Of a DNA stretch of 47,882 nucleotides, positions 1 to 47,882 are shown piece by piece. The stretch lies in NCBI GenBank assembly GCA_024403935.1, contig JAKSQV010000009.1, positions 1 through 47,882 of the forward strand, written 5' to 3'. The position numbers and the translations under genes were made by a program. How positions within the stretch are numbered: position 1 is the stretch's first letter; the number at the start of each line of letters is the position of its first letter. The stretch comes from Ruminococcus sp. (GTDB lineage: Bacteria; Bacillota; Clostridia; Oscillospirales; Ruminococcaceae). Below the pieces are notes generated by a model. That model saw nothing but the letters and a program-made list of their open reading frames with translations, ran no database searches and had not been told where the DNA came from.

Positions 1-137
1 AAGCTGCTGAATCTATCGCTCGTCAGCCCGAAGCCAAGGGCGACATCAGAACAGCACTTCTTCTCGGCTGTGCACTTGCTGAGGCTACCGCTATCTACGG
101 TTTCGTTATCGCACTTCTTATCTGGGTAAAGATGTAA
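1..137 (+). CDS. atpE: ATP synthase F0 subunit c, copy 1 (5' truncated by window)
   Basis: Only the last 44 codons and the stop are inside the window (frame starts at base 3). They encode the end of helix 1, the polar loop with the RQPEAKGD signature, and helix 2 with the ion-binding glutamate in an ALAEATAIY context. The residues are identical to the C-terminal part of the next gene, and the DNA differs at only a few silent third positions. The protein would form the rotating c-ring in the membrane. Upstream genes (probably atpB) are outside the window. The stop is followed by 33 bases and then the second c gene, so both copies should be on one message. Confidence 0.95.
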
Positions 138-170
138 ACACTTTTCAATTCATACATGGAGGGATCATTT

Positions 171-389
171 ATGGGAACTATGGCACTGGGTGCAGGTCTT
201 GCCGTACTTACAGGCGCAGGCGCAGGTATCGGTATCGGTATCGCTACCGCGAAAGCTGCTGAATCTATCGCTCGTCAGCCCGAAGCCAAGGGCGACATCA
301 GAACAGCGCTTCTCCTCGGCTGTGCACTTGCTGAGGCTACCGCTATCTACGGATTTGTTATCGCACTTCTTATCTGGGTAAAGATGTAA
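171..389 (+). CDS. atpE: ATP synthase F0 subunit c, copy 2
   Basis: A 72-residue, two-helix proteolipid. Start chosen at 171 because GGAGGG at 158-163 sits 7 bases upstream; the in-frame ATG at 156 would overlap that site and add five polar residues. Helix 1 carries the Gly-x-Gly-x-Gly packing motif (residues 19-23), the loop has ARQPEAKGD (34-42), and helix 2 has the ion-carrying Glu55 followed by Ala56, Thr57 and Tyr60. The glutamine used by sodium-specific rings such as Ilyobacter (Gln32) is Ile here, which leans towards protons, but Thr57 and Tyr60 match sodium-type rings, so the coupling ion is uncertain. The gene is a tandem duplicate of the one before it. Confidence 0.96.
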
Positions 390-421
390 GCGGAAACAAA
401 TTCACATAAGGAGGGCAAACA

Positions 422-910
422 ATGCTTAATTTTGAATTCTGGAGCATCTTCGAGGCTGTTGCAAACGTTATCATTCTCTTTGTACTGCTCAGGATATTCC
501 TTTTCAAGCCTGTCAAGAAGATGATGAACGAAAGAACTCAGTCTGTTCAGAAGGACATCGATGATGCCGAAAGAAACAGACAGGAGGCTGAAGAACTCCG
601 CAAGCAGTATTCGGATACCATCAGCGAGGCAAAGGAAGAAGCAAACCGTATCATTATGAAAGCTCACGATGACGCTGAGACCGAACGTTCAAGCATCATC
701 GAAAAATCACATCAGGAAGCTGACGAGATCGTCAGTGCCGCAAGCGAAACAATAGAAAACGAACGCAGACGCGTGCTCCAGCAGGCACAGTCACAGATCG
801 CCGACCTCGCTATCGAAGCTGCATCAAAGATCGTCGGAGCAAACCTCGATGACGATAAGAACAGAAAGCTTGTCGATGAATTCCTTTCCGAGGAGGGTGA
901 CAAGCAATGA
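422..910 (+). CDS. atpF: ATP synthase F0 subunit b
   Basis: 162 residues, the usual length for subunit b. One N-terminal membrane helix (about residues 10-29) is followed by a long charged coiled coil rich in Glu, Arg, Lys and Ala, which forms the peripheral stalk tying F0 to F1. A strong AAGGAGGG site precedes the ATG. The last codons overlap the next start by 4 bases (ATGA), so translation of b and of the delta-alpha ORF is probably coupled. It is a single b gene of normal type, with no b' copy and no fusion to delta, unlike the b-delta fusion of actinobacteria. Confidence 0.96.
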
Positions 911-2931
911 GAGAATCAGATAAGGCTCTTGTAAATGAGCTCGTCCGCCGCGATATTTCACACGAGGACATAATTGCAGCAAAAACAGTGCTTGAGTCCT
1001 GTCCCGATGTGGCAGATACACTCTCAAATCCTCTCGTTACATACGATGAAAAGCACAATATCATCAAACAGCTCTTCCCCGCTTCTCTTGAGCGTTTCAT
1101 GTCCACAGCCGTAAGAGAGGGCGCGATAGTTGAGATCGGTGAGATATTCACGGAATATGAGGAGATACTCCTCGAAAAACAGGGCAGCATCAAAGCTGTT
1201 ATCCGCTACGTTACACCGCTTACGGAATCACAGCAGGCTGACCTGAGAAAATTCCTGATGGAACGCTTCACCAAGGAAGATGTTGATATAGAATACAGAC
1301 ACGATCCTGACATCATCGGCGGATTTATCCTCAATGCAGGAGATGTTGAGTACGACCGCAGCTACCGCACAAGCCTCCGCTCAATGCGTGACATCATGCA
1401 GACAAAGGCAGCAGAGGTCACGGATAACAACACGGAGAAGCTCTCGTCAGGCGACATCATATCCGTGCTCAAGACCGAGGTCAGAGATTTCGAGGTCAAG
1501 ACAGGCGCGACCGAAACAGGCTTCGTAACAAGACTCGGCGACGGAATCGCCACGGTTTACGGCATGAGCGGCGTTATGTACGGCGAGCTCGTAGAGTTCG
1601 AGACAGGCATCCGCGGCATCGTACAGAACCTTGAAGAAAAAACAGTTGGAGTCGTTCTCCTCGGCGATGATGCGGGACTCACCGAAGGCTCGTCAGTTGT
1701 CCGCACAGGAAAACGCGCAGGCATCGGAGTAAGCGATGAGCTGCTCGGCAGAGTTGTCGATGCGCTCGGCTCTCCCATTGACGGTCTCGGCCCTGTCCGC
1801 GCAGACGATTACTTCCCGATAGAGCGTGAAGCTCCCGGAGTCATCGAGCGTAAGCCCGTAAGCGTACCGCTCCAGACAGGTATCCTTGCCATAGATTCGA
1901 TGTTCCCGATAGGCAGAGGTCAGCGTGAGCTCATTATCGGAGACAGACAGACAGGCAAGACCTCTATCGCCATAGATACGATAATCAATCAGAAGGGCAA
2001 AGACGTTATCTGCGTCTACGTCGCTATCGGACAGAAGTCCTCGACAGTCGCACAGGTAGTCAACACGCTCAGAAAATTCGGAGCTATGCCGTATACCGTA
2101 GTTGTATGCGCTTCGGCAAGCGATCCTGCTCCGTTCCAGTATATTGCACCATATTCGGGCACAGCTATTGCCGAATACTTTATGTCAAAGGGCAAGGATG
2201 TCCTCATCGTCTATGATGACCTTTCCAAGCACGCCGTAGCCTACCGTGCCATGTCGCTGCTGCTCCACCGTCCGCCCGGACGTGAAGCATACCCCGGTGA
2301 CGTTTTCTACCTGCATTCGAGACTGCTTGAACGTTCAAGCCGACTCGATGACGAGCACGGCGGCGGCTCGCTGACCGCGCTCCCGATAATTGAAACTCTT
2401 GCCGGAGATATTTCGGCTTACATCCCGACTAATGTCATATCCATCACAGACGGACAGATATTCCTCGAAAGCGAGCTGTTCAACTCAGGTCAGCGTCCTG
2501 CCGTAAACTACGGACTCTCTGTTTCGCGTGTCGGCGGTGCTGCACAGACCAAGGCAATGAAAAAAGCCGCGGGCAACCTCCGAATCGATCTTGCTCAGTT
2601 CAAGGAAATGGAGATATTCACGCAGTTCTCGTCCGAGCTCGACCAGTCTACGGCTGATCTTCTCGCACATGGACACCTGCTCACGGAGCTCCTCAAGCAG
2701 CCCCTCTACAATCCCATGCCGCACTACAAGCAGGTTATACTCCTGTATGCGGCTCAGCACGGACTCTTTGAGTTCACCGACCTGTCCGAGCTGAAGGATT
2801 ATGTGAACGACCTCATGGCATATATAGAATCCTACGGTCAGGATATTATCTCTGAGATCGAGGAGAAAAAGATACTTGATGACGATCTCGGTGAGCGTAT
2901 CGAACGCATCGTTACCGCGTTTGAGGAGTAA
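907..2931 (+). CDS. atpH/atpA: ATP synthase F1 delta-alpha fusion protein
   Basis: One uninterrupted 674-residue ORF. Residues 1 to about 167 are a whole delta/OSCP domain, ending with the conserved DPDIIGGF segment (133-140). Residues from about 178 are a complete alpha subunit: the N-terminal helix, the [11 protein letters not shown] strand (210-220), Walker A GDRQTGKT (345-352), the [13 protein letters not shown] segment and the C-terminal helical domain. The linker is only about ten residues, and no stop or frame change separates the parts. No internal ATG, GTG or TTG with a ribosome site lies at the junction (ATG 1384 and 1395, GTG 1465 examined). F1 normally holds one delta and three alpha, so a stable fusion would be stoichiometrically odd. 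Cleavage, hidden internal initiation or a sequencing error at the gene boundary are alternatives. Confidence 0.93.
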
Positions 2932-2942
2932 GGGGTGAGCCT

Positions 2943-3851
2943 ATGCCCAATATCAGAGAGATACGCGAGAGGATAGCGAGCATACAGCAGATTCTCAAGA
3001 TCACCAACGCAATGTATCTCATATCCTCATCAAAGCTGAAAAAAGCAAGAAAATCACTCGATTCTACCGAGCCTTACTTCTACACGCTTCAGGATACCAT
3101 CGAGAACGTTCTTGAGCATACTCCCCACACCCGTCAGCTTTTCTTCGACAGACGCTCGGATATTCCCGACGAAAAGCGAAAGAAGGGCTATATCGTCATT
3201 ACTGCCGACAAGGGACTGTGCGGAAGCTATAACCACAATATCCTCAAATATACTGAGAAAACTCTCGCTGAAGCACCCGACATACACAACTGCTACCTCT
3301 TTGTCATCGGACAGGTCGGACGTATGTACTTCCAGCGCCGTATGAATTCCGGCGGCACCGCCTCGGTTGACGGCGAATTCCTGTACACTACGCAGAATCC
3401 GACTCTCTTCCGCGCAAAGGAGATAGCTGAGCGCGTTATCGATAAATTCGAGAAGCATGAGCTCGATGAGGTGTATGTTCTGTACACCGATATGGTAACA
3501 TCCAGCCTTCAGGAAACACGCACGGTACGCCTTCTTCCGTTTGAAAGACGGCATTTCGGCAAAGCTCCCGACGGCACGATAAAGAAGCTCCCGAAGGCGG
3601 CATTCCTGCCGTCACCCGAAAAGGTAATGGAGTATCTCATCCCCAACTACGCAAAGGGCATCATCTACGGCGCAATGGTCGAGGCGTTCTGCTGTGAGCA
3701 GCACTCGCGAATGACCGCCATGGATGCCGCCACTACCAGCGCAAAGGAAATGATACATGACCTTTCACTGATGTACAACCGCGCAAGACAGGCTGCCATA
3801 ACTCAGGAGATAACTGAGGTCTGCGGCGGCGCGGCAAGCCTCAGAGAATAG
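2943..3851 (+). CDS. atpG: ATP synthase F1 subunit gamma
   Basis: 302 residues, central rotor shaft. The N-terminal helix (REIRERIASIQQILKITNAM) and the C-terminal helix (MYNRARQAAITQEITEVCGG) are the two conserved segments that form the coiled coil inside the alpha-beta hexamer. The middle Rossmann-like domain has the ITADKGLCGSYN motif. GGGGTGA lies 4 bases before the ATG, and the gene starts 11 bases after the delta-alpha stop. A 66-base spacer separates it from atpD, the longest gap inside this operon; no clear promoter was seen there. Confidence 0.97.
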   Translation: MPNIREIRERIASIQQILKITNAMYLISSSKLKKARKSLDSTEPYFYTLQDTIENVLEHTPHTRQLFFDRRSDIPDEKRKKGYIVITADKGLCGSYNHNILKYTEKTLAEAPDIHNCYLFVIGQVGRMYFQRRMNSGGTASVDGEFLYTTQNPTLFRAKEIAERVIDKFEKHELDEVYVLYTDMVTSSLQETRTVRLLPFERRHFGKAPDGTIKKLPKAAFLPSPEKVMEYLIPNYAKGIIYGAMVEAFCCEQHSRMTAMDAATTSAKEMIHDLSLMYNRARQAAITQEITEVCGGAASLRE

Positions 3852-5315
<1,464 letters not shown>

Positions 5316-5319
5316 GCCT

Positions 5320-5730
5320 ATGGCAAAAACGTTCTACCTTGAGATAATCGCCACCGACAGAGTTTTCTTCAAAGGCGATACCGAGCACCTCGTCATCACG
5401 GCAGTTGACGGACTCCTCGGCATTCTTCCCGGACATGAACCGCTCGTAACCTCGCTCCCGACAGGTGAGCTGAAGTACATGGTCAATGGAAAATGGCGTT
5501 ATGCCGCCATTTCAGAGGGCTTTATACAGATCATGCCCGACAAGGCTGTCATTCTCGCCGATTCGTGCGAGCTTCCCGAGGAGATCGACATCAAACGCGC
5601 AGAGGAAGCAAGAGAACGTGCAGAAGAGCAGATGCGTCAGAAACAGAGCATCCGCGAATACTACGAGACTCAGGCTGCCCTCAACCGCGCTATAAACCGC
5701 CTGAAAATATCACAAAAGCATTTCAAGTAA
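5320..5730 (+). CDS. atpC: ATP synthase F1 subunit epsilon
   Basis: 136 residues with the N-terminal beta-sandwich (residues 1 to about 85, with DGLLGILPGHEPLVTSL) and a C-terminal helical hairpin rich in Glu, Arg and Gln, the part that can inhibit ATP hydrolysis in other bacteria. It starts 4 bases after atpD, and its ribosome site GGAG lies inside the end of atpD. It is the last gene of the operon; no strong intrinsic terminator was seen directly after it before the secD promoter. Confidence 0.96.
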   Translation: MAKTFYLEIIATDRVFFKGDTEHLVITAVDGLLGILPGHEPLVTSLPTGELKYMVNGKWRYAAISEGFIQIMPDKAVILADSCELPEEIDIKRAEEARERAEEQMRQKQSIREYYETQAALNRAINRLKISQKHFK

Positions 5731-5855
5731 GCGGGTAACTGTGCCTGTCCGTATATGAGCCTGTTGTACGTGCTCCTAATTATGCATTATGCATTACTGG
5801 ATAGGGCATAAGTTGTGCATTTTTCAGAAATATATGTATTTATTTCCCGATATAC

Positions 5856-5884
5856 TTGACTTTTTTCTCAAAATATAGTACAAT
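5856..5884 (+). promoter_or_regulatory. Sigma-A-type promoter of secDF
   Basis: TTGACT (5856-5861), a 17-base spacer and TACAAT (5879-5884). The 5' leader to the secD ATG at 6011 is about 120 bases. It separates secDF from the ATP synthase operon. The rest of the 280-base gap (5731-6010) shows no gene. Confidence 0.85.
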
Positions 5885-6010
5885 AATTGTAATTGTCGCG
5901 GAGACTCGCACCGAGGTCATCATTTGCCCCCGATAAGGCGTTTCCGTGTAAATTTCAAGACGTTCACATTCCTTCATAAGGACAGGAGCGTTCATAAGTA
6001 TAGGAGGCAC

Positions 6011-7420
6011 ATGACCGTGAAAAAGATCGGCAAATCCACTTTCTTCATCGTCGTTGCTTTGATCGCGCTGTTTGCCGCTTCGGCTATCACAGGATTTGAT
6101 TATCTTTACGGTGATAACACGACAACGGTAATTAAAGGCGTTGACGATATCCGTCTCGGTATCGATATCAAGGGCGGCGTTGACGTTACCTTCGCACCCG
6201 CAGGCGATTATGATGCGACTGACGAACAGCTCGATGCTGCTACCGAGGTTATCAAAACTCGTCTCGCTTCGCTCGGTATCAACGACAACGAGCTTTACAG
6301 CGACGGAAAAAGCGACAGAATCATCGTTCGTTTCCCCTGGCAGGCAGGCGAAAGCAATTTCGACCCCGAGTCAGCCGTTAAGGAACTCGGCGAAATGGCA
6401 GAGCTTACCTTCAGAAAAGGCACAGATACAGAAACCGATGAGGAGGGTAATGTTACCCCTGTCGGCGATCTTGTTATCAGCGGTTCTGATATCGAATCAG
6501 CAGGATATACTCAGCAGCCCGATTCATACGGCAACCTTGAATGGGTAGTTACCCTCAAGCTCAATACCGATGGTACTTCAAAGTTCGGTTCTGCCACATC
6601 AGAGCTCGCAGGTTCTACCACCCCCATTTCAATCTGGATGGACAGCACCATGATCTCTGCTCCTACTGTTAACAACGCTATCACAACCGGTAACGCTGTA
6701 ATCACAGGTAACTTTACAAGCGAATCCGCAAAGAGGCTCGCCGACCAGATCAACTCCGGCGCACTTCCCTTCAAAATAGAGACAAAGAGCTTCAAGACCA
6801 TCTCGCCTACAATGGGTGAGGGTTCACTTGATGCTATCCTTCTTGCTTCTAGCATTGCGTTCGCTTTCATTGCTGTATATATGATAGTTCTCTACCGTAT
6901 CCCCGGTCTTGTAGCAGTTATCGCTCTTATCGGTCAGATCGCAGGCTCTATCGCAGCAGTATCAGGCTGGTTCGGATTCCAGCCCGGCTCTACACTCACT
7001 ATCCCCGGTATCGCAGGTATTATCCTTGCTGTCGGCATGGGTGTTGACGCAAACATCATCACAGGCGAGCGTATCAAGGAAGAGCTCCGCTCAGGCAAGT
7101 CGCTTGATGCTGCTATCCGCGTTGCTTACAAGAGAGCGTTCTCCGCTATCCTCGACGGCAACATCACAAACGTTATCATCGCTATTGTTCTTATGGGTGC
7201 GTTCGGCGTTCCCTCAAGCTTCTTCTCAAAGATACTCAACAGAACAGTATTCTGTATGTTCGGCGCAACTGCCGAGGGCGTTGTCTACTCATTCGGCTTC
7301 ACGCTCCTTGTAGGTGTTATCTGCAACTTCATCTTCGGAGTATTCTTCTCAAGGATCATGGTTACTTCACTCTCCAAGATCTCAGGCAACAGACAGCTGT
7401 ACGGAGGTGATCAGAAGTGA
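6011..7420 (+). CDS. secD: Protein translocase subunit SecD
   Basis: 469 residues. Start chosen at ATG 6011, preceded by AGGAGG at 6002-6007; an upstream in-frame ATG at 5924 would add 29 polar residues before the signal-anchor helix and has no ribosome site. One N-terminal membrane helix (about 12-32) is followed by the LGIDIKGG motif and the large periplasm-equivalent P1 domain, then five C-terminal helices including the GMGVDANIITGERIKEEL signature of the RND/SecD fold. It works with SecF, using the proton or sodium gradient to help protein release outside the membrane. SecD and SecF are separate proteins here, not the SecDF fusion of Bacillus. Confidence 0.96.
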   Translation: MTVKKIGKSTFFIVVALIALFAASAITGFDYLYGDNTTTVIKGVDDIRLGIDIKGGVDVTFAPAGDYDATDEQLDAATEVIKTRLASLGINDNELYSDGKSDRIIVRFPWQAGESNFDPESAVKELGEMAELTFRKGTDTETDEEGNVTPVGDLVISGSDIESAGYTQQPDSYGNLEWVVTLKLNTDGTSKFGSATSELAGSTTPISIWMDSTMISAPTVNNAITTGNAVITGNFTSESAKRLADQINSGALPFKIETKSFKTISPTMGEGSLDAILLASSIAFAFIAVYMIVLYRIPGLVAVIALIGQIAGSIAAVSGWFGFQPGSTLTIPGIAGIILAVGMGVDANIITGERIKEELRSGKSLDAAIRVAYKRAFSAILDGNITNVIIAIVLMGAFGVPSSFFSKILNRTVFCMFGATAEGVVYSFGFTLLVGVICNFIFGVFFSRIMVTSLSKISGNRQLYGGDQK

Positions 7421-8397
7421 GTAAGAAAAATTCTAATGCAACAGCTCCTGTAACAACAGGAAAGGTCTACAACTTCTGCTCAAAGAAGAAAATGATCCTC
7501 ATCATTGCAATATTCATTATCGTCGCTCTTATTGCAGGAGCTCTTATAAGAGGCATAAAGTTCGCTATCGAGTTCAAGGGCGGTACAATGCTGACCTACT
7601 CCTATACAGGCGACCTTAATGTCGATGATGTAAAGACAGAGGTTGAAAAGCACATTGATTCAAACGTAAGCGTCAGACGCGGTGAAAGCCTCGATTCAGA
7701 CGGCTATCAGATCACCATCTCCTTCACTACAAAGGATGGTCTCAACGCTGACGGACAGCACGAGATGACAGAAAATCTCAGAGCTGCCTTCCCCGACAAC
7801 GAGCTTGAGCTCTTTGACTCAAATGATGTAAGCCCTTCATCAGGACGTGAATTCCTCTTGAAGTGTCTGGTTGCAATGATATTTGCTGCTATCATCATCA
7901 TCATCTACATTGCTATCAGATTCAGCAAAATAGGCGGCTGGTCGGCAGGTGTCTGCTCGATATTTGCCCTTGTACACGACATTCTCGCAGCTCTTGCAGT
8001 ATCCATTATCTGCGGCTTTGAGTTCAACTCCAATATCGTAGCGGTTATCCTTACGATACTCGGTTACTCCATCAACAACACTATCGTTATCTACGACCGA
8101 ATCCGTGAAAACAGAACTCTCATGCCCAAGGCTTCACTCAACGAGCTTATCAATGTAAGCTGTACACAGTCACTCACACGTTCTATCAGAACATCAATTA
8201 CAACTATCAGTACAATGCTCATTGTTACAATAGTTGTCATCATCAGCGGCTACACATCGCTCCTCAGCTTCTCTGTACCGCTTATGGTAGGTCTTATCTC
8301 AGGTACTTACTCATCACTTTTCGTTGCACCTGTAACATGGTCGTGGTGGAAAGGCAATGATAAGGGCGACAAGAAAGATAAGAAAAAGGACAAGTAA
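7417..8397 (+). CDS. secF: Protein translocase subunit SecF
   Basis: 326 residues, starting with GTG at 7417 that overlaps the secD stop by 4 bases; GGAGGTGA at 7403-7410 is 6 bases upstream. It has an N-terminal membrane helix, the IEFKGGTML motif, a short external domain and five further helices with the LGYSINNTIVIYDRIRENR signature, and it ends in a Lys/Asp-rich cytosolic tail. The overlap suggests coupled translation and near equal amounts of SecD and SecF. Confidence 0.96.
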   Translation: MSKKNSNATAPVTTGKVYNFCSKKKMILIIAIFIIVALIAGALIRGIKFAIEFKGGTMLTYSYTGDLNVDDVKTEVEKHIDSNVSVRRGESLDSDGYQITISFTTKDGLNADGQHEMTENLRAAFPDNELELFDSNDVSPSSGREFLLKCLVAMIFAAIIIIIYIAIRFSKIGGWSAGVCSIFALVHDILAALAVSIICGFEFNSNIVAVILTILGYSINNTIVIYDRIRENRTLMPKASLNELINVSCTQSLTRSIRTSITTISTMLIVTIVVIISGYTSLLSFSVPLMVGLISGTYSSLFVAPVTWSWWKGNDKGDKKDKKKDK

Positions 8398-8406
8398 ACA
8401 GTAAAG

Positions 8407-8425
8407 CTAAGGGGAGTCCCCTTAG
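8407..8425. repeat. 19-base palindrome after secF
   Basis: CTAAGGGGA, one base, TCCCCTTAG: a perfect 9-bp inverted repeat just after the secF stop and before the main terminator. No T tract follows it. Role unknown; it could protect the 3' end of the message. Confidence 0.6.
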
Positions 8426-8432
8426 ACTAATC

Positions 8433-8477
8433 GCAGGCTGCCGACTATGAACTTATAGTTCGGCAGCCTGCTTTTTT
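8433..8477 (+). terminator. Rho-independent terminator of secDF
   Basis: A long GC-rich stem (GCAGGCTGCCGA paired with its complement, plus four further pairs after a one-base bulge), a short loop, then TTTTTT at 8472-8477. Confidence 0.93.
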
Positions 8478-8480
8478 ATT

Positions 8481-8799
8481 ATGTATACGCGTAGGAGCTG
8501 TCCAGTGTGCTTTCATAGGTATTATGCATTGGAAGCACGAAGAAAAGTCACAGCAATATAATGCTAAAAATGAGGTTAACCGTGTCAAAAAGTTTTCAAC
8601 ATTCTGTTGAAGCGCACGTTGACTTTTCGCTTTAGTTGTTGAAATTATTGTTGAAAGTGTGAATACACACGTAAAATACAGTATTTTACAGCCCGAAAAA
8701 GTTGAAAACCGTGTGGATAAATGGGGAAAACGTGTAAAAACTAAAAATGTATTGTGGAAAAATCGTCCGCAATAAGAAATTGTAAAGGATATGATTTGT
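8481..8799. promoter_or_regulatory. Gene-free region with a cluster of DnaA-box-like 9-mers
   Basis: About 320 bases with no gene. It holds one exact consensus DnaA box on the minus strand (TGTGGATAA, 8712-8720), one TTTTCCACA-type box (TGTGGAAAA, 8753-8761) and several TTTTCAACA relatives: TTTTCAACA 8593-8601, TGTTGAAGC 8605-8613, TGTTGAAAT 8637-8645, TGTTGAAAG 8649-8657 and AGTTGAAAA 8700-8708. The same TTTTCAACA family is dense on both sides of dnaA, about 16-18 kb away. A DnaA-binding locus away from the origin, able to titrate or reload DnaA, is a reasonable reading but is inferred. Confidence 0.6.
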
Positions 8800-9129
8800 A
8801 TGAAAAAAATACCAGCAATAAGTTTCGCTTTTCTGATGGCGGCGTGTGCCCTTACAGGCTGCGGTTCTGACAGAAATGAAGACAGAAGCGACTCCTACTA
8901 CGACCACTATAACTACGGCTCTGACTCTGAAAACGACATCCATGACACCATTGACGATGCCGCAGAAGCAGGTCATGACATCATAGGCGGCGCAGGTGAT
9001 GCAGCCAACGACATTATCGACGGCGCAAGCAACGCGGCAAGTGACATTGCTGACGGACTTGACGGAAGCACCGTCAGCACAGTCACCGTTCGCACGACAA
9101 GAACAACGACAACAACAACTGCTGAATAA
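8800..9129 (+). CDS. Small secreted lipoprotein, repeat-rich, unknown function
   Basis: 109 residues. Start taken at ATG 8800, because AAAGGA (8784-8789) is 10 bases upstream; the ATG at 8791 is too close to that site. A signal peptide ends in the lipobox LTGC, so the protein should be lipid-anchored outside the membrane. The mature part begins Asp/Tyr/Ser-rich, then has several imperfect repeats of a DI(I/A)-G-A-(G/S)-(D/N)-AA pattern, and ends in a Thr-rich tail that may be a flexible linker. No catalytic motif is visible and I do not recognise the family. It lies alone between terminators. Confidence 0.75.
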   Translation: MKKIPAISFAFLMAACALTGCGSDRNEDRSDSYYDHYNYGSDSENDIHDTIDDAAEAGHDIIGGAGDAANDIIDGASNAASDIADGLDGSTVSTVTVRTTRTTTTTTAE

Positions 9130-9134
9130 ACAGG

Positions 9135-9169
9135 AACGGGCACAGAGATCAACCCCTGTGCCCGTTTTT
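9135..9169 (+). terminator. Terminator between convergent lipoprotein and peptidase genes
   Basis: AACGGGCACAG (9135-9145) pairs perfectly with CTGTGCCCGTT (9156-9166), followed by more T. It lies directly downstream of the lipoprotein stop and just before the stop of the opposing peptidase gene at 9172. Confidence 0.9.
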
Positions 9170-9171
9170 CA

Positions 9172-10464
9172 TTATTCTTTGCATATCTCAAGAACAGCTT
9201 CTGCGATAAGCTCAGCGTTCTTCAGCAGATCGGTTACTGTGATATACTCGTCAGGACTGTGCATATTATAATCAGTATTGGGGAACTCTGCACCGAAAGC
9301 CACTCCGCCTTCTATCTCATGGACATAGGTGCCTCCGCCTATTGCGATACATTTTCCATTTTCACCCGTAACGCGCTCATAGACACGCAGAAGTACCTGC
9401 ACGAACTGAGAATCCCCGTCTGTACAGTGCGGCTCTACGCCCTCGCAGGAATCCACCTCAAAGCCTGCATCACGAAGTCTGCCGCAGATAATATCGCTTA
9501 TCTCCGTCTTTGAACAGTTTATCGGGAAGCGTATGTCGATTCCGCCGCAAAGCCTGCCGCTCTCCGTATTCAGCATCGACAGCACGCAGGTCATACTGCC
9601 CGACACTTCGTCACTGAAACCGAGTCCGCATGAGCTGCCGTCAAGCTCTCCGTGCGGAAAAAGCTCTGCAAGCTTTTTCAGGAGCGGCACACCGCAGTTG
9701 TTTTCGTTCAGGAACTTTGTTATGGCATTTTCGCCCTTTTCTGGAGTTGATGCATGAGCGGATGCACCGTCAACTGTGCCGAAATATGCCTTCACACCGT
9801 CAGACAGAGCTTCATTTATACTGAATCTGCAAGTACCGGGCACAGCATTTATCACAGCTCCGCCATGTATCTCGCCGACATCAAAGGGCGCAGAAAAATA
9901 CACCCTCAGCATTCCCTTTTCCACGTTAATGACAGGATATTCCCCGTCAGGAGTAAACACCATAGATGGAAGCTTTCGCTTGCTGCGGTAGTATGCGAGG
10001 TCGGCAGAACCGTTCTCCTCGTTTGTGCCGAATATCAGGCGGACTCCTCTTTTCAGCGGTATTCCGAGCTCCTTTATCGCTCTCAACGCAAATACTGCCG
10101 CGACAGCAGGTCCCTTATCGTCGATAGCACCCCTGCCGACAAGCTTTTCTCCCACCTGTGTAAGCGTGAACGGATCAGAGCTCCAGCCCTCTCCGGCAGG
10201 AACAACGTCAAGATGCGTGAGAATAGCAAGGGCAGGTTCACTTCCGCCATAATCTGCCGAGCCTGCATAGTTGTCAACATTTTCCACGTTAAAACCGTAT
10301 TCCTGACACTTATCAAGCATCATCCCGAGAACACGGGCAGGCTCAGCTCCGAACGGACAGCCCTCCACGGCTTCGCCCTGTACACTCGGAACAGCCACAA
10401 GCTCCGAAAGAAGCTCCTTCATTTCGCTCTCATGCGATGTGATATAATTTCTTATCTCGTACAT
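9172..10464 (-). CDS. M20-family metallopeptidase (PepV/Sapep-like dipeptidase)
   Basis: 430 residues, cytosolic zinc peptidase. Metal-binding and catalytic signatures are in order: THLDVVPAG (His84, Asp86), GRGAIDDKGP (Asp115-Asp116), GTNEENGS (Glu149-Glu150) and a C-terminal MHSPDEY histidine. A dimerisation/lid domain lies between. The family hydrolyses dipeptides and short peptides, often with an N-terminal beta-Ala or D-Ala; the exact substrate cannot be read. GAGGAGG precedes the ATG. The gene lies downstream of the ABC ATPase on the same strand, but an intrinsic terminator ends about 20 bases before its ribosome site. Confidence 0.88.
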   Translation of the reverse strand: MYEIRNYITSHESEMKELLSELVAVPSVQGEAVEGCPFGAEPARVLGMMLDKCQEYGFNVENVDNYAGSADYGGSEPALAILTHLDVVPAGEGWSSDPFTLTQVGEKLVGRGAIDDKGPAVAAVFALRAIKELGIPLKRGVRLIFGTNEENGSADLAYYRSKRKLPSMVFTPDGEYPVINVEKGMLRVYFSAPFDVGEIHGGAVINAVPGTCRFSINEALSDGVKAYFGTVDGASAHASTPEKGENAITKFLNENNCGVPLLKKLAELFPHGELDGSSCGLGFSDEVSGSMTCVLSMLNTESGRLCGGIDIRFPINCSKTEISDIICGRLRDAGFEVDSCEGVEPHCTDGDSQFVQVLLRVYERVTGENGKCIAIGGGTYVHEIEGGVAFGAEFPNTDYNMHSPDEYITVTDLLKNAELIAEAVLEICKE

Positions 10465-10484
10465 AAAAAACCTCCTCAGTACGC

Positions 10485-10515
10485 AAAAAACCGCAGAGGG
10501 TCGCCCCGTCTGCGG
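10485..10515 (-). terminator. Terminator of the ABC ATPase gene, adjacent to peptidase ribosome site
   Basis: On the minus strand, CCGCAGA (10515-10509) pairs with TCTGCGG (10497-10491), extended by a pair on the loop-distal side, and is followed by TTTTTT (10490-10485). The peptidase GAGGAGG begins only a few bases later, leaving no room for a promoter between the two. Peptidase expression would then need read-through or a promoter inside the terminator or upstream gene. Confidence 0.85.
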
Positions 10516-10595
10516 TCTTCTGCTCTGCTGTCATTGCCTTTATGACAACAGATAGAAAGAAAGGATAAATATGAAAAGTGAATATTTCAAAATTA

Positions 10596-11735
10596 TCAGT
10601 TAACAATAGCTCTTTCTGTTTCCTTATCAAAGAGGTGGATCTTATTAGGATCGATAGCAACCTTGATACGATCTCCGGGTCTTGCAGTAGATCTCGGGCT
10701 AACTCTTGCTGTGAGGTTGTTGCCCTCGCAAACGAGGTAGAGGTATGTCTCAGCACCCATAAGCTCTGTGATCTCGACATCAGCATCAACAACGCCTGTT
10801 GTAGCATTCGAGAGGTACATTTCTTCATCGTGGATGCTCTCAGGACGTACGCCGAGGATAACTTCCTTGCCTACATAGTTGCCGAGCTCGTCATTAACCT
10901 TTGACTCAGGAATGATTATCTGATACTTAACACCTGTGGATGACTTTGTATTGCTTGAACCAAACTCTACGATGAACTGACCGTACTCTTCCTTGAGAGT
11001 AGCATCAATGAAATTCATCTGAGGAGATCCGAGGAAGCCTGCAACGAACTTGTTTACAGGATACTCGTAGAGGTTCTGAGGAGTATCTACCTGCTGAACG
11101 AAACCGTCCTTCATACATACGATACGGTCACCCATTGTCATAGCCTCGGTCTGATCGTGTGTTACGTAGATGAATGTAGTACCGAGCTTCTTGTGGATCT
11201 TGGAGATCTCGGTTCTCATCTGAGCACGGAGCTTAGCATCGAGGTTTGAAAGAGGCTCGTCAAGGAGGAATACCTTAGGTGAACGAACTATTGCACGGCC
11301 GAGCGCAACACGCTGTCTCTGACCACCTGACATAGCCTTAGGCTTTCTGTCGAGGAGCTTTGTAAGGTCGAGGATCTTGGCAGCCTCGTTAACCTTTCTC
11401 TCGATCTCGTCCTTAGGTACCTTACGGAGCTTGAGTCCGAAAGCCATGTTATCGAATACTGTCATGTGAGGATAAAGAGCGTAGTTCTGGAAAACCATCG
11501 CAATATCTCTGTCCTTCGGTGCGATGTCGTTTACGAGACGGTCGCCGATGTAGAGTTCGCCTTCGGAGATTTCCTCAAGTCCGGCGATCATTCTGAGAGT
11601 TGTTGACTTACCGCAGCCGGAAGGTCCAACCAGAACAATGAATTCCTTATCCCTTATCTCTAAATTAACATCCGAAACTGCTACAACGCCGCCCGGATAT
11701 TTCTTATAAATGCCCTTGAGTGTTAAGCCTGCCAT
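10596..11735 (-). CDS. Sugar ABC transporter ATPase, MsmX/UgpC type (stand-alone)
   Basis: 379 residues. Nucleotide-binding domain with Walker A GPSGCGKST, Q-loop FQNYALYPHM, signature MSGGQRQRVALGRA, Walker B VFLLDEPLSNLDA and the THD switch histidine, followed by the C-terminal OB-like regulatory domain of MalK/UgpC proteins. No permease or binding protein gene lies nearby. In Firmicutes such orphan ATPases (MsmX, MsmK) energise many carbohydrate importers in trans, and this is the likely role. It has its own promoter (11795-11823) and terminator, so it is monocistronic. GGAGGACTGG precedes the ATG. Confidence 0.93.
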   Translation of the reverse strand: MAGLTLKGIYKKYPGGVVAVSDVNLEIRDKEFIVLVGPSGCGKSTTLRMIAGLEEISEGELYIGDRLVNDIAPKDRDIAMVFQNYALYPHMTVFDNMAFGLKLRKVPKDEIERKVNEAAKILDLTKLLDRKPKAMSGGQRQRVALGRAIVRSPKVFLLDEPLSNLDAKLRAQMRTEISKIHKKLGTTFIYVTHDQTEAMTMGDRIVCMKDGFVQQVDTPQNLYEYPVNKFVAGFLGSPQMNFIDATLKEEYGQFIVEFGSSNTKSSTGVKYQIIIPESKVNDELGNYVGKEVILGVRPESIHDEEMYLSNATTGVVDADVEITELMGAETYLYLVCEGNNLTARVSPRSTARPGDRIKVAIDPNKIHLFDKETERAIVN

Positions 11736-11794
11736 TTAATCCAGTCCTCCAGTTCAAAATTTCTTGCTGAATACACATTATCAGCTATAATAAT

Positions 11795-11823
11795 ACTATA
11801 CCATTTTTCGCATTTTTTTTCAA
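11795..11823 (-). promoter_or_regulatory. Promoter of the MsmX-type ATPase gene
   Basis: On the minus strand, TTGAAA (11823-11818), a 17-base A-rich spacer and TATAGT (11800-11795). The leader to the ATG at 11735 is about 55 bases. Confidence 0.75.
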
Positions 11824-11847
11824 GGTGCTAAATTGACAAAGTTGCAT

Positions 11848-12627
11848 TTATATGTTTATTAGAATTGCCGAAAAAACGCCGAAAAATTCGCTGCAAAAAG
11901 CCTTAAAATCAGGGGGTGAAAACAAGTTTTCAACATCTTTGTGCAATAATTCCATACACTCTCCAAACGCCAGTCTTTCGGGAAGAATCACCCCTCCGAC
12001 AGAAACTCTCATCAGCACCTCAACGTGATTTCCGACGGCGGCGAACATTCTTTTCACCTGATGATATTTTCCCTCGTTCAACTCTATAAAAGCCAGTTTT
12101 TCGGAGCTTTCAATATTGCACACCTTTGCGGGCAGACATTGATAACCATCTGACAATGTTATGCCATCTGCAAACAAATTAACATATTTACTTTGAAACG
12201 AACTGTCAAGTTTCACAATGTAAATTTTGGGTATATGCTTCTTCGGAGAGAGCATCCGATGGGCAAGTTCTCCGTCATCCGTAACCAGCAGTGCTCCCAG
12301 CGAATCCTTGTCAAGTCTGCCTGCCGGAAACATATTTTTTGTACGCATTTCAGGAGGTATCAGCTCCATCACAGATGGTCCGTCGTGCTCCTCAGTCGAG
12401 CATACATACCCTGCCGGCTTGTTCAGCAGGATGTACCTGAAACGCTCGCTGCTGAGCCTGTTCCCGAGTACCTCGACCTCGTCATTTTCCGTATCTATCT
12501 TTAAATCCGGTTTCCTGACAACAGCCCCGTTGACACGTATCTGTCCCTTCGCGGCAAGCTCTTTTATTTTGCTTCGTGTGTATTCTCCGCGCTCGGAAAT
12601 GAATCTGTCCAGTCTTATCTGCGGCAT
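11848..12627 (-). CDS. RsuA-family rRNA pseudouridine synthase
   Basis: 259 residues. An N-terminal S4 RNA-binding domain (about 1-50, IRLDRFISERGEYTRSKIKELAAKG) is followed by the RsuA/RluB catalytic domain with the catalytic aspartate in PAGRLDKDSLGALLVTDDG (Asp106). The KIYIVKLD and EGKYHQVKRMFAAVGN segments fit the RsuA branch, which modifies a small-subunit rRNA loop; the exact target is not certain. A short hydrophobic extension follows the conserved core at the C-terminus. It is transcribed towards the ATPase gene and is divergent from the DUF4830 gene, with a 77-base gap. Confidence 0.87.
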   Translation of the reverse strand: MPQIRLDRFISERGEYTRSKIKELAAKGQIRVNGAVVRKPDLKIDTENDEVEVLGNRLSSERFRYILLNKPAGYVCSTEEHDGPSVMELIPPEMRTKNMFPAGRLDKDSLGALLVTDDGELAHRMLSPKKHIPKIYIVKLDSSFQSKYVNLFADGITLSDGYQCLPAKVCNIESSEKLAFIELNEGKYHQVKRMFAAVGNHVEVLMRVSVGGVILPERLAFGECMELLHKDVENLFSPPDFKAFCSEFFGVFSAILINI

Positions 12628-12704
12628 TTTTACCTCCAGAGGAATATATTGTTGCTATCCGAGAATAATATTGATTGACAAAAAAAAGAAACGGAGACAC
12701 TCTC

Positions 12705-13136
12705 ATGTCAAAGAAAACATTGTATATTCTCATTTCCGCGGCAATAGCACTCGCGGTGATGATACTCATCTTCCCAGACAACAAAAATGCCCCTGATGTT
12801 CCTGCAAGTGCGCCTGTCGATGCCTCGACCGCTGACAGTCGTATCGGCTACTTTGCCTCCCACGGCTGGGAGGTCGAGGAAATAGCCGCAAAGAACATTA
12901 CTGTCCCTGATGATTTTTCACAGGAGTATGAGCAGTACGCCGTCCTTCAGGATAAGCAGGGTATGCCGCTTCGTGAATATGCAGGCAGAAACGCACAGCT
13001 CTATGTCTATGACGTAAAAAACTACAGTCCCGAAAGCCGTAAAATGCTTGCAGAACTGCTTGTCTGCGACGATACGGCAATAGCCTCAATGGTATACAGT
13101 GAGGACGGAGGCAGCCTGCGCCTTGCTGTAAGCTGA
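12705..13136 (+). CDS. Membrane-anchored DUF4830-like protein
   Basis: 143 residues. Start taken at ATG 12705, with GGAG 8 bases upstream; an in-frame TTG at 12675 lacks a site. One N-terminal membrane helix (about 5-23) is followed by an outside domain beginning YFASHGWEVEE, then VPDDFSQEYEQYAVLQDKQG and a YAGRNAQLYVYDVKNY segment. This pattern is what I know as DUF4830 of clostridia, whose function is unknown; several members sit in sporulating species. It is one of the few plus-strand genes on this arm. Its stop and the stop of the opposing gene share one palindrome. Confidence 0.75.
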   Translation: MSKKTLYILISAAIALAVMILIFPDNKNAPDVPASAPVDASTADSRIGYFASHGWEVEEIAAKNITVPDDFSQEYEQYAVLQDKQGMPLREYAGRNAQLYVYDVKNYSPESRKMLAELLVCDDTAIASMVYSEDGGSLRLAVS

Positions 13137-13142
13137 GCTTAC
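13128..13142. repeat. Palindrome covering two convergent stop codons
   Basis: GTAAGCT, G, AGCTTAC. The TGA of the plus-strand gene (13134-13136) and the TAA of the minus-strand gene (complement of 13139-13141) both lie inside it. It may form a small hairpin at both message ends; there is no T tract. Confidence 0.5.
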
Positions 13143-13513
13143 CTGAACGGTCTGATGATGTCACCGAGTATGGGTATCTTTATCGCATAGCCCTTCAACG
13201 CTCCGATAACAAGAAATGCCATACATACAATGGAGAAAAGGGTGATGATCGCGGCAAAAGCTCTCATTACAGGGGATATCATGCCCACTATGCCGCTTGC
13301 TGCTTCGAGCAGCAAAAACACTATCAGCCAGCAAAGAGACTGATTTGCATGGAACTTGCAGAAATCCGACTCCTTATCCACAAGAAAAGGAAAAAAGAAA
13401 AATATCGGCACAATATACGGAACAATGACATAAAGCTCGTATTTTCGCATATCTGCGCCGAATCTGCACTGCTCCTCCTCGTCCTTGAACATATCCAGCA
13501 GCTTATTCATCAT
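13139..13513 (-). CDS. Small polytopic membrane protein, unknown function
   Basis: 124 residues with about three membrane segments: residues near 27-45 (Tyr/Ile/Phe-rich), 60-80 and 85-107. A KFHANQSLCWL segment between helices one and two resembles the FHAxQ motif of DUF4870-type proteins, so that family or a relative is possible. The start overlaps the end of nrdR by 11 bases, which implies coupled translation. The first 24 residues are charged and cytosolic. No enzymatic motif is seen. Confidence 0.7.
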   Translation of the reverse strand: MMNKLLDMFKDEEEQCRFGADMRKYELYVIVPYIVPIFFFFPFLVDKESDFCKFHANQSLCWLIVFLLLEAASGIVGMISPVMRAFAAIITLFSIVCMAFLVIGALKGYAIKIPILGDIIRPFR

Positions 13514-13970
13514 CTTCCTCTGCTCTCTTTCGCTCGACTTCCTTGATGACCTCGATAAAGCTGTTTACATCGGTAAAATCCTCATAGACCGAAGCAAATC
13601 TGATATACGCGATAGGGTCTATCTCACGCAGACGGTCAAGCACAAGCTCGCCTATCTCCTTTGACCTTGCAACGCTCTTGAGCGCATTTGCAAAGTGATT
13701 CTCTACATAGTCAGCTATCTCATTCACCACGTTTATAGAGATGGGACGCTTTCCGATAGCATTATATACGCCCGTGATGAGCTTCTTGCGGTTGAATTCC
13801 TCATAGCTGCCGCTGCGCTTCTCGACCATAAGCAGCGGCTTTTCGACCTCCTCAAAGGTCGTGAACCTTGTTCCGCAGTTGATACATTCTCTCCTACGCT
13901 TTATCTTGTCGTCCTTGGGACGTGAATCTATTACCTTTGAATCGGGAAAACTACAATACGGACACTTCAT
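13503..13970 (-). CDS. nrdR: Transcriptional repressor NrdR
   Basis: 155 residues, full length. A zinc ribbon with Cys3, Cys6, Cys29 and Cys32 and an Arg-rich DNA-binding segment (KIKRRRECINCGTRFTT) is followed by an ATP-cone (about 46-136, with VEKRSGSYEEFNRKKL). NrdR senses ATP/dATP and represses ribonucleotide reductase genes. No nrd gene is in the window. The start overlaps the preceding TIM-barrel gene by 4 bases (ATGA), so both are in one operon from the 14800-14827 promoter, followed by the small membrane protein. Confidence 0.96.
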   Translation of the reverse strand: MKCPYCSFPDSKVIDSRPKDDKIKRRRECINCGTRFTTFEEVEKPLLMVEKRSGSYEEFNRKKLITGVYNAIGKRPISINVVNEIADYVENHFANALKSVARSKEIGELVLDRLREIDPIAYIRFASVYEDFTDVNSFIEVIKEVERKRAEEDDE

Positions 13971-14764
13971 TTTTCTGCCTCCTGTTCATATTGCTCTGTC
14001 ATATTCACAAGTACGTTATAGCTTGATATAAGGTCGCTTATTCCTCCGAAGCCGCTCCGATACAGCTCGAGGATAATATTCGCATCGGGATTAATTGTAT
14101 TCAGCTTGTCGAAAAACTGCCTGAACCTGAATCTGCCTCTGCCTATCAGCAGACAGTCGCCAAGCTCGCCGCTGTCGCTTATATGAACGTGTTCTGTGCG
14201 GCTTCCTGCGGCATCAAGGAAAGTGAAAGGGTTTTCCTTTGCACGTATCGCCTGCTTTGTATCAAGCACGAATGAAAACTCATTTCCGAGCATTCCTGCG
14301 ACATCCCTGACGAACGCCGACGAACCGCTCCTGCATCGTGAAACGTTTTCAAGGGCGACCTTTATGCCGAACTCCTTTCCGACTCTGTACAGGCGCGAAT
14401 ACCGCTCACAGAACAACTCAACAGGCTGATTTGCCTTGCTGCCGTGGAGCACAAATATATCGGCTCCCACGATATTCATGAATCTGAAATAGAGCTTGTA
14501 GTATTCGAGAGCGTCCTCAAAACGCCTTTCGTAGTCGGAGAAGAACATAAGCTGCTCTATCTCACAGGTAAACGGATGAAGGGAACAGCATCTCATATCG
14601 AAGCGTTTCAACAGGTTTGCAACGCTGTGTGCATAGCTTTTTTTCAGCTCTGAATGAGTATTGATGAATATTTCGATATTGTCCACGCCGTTTACCGCCA
14701 ATCGGTAGATGCTCTCCTCAAGCAGCTCAGGATATAGGCATGCAGTGGAAACACCTGCCTGCAT
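13967..14764 (-). CDS. Sugar isomerase/AP-endonuclease-type TIM-barrel protein
   Basis: 265 residues of the xylose isomerase-like/AP endonuclease family 2 barrel. Recognisable strand ends carry likely metal ligands: VLHGSK, VALENVSRC (Glu), FVLDTKQAI (Asp), VHISDSG (His/Asp) and IILELYRSG (Glu). Members include endonuclease IV, inosose dehydratase and sugar epimerases; this one is shorter than endonuclease IV and lacks an obvious match to any one of them, so no reaction is claimed. A TTGACA/TATAAT promoter precedes it, GGAGGTGA is its ribosome site, and it overlaps nrdR. Confidence 0.78.
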   Translation of the reverse strand: MQAGVSTACLYPELLEESIYRLAVNGVDNIEIFINTHSELKKSYAHSVANLLKRFDMRCCSLHPFTCEIEQLMFFSDYERRFEDALEYYKLYFRFMNIVGADIFVLHGSKANQPVELFCERYSRLYRVGKEFGIKVALENVSRCRSGSSAFVRDVAGMLGNEFSFVLDTKQAIRAKENPFTFLDAAGSRTEHVHISDSGELGDCLLIGRGRFRFRQFFDKLNTINPDANIILELYRSGFGGISDLISSYNVLVNMTEQYEQEAEK

Positions 14765-14799
14765 AGAGATTCACCTCCGAAAAAAGTAATACTAAATCA

Positions 14800-14827
14800 A
14801 TTATAACATTTTCATGCAGATTGTCAA
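14800..14827 (-). promoter_or_regulatory. Promoter of the TIM-barrel/nrdR operon
   Basis: On the minus strand, a perfect TTGACA (14827-14822), a 16-base spacer and a perfect TATAAT (14805-14800). The leader to the ATG at 14764 is about 30 bases. Confidence 0.88.
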
Positions 14828-14904
14828 TACACTCTGCTATTTTTATTGCCTGACGTGACACCGTTTCCGCCTCTCCGTCATATCATACTGCGGGAGGTGA
14901 TAAC

Positions 14905-15531
14905 GTGTTACAGGAGGTCATGCTCGCGCTCATTGTCAGCATAGACACTTTTCTCGCTGCGGCAGCGTATTGCAGCAGCGGCATTCGCATACCACACCTT
15001 TCGGCGGCTGTGATAAATCTGACGGGAGCAGCCGTACTCGGCATATCGCTCCTGCTCTCTGATATTGCAGGCTGTTACGTTTCTGCTGAGCTGTGCCGCA
15101 TACTCGGAATGACCGTACTTACCGCAACAGGCGTGATAACGATATTCAAGAGCATTGTACGCATACTCGTGCGCCGTCTTACGCAGAAAGGTGAGCTGAA
15201 TCTGCATACGGGCAGCAGCGGTCTTGTCATAAAGCTCTATCTTGATGATACTGCTGCTGATTCGGACAACTCCAAGCTCCTCTCGGTCTCGGAGGCGGCA
15301 GCTCTCGCGCTCGCAAACTCTCTTGACTCCGCGGCAACGGGACTGAGCTGCGGAGGCTGCGGGATTTCTCCGCTCAGGACGGCTCTGCTCACTTTCGCGG
15401 CAGGCTTTGCTGCAATAACGGCAGGTAATCTCACAGGCAAAAAAATATCCTCCGCAGACCGCGACCTGTCGTGGCTGGGAGGATCATTGCTGATAATTTT
15501 TGCTCTGTCCGAAGCTATATCTCATATATGA
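14905..15531 (+). CDS. YtaF/MntP-family membrane protein
   Basis: 208 residues, about six membrane helices in two related halves: MLALIVSIDTFLAAAAY starts the first and AAALALANSLDSAATGL the second, each with a conserved Asp in the helix as in the MntP manganese exporter and the sporulation protein YtaF. The half-joining loop is Asp/Ser-rich. GTG 14905 is preferred because GGGAGGTGA (14892-14900) is correctly spaced; the ATG at 14920 is only two bases after an AGGAGG. Metal efflux is known for MntP; for YtaF-type proteins the function is unclear. Its 3' end overlaps the opposing phosphoesterase gene by 17 bases. Confidence 0.8.
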   Translation: MLQEVMLALIVSIDTFLAAAAYCSSGIRIPHLSAAVINLTGAAVLGISLLLSDIAGCYVSAELCRILGMTVLTATGVITIFKSIVRILVRRLTQKGELNLHTGSSGLVIKLYLDDTAADSDNSKLLSVSEAAALALANSLDSAATGLSCGGCGISPLRTALLTFAAGFAAITAGNLTGKKISSADRDLSWLGGSLLIIFALSEAISHI

Positions 15532-16324
15532 CTATCTCAGGAGGATTGAAGGCACGCAGCTTTCCGAGTCCGCCCGATACAAGAAGCTTTTTTCCGCCGA
15601 AATCGTATACGCCCTTTGAATATCTCGGAAACAGCGTCCTTTCGGGAGATAACATACCTATCCCAAACATCCTTACCGAGCCGCCGTGAATGTGTCCGCT
15701 GAACGTGAAGTCTGCGCCCCATTCGGCATATTCCCTGCCGAACAGCGGATTATGCGCAAGCAGCAGGACTTCTCCCTGCGGAGCTTCTCCGAGTGCATAG
15801 GATACATCCTTCGCGGTTATCCTGTCAAGATGCCTGTAGCTTCCGTTCTTCTTGTATGCTGAATACGGCAGTTCAAGCCCGTATATGCTGAAGTGTCTGC
15901 CGTTGATTTCGGTGCTGATGCTGCTGTTCCGCAGGAGCCTGACATCAGTCCGCGAAAGCATCTCTGCAAAACGCACAGCTCTGTCGGGTGTAATGAGGCT
16001 CTGCTCGTGGTTGCCGTAGATGAAATAAACGTCTGAGACAGCACACAGCTCTTGAATCAGCTTCTCTGCGGCATCAAAATTTGTCTCATTCCGTGAAACG
16101 ATGTCCCCCGTCAGAAAGATGAGGTCGGGCTTTTCAGCTTTCACAGCGGCTGTAATACGACGGTTATCCTTACCGAAGCGTCGCTTGTGAAGGTCGGAGA
16201 TGTGCATTATACGCACTCCGCTTCCGAGCCGCTCACGCCGTATCCTGAGCATCAGCAGATTCTCGCAGGCAAGATACACCGCAAGTATCAAAGCCGCAGC
16301 AGCGGCGATAATGATGTATTTCAT
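15515..16324 (-). CDS. Membrane-anchored calcineurin-like metallophosphoesterase
   Basis: 269 residues. Start set at ATG 16324, which overlaps the stop of the upstream gene (ATGA); a longer reading from 16387 lies inside that gene. One N-terminal membrane helix (about 2-25) anchors an outside domain with the five metallophosphoesterase motifs: SDLH (43-46), TGD (72-74), GNHE (104-107), AHNP and GHIHGG. This resembles the YkuE/YaeI group of surface phosphoesterases; the substrate is not known from sequence. It ends overlapping the YtaF-like gene on the other strand. Confidence 0.87.
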   Translation of the reverse strand: MKYIIIAAAAALILAVYLACENLLMLRIRRERLGSGVRIMHISDLHKRRFGKDNRRITAAVKAEKPDLIFLTGDIVSRNETNFDAAEKLIQELCAVSDVYFIYGNHEQSLITPDRAVRFAEMLSRTDVRLLRNSSISTEINGRHFSIYGLELPYSAYKKNGSYRHLDRITAKDVSYALGEAPQGEVLLLAHNPLFGREYAEWGADFTFSGHIHGGSVRMFGIGMLSPERTLFPRYSKGVYDFGGKKLLVSGGLGKLRAFNPPEIVIYEI

Positions 16325-16797
16325 ACGCTTTTCCCCGTTTTGCCGCAGGCTCTCATTACTGCTCTGTCTATCAGCGCGAACACGCACAGATACAGCGAGG
16401 TCACTGCCGTTCTGCCGGAATACAGCGAGATAAGCTCGCGGACAGTGCCCCTGTATTCAGCCTCGGGATCGAACGTGCTCAGCCCCGGCGAGCCGAAATA
16501 GATCGCCAATGTTAGGAATATTCCCAGCAGCAGTGGAACTGCCGCTGAGAATATGAATACAAATATACGTGAAAATCCGCCTTTTTTACCTGCGTCAAGC
16601 TGTACATAGTGATACATCGCACACAGTACAAGCGGTGTTATGAGAGCCACCCACCACGGATAGCCGAGCTTTTCAAATGCAATCCAGTTCAGGAACTGGC
16701 AGAACAGGCTCAGCACAGTGATAACTGCCGCAGTAAACGGGTTCTGCTCAAATCTGAGGGACTTTCTGTCCGACTTATCATTCATTTTCGTCGTCAT
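16321..16797 (-). CDS. Small polytopic membrane protein, unknown function
   Basis: 158 residues with a charged start, then membrane segments near 24-40, 47-63, 76-103 and 131-147. No family recognised. The start overlaps the end of gyrA: ATG 16797 lies inside the gyrA acidic tail and ATG 16785 overlaps the gyrA stop. Neither has a clear ribosome site, so translation may depend on ribosomes leaving gyrA, and the exact start is uncertain. It overlaps the phosphoesterase start by 4 bases. Confidence 0.68.
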   Translation of the reverse strand: MTTKMNDKSDRKSLRFEQNPFTAAVITVLSLFCQFLNWIAFEKLGYPWWVALITPLVLCAMYHYVQLDAGKKGGFSRIFVFIFSAAVPLLLGIFLTLAIYFGSPGLSTFDPEAEYRGTVRELISLYSGRTAVTSLYLCVFALIDRAVMRACGKTGKSV

Positions 16798-19411
16798 TGT
16801 CGTCGGGGTCAGCCTCGATTATTACCTCGTTCTTCTCCTCCTCGGCAGCCTCAGCCTCAGCAAGCTTTGCCTGTTCCTCTGTGAGCTGCTCGACCTTTTC
16901 GGTCTCAGCGGAGTCGTCATGCTCGGCACGGGTGAATGCAACGACATTTGCGCCCTCGCTCAGCTTCATCACGCGTACGCCCTTTGCTATACGTCCCATT
17001 ATGCGGACATCGCTTGCAAGGATACGGATAATGATGCCGTCGCTTGAAACGAGGATTATATCGTCCTCCTCGTCAACTATCTTGATATTGCAGACATGGC
17101 CGCGTATCTCATCGACCTTGTAATTTGTCAGACCGTAGCCGCCTCTGTTCTGTATGCGGTAGCTTTCAAGGCTTGTGCGCTTGCCGTAGCCGTTTTCGGT
17201 GACGGTCAGGAGCGCAGCTCCCTCACGGACTCTCGCCATGCCGACAACGAAATCGCCTTCACGGAGCTTTATTGCCCTTACTCCATGAGCTGAACGTGAT
17301 AATGCTCTTATCTTATCCTCTTCGAGACGGATAGTCATTCCGTTATGAGTTGCAACGAATACCTGTGCATTGCCCTCTGTCATGCGGACACCTGCGATCT
17401 CGTCGCCTTCATCAAGACCGATGGCAATAAGTCCGTTCTTGCGGACATTCTTGTAGAATGAAAGATTTGTACGCTTTATCTTGCCGTTCTTTGTCACCAT
17501 GACAATGTACTTCTCGTCGCTGAAATCAGTCGTCTTTATCATAGCCGCTATTTTCTCATTTTCGGTAAGCGGCAACAGATTTATCAGATTGAATCCGCGT
17601 GATGCCTTTGAGCCGTCAGGCACTTCATAGCACTTGAGCTTGTACATTATGCCCTTGTTTGAAATGAAGAGAATATTGTCGTGAGTTCCGCAGATGAACA
17701 TTGTATCCACGAAATCCTCCTCACGCTGCTTCATTCCTGTGATACCTCTGCCTCCGCGGCGCTGTGTCTTGTACTCGGTAACGGGCATACGCTTGATATA
17801 GCCGTTGTTGGTGAGCGTTACAACACAGTCCTCCTCGGGGATAAGGTCTTCGATATCTACCTCTCCCGATACTGATTCTATGTCAGTGCGGCGGTCATCG
17901 CTGAACTTCTTGCGGATGGTATTGAGGTCTTCCATGATTATCTGATATACGCGGTTTACGTCAGCAAGAATATTCTCATATTCGGATATCTTGGTGAGCA
18001 GACCGTACAGTTCGTCAGTGATCTTCTGTCTTTCAAGACCTGTAAGAGCACCGAGTCTCATCTGGACGATAGCCTCAGCCTGTTCCTCAGAAAGACCTGT
18101 CTGGTTCTCAATGTGCAGACCTGTAAAGTCATACTGTGCCCTGTCGAGCAGGGATGACATATCCACATCCTTGAAACGTTCTATCATACGTTCCTTTGCT
18201 TCGGGGATATTGCTGCTGCTGCGGATTATGTCGATAACTTCGTCTATATAGTCAGCCGCAAGCACGAAGCCCTGAAGGATATGAGCGCGTTCAAGAGCCT
18301 TGCGGAGATCGAAGCGTGTTCTGCGCTGGATGACATCTACCTGGAAGTCGAGATAATGCTGGAGCATCTGCTTCAGCGTGAGTATTTTCGGCTCGCCGTT
18401 TACGAGTGCAAGCATGATGATGCCGACTGTATCCTGAAGCTTTGTCAGTGCAAAGAGCTTATTGAGCACGATATTCGGTATTGCATCCTTCTTGAGCTCG
18501 ATAACGATACGCATACCGTCCTTGTCGGATTCATCGCGCAGATCGTAGATGCCTTCAATACGCTTGTCCTTGCAGAGCTGATTGATATTCTTGATTATCA
18601 GCGTCTTGTTTACCATATACGGTATCTCATCGACAATGATGCAGTTTCTGCTGCCTATCTCCTCAAAGTGGGTGCGGCTGCGGAGGATTATCTTTCCTCT
18701 GCCCGTTCCGTATGCGGCACGGATACCCGCCTTGCCCATGATGATACCGCCTGTCGGGAAATCAGGTCCCTTGATATTCTCCATGAGCTGATCCATTGAG
18801 CAGTCGGGATCGTCGATAAGAAGCTGGAGAGCGTCTATGACCTCGCCGAGATTGTGCGGAGGTATATTCGTTGCCATGCCGACAGCTATACCCGTCGAGC
18901 CGTTTACGAGCAGATTCGGGAAGCGTGAAGGAAGTACAACAGGCTCTTTCAGACGGTCATCATAGTTCGGAGCGAAATCAACGGTCTCCTTGTTGATGTC
19001 CGTGAGCATATCGAGAGTCATCTTCGCCATCTTTGCCTCGGTATAACGATATGCGGCAGCCTTGTCGCCGTCGATCGAACCGAAGTTGCCGTGACCGTCA
19101 ACGAGCGGATATCTCATCGAGAAGCTCTGCGCGAGACGTACAAGCGCATCATATACGGCAGCATCACCGTGCGGATGGTATCGTCCGAGAACTGCACCGA
19201 CAGTATCGGCACACTTTCGGTAAGCCTTATCCGGAGTAAGTCCGTTTTCGTGGAGCGTATAGAGTATACGTCTGTGAACGGGTTTCAGACCGTCCCTTAC
19301 GTCAGGCAGGGCTCTTGATACGATTACCGACATTGCGTACTGGAGCATGGAGCTTTCCATCTCGTTGACTATCTCGGAATGTATTACCTTTGAATTGTCA
19401 TTGTAAAGCAA
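16778..19411 (-). CDS. gyrA: DNA gyrase subunit A
   Basis: 877 residues. The winged-helix/tower region carries the catalytic tyrosine in AAAYRYTEAK (Tyr123), and six beta-pinwheel repeats follow, with the GyrA box QRRGGRG needed for DNA wrapping. In the quinolone pocket (HPHGDAAVYD, 79-88) the position equivalent to E. coli Ser83 is Ala84, while the Asp87 equivalent (Asp88) is kept. The C-terminal tail is strongly acidic. The enzyme introduces negative supercoils with GyrB. The gene follows a YcxB-like gene by 30 bases and has an AGGAGGTCA ribosome site. Confidence 0.98.
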   Translation of the reverse strand: MLYNDNSKVIHSEIVNEMESSMLQYAMSVIVSRALPDVRDGLKPVHRRILYTLHENGLTPDKAYRKCADTVGAVLGRYHPHGDAAVYDALVRLAQSFSMRYPLVDGHGNFGSIDGDKAAAYRYTEAKMAKMTLDMLTDINKETVDFAPNYDDRLKEPVVLPSRFPNLLVNGSTGIAVGMATNIPPHNLGEVIDALQLLIDDPDCSMDQLMENIKGPDFPTGGIIMGKAGIRAAYGTGRGKIILRSRTHFEEIGSRNCIIVDEIPYMVNKTLIIKNINQLCKDKRIEGIYDLRDESDKDGMRIVIELKKDAIPNIVLNKLFALTKLQDTVGIIMLALVNGEPKILTLKQMLQHYLDFQVDVIQRRTRFDLRKALERAHILQGFVLAADYIDEVIDIIRSSSNIPEAKERMIERFKDVDMSSLLDRAQYDFTGLHIENQTGLSEEQAEAIVQMRLGALTGLERQKITDELYGLLTKISEYENILADVNRVYQIIMEDLNTIRKKFSDDRRTDIESVSGEVDIEDLIPEEDCVVTLTNNGYIKRMPVTEYKTQRRGGRGITGMKQREEDFVDTMFICGTHDNILFISNKGIMYKLKCYEVPDGSKASRGFNLINLLPLTENEKIAAMIKTTDFSDEKYIVMVTKNGKIKRTNLSFYKNVRKNGLIAIGLDEGDEIAGVRMTEGNAQVFVATHNGMTIRLEEDKIRALSRSAHGVRAIKLREGDFVVGMARVREGAALLTVTENGYGKRTSLESYRIQNRGGYGLTNYKVDEIRGHVCNIKIVDEEDDIILVSSDGIIIRILASDVRIMGRIAKGVRVMKLSEGANVVAFTRAEHDDSAETEKVEQLTEEQAKLAEAEAAEEEKNEVIIEADPDDNDDENE

Positions 19412-19441
19412 TTTATTGACCTCCTGTATATGTTGGCAGCC

Positions 19442-20005
19442 TTATTTTACAGGTGCGGATTTTCTTATTATGTCACATTCGGATCCGGTAAAGCTTTCCT
19501 TCGGAATGATGTAGAATACCTGCTTGCCGTAAAGAAGCAGGAAGAATCCGCTGTATTCAAGCAGCTTCATCTGATCGTCCCTTGGGATGCGGGTAGGCTC
19601 CGGAGCCTCCTCCTGCTCATTATCCTCATCCTCGTTTTCTTCGTTGTCCTCTATGCCCTCAGGAGCGGAAACAGTTGAAATATCAATGCATTTCTCGGCT
19701 ATGCCTATCCGATAGACGGGAGAACCCATTTCCTGTACCGTCTCAACAAGAGAACGCCTTATCCTGCGCGGATTGTACCACTCCCTGAACGCAAGCGCAA
19801 GACAGATAACGATCAGGATATATGCAAGGTAGTTGCTTGTATCATTGAATGCGGCATGGATGAAATCTGCCGCAAGAATGAGAAATATCGCCATGAAAAT
19901 GTAGCTTTTCGGATATACGTATTTCTTCTGATACGCACGGTAAGCCTCTCTGAATGTATCGGCAGAAATGCTGTACTCCTTTTCGAGTATATATTTTTCT
20001 TCCAT
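19442..20005 (-). CDS. YcxB-like membrane protein between gyrB and gyrA
   Basis: 187 residues. N-terminal cytosolic segment, two adjacent membrane helices (about 34-50 and 58-75), an acidic low-complexity stretch (Glu/Asp/Asn-rich, about 120-134) and a C-terminal segment LLEYSGFFLLLYGKQVFYIIPKESF, which is the hallmark of the YcxB-like C-terminal domain. Function unknown. It separates gyrB and gyrA, which are usually adjacent in Firmicutes, and lies 26 and 30 bases from them, so it is probably in the same transcript. Confidence 0.78.
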   Translation of the reverse strand: MEEKYILEKEYSISADTFREAYRAYQKKYVYPKSYIFMAIFLILAADFIHAAFNDTSNYLAYILIVICLALAFREWYNPRRIRRSLVETVQEMGSPVYRIGIAEKCIDISTVSAPEGIEDNEENEDEDNEQEEAPEPTRIPRDDQMKLLEYSGFFLLLYGKQVFYIIPKESFTGSECDIIRKSAPVK

Positions 20006-20031
20006 TTTGTTCTGTATCTCCGGTTCTTTTT

Positions 20032-21999
20032 TCAGATGTCGAGATTCTGGGCAAATTTCGCGTTTTTCTCAATAAAGAGACGGCGCGGCTCTACCTTGTC
20101 GCCCATGAGTATCGAGAACGTCTCGTCTGCTCTGAGAGCGTCCTCCATTTCTATCTTGACGATAGTGCGTCTTTCGGGATCCATGGTAGTCTCCCAGAGC
20201 TGTTCGGGGTCCATCTCACCAAGACCTTTGTAACGCTGTGTCTCGACCTTGTATTTTCCGCCGTCTGAAAGCTCAGCGATGTATTTGTCACGCTCCTCGT
20301 CCGAGAATGCATAGTATACCTTCTTGTTTCTCTCAACGCGGTACAGCGGAGGCTGAGCGAGATATACGTTTCCGTTTGTGATGAGCGGACGCATATAGCG
20401 GAAGAAGAATGTCAGAAGAAGTGTTCTGATATGCATACCGTCCACATCGGCATCGGCCATAATGATGACTTTGCCGTAGCGGAGCTTTTCAATATCGAAA
20501 TCCTCGCCTATGCCGGTTCCGAGAGCCGTAACAACAGGCTCAAGCTTGTCGTTGCCGTAGATACGGTCAATACGCGCTTTTTCAACGTTGAGCATCTTTC
20601 CCCAGAGAGAAAGTATCGCCTGATATTTTCGGTCACGTCCCTGCTTTGCTGAACCGCCCGCAGAATCTCCCTCGACGATATATATCTCAGTGTAGCGTGC
20701 ATCACGCTCAGAGCAGTCTGCAAGCTTTTCAGGCATTGATGAACTGCCGAACTCGTTCTTCTTGCGTTCTGCTTCACGCGCACGCTTTGCTGCTTCTCTT
20801 GCTCTGTACGCAGACAGGCACTTTTCAAATATCACATTTGCAATATCGGGGTTCTCCTCAAGGAAGTTCATCAGCTTCTCTGTGACGAGCTTTTCAACAA
20901 ACGGCTTTACCTCGGGATTTCCGAGACGTCCCTTTGTCTGACCTTCAAACTCACATTCCGTCAGCTTAACTGACACGATAGCAGTCAGTCCTTCGAGAAC
21001 GTCCTCTTTCTTCAGGCTCTCTATCTCCTTTTTCGGAGACTCCTTGCCCTTCTTTGAGTTCTCCTTGACCTTGAACTTGCCGAATTTCTTGCCGTACTCG
21101 TTTATTACCTTGACAAGGGCGTTCTTGAAGCCTGTTTCATGCGAGCCTCCGTCTTTGGTATGGATATTGTTTGCAAATGAGAGCACTACCTCATTGTAGC
21201 TGTCGTTGTACTGCATAGCGATCTCCGCGAAGGAATCACCCTGCATACCCGAGACATATATGACCTCGCTTCCAAGCGATTCGTAGCCGCGTGTTGCGTG
21301 GATATGCTCTACGAACTGACGGATTCCGCCCTCATAGTGCAGAGTTTCGCCCTGTATGTTTTCCTCGTCGCGCTTATCGGAGAAGACTATCTTTATGCCT
21401 GCATTGAGAAATGCCTGCTCACGGAGCCTTTTCAGCAGTATCTCGTACTCATAGACAGTTGTCTCAAAGACCTCGCTGTCAGCCTTGAACATTACCGAAG
21501 TACCTGTTTCATTGGTATCTCCGATTATCTTAAGTTCCTCGTCATACTTTCCGCGCATGAACTTCTGGAAGTATACGTGCTGACCGTCCTTTACGGTAAG
21601 CTCAAGCCACTCTGAAAGTGCATTTACAACGGACGCGCCGACACCGTGCAGACCTCCCGACACCTTGTAGCCGCCGCCGCCGAATTTTCCGCCTGCATGG
21701 AGAATGGTATATACGACAGTTGCCGCGGAGATACCCTCCTTCGGGTGTATACCTACCGGTATACCGCGTCCGTTATCTGAAACGCGGATAATATCGCCCG
21801 GAAGTATCTCGACCGTTATTTCGGTACAGTAGCCTGCAAGAGCCTCGTCGATAGAGTTATCAACAATTTCATAGACAAGGTGGTGAAGACCGCTCGGACC
21901 TGTTGATCCGATGTACATACCCGGTCTTTTGCGGACAGCTTCAAGACCTTCCAGTATTTGTATATCATTCTCGTCGTAGTTGTTATTCTGCTGACTCAT
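20032..21999 (-). CDS. gyrB: DNA gyrase subunit B
   Basis: 655 residues. GHKL ATPase domain with [22 protein letters not shown], and [19 protein letters not shown] lid; transducer; TOPRIM domain with [16 protein letters not shown] and [16 protein letters not shown]-terminal GyrA-binding tail with [10 protein letters not shown] Lys/Glu-rich insert (about residues 308-331) lies in the transducer before the LTAIVSVKL strand. In the TOPRIM segment the usual PLRGKILNVEKA reads [12 protein letters not shown]. It lies downstream of remB and recF on the same strand, the order seen in Bacillus. Confidence 0.98.
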
Positions 22000-22076
22000 G
22001 TTTTACCTCCATGAATTATGGTTATTTATGTCTTATCCCGATCAACAAGGGAATTATCGTTATTTTGCAGTTTGCT

Positions 22077-22349
22077 TCACAGACCGCCGCCATCTGCAAG
22101 CCGTTTTTTCAGCGTGCTTGCGGCAAGCTGCGATACATATACTCTGTTCCTGCCGTTTTTCGCGGTAATGATAAAGCTTTTCGGCAGCTCGTATGTCGCA
22201 TAAAAGACTTCTCTGTTTTTCTCGGCATTTTTCAACAGCCTGTTCGTGAAACCTGATACTGTCGTGTTATCCATATCAAAAATGCCTATGATGTCGCGCA
22301 CGTCCACAGAGTAGTTATTACCGATGTGAAGATATATCGTCTTTTTCAT
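22077..22349 (-). CDS. remB: RemB/YaaB-type extracellular matrix regulator (DUF370)
   Basis: 90 residues. Starts at ATG 22349 after GGAGGAAGG, inside the end of recF. The sequence pattern [20 protein letters not shown], then PKSFIITAKNGRNRVYVSQLAASTLKKR, matches DUF370 and the yaaB gene that lies between recF and gyrB in Bacillus subtilis. RemA/RemB in Bacillus promote biofilm matrix gene expression by DNA binding; the role in this organism is not known. The overlap with recF suggests coupled translation. Confidence 0.85.
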   Translation of the reverse strand: MKKTIYLHIGNNYSVDVRDIIGIFDMDNTTVSGFTNRLLKNAEKNREVFYATYELPKSFIITAKNGRNRVYVSQLAASTLKKRLADGGGL

Positions 22350-23463
22350 CAATCAGCCTTCCTCCGCTGATACGCATTATCTTTCCCTTTATTTCCGGAA
22401 GCAGAGCTCCCTCATTAGGAGTTGTGAGAAATACCTGCATATCCTTTATCATATCGAAGATGAAGCGTTGCCGACGCTCGTCAAGCTCTCCCATAACGTC
22501 ATCAAGGAATATGACAGGAGACTCTTTTGAACGCTTCATGAATATTTCAGCCTGTGCAAGCTTCATTACAAGAGCCGCACTTTTTATCTGTCCCTGTGAG
22601 CCGTAATCGCGGGCACTTACGCCGTTTATCCTGATAGCTATCTCGTCACGGTTCACGCCCGAATGTGTCGAGCCTGTGCGTATATCGTATTCTTCGGTCT
22701 CGCGGAGCTTGCGGTAATACTGCTCAACAGCCTCCTCACCGCACGGCTTTTCCATATCCTCGGGACGGTAGACATTTGACCTGTATTCAAGCTCAAGCTC
22801 TTCCTCACCGCCGGATATTTTCCTGTACAGCTCGCCGCAGACAGCATTTATCCTTGAAACATACTCATTACGCATATAGGATATGACAGCTCCTTCAAGA
22901 GCAGCCTGTCTGTCCCATATATCGAGTATACCGCGGTCGGTAGTACCCTGCATTATACCCTTCAGCAGAGCGTTGCGCTGGTTCATGACGGCATTGTGCT
23001 TGTTGAGATGAACAACTGACACAGGATTGAGCTGTGAAGCCGCCATATCAATGAAGCTGCGTCTTTTTTCAGGTGAGCCTTTTATTATGTCAACATCATC
23101 GGGAATGAAGGCTATGCACTTGAAAACATCGAACAGTGCCCTTGCGCCCTTCTGTTTCACACCATTGAGCGTGATCTGTTTGGGACTTGCCTGACTTTTA
23201 GTCATTTCAAATTCTATTTTCTGTTCTCTGACACTGTCGCGTATTCTGAGCTTTGCAGACATCCTGCTGCCGTTAAGGCAGATATAGTCCTTTTCCTTTG
23301 AGCCGCGGAAGCTCCTGCATCCCGACAATATCCACATTGCCTCAAGCAGATTCGTCTTGCCCTGTGCATTCGGGCCAACAATGATATTATACTTTGGATC
23401 AGGCTCAAAGAAGATGCCTGAAAGGTTTTTAAAACCGTCTATCTCGGCACAGGTGATTATCAA
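22318..23463 (-). CDS. recF: DNA replication and repair protein RecF
   Basis: 381 residues, SMC-like ATPase that loads RecA at gaps. Walker [15 protein letters not shown] (30-43), the [23 protein letters not shown] segment, the signature region [21 protein letters not shown] and Walker [17 protein letters not shown] are present in the normal order. It begins with an ATGA overlap on yaaA and its end overlaps remB, so the run yaaA-recF-remB is tightly coupled. Confidence 0.97.
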
Positions 23464-23672
23464 ACTACCTTTACCTCTCCGCCGTCCTCAAGCTTTACAA
23501 CGTCGCCGCTTCTGATCTTTTTGCCCCTCATGGTGCATACCTCGCCGTTGACGAGAACTCTGCCTTCCTGAATGAGCATCTTTGCCTCTCCGCCAGAGCC
23601 GACGAGCGAAGCAAATTTGAGCAGTGCATCAAGCTTGATGAATTCGGTATTTATCTTTATTTCTTCTGTCAT
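23460..23672 (-). CDS. yaaA: S4-domain RNA-binding protein YaaA/RlbA type
   Basis: 70 residues, a single S4 domain: [53 protein letters not shown]. It lies between dnaN and recF exactly as yaaA does in Bacillus and many clostridia. An RNA or ribosome-binding role is likely from the domain; the target is not known. It overlaps recF by 4 bases and lies 16 bases after dnaN. Confidence 0.92.
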
Positions 23673-23688
23673 GGTATCGTCCTTCTTA

Positions 23689-24789
23689 TCAGCTGCGGAG
23701 CTGTATCGGCATTATGAGGAAGATATAGCTTTCGCCCTCAAGCGGAAGTATCTCTATTACCTTCATTGCACCGTTGAAGCGTATTCTTATCTTGTCGCCC
23801 TCTGCAGCGCGGAGAGCCTCAAGGATGAGCTTGTTGTTGAAGCCGATAGTCACAGGCTCACCTGATATATCGCCTGAGATAGCATCATTTACTCTGCCTA
23901 TGCTTGTACGGCAGCTGATTTTTATAACGCCGTTATCGACCTCGCAGCGTATTGGTGACTTGTTCTTGTCATCTATGATGAGTGAGCAGCGTTCAAGACT
24001 TGTGATAAAATCCTTTTTGCTTACTATCACTTCTGTCTTATAGCTTGCAGGTATGCTGAGCTTGTAATTATGGAATGCACCCTCAAGCAGACGTGAAATG
24101 ACGAAAACATTGTTTATCTCGAAAATTATGTGACGCTCATTCACACAGATATTGCAGTTCTTGTCATCGTCCCTGATAAGTGTGGAGACTTCCTGAAGAG
24201 CCTTCTTCGGAACAACGAAGTGATAATCCTCGCTGCTTTCGGTAAGCTCGCATCTGATAGCAAGACGGAAGCCGTCTATTGCCACAAGATTGAACTTTCC
24301 GCCTTCGATGTCGAACAGCTCACCTGTAAGGATAGGCTTGCTCTCATTTGTTGAAGCAGCGTAGCTTGTCATATTTATCATAGAGCGGAGGGTTGTGGCA
24401 TTTACAGTAAAGCCTCTCTGATTGTCAAGGACAGGAAGATCGGGATACTCGTCAGCAGCAATGCCTGAGAAGCTGCACTCAGCAGCAGCCGAGGATATGC
24501 TGATGATATTGTTGTCGTCTTTCTCAACAGTGACCTCGTCACCTGGCATTTTTCTTATGAACTCGCTGAACAGTCTTGCATTGACTACAAATTCAGAGCT
24601 GTCAGCAGTATTTGCAGTAATAGTGGTCCTGATTCCCATTTCAAGGTTATAGCCTGTAAGCTCGACCGTATTGGGTGAGACCTTGACCTTTATGCCCTCA
24701 AGAGCCTGTATGGTGGATTTCTGAGGAACAGCCCGTGAAACGTTGCTGATAGCTTCACTGAGCGAATTTCTGTCACATATAAATCTCAT
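23689..24789 (-). CDS. dnaN: DNA polymerase III beta sliding clamp
   Basis: 366 residues, three clamp domains. Start placed at ATG 24789 ([21 protein letters not shown], the usual clamp N-terminus) with GGAGG 11 bases upstream; an upstream in-frame ATG at 24834 would add 15 residues not found in the family. Conserved parts include [44 protein letters not shown] and the C-terminal [12 protein letters not shown] that closes the hydrophobic partner pocket. It lies downstream of dnaA on the same strand with a long DnaA-box-rich gap between. Confidence 0.97.
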
Positions 24790-24895
24790 CTGAACAATTA
24801 CCTCCGTATTGTTTTGATCGGTATGAAATATCATATCCCTTACTGCTCAGACAGATAAATGAATAATATGATATGATATATTTCATAGTAGTATT

Positions 24896-24923
24896 AGTAT
24901 AGGGCGTGGAAAAGTTGGTACAA
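24896..24923 (-). promoter_or_regulatory. Probable dnaN promoter
   Basis: On the minus strand, TTGTAC (24923-24918), a 16-base spacer and TATACT (24901-24896). A TTTTCCACG sequence, one base off a DnaA-box variant, lies in the spacer (24913-24905), so DnaA could affect this promoter. Moderate match only. Confidence 0.5.
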
Positions 24924-25265
24924 GCCTTTCGCCTCAGAATACAGGCAAAAGCTCGTCCACATTGATGTATTGAAAAATTTCGGACAAACGTTGACAGATC
25001 TTTCAGTAAGAAATTTCAGGTTGAACAAGTTTAATCCGGTTGAGTTGAAGTTGAAGAAAAGTGAACAAATCTGTTGATATTACAGATAGTGATATAAAAA
25101 TCCTCTTAAACAAAAAGTTAACGGTTGAACTCTATCAGTTGATAAAGTTGAAAACAGGATTATTGTCGGATAAACTCGTCAGATGTCACTGTGAAGTTTT
25201 CAACACTGTGTTGAATAAGCGGTTGAAAACAGTATTTTCAACTTTTCCAAACAGTAAAATCACTG
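24924..25265. promoter_or_regulatory. dnaA-dnaN intergenic cluster of DnaA-box-like 9-mers (oriC part 1)
   Basis: A 476-base gap between dnaN and dnaA. Its dnaA-proximal part is packed with GTTGA-type words on both strands: TGTTGATAT 25072-25080, AGTTGATAA 25137-25145, AGTTGAAAA 25146-25154, TTTTCAACA 25197-25205, TGTTGAATA 25209-25217, GGTTGAAAA 25221-25229 and TTTTCAACT 25235-25243. TCGTCCACA (24953-24961) is close to the classic TTATCCACA. Two inverted pairs stand out: TTCAACAC/GTGTTGAA around 25207, and GTTGAAAA/TTTTCAAC at 25222-25242. No gene is seen. Confidence 0.7.
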
Positions 25266-26639
25266 TCAGGATTTGCTCTTGTCACGGATATCCTTTATGA
25301 TGTCATTTACGAGATCTCTGAGGTTCTGATCCTTCTGAATAGCCTCTGTTACGCTGTTTACAGAATATACGATAGTTGAGTGGTCACGTCCGCCAAACTC
25401 TGTACCTATCGAAGCAAGCGGCATCTGTGTGATCTCTCTCACTATGTAGATAGCGACCTTACGGGCAATAGATACCTGCTGTGAACGCTTGTTTGAGCGA
25501 AGGTCTTCAGGAGATACACCGTATGTCTGGGATACCTCGGAGATGATCTTTTCAACAGTTATCGGTATAGGCTGTTCATCTGTGAGCACATCGCGTATAA
25601 CGCTCTGAGCCATTGAGATCGTGATAGGGCTTCCTGCAAAGTGGTTGAGAGCCTTCAGGCGGATAACTGCGCCTTCGAGCTGACGTATGTTTGATTTCAG
25701 GCGGTTAGCCATGAACTCGGATACCTCTGTGGGCATCTTCATATCAAGAAGCTCGCTCTTGCGGTTGATGATAGCAAGCCTTGTCTCATAATCAGGAGCT
25801 GAAATATCAGCAATAAGACCGCCCTCAAAGCGTGTTCTGAGGCGTGATTCAAGGGTAATGAGCTCCTTTGGCGGCTTATCGGAGGTAATTACTATCTGCT
25901 TGCCCTCCTGATGGAGCTTGTAGAAGGTGTGGAAAAACTCCTCCTGCATTCTCTCCTTGCCGGCAAAGAACTGTATATCGTCTATGAGAAGAATATCGGC
26001 GTTGCGGTATTTCTCCTGAAAATCCGAAATAAGGTTGTTCTTTATTGCAGCGATAAGGTCGTTTCCGAAGGTCTCGCTGGTAACATAAACGATATTGAAA
26101 TCGGGATGATTATTTCTTACCTCATTTGCAATAGCTGTGATGAGGTGAGTCTTTCCCATTCCGGACGGGCCGTAGATGAAAAGCGGATTATAGCCTGATA
26201 TTTCTCTTTCGCCGCAGTTTTTAGCCACGGATTTACTGCAGGCAAGAGCAAAGCTGTTTGAAGGGCCTTCGATGAATGTATCGAAGGTATAGTCATAGCT
26301 TGCGAACTTGTAGGTCTTCTCAAGCTCGGCGTTCTTCTTTTCGAGTTCGTCATCTGTGGGGATATGACCGTTCTGGGAAGAATCGTATGACTCTACGTTG
26401 ATGATGATATCCACGTCAAGACCGAGTACGTTCAGAAAGGCATCCTTCAGGACAGTAGAATATTTGGTCATTGCGATATTCTTCTGGAAATCGGAATCAA
26501 CGCTGAAAACAGCATTTTTTCCGTCAAAATTCTGTGTCTTGAGAGGCTCTAACCAAGTTTTTATGGCTATTTCCGGTATTATCTCATTATCACGAATATA
26601 TTGCTTGATATTCTCGAAAACTTCCTCAAATGAGTTCAT
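25266..26639 (-). CDS. dnaA: Chromosomal replication initiator DnaA
   Basis: 457 residues, four-domain initiator. Domain I (1-80), a short linker, AAA+ domain with Walker A GPSGMGKT (157-164), Walker B ILLIDDIQF and the SRLRTRFEGG sensor region, then the helix-turn-helix domain IV with the GGRDHST signature (416-422), where Ser replaces the more common first Thr. In the basic helix the usual PRQ is ARK (SIARKVAIYI). It carries its own promoter (26751-26779) and a GGAGG site 6 bases from the ATG. Clusters of DnaA-box-like words lie on both sides. Confidence 0.98.
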   Translation of the reverse strand: MNSFEEVFENIKQYIRDNEIIPEIAIKTWLEPLKTQNFDGKNAVFSVDSDFQKNIAMTKYSTVLKDAFLNVLGLDVDIIINVESYDSSQNGHIPTDDELEKKNAELEKTYKFASYDYTFDTFIEGPSNSFALACSKSVAKNCGEREISGYNPLFIYGPSGMGKTHLITAIANEVRNNHPDFNIVYVTSETFGNDLIAAIKNNLISDFQEKYRNADILLIDDIQFFAGKERMQEEFFHTFYKLHQEGKQIVITSDKPPKELITLESRLRTRFEGGLIADISAPDYETRLAIINRKSELLDMKMPTEVSEFMANRLKSNIRQLEGAVIRLKALNHFAGSPITISMAQSVIRDVLTDEQPIPITVEKIISEVSQTYGVSPEDLRSNKRSQQVSIARKVAIYIVREITQMPLASIGTEFGGRDHSTIVYSVNSVTEAIQKDQNLRDLVNDIIKDIRDKSKS

Positions 26640-27147
26640 AAAAAACCTCCGTATGATTAAAAATTCGGGAGAAAACGTACTTCCTGTGAGCCGTCATTCA
26701 CTTACGGCGGGATAAATAAAGCCATAATCCCCTACATTAATATATAGTATATTATAACATACAGGCATAGAAATTGCAAGTGAATTTTATATGTGAGAGT
26801 TTTAGAAATTCGTTCTGTCTTTCCAACACTTATTTGGCAGATTGTTGAAAACTGTGTTGAAATATTTTTCATATAACGAAATATGCGAAATATCACGCAG
26901 AATAAAGGAAAAACAACTGTTGAAAATAATGTTCCGACACACCGTAAACAGCATTTCAACATGATTTATCAACATATTTGCGATCGGACAGCGGAAAACA
27001 TTGCGGATATATGTTCACCGCAAAAGGCGGTTATTCAGGCTTGATACGGATATACGCCAAATTGATAAAAAGGCTTGCGAAAGGTCGGGCAGACATTGTT
27101 CAAAATCATCAAAAATGCGAAAAATCAAAAAAATTTTCGGAAATTGC
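26640..27147. other. oriC: Probable replication origin oriC (upstream of dnaA)
   Basis: About 500 gene-free bases between the divergent dnaA and rpmH genes, where the main coding strand switches from minus (left) to plus (right). It contains TTTCCAACA 26820-26828, TGTTGAAAA 26843-26851, TGTTGAAAT 26855-26863, TGTTGAAAA 26918-26926, ATTTCAACA 26953-26961 and TTATCAACA 26966-26974, followed by A/T-rich DNA (about 27110-27145) that could be the unwinding element. With the dnaA-dnaN gap it would make a bipartite origin like that of Bacillus. The exact unwinding site cannot be set from sequence alone. Confidence 0.8.
26751..26779 (-). promoter_or_regulatory. dnaA promoter
   Basis: On the minus strand, TTGCAA (26779-26774), a 17-base spacer and TATAAT (26756-26751). 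The leader to dnaA is about 105 bases. The box cluster begins about 40 bases upstream, which would allow autoregulation by DnaA. Confidence 0.7.
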
Positions 27148-27176
27148 TTGACAGATATGGAATAATGAAGTATAAT
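27148..27176 (+). promoter_or_regulatory. rpmH promoter
   Basis: TTGACA (27148-27153), a 17-base spacer and TATAAT (27171-27176): a full consensus match. The roughly 95-base leader contains a small GTACA/TGTAC inverted repeat near its 5' end. Confidence 0.93.
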
Positions 27177-27278
27177 CTTATAGTGTAACGCGTACAGGTG
27201 TACGTAAATACTGTAATTAGGAGTCGCTCAACAGAACGGCTCTTGTATAACATTAGGCAAGAGAGGAGGACACTGAAT

Positions 27279-27413
27279 ATGAAAAGAACATATCAGCCGA
27301 AGAAGCTCCACAGAAAGAAGGAGCACGGCTTCATGAAGAGAATGGCTACAAAGAACGGCAGAAAGGTTTTAGCTCGTAGAAGATCTAAGGGCAGAGCAAG
27401 ATTAACTCACTGA
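27279..27413 (+). CDS. rpmH: 50S ribosomal protein L34
   Basis: 44 residues, [21 protein letters not shown] and the Arg/Lys-rich remainder, typical L34. GAGGAGGAC precedes the ATG by 8 bases; an in-frame ATG at 27198 belongs to the leader and has no ribosome site. It has a consensus promoter and is followed at once by a strong terminator, so most transcripts should end before rnpA. This fits the need for far more L34 than RNase P protein. Confidence 0.97.
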
Positions 27414-27420
27414 CGACGCT

Positions 27421-27455
27421 GACCACAAAAAATTTAATTTTTTGTGGTCTTTTTT
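27421..27455 (+). terminator. Terminator between rpmH and rnpA
   Basis: GACCACAAAAAA (27421-27432) pairs perfectly with TTTTTTGTGGTC (27438-27449), followed by TTTTTT. It begins 8 bases after the rpmH stop. Confidence 0.92.
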
Positions 27456-27509
27456 ATTAAACTATCTTTATTCGTTTCGGATCGCTTTTGATTCCTATTT
27501 TTTGATATT

Positions 27510-27860
27510 ATGCTTTATACGGAAACTCTCAAGGATAACAAGGACTTCCTGAATCTTTACAAGAAGGGGCGGTATATCCCCTCAAAATATTCCGTTATAT
27601 ATGTCAGACCAAACGGACGGCCGTTCAACCGCCTCGGTATTACCGCCGGCAAGAAGATCGGCAATGCTGTTCACAGGAACAGAGCAAAGAGACTCATACG
27701 GCTCGCCTACCGCGAGTGTGAGATCGATATGCCCGTAGGTATTGATATTGTTATCGTTGCGCGCACTCATATCTGTGAGATCAAATCTGACGAATATTGT
27801 GCGTATATGAAGAAGTACGGAGTAAGTGAGATCGGGAAGATTATCAGAAATATAAAATGA
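27510..27860 (+). CDS. rnpA: Ribonuclease P protein component
   Basis: 116 residues with the RNR motif [18 protein letters not shown] that contacts RNase P RNA, and the N-terminal [17 protein letters not shown] segment. The ATG at 27510 fits the family start. No purine-rich ribosome site is visible in the 20 bases upstream, which are T-rich, unlike nearly every other gene here. A terminator ends 54 bases before the start, so expression probably relies on read-through from rpmH and weak initiation. The stop overlaps yidD by 4 bases. Confidence 0.95.
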
Positions 27861-28156
27861 AATATCTTATCATTTCGCTGATAAAGCTTTACAGAAGATT
27901 TATTTCTCCGCTTACACCGCCAAAGTGTAAATACTATCCTACCTGCAGCTCTTATGCGCTGACAGCCGTGAGCCGTTTCGGTGCAGTAAGAGGTTCGGCA
28001 CTTGCTGTCTGGAGAATACTCCGGTGTAATCCGTGGTCAATTGGCGGCATAGATTATGTTCCGGAGAAGTTTACCTTCAAAGTGAAGAAGTATGATTATG
28101 AAAAGGACTTTCCGTCAGAGCATGATGCTACTGACTTGAACAATGGAGAGGTATAG
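27857..28156 (+). CDS. yidD: Membrane protein insertion efficiency factor YidD
   Basis: 99 residues. Conserved [23 protein letters not shown] and [20 protein letters not shown] segments with the family cysteines; an amphipathic N-terminal helix attaches it to the membrane. It helps YidC-dependent insertion in other bacteria. The ATGA overlap with rnpA and the 3-base gap to yidC place all three in one operon. The C-terminal tail is acidic. Confidence 0.95.
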
Positions 28157-28159
28157 ACA

Positions 28160-29329
28160 TTGAATTTCTTATATGATCTTATAGGCATCCCTTTCGGCTA
28201 TCTTATGAGCCTTATCTACAAGATAGTACCGAATTACGCACTTGCTATCATCATCTTTACTCTTGTTACAAAGCTGCTGCTGCTTCCCGTTAACTACAAA
28301 ACACAGAAAAATGCGGCAAGAATGCAGCTTTTACAGCCAAAGCTTGAAAAAATCAGAAAGGCTTATGAATCAAATCCTCAGAAAATGCAGGAGGAGCAGC
28401 AGAAGGTCTACCAGCAGGAGGGCATCAACCCTATGGGTTCATGTCTGCCGCTGTTCATCCAGATGTTCCTGCTGTTCGGCGTTATCGACGTTGTATATAA
28501 GCCTATTACACATATCCTTCATATCACAAAATCTGTAAGAACTGCTGCTATCGAAAAGGCATCAGAGCTTGCTGTAAAGCTTCCTGAGCTGGGTATCAAC
28601 GGCGGAAAGAGCTTTACTTCAAGTAACCTCAGATCTGAGCTTATTACAGCAGAAGCTCTTGAAAAGTGTCCTTCTGAATTTGCCGATCTTGCTGAAGGCT
28701 TTTCTCGAAAGGTTTCGGATTTTTCCGAGACATTCAGCGTTTTTGGAGCAAATCTCGGTCAGACACCTCAGTTTCATCCTGAAACATGGAACAGAGAGTC
28801 AATAATCCTTTTCTGCATCCCCTTCCTTGCGGGTCTTGCACAGCTTATTTTCTCTCTGTATTCTCAGATACGTCAGAAAAAAACAAATCCTCAGGCAAAT
28901 GCGGCAGGCGGCGGATGTATGACTGTAATGACATTCCTCATGCCCGTATGGTCTGTATGGCTTGCATTTGAGGTTCCGGCCGGTGTCGGATTCTATTGGA
29001 TATTCTCATCGCTCTTCAGCTTTGCTATTACTTTCGCTCTCAACTGCTATTTCTCAAAGGACAGAATTGTTGCCATCAATGAGAAGGAAAAGGAGAAGGC
29101 TCGTATCTATGCTGAAAAGCACCCCGAAAAAAAGACCTTCATGCAGCGTATGATGGAACAGCAGGCAACTTATGAGCAGCAGCAGGCTGCTATGAGAGTG
29201 GACGAAAACGGAGAGAAGATCTCACGCTCGGAAATGAACAAGTACAACCGCGACAAGCTCAAGGAAGCACGTAAGCGTATGGCTGAGAAATACGGCGACG
29301 AATACGATGATAATATTGACGAGGAATAA
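28160..29329 (+). CDS. yidC: Membrane insertase YidC/OxaA
   Basis: 389 residues starting with TTG at 28160 (GGAGAGG 8 bases upstream). Five membrane segments of the Oxa1 fold; the cytosolic hairpin after the first helix (YKTQKNAARMQLLQPKLEKIRKAYES) and GINPMGSCLPLFIQMFLLFGVIDVVYKP are clear. An extended outside loop of roughly 90 residues lies between the second and third core segments. No signal peptide with lipobox is seen, unlike Bacillus SpoIIIJ. The groove Arg of Bacillus appears to be Lys (TLVTKLLLLP). The C-tail is basic and Gln-rich, suited to ribosome contact. Confidence 0.93.
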   Translation: MNFLYDLIGIPFGYLMSLIYKIVPNYALAIIIFTLVTKLLLLPVNYKTQKNAARMQLLQPKLEKIRKAYESNPQKMQEEQQKVYQQEGINPMGSCLPLFIQMFLLFGVIDVVYKPITHILHITKSVRTAAIEKASELAVKLPELGINGGKSFTSSNLRSELITAEALEKCPSEFADLAEGFSRKVSDFSETFSVFGANLGQTPQFHPETWNRESIILFCIPFLAGLAQLIFSLYSQIRQKKTNPQANAAGGGCMTVMTFLMPVWSVWLAFEVPAGVGFYWIFSSLFSFAITFALNCYFSKDRIVAINEKEKEKARIYAEKHPEKKTFMQRMMEQQATYEQQQAAMRVDENGEKISRSEMNKYNRDKLKEARKRMAEKYGDEYDDNIDEE

Positions 29330-29350
29330 ATTAACAGGGAGGTATTTGAA

Positions 29351-30379
29351 ATGACTGAAATTTTTACGGCAAAAACAGTCGAGGAAGCAAAAAATCTTGC
29401 AGCTCAGAAATTTGGAAAGAGCATTGACGACATCAGGTTTGAGATCATCGAAGAAGGCAAAAAGGGCGGATTCCTCGGACTCGGAGCAAAGGACGCAAAG
29501 GTAAAGGCTACTGTTGAAGATGCTGCACCCGCTGCACCTGTTGAGGCTCCCGCTGCAGCTCCTGTTGCAGAGACAGTTGAAGCAGTAACAGAAACAGTGA
29601 CAGGAACAGTTGAAACTATCGAAAAAGCAGAAGAAACTGTTAAAGTGGAGACTGCTGCTCCTGCGGCAGATGAGGAGGATTTTTCTCTCGATAATTTCAC
29701 TCTCATTGAAAATGAAGCTGACTACGATCCGAAGGTTAAGATCGCAAAGGACTATATAACAAGTATACTTCGTGCTATGAACATTGAAGCTGAATTCACT
29801 GTTTATCAGAACGAATCAGGTGCTGTTATAAACATTGAAAGTGATAACAACGGTACTATCATCGGCAGAAGGGGTGAGACTCTCGATTCCATCCAGTATC
29901 TCTGCTCAATAATCGCTAATAAGGGCGATAAGGATTATTTCCGCATCACTATTGACTGTCTCGGATACAGAAGCAAGCGCAGAGAGACTCTTGAACAGCT
30001 TGCAAACAAGGTTGCAAAGTCAGTTCTCAGAACAGGCAGAAGTCAGCCCCTTGAGCCAATGAATCCCTACGAGAGAAGAGTTATCCACTCTGCTATCTCA
30101 AAGATAGAGGGCGTTTCTTCACGTTCAGTCGGTGAGGAGCCTTACAGAAAGATCATCATTTCTTCCAACAACCCCAAGAGAGGCGGCGGAGACGGAAGAC
30201 GCAGAGGTAACCGCGATGACAGACGCGGCGGCGGCAGAGGAAACGGTCGTCGCAGAGAAAGACGTGAGCCATTCGAGCCAAAGGCAATTGATCTCTCAAC
30301 TTCGTTTGAGAAGGACTACAAGAAGCCCAAGCCTGAGGATTCAATGGAAGGCGGTCTTTACGGCAAGATAGAGCTTTGA
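29351..30379 (+). CDS. khpB: RNA-binding protein KhpB/Jag with RG-rich tail
   Basis: 342 residues. Jag-N domain (1-52, with KKGGFLGLGAKDAKV), a long Ala/Pro/Val/Glu linker (about 55-110), a KH domain with GxxG loop IIGRRG (170-175), and an R3H domain (about 205-270, NPYERRVIHSAI). After R3H comes an unusual low-complexity tail with RGGG and GRRRG repeats (277-306), then a short acidic and aromatic end. KhpB with KhpA binds many RNAs and affects cell division and elongation in Gram-positives. The RG tail is not part of the usual protein and may add RNA binding or condensate formation. Confidence 0.93.
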   Translation: MTEIFTAKTVEEAKNLAAQKFGKSIDDIRFEIIEEGKKGGFLGLGAKDAKVKATVEDAAPAAPVEAPAAAPVAETVEAVTETVTGTVETIEKAEETVKVETAAPAADEEDFSLDNFTLIENEADYDPKVKIAKDYITSILRAMNIEAEFTVYQNESGAVINIESDNNGTIIGRRGETLDSIQYLCSIIANKGDKDYFRITIDCLGYRSKRRETLEQLANKVAKSVLRTGRSQPLEPMNPYERRVIHSAISKIEGVSSRSVGEEPYRKIIISSNNPKRGGGDGRRRGNRDDRRGGGRGNGRRRERREPFEPKAIDLSTSFEKDYKKPKPEDSMEGGLYGKIEL

Positions 30380-30422
30380 TCTATTGGTGCCGCGTATCTA
30401 TAAGCCTTATGGCACAGACATC

Positions 30423-30451
30423 AAACAACGGCTTTATGCCGTTGTTTTTTT
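30423..30451 (+). terminator. Terminator between khpB and mnmE, touching the mnmE ribosome site
   Basis: AAACAACGGC (30423-30432), loop TTTAT, GCCGTTGTTT (30438-30447), then T to 30451. The mnmE ribosome site AGGAAGTGA starts at 30452, so there is no room for a promoter between terminator and gene. Confidence 0.88.
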
Positions 30452-30465
30452 AGGAAGTGATAAAT

Positions 30466-31827
30466 ATGTCCACGATAGCGGCTGTTTCAACTCCGAATGC
30501 AGTCGGCGGTATCGCTGTGATACGCATATCGGGTGAGAATGCAATTAAAGTGGCAGAGAAAATATTCCGTCCTTACGGGGACAGGAAAGTGGCAGAAATG
30601 CAGGGGTATACCTGTGCTTACGGAATTGCCTGCGACGGCGATGAGAGCATTGATGACTGCATTCTGACGGTTTTCCGTGCTCCTCACAGCTATACAGGTG
30701 AGGATACTTGTGAGCTTTCGTGCCACGGAGGTCTGTATGTTTCTAAGCGTGTGCTTCGTGCAGCTCTGAAAAACGGTGCTGTAAGTGCTGATGCCGGCGA
30801 GTTTACAAAGCGTGCTTATCTGAACGGTAAACTTGACCTCACGCAGGCTGAAGCTGTAATGGATATTATTTCAGCTCGCGGAGAGGCTGAGCTGCGTATG
30901 GCAGAACAGCTTCGTGAGGGTGCGACCTTTAAAAAGGTGCGTGTCTGTTCGGACAGGCTGCTGAAAATACTAAGTGGTATTGCAGCGTGGACTGACTATC
31001 CCGATGAGGATATTCCCGAAATAGAGCCGTCTGCGCTCAGGTCAGAGCTGTCCGGGATACGCAATGAGCTTGAATCTCTGATTCGTACCTACGATAGCGG
31101 AAGAATAATCCGTGAGGGAGTTTCGACAGCTATTGTCGGACGGCCTAATGTCGGTAAATCGACACTTTTCAACTGCCTGAGCGGATGTGAACGCAGTATC
31201 GTTACCGATATTGCAGGCACGACCCGTGATGTTGTCGAGGAGACGGTTCGTCTTGGTGATATTGTTCTGCGCCTTTCGGATACCGCAGGCATTCATGATA
31301 CCGATGATATTATAGAGGGCATCGGAATAGACATTGCAATGAAAACGGCAGAAAATGCTGAGCTTGTCATTGCAGTTTTTGACGGAAACTGTCCTCTGTC
31401 GGCGGACGATTTATCATTAATTAATAAAATAAACAAGAAAAAATGTGTTGCTGTTATCAATAAATCAGACCAAGAACAGCTTATTAATACCGAAATTTTG
31501 CAAGATAAATTTATACATATTGTATACATTTCTGCTAAAAATCAGGAGGGTATCGAAGAGCTTGAACAGGCTGTCAAGGAGATTTTCAGAATAGAATCAG
31601 ACAGCTTTTCGGTTGTTCCTGTCGCTAATGAACGTCAGAGACGGTGCGTTGAACGTGCAATAAGTTCTCTTGATGAAGGCATTTCAATAATTGATTTCAG
31701 TGAAATGTATGATGCACTTAATGTGGTGCTTGATGATGCTGAGCAATCGCTGCTTGAGCTCACAGGTGAAAGAATAACAGATGCCGTTGTAAACGAGGTT
31801 TTCTCGCGTTTCTGTGTCGGCAAGTAA
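30466..31827 (+). CDS. mnmE: tRNA modification GTPase MnmE
   Basis: 453 residues. Start at ATG 30466 (AGGAAGTGA 6 bases upstream, and [23 protein letters not shown] is the family N-terminus). The tetrahydrofolate-binding N-terminal domain is followed by helices and an inserted GTPase domain with GRPNVGKST (225-233), DIAGTTRD and DTAG, ending in the conserved C-terminal FCVGK with its catalytic cysteine. With MnmG it places the (carboxymethyl)aminomethyl group at U34 of tRNAs. A parS site begins at its stop. Confidence 0.97.
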
Positions 31828-31843
31828 TGTTCCACGTGGAACA
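31828..31843. promoter_or_regulatory. parS: parS site 1
   Basis: TGTTCCACGTGGAACA, a perfect palindrome and a known parS variant. It lies in the gap between mnmE and mnmG. Confidence 0.9.
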
Positions 31844-31858
31844 ATTAAAGGAGTTCTT

Positions 31859-33748
31859 ATGTCATATTTAATGGGAGATTTTGACGTTGCCGTTGTTGGT
31901 GCAGGTCATGCAGGAGTGGAAGCCGCTCTTGCTTCTGCTCGTCTTGGATGCAGAACCGTTCTATTCACGATCTCGCTTGACCAGATAGCGAATATGCCCT
32001 GTAATCCGTCAATTGGAGGTACTGCAAAGGGACATCTTGTCCGTGAAATTGATGCTCTCGGCGGCGAAATGGGCAAGGCCGCTGATGCCTGCTTTATCCA
32101 GAGCCGTATGCTTAATCGCGGAAAAGGTCCTGCTGTTCATAGCCTGAGAGTGCAGGCAGACAGAGTAAAGTATCATAATTACATGAAACAAGTCTGCGAA
32201 TTACAGGAAAATCTCTGTGTAAAACAGGGTGAAGTCACTGAAATTATCTGTGCTGACGGAAAAATTACAGGTATCAGAACGTCGCTTGGTGCAGAATATT
32301 CAGTAAAGGCCGTCATAATTGCGACAGGTACTTATCTTAGAGGAAAGATCCACATTGGCGAAAAATCATACGAAAGCGGTCCTGATTCTGCACTTCCGAG
32401 CCGTGGTTTGTCAGCAAGTCTGATTGAAAATGGTGTTGAACTTAGACGCTTCAAAACCGGAACACCTTGCCGTGTTCACAAGAGAAGCATTGATTTTGAT
32501 GCCATGGAGCGGCAGGATGGAGATGAGAATATAGTCCCGTTTTCATTTGAAACATCGTCTGAGAACCTCGAAAATAAGGTGAGCTGTTACATTACCTATA
32601 CAAATAGTAATACTCATGAAGTCATACTTTCAAACCTTGACAGATCCCCATTATATAGTGGCAAAATAGAGGGAGTAGGTCCAAGATACTGTCCGTCTAT
32701 CGAGGACAAAGTCGTCAGATTTTCTGATAAACCAAGACATCAGTTATTCGTTGAGCCGATGGGATTATCAACAGAAGAATACTATCTTCAGGGAATGTCA
32801 TCATCACTCCCCGAAGACGTACAACTAAATTTTCTGAGAACAATAAAAGGACTCGAAAACGTTGAAATTATGCGACCTGCTTATGCGATAGAATATGATT
32901 GCTGCGACCCATTGCAGCTTCTTCCAACACTTGAATTTAAGCAGATAGGCGGATTGTATGGCGCAGGTCAGTTCAATGGCAGCTCAGGATACGAAGAAGC
33001 TGCCGCGCAAGGCATTGTTGCAGGCATAAATGCTGCTCTTAAGATAAATGGCAGAGAACCAATGATATTGAGCCGCGCAAGCTCATATATAGGCACTCTG
33101 GTAGATGATCTTGTAACAAAAGGCTGCTCAGATCCGTACAGAATGATGACTTCACGAAGTGAGTACAGGCTCATTCTTCGTCAGGATAATGCAGATCAGA
33201 GACTTATGCCAATAGGTCATAGAATCGGACTTATAAGCGATGAAAGGCTTGAAAAACTTAATAACAAGCTTTCACTGATTGAAGCAGAAAAAAAGAGAGT
33301 GTCATCGACTTCCATTGTTCCACGTGAAACATTGAATAATTACTTGGAAAGCATGGGTACTTCCCCTCTTAAAACTGCGTGTAGATTGTCTGATCTAATT
33401 CGACGTCCACAGCTGAATTATAACGATCTTGCTCCGTATGACGAATCACGTCCTGATTTGCCTTTTGATGTGTGTGAACAAGTCGAGCTTCAGATAAAAT
33501 ATGCAGGGTACATTGAAAAGCAGCTTGAACAAATTGAGCATTTAAGGAAGCTTGAAGATAAGCTGCTCCCACCAAACACTGATTATAGGCAGGTTTACGG
33601 GCTCAGACTTGAAGCTGCTGAGAAGCTGAACAAAGTTCAGCCGTTGTCAATAGGACAGGCTTCGAGAATTTCAGGAGTTTCGCCTGCTGATGTTTCTATG
33701 CTCGCTGTATGGCTGCATAAGGAGAGGAGTAAAAACGATGCTTCCTGA
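31859..33748 (+). CDS. mnmG: tRNA uridine 5-carboxymethylaminomethyl modification enzyme MnmG
   Basis: 629 residues. Start at ATG 31859 (AAAGGAG upstream; the alternative in frame at 31814 reads through the parS site). FAD-binding GAGHAG (14-19), the [24 protein letters not shown] signature, [20 protein letters not shown], and the FKTGTPCR segment are all present, with the C-terminal MnmE-binding helical domain ending [11 protein letters not shown] second parS palindrome lies inside the coding sequence (33316-33331, in the codons for SIVPRET). Confidence 0.97.
33316..33331. promoter_or_regulatory. parS: parS site 2 (inside mnmG)
   Basis: TGTTCCACGTGAAACA, one arm of each known parS form. It is embedded in mnmG coding sequence near the start of the C-terminal domain. 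Confidence 0.85.
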
Positions 33749-34445
33749 TTTTGAATTATGTTGCTCGGAATTTGAGAAGAATGGTATTGGCAATTTCAAT
33801 CGTGAAATTTATGACAAGATGAATATTTATGCAGAATTTCTTGTTGGATACAATAGAAATGTCAATCTGACCGCTATTACTGAACCACATGATATACTCA
33901 TAAAGCACTTTGTTGATAGTGCAGCTGTTTTGAATTTCGTAGATATTCCCGAAAATTCGTCACTTATTGATGTGGGGACGGGCGCAGGCTTCCCTTCTGT
34001 TCCAATCAAGCTGTTTCGTAATGATATAAAACTGACTTTGCTTGACAGTCTCGATAAACGTATTACATTTTTAAAGTTGCTATGTGAAAAACTCGGCATA
34101 GAAGCCGAATTCATTCACGGACGCGCTGAGGATATTGCTGATTTGCCTGAATATCGCGAAAAATTTGATTTTTCCTGTGCCCGTGCAGTTGCAAATCTTG
34201 CTGTCCTTTCTGAGTATTGTCTTCCATTTGTAAAGGTTGGAGGTAAATTCTTTTCTCTGAAAGGTCCGAATGAACAGATAGAATCTGCCGAGAATGCTAT
34301 AAATGTTCTTGGAGGCTGCTGCGATCAAGTAAATGATTATTCAATTGACGGCGATCAGAGGCGTATTGTTCAGGTAAATAAAATTTCGCAGACTCCGTCA
34401 AAATACCCCAGAAATAGCGCACAGATAAAGAAGAAGCCGCTCTGA
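33738..34445 (+). CDS. rsmG: 16S rRNA (guanine527-N7)-methyltransferase RsmG
   Basis: 235 residues. Start at ATG 33738 after AGGAGAGGAG, overlapping the mnmG stop by 11 bases. The SAM-binding motif [12 protein letters not shown] (79-90), the N-terminal [19 protein letters not shown] and the [25 protein letters not shown] segments are typical. Loss of this enzyme gives low-level streptomycin resistance in other bacteria. A terminator follows (34469-34501). Confidence 0.96.
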
Positions 34446-34468
34446 CAAATGAATAATTATGCATTTTT

Positions 34469-34501
34469 TCCGTCATAATGTTGAATTATGGCGGATTTTT
34501 T
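34469..34501 (+). terminator. Terminator after rsmG
   Basis: TCCGTCATAAT (34469-34479) pairs with ATTATGGCGGA (34485-34495) with one G-U pair, followed by TTTTTT. It ends the mnmE-mnmG-rsmG unit before noc. Confidence 0.88.
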
Positions 34502-34563
34502 ATATGGTTTATATTTCCCGAAAGTGTTATGATTGGTTTATTAAATGACACGGAGGTAAAAAT

Positions 34564-35379
34564 ATGCCTGTTTTTTTAAATCTATCTAAGGAAAAGCAGA
34601 TCAATAAAGTCGTTGAGATCAGTACAGAAAAGATATGTTCAAATCCAAATCAGCCCCGTACAGATTTTGAAGACGATGATCTGACTGCTTTATCAGAATC
34701 TATCGCACAGAATGGTATACTTCAACCGCTTTCTGTACGCCGCAGAGGTGATGAATACGAGTTAATTGCAGGCGAAAGAAGGCTGAGAGCTGCTGAGCTT
34801 TGCGGTCTTGAATCGGTACCCTGCATAATTCATGACATAAGTGAACAGTGTTCTGCTATTCTTGCTCTTGTAGAGAATATTCAGAGGCAGGATCTTTCTT
34901 TTTTTGATGAAGCGGCTGCGATTGAGAAGCTTATAAGCTATTATGGAATGACTCAGGAGGAAGCTGCTGAAAAACTTGGAAAGGCGCAGAGTACCATTGC
35001 AAATAAGCTGCGGCTGCTTCGTCTTACATCCGATGAGCGTATGCTTATAACAAAGCACAACCTGACTGAACGCCATTCAAGAGCATTGCTGAAGCTTGCA
35101 AGCCCTGAGGAGCGTATTTCTGTTCTCGAAAAAGTAATAAACAATAAGCTTAACGTTGACAGGACTGAAAAGCTGGTTGATGATTACATAGGAATTAAAA
35201 AGGAGAAGCAGAGTTACCGCAAGCGTTCAAGGGTATTTCAAAATGTAAAGATATTCGTCAATACTATCAATAAGGCAGTTGAGACCATGCAGGCTGCCGG
35301 AATTCTTGCTGATTCGAGAAAAATACAGTCTGAGGACTATATAGAATACCGTGTTCGTATTCCTTTGCAGAAAAAATAA
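34564..35379 (+). CDS. noc: ParB-family protein, probable nucleoid occlusion factor Noc
   Basis: 271 residues. ParB/Noc fold: NPNQPRTDF, the CTP-binding box GERRLRAAELCG, ENIQRQDLS and a helix-turn-helix with GMTQEEAAEKLGKAQSTIANKLRLLRL. A second complete ParB lies 1 kb downstream next to parA, and this copy lies just after rsmG, the position of noc in Bacillus. A short N-terminal MPVFLNLSKEK stretch could be the membrane-binding amphipathic helix of Noc. Clear Noc-binding palindromes were not found in the window, so a second ParB is the alternative. CGGAGG precedes the ATG. Confidence 0.8.
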   Translation: MPVFLNLSKEKQINKVVEISTEKICSNPNQPRTDFEDDDLTALSESIAQNGILQPLSVRRRGDEYELIAGERRLRAAELCGLESVPCIIHDISEQCSAILALVENIQRQDLSFFDEAAAIEKLISYYGMTQEEAAEKLGKAQSTIANKLRLLRLTSDERMLITKHNLTERHSRALLKLASPEERISVLEKVINNKLNVDRTEKLVDDYIGIKKEKQSYRKRSRVFQNVKIFVNTINKAVETMQAAGILADSRKIQSEDYIEYRVRIPLQKK

Positions 35380-35395
35380 TGTTTCACGTGAAACA
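35380..35395. promoter_or_regulatory. parS: parS site 3
   Basis: TGTTTCACGTGAAACA, the exact consensus palindrome, starting at the base after the noc stop codon. Confidence 0.95.
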
Positions 35396-35418
35396 TTTTT
35401 GCTTGCATATATATGATC

Positions 35419-35434
35419 TGTTCCACATGAAACG
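35419..35434. promoter_or_regulatory. Degenerate parS-like site
   Basis: TGTTCCACATGAAACG: two or more changes from the palindrome, between two good parS sites. It may be a decayed copy. Confidence 0.4.
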
Positions 35435-35444
35435 TTGCTATTTT

Positions 35445-35460
35445 TGTTTCACGTGGAACA
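35445..35460. promoter_or_regulatory. parS: parS site 4
   Basis: TGTTTCACGTGGAACA, about 27 bases upstream of the parA promoter -35, so ParB loading here could affect parAB transcription. Confidence 0.9.
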
Positions 35461-35486
35461 TTTTTATAAAATGGTCATTTAAAGTA

Positions 35487-35515
35487 TTTACATCCGGCTA
35501 TAAAAGTGTTATAAT
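35487..35515 (+). promoter_or_regulatory. parA promoter
   Basis: TTTACA (35487-35492), a 17-base spacer and TATAAT (35510-35515). It would drive parA, parB and possibly serS. Confidence 0.85.
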
Positions 35516-35544
35516 AGAAATACACTACTATGGAGGATGATCGT

Positions 35545-36375
35545 ATGGGAAAGATAATCGCGGTCGCAAATCAGAAGGGCGGTGTTGGTAAGTCAACCAC
35601 TGTCATCAATCTTGCGGCGTATCTCGGGAAACGAGGAAAAAAGGTGCTCTGCATTGACATTGATCCTCAGGGCAACTCTACAACGGGCTTAGGTATCAAG
35701 AAAAAGGGCGTTGAGGTCTCGATATATGATGTTCTCATTGGCAAGGCGAGAATTCAGGACGCCGTATTATCCACTCCGTTCGATAACCTGTGTGTTGTTC
35801 CGGCGACAGAAAGCCTTGCAGGTGCGGAGATAGAGCTTCTGAATATGGAGAATCGTGTGAATCGCCTTAAAATGCAGACTCTCGTCGTTAAGGACTGCTT
35901 CGACTACATCTTCATTGATTGTCCGCCTGCTCTCGGAACGCTGACGATAAATGCGCTTGTTGCCGCAGATTCGGTAATGATACCTATGCTTGCGGAGTTC
36001 TTTGCGCTTGAGGGACTATCACAGCTCACGAATACTATAAAAATAGTTAAAACTAATTACAATCCGTCTCTCGATATTGAGGGAATTCTTTTCACGATGT
36101 TCGACGGCAGGTTGAATATCGCTAATGATGTTGTTTCTGAGGTCGAGAAATACTTCCCCGGTAAAGTATTCCAGACTAAGATACCGCGAAATGTCCGTAT
36201 TTCCGAAGCTCCCAGCCACGGCAAGCCCATTGCCTACTATGACAAGAGTTCAAAGGGATCGGATTCATATTTCCTTCTCGGACAGGAACTTCTCGGAGAG
36301 CCGCTTGTGCTCCCGAAGAAGAGAAGAAGAGGTATTTTCACCTTCTCAAAGGATACAAAAAAGAAGAAAGGATGA
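35545..36375 (+). CDS. parA: Chromosome partitioning ATPase ParA/Soj
   Basis: 276 residues. Start at ATG 35545 (GGAGGATGA upstream; the in-frame ATG at 35530 overlaps that site). Deviant Walker A KGGVGKST (11-18) with the first signature lysine, DIDPQGNST (A'), and Walker B DYIFIDCPPALG. Full-length Soj, with an added Lys/Arg-rich tail of about 25 residues (KKRRRGIFTFSKDTKKKKG) that may strengthen DNA binding. It acts with ParB and the nearby parS sites on origin segregation and on DnaA control. Confidence 0.96.
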   Translation: MGKIIAVANQKGGVGKSTTVINLAAYLGKRGKKVLCIDIDPQGNSTTGLGIKKKGVEVSIYDVLIGKARIQDAVLSTPFDNLCVVPATESLAGAEIELLNMENRVNRLKMQTLVVKDCFDYIFIDCPPALGTLTINALVAADSVMIPMLAEFFALEGLSQLTNTIKIVKTNYNPSLDIEGILFTMFDGRLNIANDVVSEVEKYFPGKVFQTKIPRNVRISEAPSHGKPIAYYDKSSKGSDSYFLLGQELLGEPLVLPKKRRRGIFTFSKDTKKKKG

Positions 36376-36380
36376 TATAA

Positions 36381-37232
36381 TTGGCAAAAGGTGGTTTAGG
36401 CGCGGGACTCGATATGCTTTTCAATGACAATTCAAGTGATGTTCAGATAAAGAAAACACTTCGTTTGTCTGAGATAGAACCAAACCGTGACCAGCCGAGA
36501 AAAACTTTCAGCGATGATGCAATAGCGGCACTTGCTGATTCGATCCGTGAGCACGGTGTGCTCCAGCCGATACTTGTACGTCCGATAAGCTCGGGCGGAT
36601 ACCAGATAGTTGCAGGTGAGAGAAGATGGCGTGCAGCACGTATGCTCGGACTCGACGAGATACCCGTTACCATTCGGGAGCTGTCTGATTCCGATGCAAT
36701 GCAGATAGCAATCATTGAGAATCTACAGCGTGAGAACCTCAATCCTGTTGAAGAAGCGTGCGGTTACAGCGAGCTTATTGAGAAGTACGGCATGACACAG
36801 GAAAAGGTCGCAAAAATGGTCGGCAGGTCGCGTTCGGCAATCGCTAATTCCGTGAGAATGCTTGAGCTTCCGAAGCGCGTGCTCAAGATGCTTGAGGACG
36901 GTCAGCTTTCCGCAGGTCATGGAAAGGCACTGCTAAGCTTTGATGATGAGGAGATGTTAATTGCAATAGCTAACCGTGCGGCTGACGGAGGTATGACTGT
37001 TCGTCAGGTGGAACGGCTCGCGCAGAAGTCTGCTGAAGCTTCAGTAGAGAATGAGAAGAAATCATCTTCGCGTATTGACAACTATTTCAAGGAGATGGAG
37101 ATCTCTCTCAAGGAGCGGCTCGGACGCAAGGTAAAAGTCGATTACGGCAAAAACAAGGGCGCTCTCATACTTGAATTTTATAATAAGGAAGATCTTGCAG
37201 CTCTCGCAGAGAAGCTGACAGATGAAGAATAA
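36381..37232 (+). CDS. parB: Chromosome partitioning protein ParB/Spo0J
   Basis: 283 residues, starting with TTG at 36381 after AAAGGATGA, 5 bases after parA. MAKGGLGAGLDMLF at the N-terminus is the segment that stimulates ParA; then PNRDQPRKTF, the CTP-binding GERRWRAARMLG, ENLQRENLNPVEEACGY, a helix-turn-helix (GMTQEKVAKMVGRSRSAIANSVRML) and a C-terminal dimerisation domain. It should bind the parS palindromes listed here. Confidence 0.96.
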   Translation: MAKGGLGAGLDMLFNDNSSDVQIKKTLRLSEIEPNRDQPRKTFSDDAIAALADSIREHGVLQPILVRPISSGGYQIVAGERRWRAARMLGLDEIPVTIRELSDSDAMQIAIIENLQRENLNPVEEACGYSELIEKYGMTQEKVAKMVGRSRSAIANSVRMLELPKRVLKMLEDGQLSAGHGKALLSFDDEEMLIAIANRAADGGMTVRQVERLAQKSAEASVENEKKSSSRIDNYFKEMEISLKERLGRKVKVDYGKNKGALILEFYNKEDLAALAEKLTDEE

Positions 37233-37245
37233 AGGAGAATAGAAA

Positions 37246-38538
37246 ATGATAGATATTAAGCTTATCAGAACAAATCCGGAGCTCGTTAAGGAAAACATCA
37301 AGAAGAAATTTCAGGACGAGAAGCTTGAGCTTGTTGACAAGGTTGCAGAGCTCGACAAGCAGTACAGAGAAACAAAGGTGGAGTGCGACAGCCTCCGCAA
37401 TCAACGCAAGGTAAAGAGCAAGGAGATCGGCGGACTTATGGCTAAGGGCCAGAAGGACGAAGCCGAGAAGGTGAAGGCTGAGGTAGCTCAGCTCGGTACA
37501 AAGCTTGAGGAGATGGAAGCTCTTGAAGTCAAGCTTGAAGGCGATATACGTCAGATAATGCTCGTTATCCCGAACATCATCGACGAAAGCGTACCGATAG
37601 GCAAGGACGACAGCGAGAACGTTGAAGTCGAGAAGTTTGGCGAGCCTGTTGTACCAGATTTTGAGATACCCTACCATGTTGATATAATGGAGAAGGTAAA
37701 CGGAATTGACCTTGACAGTGCCCGCAAGACCAGCGGCAACGGATTTTACTATCTCTGCGGCGACATCGCACAGCTCCAGTCATGCATACTCTCTTATGCA
37801 CGCGACTTTATGATAGACAAGGGCTTCACATACTACATTCCTCCGTTTATGATAAGAAGCGACGTTGTTACAGGCGTTATGAGCTTTGCTGAGATGGAAG
37901 GCATGATGTACAAGATAGAAGGGGAGGATCTCTATCTTATCGGTACATCGGAGCATTCAATGATAGGTAAATTCATTGATACCATAATCCCTGAGGGCGA
38001 GCTTCCAAAGACTCTTACAAGCTACTCTCCGTGCTTCCGTAAGGAGGTAGGTGCTCACGGCATCGAGGAGCGCGGCGTTTACCGTATACACCAGTTTGAG
38101 AAGCAGGAAATGATAGTTGTCTGCAAGCCCGAGGAGAGCATGGACTGGTTCCATAAGCTGTACAGCTATACAGTTGAATTCTTCCGCACTCTTGATATTC
38201 CTGTCCGCACGCTTGAGTGCTGCTCGGGAGACCTTGCCGACCTCAAGGTAAAGAGCCTTGACGTTGAAGCATGGTCTCCGAGACAGAAGAAGTATTTCGA
38301 GGTAGGAAGCTGCTCCAACCTTGGTGATGCACAGGCACGCAGACTCGGCATCAGAGTCAAGGACAGCGACGGCAACAAGTACTTTGCTCACACTCTGAAC
38401 AATACAGTTGTAGCACCTCCGAGAATGCTTATTGCCTTCCTCGAGAACAATCTCAACGAGGACGGCAGCATCCGCATACCTAAGGCACTCCAACCTTATA
38501 TGCGCAAGGAAATGATAAAGGTTCCGGAAAACAAGTAA
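37246..38538 (+). CDS. serS: Seryl-tRNA synthetase, archaeal-like motif variant
   Basis: 430 residues, class II synthetase with an N-terminal coiled-coil arm (about 25-100) and catalytic core. Motif 2 is FRKEVGAHGIEERGVYRIHQFEKQEM (264-289). The serine-site segment reads GTSEHS (233-238) in place of the bacterial PTAEVP, and motif 3 is HTLNNTVVAPPR (382-393) rather than HTLNGSGLAVGR. These variants look closer to archaeal-type SerRS. AAAGGAG lies before the ATG, and it starts 13 bases after parB, so it probably shares the parAB transcript; no T-box leader is present. Whether a second, standard serS exists elsewhere cannot be seen. Confidence 0.93.
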   Translation: MIDIKLIRTNPELVKENIKKKFQDEKLELVDKVAELDKQYRETKVECDSLRNQRKVKSKEIGGLMAKGQKDEAEKVKAEVAQLGTKLEEMEALEVKLEGDIRQIMLVIPNIIDESVPIGKDDSENVEVEKFGEPVVPDFEIPYHVDIMEKVNGIDLDSARKTSGNGFYYLCGDIAQLQSCILSYARDFMIDKGFTYYIPPFMIRSDVVTGVMSFAEMEGMMYKIEGEDLYLIGTSEHSMIGKFIDTIIPEGELPKTLTSYSPCFRKEVGAHGIEERGVYRIHQFEKQEMIVVCKPEESMDWFHKLYSYTVEFFRTLDIPVRTLECCSGDLADLKVKSLDVEAWSPRQKKYFEVGSCSNLGDAQARRLGIRVKDSDGNKYFAHTLNNTVVAPPRMLIAFLENNLNEDGSIRIPKALQPYMRKEMIKVPENK

Positions 38539-38543
38539 TAAAA

Positions 38544-38582
38544 AAGAATCGGCTGAGGGCATATCGCCTTCAGCCGATTCTT
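38544..38582 (+). terminator. Stem-loop after serS
   Basis: AAGAATCGGCTGAGGGC pairs with GCCTTCAGCCGATTCTT with one G-U pair. The T tract is weak, so it may act as a terminator for serS or be bidirectional with the opposing DUF3789 gene. Confidence 0.75.
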
Positions 38583-38615
38583 CATGTTAGGAAAGGTTGG
38601 GTCGTAAAATTCTTA

Positions 38616-38723
38616 TTACTTGTTAGGAAGCTCTGACTCTGCCTGTTTTGCTGCCGAACAGAGGCAGAATGAGAAAAATGATATTGTACCTCCGATGAAA
38701 GCACCGATCATCATCTCAACCAT
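38616..38723 (-). CDS. 35-residue DUF3789-type membrane peptide, copy 1
   Basis: Too short for routine ORF calls. It begins MVEMMIGAFIGGTISFFSFC, then has LCSAAKQ and a short polar tail. A single membrane helix carries Gly-Gly, followed by the (M/F)CLC(S/T)AAK signature and ending in a charged end. GAGGTGA lies 5 bases before the ATG. The paralogue at 38860-38967 shares the helix pattern and the CLCxAAK motif. I associate the pattern with DUF3789, a family of very small membrane proteins of clostridia and their mobile elements. Function unknown. Confidence 0.7.
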   Translation of the reverse strand: MVEMMIGAFIGGTISFFSFCLCSAAKQAESELPNK

Positions 38724-38859
38724 ATTGTTCACCTCATCTTTCATCTGTAATTTTTTCACGTTATTTCTTTTTTTCTTAATTATGAGGTGCAAACCTTAAA
38801 CTAACCTTAAATTTTACTACATTTTTCAAAAAATAACAGAAATATTACAGAATGTAGAA

Positions 38860-38967
38860 TTAGTGCCGGTCTGAGAATCCGTCTCCCCATTTTGCCGCAG
38901 TACACAGACACATTGTAAATACTCCAACGATGCCGCCGAAAAAGCTTCCGATAATGAAACTGAGCAT
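38860..38967 (-). CDS. 35-residue DUF3789-type membrane peptide, copy 2
   Basis: It begins MLSFIIGSFFGGIVGVFTMC, followed by LCTAAKWGDGFSDRH. One membrane helix with GG, then the MCLCTAAK signature and a polar tail. GGGGTGAT is 5 bases before the ATG. Same strand, length and motif as the gene at 38616-38723, so the pair looks like an old duplication. It lies between that gene and a lipoprotein, all on the minus strand against the surrounding plus-strand genes. Function unknown. Confidence 0.72.
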   Translation of the reverse strand: MLSFIIGSFFGGIVGVFTMCLCTAAKWGDGFSDRH

Positions 38968-39017
38968 AATATCACCCCATGATATATTATGCTCGGGTTT
39001 TTTATCTGTATACAAAA

Positions 39018-39085
39018 TACGGGACGGATCATCGTCTGTTTTCCTGAACTTAATGAATAGGAAAAAGACAATTTTCCGTCCCGTA
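39018..39085. terminator. Long imperfect hairpin after the lipoprotein gene
   Basis: TACGGGACGGA (39018-39028) pairs with TCCGTCCCGTA (39075-39085). Inside it GTCTGTTTTCCT pairs with AGGAAAAAGAC. The roughly 68-base structure begins 3 bases past the lipoprotein stop and may end its transcript; the following T tract on the minus strand is poor. Confidence 0.65.
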
Positions 39086-39088
39086 ATA

Positions 39089-39502
39089 TCACTTCTGGAT
39101 ATGTCCCTCTTGCTCGGGAGCTTCCGTAGTGAAATTGGTTTTGGGAATATAGCCTATTTTTTCATTTGTTTTGACGAGGAGCCAATCGTCCTCCTCCTTG
39201 TAGACCTCGGCAGGAAAATCGGGATATGCATATCCGTTGAGGTACTTTTCACCCGGCTTGTTAAGGAGGTTGATGTATTCCTTACCTGTTGGCATTTTAA
39301 TCCAGCCTGTGTACAGTACGCTGAGACCGTCAATGGATACAGGGGAATAATCGTTAGTTGGCTTCTCAGTGGTTTCATTTTCCTGTGCAGTAACGTAGGT
39401 GGTTTTTCTGCTTGTTGTTTTTTTATCACCATCGCATGAGACAGCTCCTGCACATACAGCAGCGCATATCAGTGCAATGAATAATGCTTCAGCTTTTTTC
39501 AT
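39089..39502 (-). CDS. Lipoprotein with SH3-like domain
   Basis: 137 residues. Signal peptide ending in the lipobox AVSC (Cys23), a Thr/Lys-rich linker, then a domain LLNKPGEKYLNGYAYPDFPAEVYKEEDDWLLVKTNEKIGYIPKTNF that looks like a bacterial SH3 fold (a WLLVKT strand and IGYIPK end are typical). Such domains often bind cell-wall peptides; no enzyme domain is attached. AGGAGGTC precedes the ATG. It may share a transcript with the two small membrane peptides downstream, although a hairpin lies between. Confidence 0.75.
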   Translation of the reverse strand: MKKAEALFIALICAAVCAGAVSCDGDKKTTSRKTTYVTAQENETTEKPTNDYSPVSIDGLSVLYTGWIKMPTGKEYINLLNKPGEKYLNGYAYPDFPAEVYKEEDDWLLVKTNEKIGYIPKTNFTTEAPEQEGHIQK

Positions 39503-39640
39503 ATTTGACCTCCTGTCAAAATAATACTACACATACATTATATCATATTCAGACAGAAATAGCAAGACGTACAAATATTATGTTCTGTAATTTCGTGGCA
39601 GCTCACTTTATTACTTTACAGCGAGGTTTTGTGCGTACAA

Positions 39641-39656
39641 TGTTTCACGTGAAACA
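39641..39656. promoter_or_regulatory. parS: parS site 5
   Basis: TGTTTCACGTGAAACA, exact consensus, 9 bases upstream of the -35 of the 39665 promoter and about 12.5 kb from the presumed origin. Confidence 0.95.
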
Positions 39657-39664
39657 ATCAGTGT

Positions 39665-39693
39665 TTGACAAGTTGCAAAATTCGTATTATAAT
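39665..39693 (+). promoter_or_regulatory. Consensus promoter upstream of exonuclease gene
   Basis: TTGACA (39665-39670), a 17-base spacer and TATAAT (39688-39693). The first gene downstream begins about 160 bases after the predicted start of transcription. Confidence 0.85.
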
Positions 39694-39861
39694 AAATGTA
39701 GTTTCAATATTTCTTGATGTCAGGCTCATTTTGCCCTGAAGGGCAAAACAAAGTGCAGGTAAAACTATCAATATATATGGAACATGCGTGACACATTATT
39801 GTAAATACGAATACAAAGCCGTTCGGGCTAATGTTATAATTTTACAGGAAAGGAGATAATT

Positions 39862-40446
39862 ATGGAATGTCAAAGGGACAAGAAAGGAAAGAGCAGACTG
39901 ATACTTCCGCATGACTATTGTGTGGTGGATATTGAGACCACAGGTCTGACTCCGACAGAGAGCGAGATAATCGAAATTTCAGCAGTGAAGTACAGGGATC
40001 TCAGAAAGGTCGATACTTTTACCACGCTTGTCAGACCTGAAAAGAAAATTGGAGAGATGATCACAGAGCTTACAGGAATAGATAATGAAATGGTAGCCGA
40101 TGCACCCGATGTTTCCGAGGCAATACTCCGTTTCAGTGAGTTTGCCGCAGATGATATCCTCATGGGTTACAATGTGAATTTTGATGTCAACTTCCTGTAT
40201 GATGCACTGATGAAATGTTATGGAAAAGCTCTCAGCAATGACTTTGTTGACGTTCTGCGGCTGACGAGAAAGGCTCTGCCAAACTTTGAAAGGCGGTCAC
40301 AGACAAGAGTCGCGGCATTTTATGGTATACCTATCAGAGGAGCTCACCGCGCCGAGACTGACTGCGAGATATGCAATGCCATCTATCAGCGGATGAGAGA
40401 GGAGCCCTGCATCATCGAATGGACAAAGGGCAGGACTTCTGTGTAA
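39862..40446 (+). CDS. DEDDh-family 3'-5' exonuclease
   Basis: 194 residues. The three exonuclease motifs are in order: VVDIETTGL (Asp/Glu), GYNVNFDVNFL (Asp) and HRAETDC (His/Asp). This is the fold of the DNA polymerase III epsilon proofreading subunit, but here it stands alone with a short N-terminal basic lead and no polymerase domain. In Firmicutes such proteins include DinG-like and PolC-related nucleases; the substrate is not certain. AAAGGAGATAATT precedes the ATG. The antiporter downstream is 172 bases away. Confidence 0.88.
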   Translation: MECQRDKKGKSRLILPHDYCVVDIETTGLTPTESEIIEISAVKYRDLRKVDTFTTLVRPEKKIGEMITELTGIDNEMVADAPDVSEAILRFSEFAADDILMGYNVNFDVNFLYDALMKCYGKALSNDFVDVLRLTRKALPNFERRSQTRVAAFYGIPIRGAHRAETDCEICNAIYQRMREEPCIIEWTKGRTSV

Positions 40447-40561
40447 AGCAAGGGAAAACATTAACTGCATTTAGTGCCGCTGACGTTCGTAACTGACAGC
40501 CGCACATATATGCGCACAGAAAAGGACCGGACAAAATGGTATTGACGGAATATGATAGTAT

Positions 40562-40584
40562 GCCGCTGTTATGAGAACGGCGGC
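40562..40584 (+). other. Hairpin in antiporter leader
   Basis: GCCGCTGTT pairs with AACGGCGGC with one G-U pair around ATGAG, shortly before the antiporter ribosome site. There is no T tract, so it is not a clear terminator. It may be a weak terminator for the exonuclease gene or a leader structure. Confidence 0.45.
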
Positions 40585-40618
40585 TCTATCTTTGTTATAT
40601 GAAAGGAAATGAGGATAA

Positions 40619-41830
40619 TTGAATACTGTTGACATTCTCCGCGACTTAGCGATAATTGTAGTGTGCGCAAAAGCGTTCGGACTTATAGCGCGCAAGCTCA
40701 GGGCACCAATGGTCGTCGGGGAAATTATTGCAGGACTTGTTATCGGGCCATGTCTGCTGGATATCGTCAAGCCGACAGACTTCATCAGCATGATGGCGGA
40801 GATAGGAGTCGTGCTGATAATGTTCTCCGCAGGTCTTGAGACGAATTTGCAGGAGCTGAAGAAATCAGGGCTTGCAGCGTTTATCATAGCCTGTGTCGGA
40901 GTTCTGGTGCCGCTTGTGGGAGGCTCGCTCCTGTATATGGGAATGTACGGATTTGCTGCGTTCGGTACTGACGAGTTTTTCAAGGGCGTTTTTATCGGCT
41001 GTATAATGACAGCGACCTCCGTTGGTATAACTGTTGAGGTGCTGAAGGAAATGGGACATCTCAGCAGCAGAGTCGGACAGACCATCCTCAGTGCTGCTAT
41101 CATTGACGACATCATCGGCATTATTGTGCTGACGTTCGTGCTCGGATTCAAGGATCCGAACAGCAACACTCTGCTCGTATCGGGTAAGATAGTGCTGTTT
41201 CTGGTGCTGTCAGCAATACTCGGCTATATCTTCTACAAGATATTCAAGCTGTACGATGAAAGACATTCGCATACGCGCCGTATCCCGATAATAGCTATCG
41301 GACTGTGCCTTGTCATGGCATTTGTTGCTGAAAAGTATTTCGGCATCGCCGACATAACAGGAGCATACATTGCAGGCATCATACTCTGCAACACCCGTGA
41401 TGCCGAATATATTGACCGCAAGGTAAGCATAAACGGATATATGTTTTTTGCGCCGATGTTTTTCGTCGGCATTGGTCTCAAAACTGATTTCAGCGGTGTT
41501 GATAAGAGCATGATACTGTTTTCAATAGGCTTTGTAATAGTTGCTCTGCTGACAAAGATAATCGGCTGCGGTCTGGTGTCGAAGTGCTTCAGCTACAAGT
41601 GGACAGACTGCCTGAAGATCGGTATCGGTATGATGACACGCGGCGAGGTCGCACTCATCATTACAAACAAGGGACTGGGGCTCGGAATAATTGATTCATC
41701 ATATTTTACAGCGGTAATATTGCTTATTATCGTTTCGAGCATAGTAACGCCGATGCTCCTGAAGCTGCTGTTCAACAAATTTCCCGAACAGCTTCCTGTC
41801 GGAGATAAAAAAATCGGGCAGAGCTCATAA
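40619..41830 (+). CDS. CPA2-family cation:proton antiporter
   Basis: 403 residues, about twelve membrane helices. Start is TTG 40619 with GAGGATAA upstream. Conserved family parts: KLRAPMVVGEIIAGLVIGP (23-44), GVVLIMFSAGLE (63-74), and the ion-binding pair IIDDIIG with Asp163-Asp164, the double-aspartate type linked to electrogenic exchange. No TrkA-N/RCK regulatory domain follows, so it is nearer to NapA/GerN than to KefB/KefC. It likely exports Na+ or K+ against protons. It ends in a short hydrophilic tail. Confidence 0.88.
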   Translation: MNTVDILRDLAIIVVCAKAFGLIARKLRAPMVVGEIIAGLVIGPCLLDIVKPTDFISMMAEIGVVLIMFSAGLETNLQELKKSGLAAFIIACVGVLVPLVGGSLLYMGMYGFAAFGTDEFFKGVFIGCIMTATSVGITVEVLKEMGHLSSRVGQTILSAAIIDDIIGIIVLTFVLGFKDPNSNTLLVSGKIVLFLVLSAILGYIFYKIFKLYDERHSHTRRIPIIAIGLCLVMAFVAEKYFGIADITGAYIAGIILCNTRDAEYIDRKVSINGYMFFAPMFFVGIGLKTDFSGVDKSMILFSIGFVIVALLTKIIGCGLVSKCFSYKWTDCLKIGIGMMTRGEVALIITNKGLGLGIIDSSYFTAVILLIIVSSIVTPMLLKLLFNKFPEQLPVGDKKIGQSS

Positions 41831-41855
41831 GAGCTGCCTGTTGTATGAAACTGCC

Positions 41856-41877
41856 GGGCTTGACAATCGTCAAGCCC
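41856..41877. repeat. Inverted repeat overlapping the -35 box of the B12 operon
   Basis: GGGCTTGAC, AATC, GTCAAGCCC: a perfect 9-bp inverted repeat. It contains the whole -35 hexamer TTGACA (41860-41865). It may be an operator, or the remains of a terminator of the antiporter gene without a T tract. Confidence 0.65.
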
Positions 41878-41888
41878 TATGCTATAAT
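41860..41888 (+). promoter_or_regulatory. Promoter of the cobalamin riboswitch operon
   Basis: TTGACA (41860-41865), a 17-base spacer and TATAAT (41883-41888): a full consensus match. The riboswitch begins about 10-15 bases downstream. Confidence 0.9.
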
Positions 41889-41899
41889 GTGATATATTG

Positions 41900-42000
41900 T
41901 CTGAAGCTGAGGGAAGTGCGGTGAGAATCCGTCGCAGCAGTCACTACCGTATGGCGCATGCCGAAGTCGGGTCGCTCGTCAGGCAATTCTGATATTCACG
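41900..42000 (+). promoter_or_regulatory. Cobalamin (B12) riboswitch
   Basis: The conserved core is visible: GGGAAG (41911-41916), GGTGAGAATCC (41920-41930), GCAGC (41934-41938) followed by a CACTACCGT segment like the CGCTACTGT element, and GCCGAAGTCGGG (41960-41971) resembling the GAAGYCAGG element, with a closing GTCAGGC. The boundaries are approximate. It lies in the long leader of a five-gene unit encoding an ECF transporter and surface proteins and is followed by an intrinsic terminator, so B12 would shut the genes off by early termination. Confidence 0.88.
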
Positions 42001-42062
42001 TTTTTGGACAGTGGAAAACGGAAATCATAAGCTGCACCCATGTCGGCTTATTATGTCTGATG

Positions 42063-42092
42063 AAGCTTTCCTGCTGAGGAAAGCTTTTTTTT
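42063..42092 (+). terminator. Riboswitch-controlled terminator
   Basis: AAGCTTTCC (42063-42071), loop TGCTGA, GGAAAGCTT (42078-42086), with T continuing to 42092. It lies between the riboswitch core and the first ATG at 42122. The competing antiterminator pairing was not resolved by eye; an ATAAGC/GCTTAT pairing at 42026-42051 lies between. Confidence 0.9.
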
Positions 42093-42121
42093 ATTGTCCC
42101 GATAACAGAAGGAGAGTTATT

Positions 42122-43036
42122 ATGAAAAAAATCATCACAGCGGCAGCCGCCGCACTTATTACCTGCTCAGCAATGAGCCTCACCTCATTTGCTGCGGAAG
42201 CATCAGCCGATGTATTTGTTTCAGTTTCAGATGAGAACGGCAAGCTTGCCGTTGCTCATGAGGCAGTAACAGTATCCGATACAGACAGAGACGGAAAGCT
42301 CACGGTCTGTGATGCGCTGGTGTGCGCTCACGACAGTTTCTATGAGGGCGGAGCTGCGGCAGGCTTCAAAGCATCACAGACTCAGTATGGTATCAGCCTC
42401 GACAAGCTCTGGGGAACAGAGAACGGCGGCAGCTACGGCTACTGCGTAAACAGCTCCTCATGCCTCAGCCTGTCGGATGAGATAAAAAGCGGTGACAGTG
42501 TTTACGCTTATGTATACCCTGATGTGAATGCATGGAGCACGACGTTTTTCAGCTGGTTCGATAAGAATGAAGCAGATGCCGAACAGGGTGCGGAGGTTGA
42601 GCTGACGCTTCTCCGTACAAGCTACGACGAGAATTATCAGATGGTGCCTGTTCCGGTTGAGGGAGCCGATGTTACGATAAATGGCAGGAGCTCGGGATAT
42701 AAGACCGATGCAGAGGGCAGAGCCGTGATAAAGCTTGATGATTCAGGCAGAAATGTCATCAGTGCGGAAGCAGAAGGAATCATACTCATTCCGCCTGTAT
42801 TTATTGCCAATGTTGACGGAGAGGAGACAGCTGTATCAACGGCTTCGGCAACTGCTGCTGTGACAACTGCAACAAAAACGACAGCCACAACTGCCGTATC
42901 AAAGTCCTCCGCTGTGTCAACCTCGGCAGGCAGCCGGTCCCCGAAGACAGGCGATACAGATGCAGCCGCCGCTCTCGTTGTTCTCGGAGCAGGAGCACTT
43001 ACAGCGTTTGCTCTGAGAAAAAAGAATGAAGACTGA
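42122..43036 (+). CDS. Secreted, wall-sorted DUF4430-like protein of the B12 operon
   Basis: 304 residues; start at ATG 42122 with GGAGAG 5 bases upstream. Signal peptide (1 to about 24, cut near SFA-A); a domain (about 28-145) with an EF-hand-like DTDRDGKLTVCDA loop (53-65), YGISLDKLWGTENGGSYGYCVN and SGDSVYAYVYPD, which resembles the DUF4430 beta domain of transcobalamin-like proteins; an Ig/transthyretin-like domain (about 155-231, VEGADVTINGRSSGYKTDAEG); a Thr/Ser/Ala linker; and a sorting signal SPKTG (273-277), hydrophobic helix and RKK tail. It should be attached to the wall, or at least the membrane, outside the cell. Corrinoid binding is inferred from riboswitch control and neighbours. 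Confidence 0.85.
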   Translation: MKKIITAAAAALITCSAMSLTSFAAEASADVFVSVSDENGKLAVAHEAVTVSDTDRDGKLTVCDALVCAHDSFYEGGAAAGFKASQTQYGISLDKLWGTENGGSYGYCVNSSSCLSLSDEIKSGDSVYAYVYPDVNAWSTTFFSWFDKNEADAEQGAEVELTLLRTSYDENYQMVPVPVEGADVTINGRSSGYKTDAEGRAVIKLDDSGRNVISAEAEGIILIPPVFIANVDGEETAVSTASATAAVTTATKTTATTAVSKSSAVSTSAGSRSPKTGDTDAAAALVVLGAGALTAFALRKKNED

Positions 43037-44798
43037 TGTGTTCAGGCTCATGTGTCGGGCAGCAGCTTTTATGCTGCTGCTCGCGCTTGTACCGATAAGA
43101 GCCGCAGGATATGACCGCTCCGCTGACGAGATAGACGGCCTTATCAGCGATATTATTTCATACAAGCTCGAGTGCTCGGGCGCAGATGATATTGACGGCT
43201 GGATAGACGGCAGTCTGACTGACGGAGCAGGTGTGATGTCTGACTGGTATATCATTGCACTCAGTCAGTACGGTCAGTATGATATGAGCTCATACAGGCA
43301 GGCTCTCATGGGCTATATCAGCGAGAATAACGTACATTCGGCTGTTACGCGTGAGAAGTACGCACTTGCGCTCTGTGCGGCAGGCAGCGACAGTGAATGC
43401 ATATACGATGTGCTTGGCAATTTGACAAATGACAGCGGCATAATGAGCAGGATATACGGGCTGCATCTTCTGAATAACGGATTCGCTTTCGGAGATCTTA
43501 CCTGTACGGCTGTCATTGATGATCTTCTCAGCCTTCAGTTTGCGGACGGCGGCTGGGCACTGTTCGGTGAATACGGCGACATTGATGTTACAGCCATGAC
43601 GATACAGGCACTTGCGCCGTATTATGACGAGTACAGTGACGTTCAGGAAGCGATAGACCGCGGGCTCGGCTTCCTCTCGGAAAAGCAGATGAGTGACGGC
43701 GGCTATCAGAGCTTCGGCACGCCCAATCCTGACAGCTCCGCACAGGTTCTGACTGCGCTTTCCGCGCTTGGTATCGACTGCGGCAATGACAGCCGCTTCA
43801 TCAAGGACGGTTGCACTGTTATCGACAGTATGCTCACATATCGGATACCCGACGGCGGATACAGTCACGTTTCGGGCGGCAGCGTTAACGAGACTGCCAC
43901 GATACAGGTATTATGCTCCTATATTGCGTACAGCCGTATGCTCAGCGGCAATACTCCGTTCTATATCCTTGACGGCTGGCAGGAAGAGCAGACTGACAGT
44001 GATACAGCATCAGAAACGACCGTAACCGCATTGGCAGAGAAAACCGTCACAACGGAAACATCTGCGGTCTTGTCAACGGTGAGTACATTTGTATCCGCTG
44101 CGGCTTCGTCAGTTTCACAATCTGTAAAAACCACGGTTTCCGCTGCCTTGTCAGCCGAGCCGACAGATACGGCGGCACAAACTTCAACAGCCGTATCAGC
44201 AGCGCAGAGCGGCGTATACAAGCCGACAGCCATACTTATCATTATCAGCGCAGGAGCAGTTCTGTCCGTTCTTCTGCTTGCACTCGGAAAGCGCAGCATG
44301 AAGAATTTCATTTTTATCGGAGCTGCTGCCGCGGCAGGTATCATTATCGTTCTTGTGACGGATATACATTCTCCTGACGAATACTATGCACAGTCGGAGA
44401 ACGCGGATAATACCGCAGGTACGGTCACTCTGGAGATACGCTGTGATACGGTCGCAGACAGGTCTGACAATGAATATATACCCGATGACGGCACTGTTCT
44501 CGTTCCGACAGAATTCGGCATCTCAGAGGGCGATACTGTCTGTGATGTACTCATTGAAGCTGCGAGGAAATACGGGATACAGGTCGATATGCGCGGTACA
44601 GGAAAGACGGGATATGTTGCAGGGATAAATTATCTGTATGAGCAGGATTTCGGTGACCTTTCAGGCTGGGTATTCCATGTGAACGGCATTTCCGCTTCGT
44701 GCGGCTGCAGTGAATACGAGCTGTCTGACGGAGATGTTATAGAATGGCTTTACACCTGCGAGATAGGACATGATCTGAATGAGGTATATGAGGAATGA
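43026..44798 (+). CDS. Transcobalamin-like protein: alpha/alpha toroid, membrane hairpin and DUF4430 domain
   Basis: 590 residues; start overlaps the previous gene by 11 bases. Signal peptide (1 to about 27). Residues about 30-310 form an alpha/alpha toroid with prenyltransferase-type repeats (FADGGW 172-177, SDGGYQ 223-228, PDGGYS 275-280). A Ser/Thr/Ala/Val linker (about 320-398) leads to two membrane helices (401-420, 428-446) with a basic GKRSMKN turn between, putting both flanking domains outside. Residues about 466-580 are a DUF4430 domain with DTVCDVLIEAARKYGI and GWVFHVNG (547-554). Toroid plus beta domain is the make-up of intrinsic factor and transcobalamin. With the riboswitch and ECF genes this suggests a cobalamin receptor; binding is not proven by sequence. 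Confidence 0.85.
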   Translation: MKTDVFRLMCRAAAFMLLLALVPIRAAGYDRSADEIDGLISDIISYKLECSGADDIDGWIDGSLTDGAGVMSDWYIIALSQYGQYDMSSYRQALMGYISENNVHSAVTREKYALALCAAGSDSECIYDVLGNLTNDSGIMSRIYGLHLLNNGFAFGDLTCTAVIDDLLSLQFADGGWALFGEYGDIDVTAMTIQALAPYYDEYSDVQEAIDRGLGFLSEKQMSDGGYQSFGTPNPDSSAQVLTALSALGIDCGNDSRFIKDGCTVIDSMLTYRIPDGGYSHVSGGSVNETATIQVLCSYIAYSRMLSGNTPFYILDGWQEEQTDSDTASETTVTALAEKTVTTETSAVLSTVSTFVSAAASSVSQSVKTTVSAALSAEPTDTAAQTSTAVSAAQSGVYKPTAILIIISAGAVLSVLLLALGKRSMKNFIFIGAAAAAGIIIVLVTDIHSPDEYYAQSENADNTAGTVTLEIRCDTVADRSDNEYIPDDGTVLVPTEFGISEGDTVCDVLIEAARKYGIQVDMRGTGKTGYVAGINYLYEQDFGDLSGWVFHVNGISASCGCSEYELSDGDVIEWLYTCEIGHDLNEVYEE

Positions 44799-45673
44799 GG
44801 AGCTTTTCTGACTTTGACCCTGCTGCGGTCACAATATGGTTTTTCAGCGTGATCGGGATCGCAATGTTCTCGGGACATCCGTTGCTGATAGGCATATCTC
44901 TTGCAGGAGCACTGCTGCTTTTTCTTGTGTTCAACGGCACAAAGCACCTCAGCTCGCACCTTTTCTTTCTTCTGATGTTTGCAGTGCTTACAGTTGTGAA
45001 TCCGCTCATTTCACATAACGGTGCGACAGTGCTGCTGGTGATAAATGACCGCCCATTCACTCTTGAAGCTCTGCTTTATGGTGCAAATTCTGCCGCAATG
45101 ATAGTCGGAGTCATCTACTGGTTCCGCTCCTTTACACAGATAATGACGAGCGAGAAAATACTCTGTGTTACGGGAGCTTTCTCCCCGAAGCTTGCACTTG
45201 TGCTGTCGATGGCACTACGTACCGTGCCAATGCTCGTACACCGTGCAGAACAGGTCAGCAGCACCCAGAAGGCGATGGGACTTTACAGCGATGACAACAT
45301 CATTGATGACATACGCGGACGTTCGCGCGTATTCTCGATAGTCTCGATGTGGGCACTCGAAAACGGCATAATCACTGCTGACAGTATGAGCGCACGCGGC
45401 TACGGAAGCGGCAGGCGGACTCAGCTTCGCAGATTTCGCTTTACTGTATCGGATGCCGTATTCACGCTTGTGACACTCGCTCTCCTTGCCGTGACTGCGG
45501 CGGCTTCGGCATTGGATTCGCTTTCATATACATTCTATCCGCACATCAGTATTACGTCCGAGGGCGTACTCGGTCTGTGCGGAGCCGCAGCCTACGGAGT
45601 GCTTGTGCTTCTGCCGGTTATTATAGAAACGGAGGTGTCGCTGAGATGGAAATACTTGCGGTCGAAGATCTGA
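44795..45673 (+). CDS. ecfT: ECF transporter transmembrane protein EcfT
   Basis: 292 residues with about six membrane helices and a cytosolic coupling region. The second ATPase-contact motif is SMSARGYGSG (Ala-Arg-Gly, 200-202); the first, usually Ala-Arg-Gly too, reads QKAMGL (158-163). These helices sit in the groove of the EcfA ATPases. It overlaps the transcobalamin-like gene by 4 bases (ATGA) and the ATPase gene by 28 bases, so this T component is probably dedicated to this system rather than shared. Confidence 0.9.
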   Translation: MRSFSDFDPAAVTIWFFSVIGIAMFSGHPLLIGISLAGALLLFLVFNGTKHLSSHLFFLLMFAVLTVVNPLISHNGATVLLVINDRPFTLEALLYGANSAAMIVGVIYWFRSFTQIMTSEKILCVTGAFSPKLALVLSMALRTVPMLVHRAEQVSSTQKAMGLYSDDNIIDDIRGRSRVFSIVSMWALENGIITADSMSARGYGSGRRTQLRRFRFTVSDAVFTLVTLALLAVTAAASALDSLSYTFYPHISITSEGVLGLCGAAAYGVLVLLPVIIETEVSLRWKYLRSKI

Positions 45674-47280
45674 CATTTACTTATCCGAGGTGCTCTGAGC
45701 CTGCTGTAAAGGACGTTTCATTCTCTCTTGAAAAGGGTGAACTGGCAGTGCTGTGCGGAGCTTCCGGAAGCGGGAAAACCACACTCCTGCGTATGCTCAA
45801 GCGCGAGCTGACACCGCTCGGCGAACGTACGGGACGTATCATTTTCCGTGGAAATGATATTGCAGAGCTTGATGAGCGTACATCTGCGGCGCGTATCGGT
45901 TTTGTCATGCAGCAGCCCGATCAGCAGATCGTGACTGATAAAGTCTGGCATGAGCTTGCATTCGGACTTGAGAATCTCGGCGTTCCGCAGAACGAGATCG
46001 CACGCCGTATAGCCGAAACAGCAAGCTGCTTCGGTATTGAGGAATGGTACGACAGGAACACTGAGGAGCTTTCTGGCGGACAGAAGCAGCTTCTCAATCT
46101 TGCGGCAGTGCTTGTCATGCAGCCCGATATTCTTATCCTTGATGAGCCGACAGCTCAGCTTGACCCCATTGCTGCGGCAGACTTCATTTCCGTGCTGAGA
46201 CGGCTGAATCAGGATATGTCGCTGACCATGATAGTGGCAGAACACCGCCTTGAGGAAGTCGTACCGGTATGCGACAGACTGATGATAATGGAGAACGGTG
46301 CTCTTACAGCAAATGGTTCTCCCGAGCAGGTGATACCCACTCTTCGCGGTCAGGGTACACTTCTCGGGATGCCTGCGGCAGCACGTCTCTATACCGAGCT
46401 TGAAGACGGCGGAAGCTGTCCGCTTACCGTGCGTGATGGCAGAAGCTACGTCGAGAGCACCTATCGCTGTGAAGTAACGGAGCTTCCTGCGGAAAATTAT
46501 ACTGTTCCCGATCTGCCTGCCCTGACGCTGAGCAATGTGTGGTTCAGATATGACCGACACTCCCGTGATATTATCAAGGGGCTTGAGCTGTCGGTCGGAG
46601 TCGGCGAGATATTCTGCATACTCGGCGGCAACGGCTCGGGCAAGACAACGGCTCTCAGCACAGCGGCAGGCTTGCTGAAGCCGTATAAGGGAACGATACG
46701 GGTGTTCGGAAAAAAGCTCGGAGACTACCGCAACCGCTCGCTCTACCGTGAATGTCTCGCACTTCTGCCGCAGGATATACAGACCACCTTTCTGCACAAT
46801 TCCGTGCGCGAGGAGCTTGACGAATGCGGCGCGGATTTATCAGCTCTTCCGTTTGACATTTCACCGCTCCTTGACAAGCATCCGTATGACCTTTCAGGCG
46901 GTGAGCAGCAGCTTGCCGCGCTTGCAAAGGTGTTTGCCGCAAAGCCGAGACTGCTGCTGCTCGATGAGCCGACAAAGAGTCTCGATGCAGAGGCAAAAGC
47001 AGGAATGACCGCAGTTCTGCGCAGTCTTAAGGCTTCGGGGATAACTGCGGTAATTGTGACGCATGATCCTGAATTTGCTGCCGACTGTGCTGACAGGTGT
47101 GCAATGCTCTTCGGAGGGCAGATAGTTTCTGTCGGAACACCAATCGAATTCTTTTCCGCCAGCAGCTTTTACACGACAGCAGTCAGCCGCATGACACGCG
47201 GCTATTATAACGGAGCTGTTACCGTTGCGCAGGCGGCTGAGCTCTGCCGCGCAAACGGCAGGAAGGAGAGCCTGTTATGA
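45646..47280 (+). CDS. ECF transporter double ATPase (fused EcfA-EcfA')
   Basis: 544 residues; start at ATG 45646 after GGAGGTG, inside the end of ecfT (a longer reading from 45577 lies wholly inside ecfT). Two complete ABC domains in one chain: Walker A GASGSGKT (38-45), LSGGQ (142-146), ILILDEP (162-168), His200; then GGNGSGKT (327-334), LSGGE (416-420), LLLLDEP (436-442), His473. All catalytic residues appear intact in both. The pair would power uptake with EcfT and the S component. Overlap of 4 bases with the next gene. Confidence 0.92.
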   Translation: MEILAVEDLTFTYPRCSEPAVKDVSFSLEKGELAVLCGASGSGKTTLLRMLKRELTPLGERTGRIIFRGNDIAELDERTSAARIGFVMQQPDQQIVTDKVWHELAFGLENLGVPQNEIARRIAETASCFGIEEWYDRNTEELSGGQKQLLNLAAVLVMQPDILILDEPTAQLDPIAAADFISVLRRLNQDMSLTMIVAEHRLEEVVPVCDRLMIMENGALTANGSPEQVIPTLRGQGTLLGMPAAARLYTELEDGGSCPLTVRDGRSYVESTYRCEVTELPAENYTVPDLPALTLSNVWFRYDRHSRDIIKGLELSVGVGEIFCILGGNGSGKTTALSTAAGLLKPYKGTIRVFGKKLGDYRNRSLYRECLALLPQDIQTTFLHNSVREELDECGADLSALPFDISPLLDKHPYDLSGGEQQLAALAKVFAAKPRLLLLDEPTKSLDAEAKAGMTAVLRSLKASGITAVIVTHDPEFAADCADRCAMLFGGQIVSVGTPIEFFSASSFYTTAVSRMTRGYYNGAVTVAQAAELCRANGRKESLL

Positions 47281-47882
47281 TAGTTATACGAAGCCGCAGC
47301 ATCAGAAACCTGATAAAGATAACAGTACCGTTTATTGCTGTACCGCTGATAACAGTCGCAGGAGCACTTGTATTTGACAGGAAGCGGCATATCATCATTT
47401 CATTCGCCGTTGCGGCAATGGCACTGCTGCTGTTCATAGCAGGCTTTGAGCGCAAGACCTCAGGCTCGCGGCGGCTGGTGATAGTGTCGGTGATGACAGC
47501 TCTGTGCTTTGCGGGAAGATTCATTCCTGTCATCAAGCCTGTTGCCGCGCTCACGATAATCACCGCGCTGTATCTCGGCGGTGAAGCAGGCTTCCTTGTC
47601 GGAGCTATGGCGGCAGTGCTCTCGAACTTCTATTTCGGGCAGGGGCCGTGGACAGCGTTTCAGATGCTTGCGTGGGGCATTACGGGACTTTTCGCAGGAT
47701 TTCTCGCCGAGCCGCTGAAACGTCACAGGTGGCTTCTGCTTGTCTACGGAGCAGTTATGGGTGTGGTCTGCTCATTTGTCATGGACATCTGGACAGTGCT
47801 GTCCTACTCTGACGGATTCAGCATCAGGCTGTATCTGGCAGCACTGGTCACGGCAATACCGCATACTGTGATATATGTGGTA
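47277..47882 (+). CDS. ECF transporter S component, CbrT-like (3' truncated by window)
   Basis: 202 residues visible; the reading frame is open to the window edge. Basic N-terminus, then membrane helices (near 14-31, 36-53, and from 65 on). The segment AGRFIPVIKPVAALTIITALYLGGEAGFLVGAMAA followed by FYFGQGPWTAFQMLAWG resembles the CbrT-type cobalamin-specific S components of Firmicutes. It overlaps the ATPase gene by 4 bases. The S component sets substrate choice, and with the B12 riboswitch upstream cobalamin or a related corrinoid is the best call. Lost length is not known; further genes may follow. Confidence 0.85.
   Translation, partial: MIVIRSRSIRNLIKITVPFIAVPLITVAGALVFDRKRHIIISFAVAAMALLLFIAGFERKTSGSRRLVIVSVMTALCFAGRFIPVIKPVAALTIITALYLGGEAGFLVGAMAAVLSNFYFGQGPWTAFQMLAWGITGLFAGFLAEPLKRHRWLLLVYGAVMGVVCSFVMDIWTVLSYSDGFSIRLYLAALVTAIPHTVIYVV

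Follow-up and report, generated by a model that had tools for sequence, protein, structure and literature searches.

A putative riboswitch-controlled corrinoid uptake operon in Ruminococcus sp. that joins transcobalamin-type surface proteins to an ECF transporter

We describe a five-gene locus of Ruminococcus sp. that is probably an adenosylcobalamin (AdoCbl)-repressed operon for the uptake of corrinoids (B12), in which surface proteins would bind the corrinoid and pass it to a CbrT-like S component of an ECF transporter. The riboswitch, the gene set, the domain types, the relationship to CbrT, the conservation of the locus and the occurrence of gene 2 in fused or split form were established from sequences, fold predictions or genome comparisons. 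The locus as described in an initial annotation was confirmed, with corrections to gene 1, and the interpretation given there was partly supported.

Results

The window analysed (47,882 nt) spans the entire contig JAKSQV010000009.1 (C76) of a 1.65-Mb genome that is 74% complete. The features of the locus are as follows:

41860..41888, + strand: sigma-70-type promoter, TTGACA-17-TATAAT with TG preceding the second hexamer (12 of 12 consensus positions)
41884..42029, + strand: divergent AdoCbl riboswitch aptamer (RF01482 over its full length, 41 bits, below the gathering score of 50; covariation)
42062..42087, + strand: intrinsic terminator hairpin followed by a T-run, the likely expression platform
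42122..43036, + strand: gene 1, surface protein (structure model m11e2a1cb715c, fold matches, motif scan, anchor HMMs)
43026..44798, + strand: gene 2, toroid-DUF4430 protein (PF14478, 57.8 bits; toroid by sequence and fold; hydropathy; model)
44795..45673, + strand: gene 3, divergent EcfT (CbiQ-type) membrane component (PF02361, 31.5 bits, cut-off 25)
45646..47280, + strand: gene 4, fused EcfA-EcfA' ATPase (TIGR04520, 326.9 bits, cut-off 315)
47277..47882, + strand: gene 5, CbrT-like ECF S component (PF07155, 41 bits; 6fnp), truncated at 202 residues where the contig stops

Successive genes overlap by 11, 4, 28 and 4 nt, and the consensus promoter, the terminator and the five overlapping genes were all found as initially annotated. 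Similar promoter-like sequences, judged by eye, lie upstream of the riboswitch in several relatives.

At the Rfam gathering score the whole window gave no match, and the riboswitch was visible only at a relaxed threshold; by the gathering cut-off the element fails as a member of the AdoCbl family RF01482, a score that counts against the reading as B12 uptake. The RF01482 match had an E value of 2e-6 in a search of 300 bases and of 2.6e-6 in the whole genome, where it was the only one up to E 1. RF01689 also matched positions 41898-41985 (26.3 bits, under the gathering score of 36.5), and the elements of three relatives (L005, L006 and L011) exceed the RF01689 cut-off. When the element was aligned with those of nine relatives (n = 10), all 154 tested base-pair cells were paired (100%, versus 95.8% in shuffles and 35-51% in slid versions), and 11 two-sided changes were spread over five of 16 pairs (four of six pairs in P1), as counted on a structure drawn from the same ten sequences. 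The real pair-type count did not exceed that of the shuffles, being reached in 365 of 500. A conserved core and a covarying P1 helix, the features of the cobalamin riboswitch clan (CL00101), are both present, and it is the sub-gathering RF01482 match together with covariation that bears out the cobalamin riboswitch proposed initially. Folding of 42013-42098, which includes the terminator hairpin, gave a z of -3.76 versus shuffles; an RF00515 (PyrR) match (28.1 bits, gathering 54, E 0.042), which lies across the terminator hairpins at 41997-42094, can probably be put down to chance.

Genes 3 to 5 comprise an EcfT, two ATPase domains and an S component, with PF02361, TIGR04520 and PF07155 all above their cut-offs and a PF12822 match slightly below (29.8 bits, cut-off 30.7), and are thus an ECF transporter with the components that had been annotated. 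The fusion in gene 4 is also evident from its doubled motifs, two Walker A (residues 38 and 327) and two LSGG (residues 142 and 416). For gene 5, 6fnp was the sole match up to E 1 in a PDB search (E 2.5e-6), and a profile of 21 sequences ranked 6fnp first (1.9e-20), followed by 4hzu (1.7e-5) and 3p5n (6.5e-4); among solved S components it therefore ranks with CbrT rather than with a non-cobalamin family.

The product of gene 2 consists of a signal peptide, an alpha/alpha toroid (residues ~33-309), an S/T linker, two hydrophobic helices (~402-420 and ~429-447) and a DUF4430 domain (502-577), which agrees with the annotated toroid-DUF4430 membrane protein; in the predicted topology, toroid and DUF4430 domain are both expected to lie outside the cell. 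From residue 470 onward, the DUF4430 part was modelled poorly (pLDDT 28-75 in ten-residue blocks). Among relatives gene 2 is either fused or split, the split halves being separate membrane-anchored proteins. The 24 rows of alignment A1 matched 12 Pfam families at E up to 0.01, and PF01122, the alpha-domain family of animal transcobalamin, was none of these.

Gene 1 encodes a signal peptide, a predicted transcobalamin-type beta domain (residues ~26-133) that includes an EF-hand-like loop (residues 53-64, motif scan), a beta-sandwich domain (~141-234), a T/S linker, the sorting signal SPKTGD and a C-terminal helix. It had been described as a wall-sorted, DUF4430-like protein. Wall sorting is supported by SPKTGD, with anchor HMMs scoring under the NCBIfam cut-offs, and by six sortase-family matches in the genome, and likeness to DUF4430 is supported by the predicted fold; an assignment to DUF4430 by sequence failed, because Pfam found no such domain and profile comparison with DUF4430 rows gave an hhalign E of 0.34. 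The transcobalamin-type domain was recognised only through its predicted fold (VIA fold comparison); plain Foldseek placed transcobalamin ninth and put unrelated proteins, some of them beta-sandwiches, on top. The structural comparison with transcobalamin that had been suggested gave fold matches for both surface proteins; in the VIA comparison of gene 2, no transcobalamin stood among the best 50 rows, which does not exclude one, because a single domain occupies all 50. Taken together, DUF4430, the toroid and the predicted beta domain of gene 1 uphold the earlier statement that the locus is built from transcobalamin-type parts.

The gene set is conserved among relatives, and the pairing of transcobalamin-type with ECF genes is common in related bacteria. 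Several observations count against the main reading: six of 30 distinct relative loci (L040, L043, L050, L051, L053 and L056) showed no EcfT match in the stretch covered, the riboswitch is missing in L008 and L042, and for split-type loci it is missing nearby in five of 14 genomes. The proposed survey for co-occurrence with B12 riboswitches, carried out on 66 genomes, yielded 34 DUF4430-EcfT pairs among the matches listed, of which 14 to 17, depending on the distance cut-off, lacked a riboswitch nearby. These pairs were counted from start coordinates irrespective of contig breaks and relatedness, two genomes (G063 and G232) have no place among the matches listed, and the riboswitch filters were stricter and lose weak riboswitches. 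Relatives also occur in phage records, which are unannotated fecal contigs.

CbiD, an enzyme of corrin-ring biosynthesis, was found in 11 of 14 genomes searched, including ten of the 12 relatives that carry the gene set; most of these genomes may therefore make B12, judging from gene content, which also counts against the main reading. No CbiD was found in the genome of the window, which is weak evidence given its 74% completeness. A second B12-binding match in this genome (C2, 25.2 bits, under the cut-off) was dropped, as it lies in a frame that presumably encodes IMP dehydrogenase.

Discussion

If the switch works in the presumed direction, scarcity of AdoCbl would permit read-through of the terminator and expression of all five genes. 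Gene 2 would then provide a membrane-tethered binder of the transcobalamin type, whose transmembrane hairpin would hold the toroid and the beta-grasp domain together outside the cell, where both may close round one corrinoid. Gene 1 would expose another beta domain of the transcobalamin type at the cell wall; calcium may stabilise this domain, which perhaps also binds corrinoid. The corrinoid would be handed to the CbrT-like S component and driven through the membrane by the dedicated EcfT-EcfAA' motor. A more specific version can be put forward only tentatively. In it, gene 2 would act as a split clamp: docked on the S component, this receptor would close on the corrinoid in the manner of transcobalamin and release it directly into S, and gene 1 would serve as a calcium-dependent wall-bound relay.

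That the surface proteins take part in import may be questioned, since the S components of ECF transporters are commonly regarded as binding their substrate without a partner. The operon might be B12-regulated and the corrinoid imported via S alone, the surface proteins hoarding it, withholding it from competitors or storing it without hand-over. ECF-CbrT is reported to transport cobalamin and cobinamide, with no outside binding protein mentioned in the accessible text (PMC5997447), gene 1 is anchored in the wall, distant from the membrane, and L043, L050 and L053 have DUF4430 genes with neither an EcfT nor an S match in the stretch covered. However, gene 2 appears membrane-anchored and overlaps the ECF genes, and in L040 the S gene follows the gene 2 relative after 14 nt on a 6.9-kb contig without an EcfT match, which points to a partnership of gene 2 with S; we consider import via S alone unlikely. 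The toroid itself is no pointer to B12: its fold is matched best by terpene cyclases and sugar epimerases, namely squalene-hopene cyclase, drimenyl diphosphate synthase and cellobiose 2-epimerase. It might be an enzyme at the cell surface, resembling a terpene cyclase, an epimerase or a lyase, and linked to B12 by mere co-regulation. DxDD, a cyclase motif and the only catalytic one scanned, was, however, absent from the toroid in all 21 toroid-bearing rows of A1, its two occurrences (residue 536 in L008 and 537 in L042) falling in the DUF4430 part, and the toroid appears secreted and joined to DUF4430, which makes a surface enzyme very improbable.

Another explanation, in line with the distribution of CbiD, is that the transporter serves B12-making bacteria with a different precursor or cobalt-related substrate (cobinamide, alpha-ribazole, a lower ligand base or cobalt); cobinamide is among the substrates of CbrT, according to the accessible text (PMC5997447), and the EcfT belongs to Pfam's CbiQ cobalt transport family. 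Of the S components with solved structures, CbrT is nevertheless the one closest to the S profile, and one would expect transcobalamin-type domains to take a complete corrinoid and not a base or a metal, so that we regard this explanation as quite improbable.

The initial annotation knew of no described ECF system of this kind, which was not supported, as the pairing was predicted by Burroughs, Balaji, Iyer and Aravind in 2007. In the accessible part of that paper (PMC1796856), transcobalamin-type SLBB proteins are reported to lie generally in operons with a CbiO-like ATPase and a CbiQ-like membrane protein, to be often fused to a toroid, in several cases anchored in the Gram-positive manner, and often accompanied by a second paralogue, in bacteria that usually lack key enzymes of B12 biosynthesis; B12 scavenging was proposed as their function, and the animal B12 carriers were proposed to derive from them. 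The Ruminococcus locus shares with this class the SLBB/DUF4430 beta-grasp domain, the N-terminal toroid fusion (common in the class, not universal), the signal peptide, the wall anchor, the second surface protein and the CbiO/CbiQ operon, as seen from hydropathy, anchor motifs, sortases and gene order. It differs in the transmembrane hairpin that links toroid and DUF4430, of which the accessible text makes no mention, and in that most relatives searched here keep CbiD; beyond that text, the S component is here identified as CbrT-like, riboswitches are shown, and the second surface protein is recognised by predicted fold alone. ECF-CbrT of Lactobacillus delbrueckii (6fnp; PMC5997447, accessible text) is of the same transporter type, and of the solved S components its own is the closest in sequence, but its CbrT is encoded in an nrdJ-cbrS-cbrT-pduO cluster and its group shares one ECF module, whereas the Ruminococcus locus has its own divergent EcfT and fused EcfAA' in one operon with the surface proteins. 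With animal transcobalamin, haptocorrin and intrinsic factor it shares a toroid followed by a DUF4430-type beta domain, with fold matches for both surface proteins, but the animal carriers are soluble and the bacterial proteins are membrane- or wall-anchored and lack a PF01122 match. To BtuG and BtuH of the Bacteroidetes the likeness is one of logic only, surface capture of B12 before the transporter, BtuG being a beta-propeller that works with the outer-membrane BtuB (PMC6977713, accessible text). In the literature searched, mainly open-access, we found no test of a transcobalamin-type/ECF system, only the 2007 prediction and a remark on BtuH.

The locus and its relatives constitute a small testable system of two transcobalamin-type surface proteins, a CbrT-like S component, its own motor and a B12 switch, which would test the 2007 proposal of a bacterial origin of the animal B12 carriers (PMC1796856, accessible text). 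If the split-clamp version were true, an ECF importer would here have an extracellular binding protein of its own, and the locus would preserve, in a living bacterium, a form of the machinery that may be ancestral to animal intrinsic factor and transcobalamin. The system would also test the common view that the S components of ECF transporters work without an outside binding protein.

Locus structure and riboswitch

The initial annotation had read the end of the window as a promoter, cobalamin riboswitch and terminator ahead of five overlapping genes, and this layout was recovered. The genes overlap by 11, 4, 28 and 4 nt, gene 5 being broken off by the contig end (the window spans all of contig C76; the genome is a 1.65-Mb assembly of 76 contigs, 74% complete).

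Elements ahead of gene 1
41860-41888, promoter, 12/12 consensus positions
41884-42029, RF01482-type riboswitch, between promoter and terminator (41 bits, gathering cut-off 50, E 2e-6)
42062-42087, terminator

At the Rfam gathering cut-off the entire window gave no match, so the riboswitch is a divergent member. We take it as real because the RF01482 match is the sole one in the genome up to E 1, many core columns are invariant in an alignment of ten sequences (window plus nine relatives), pairing is intact in 154/154 base-pair cells tested (shuffles 95.8%, slid versions 35-51%, the helices being drawn from the same alignment), and two-sided changes occur in 5/16 pairs, four of them in P1 (11 cells vs. 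4.2 in shuffles). The pair-type count was not above shuffles (365/500 reach it). None of 200 shuffles folds as well as the switch region (42013-42098; z -3.76).

Transporter and surface proteins

EcfT (gene 3) scored above the PF02361 cut-off with 31.5 bits, and gene 4 passed the TIGR04520 cut-off and carries two sets of ATPase motifs, confirming the predicted EcfT and fused EcfA-EcfA'. The S component (gene 5) exceeded the PF07155 cut-off, and its single PDB match up to E 1 was 6fnp (2.5e-6), a CbrT structure. A profile of 21 S sequences ranked 6fnp first (1.9e-20), ahead of 4hzu (1.7e-5) and RibU 3p5n (6.5e-4); the S component thus groups with the cobalamin one among solved S components, and its description as CbrT-like holds in that set. 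Gene 1, the wall-sorted protein, has an EF-hand- or dockerin-like acidic loop (residues 53-64; window 42278-42313) within its predicted transcobalamin-type beta domain, kept in 13/13 aligned sequences, which suggests a calcium site.

Conservation of the gene set

Among named loci with relatives of gene 2 (the toroid-DUF4430 protein), 10/11 are labelled Ruminococcus, R. flavefaciens included, and one Oscillospiraceae. Three unannotated fecal 'Bacteriophage sp.' contigs (MT837027.1, MT835727.1, MT839226.1) also hold gene 2 relatives (33-41% identity), possibly bacterial DNA deposited as phage. We examined 31 relative loci, 30 of them distinct (L008 and L039 are identical). The full order gene 1-gene 2-EcfT-EcfAA'-S occurs in 11 (L002, L004-L011, L041, L042); L003, which is missing gene 1, and L012 are truncated at contig ends, and L038 (3235-8612) has EcfT, EcfA and S ahead of genes 1 and 2. 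EcfT is present in 24/30 distinct loci and was not found in the stretches examined of L040, L043, L050, L051, L053 and L056. In L040 (1247-3801) an S component gene follows the gene 2 relative by 14 nt, with no EcfT match in its 6.9-kb contig; in the other five the stretch examined has toroid and/or DUF4430 genes and neither EcfT nor S was matched, though L053 has a cobalamin riboswitch in front. A riboswitch precedes gene 1 in 10/12 gene 1-leading loci, the window counted (weakly in L041, 24.9 bits); none was found there in L008 and L042.

Toroid and DUF4430 are separate genes in, e.g., L044, L046, L047, L052, L054, L055 and L057, all seven with EcfT. In L044, L046 and L047 the toroid-helix and helix-DUF4430 proteins are the exact pieces joined in gene 2; the occurrence of these neighbours in both joined and separate form suggests that the toroid and DUF4430 halves work as a unit. 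By eye, the DUF4430 protein of 11 split-type loci begins with a hydrophobic segment, with a lipobox-like cysteine in 6/11, and the toroid protein, where its sequence was examined, has a hydrophobic or sorting segment at its C-terminus. RF00174 riboswitches lie near toroid or DUF4430 genes in 9/14 split-type genomes (G094, G059, G091, G018, G083, G069, G081, G050, G013) and were not found near them in G023, whose contig stops just upstream of the toroid gene, G055, G033, G071 and G045.

DUF4430 occurs in 67/147 genomes of the window's class, read as Clostridia, the window genome counted. Co-occurrence of DUF4430 with cobalamin riboswitches and EcfT was surveyed in the other 66, where the matches listed comprise 127 RF00174, 139 PF02361 and 149 DUF4430 places: a riboswitch lies within 12 kb of 101/149 listed DUF4430 places, spanning 51/64 genomes with such a place, and 63/127 riboswitches have one within 12 kb. 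Only 55/149 listed DUF4430 places have an EcfT place by PF02361 within 5 kb. Among listed places, a riboswitch lies within 10 kb of 19/34 DUF4430-adjacent EcfT (within 5 kb) vs. 10/105 other EcfT (odds ratio 12, p 8.5e-8, kinship ignored); 15/34 pairs have none listed in that range, perhaps through contig ends, weak riboswitches or another kind of control. EcfT genes adjoining DUF4430 score below 50 bits in every listing inspected by eye, the best PF02361 match in most of the same genomes reaching about 145-195 bits; the DUF4430-linked EcfT is a divergent motor, a predicted distinct ECF motor lineage.

B12 metabolism

The window genome encodes a methionine synthase of MetH type (466.5 bits to TIGR02082, below the full-length cut-off of 1010.85), so the bacterium probably uses B12. 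CbiD, a corrin-ring gene, was searched in 14 genomes (G000, G100-G108, G019, G096, G065, G028) and found in 11: 10/12 relatives with the gene set (L002-L011, L041, L042; split into two pieces in G105) and G028, which has gene 2 and S only. It was not found in the window genome (74% complete), G100 or G065. Such a spread would be surprising were the operon a marker of B12 auxotrophy; salvage by B12 producers or incomplete pathways are possible.

R. flavefaciens FD-1 (G105:C119) has a further cobalamin riboswitch ahead of three genes (L061, 2596-7169), possibly another B12-switched uptake locus, its chelatase lying at the cell surface:
CbiK-like cobaltochelatase relative, secretion-like start (237 bits, cut-off 400)
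unassigned protein, possibly a binding protein
BtuC-like permease (217.6 bits, cut-off 334)

Discussion

The initial annotation knew of no described ECF system with such a receptor, a view that the literature does not support: passages of Burroughs et al. 2007 (PMC1796856) name the clade, with toroid fusions, anchors, paired surface proteins and CbiO/CbiQ operons, propose B12 scavenging and suggest lateral transfer to animals, so the window locus belongs to a kind already predicted. According to the same passages, key enzymes of B12 biosynthesis are usually absent from such bacteria, whereas most relatives searched here have CbiD, which counts against that statement and a plain auxotroph picture. 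Among the literature matches listed we found no experimental test of such a system. New here are the CbrT-like S component, the quantified riboswitch linkage, the membrane-hairpin fusion with its split relatives, the transcobalamin beta domain of gene 1 at fold level with its EF-hand-like loop, and the CbiD finding. The locus is very likely a B12-regulated corrinoid import operon; genes 1 and 2 likely contain transcobalamin-type parts, corrinoid binding by both is probable, and a hand-over of corrinoid from these surface proteins to the S component is plausible.
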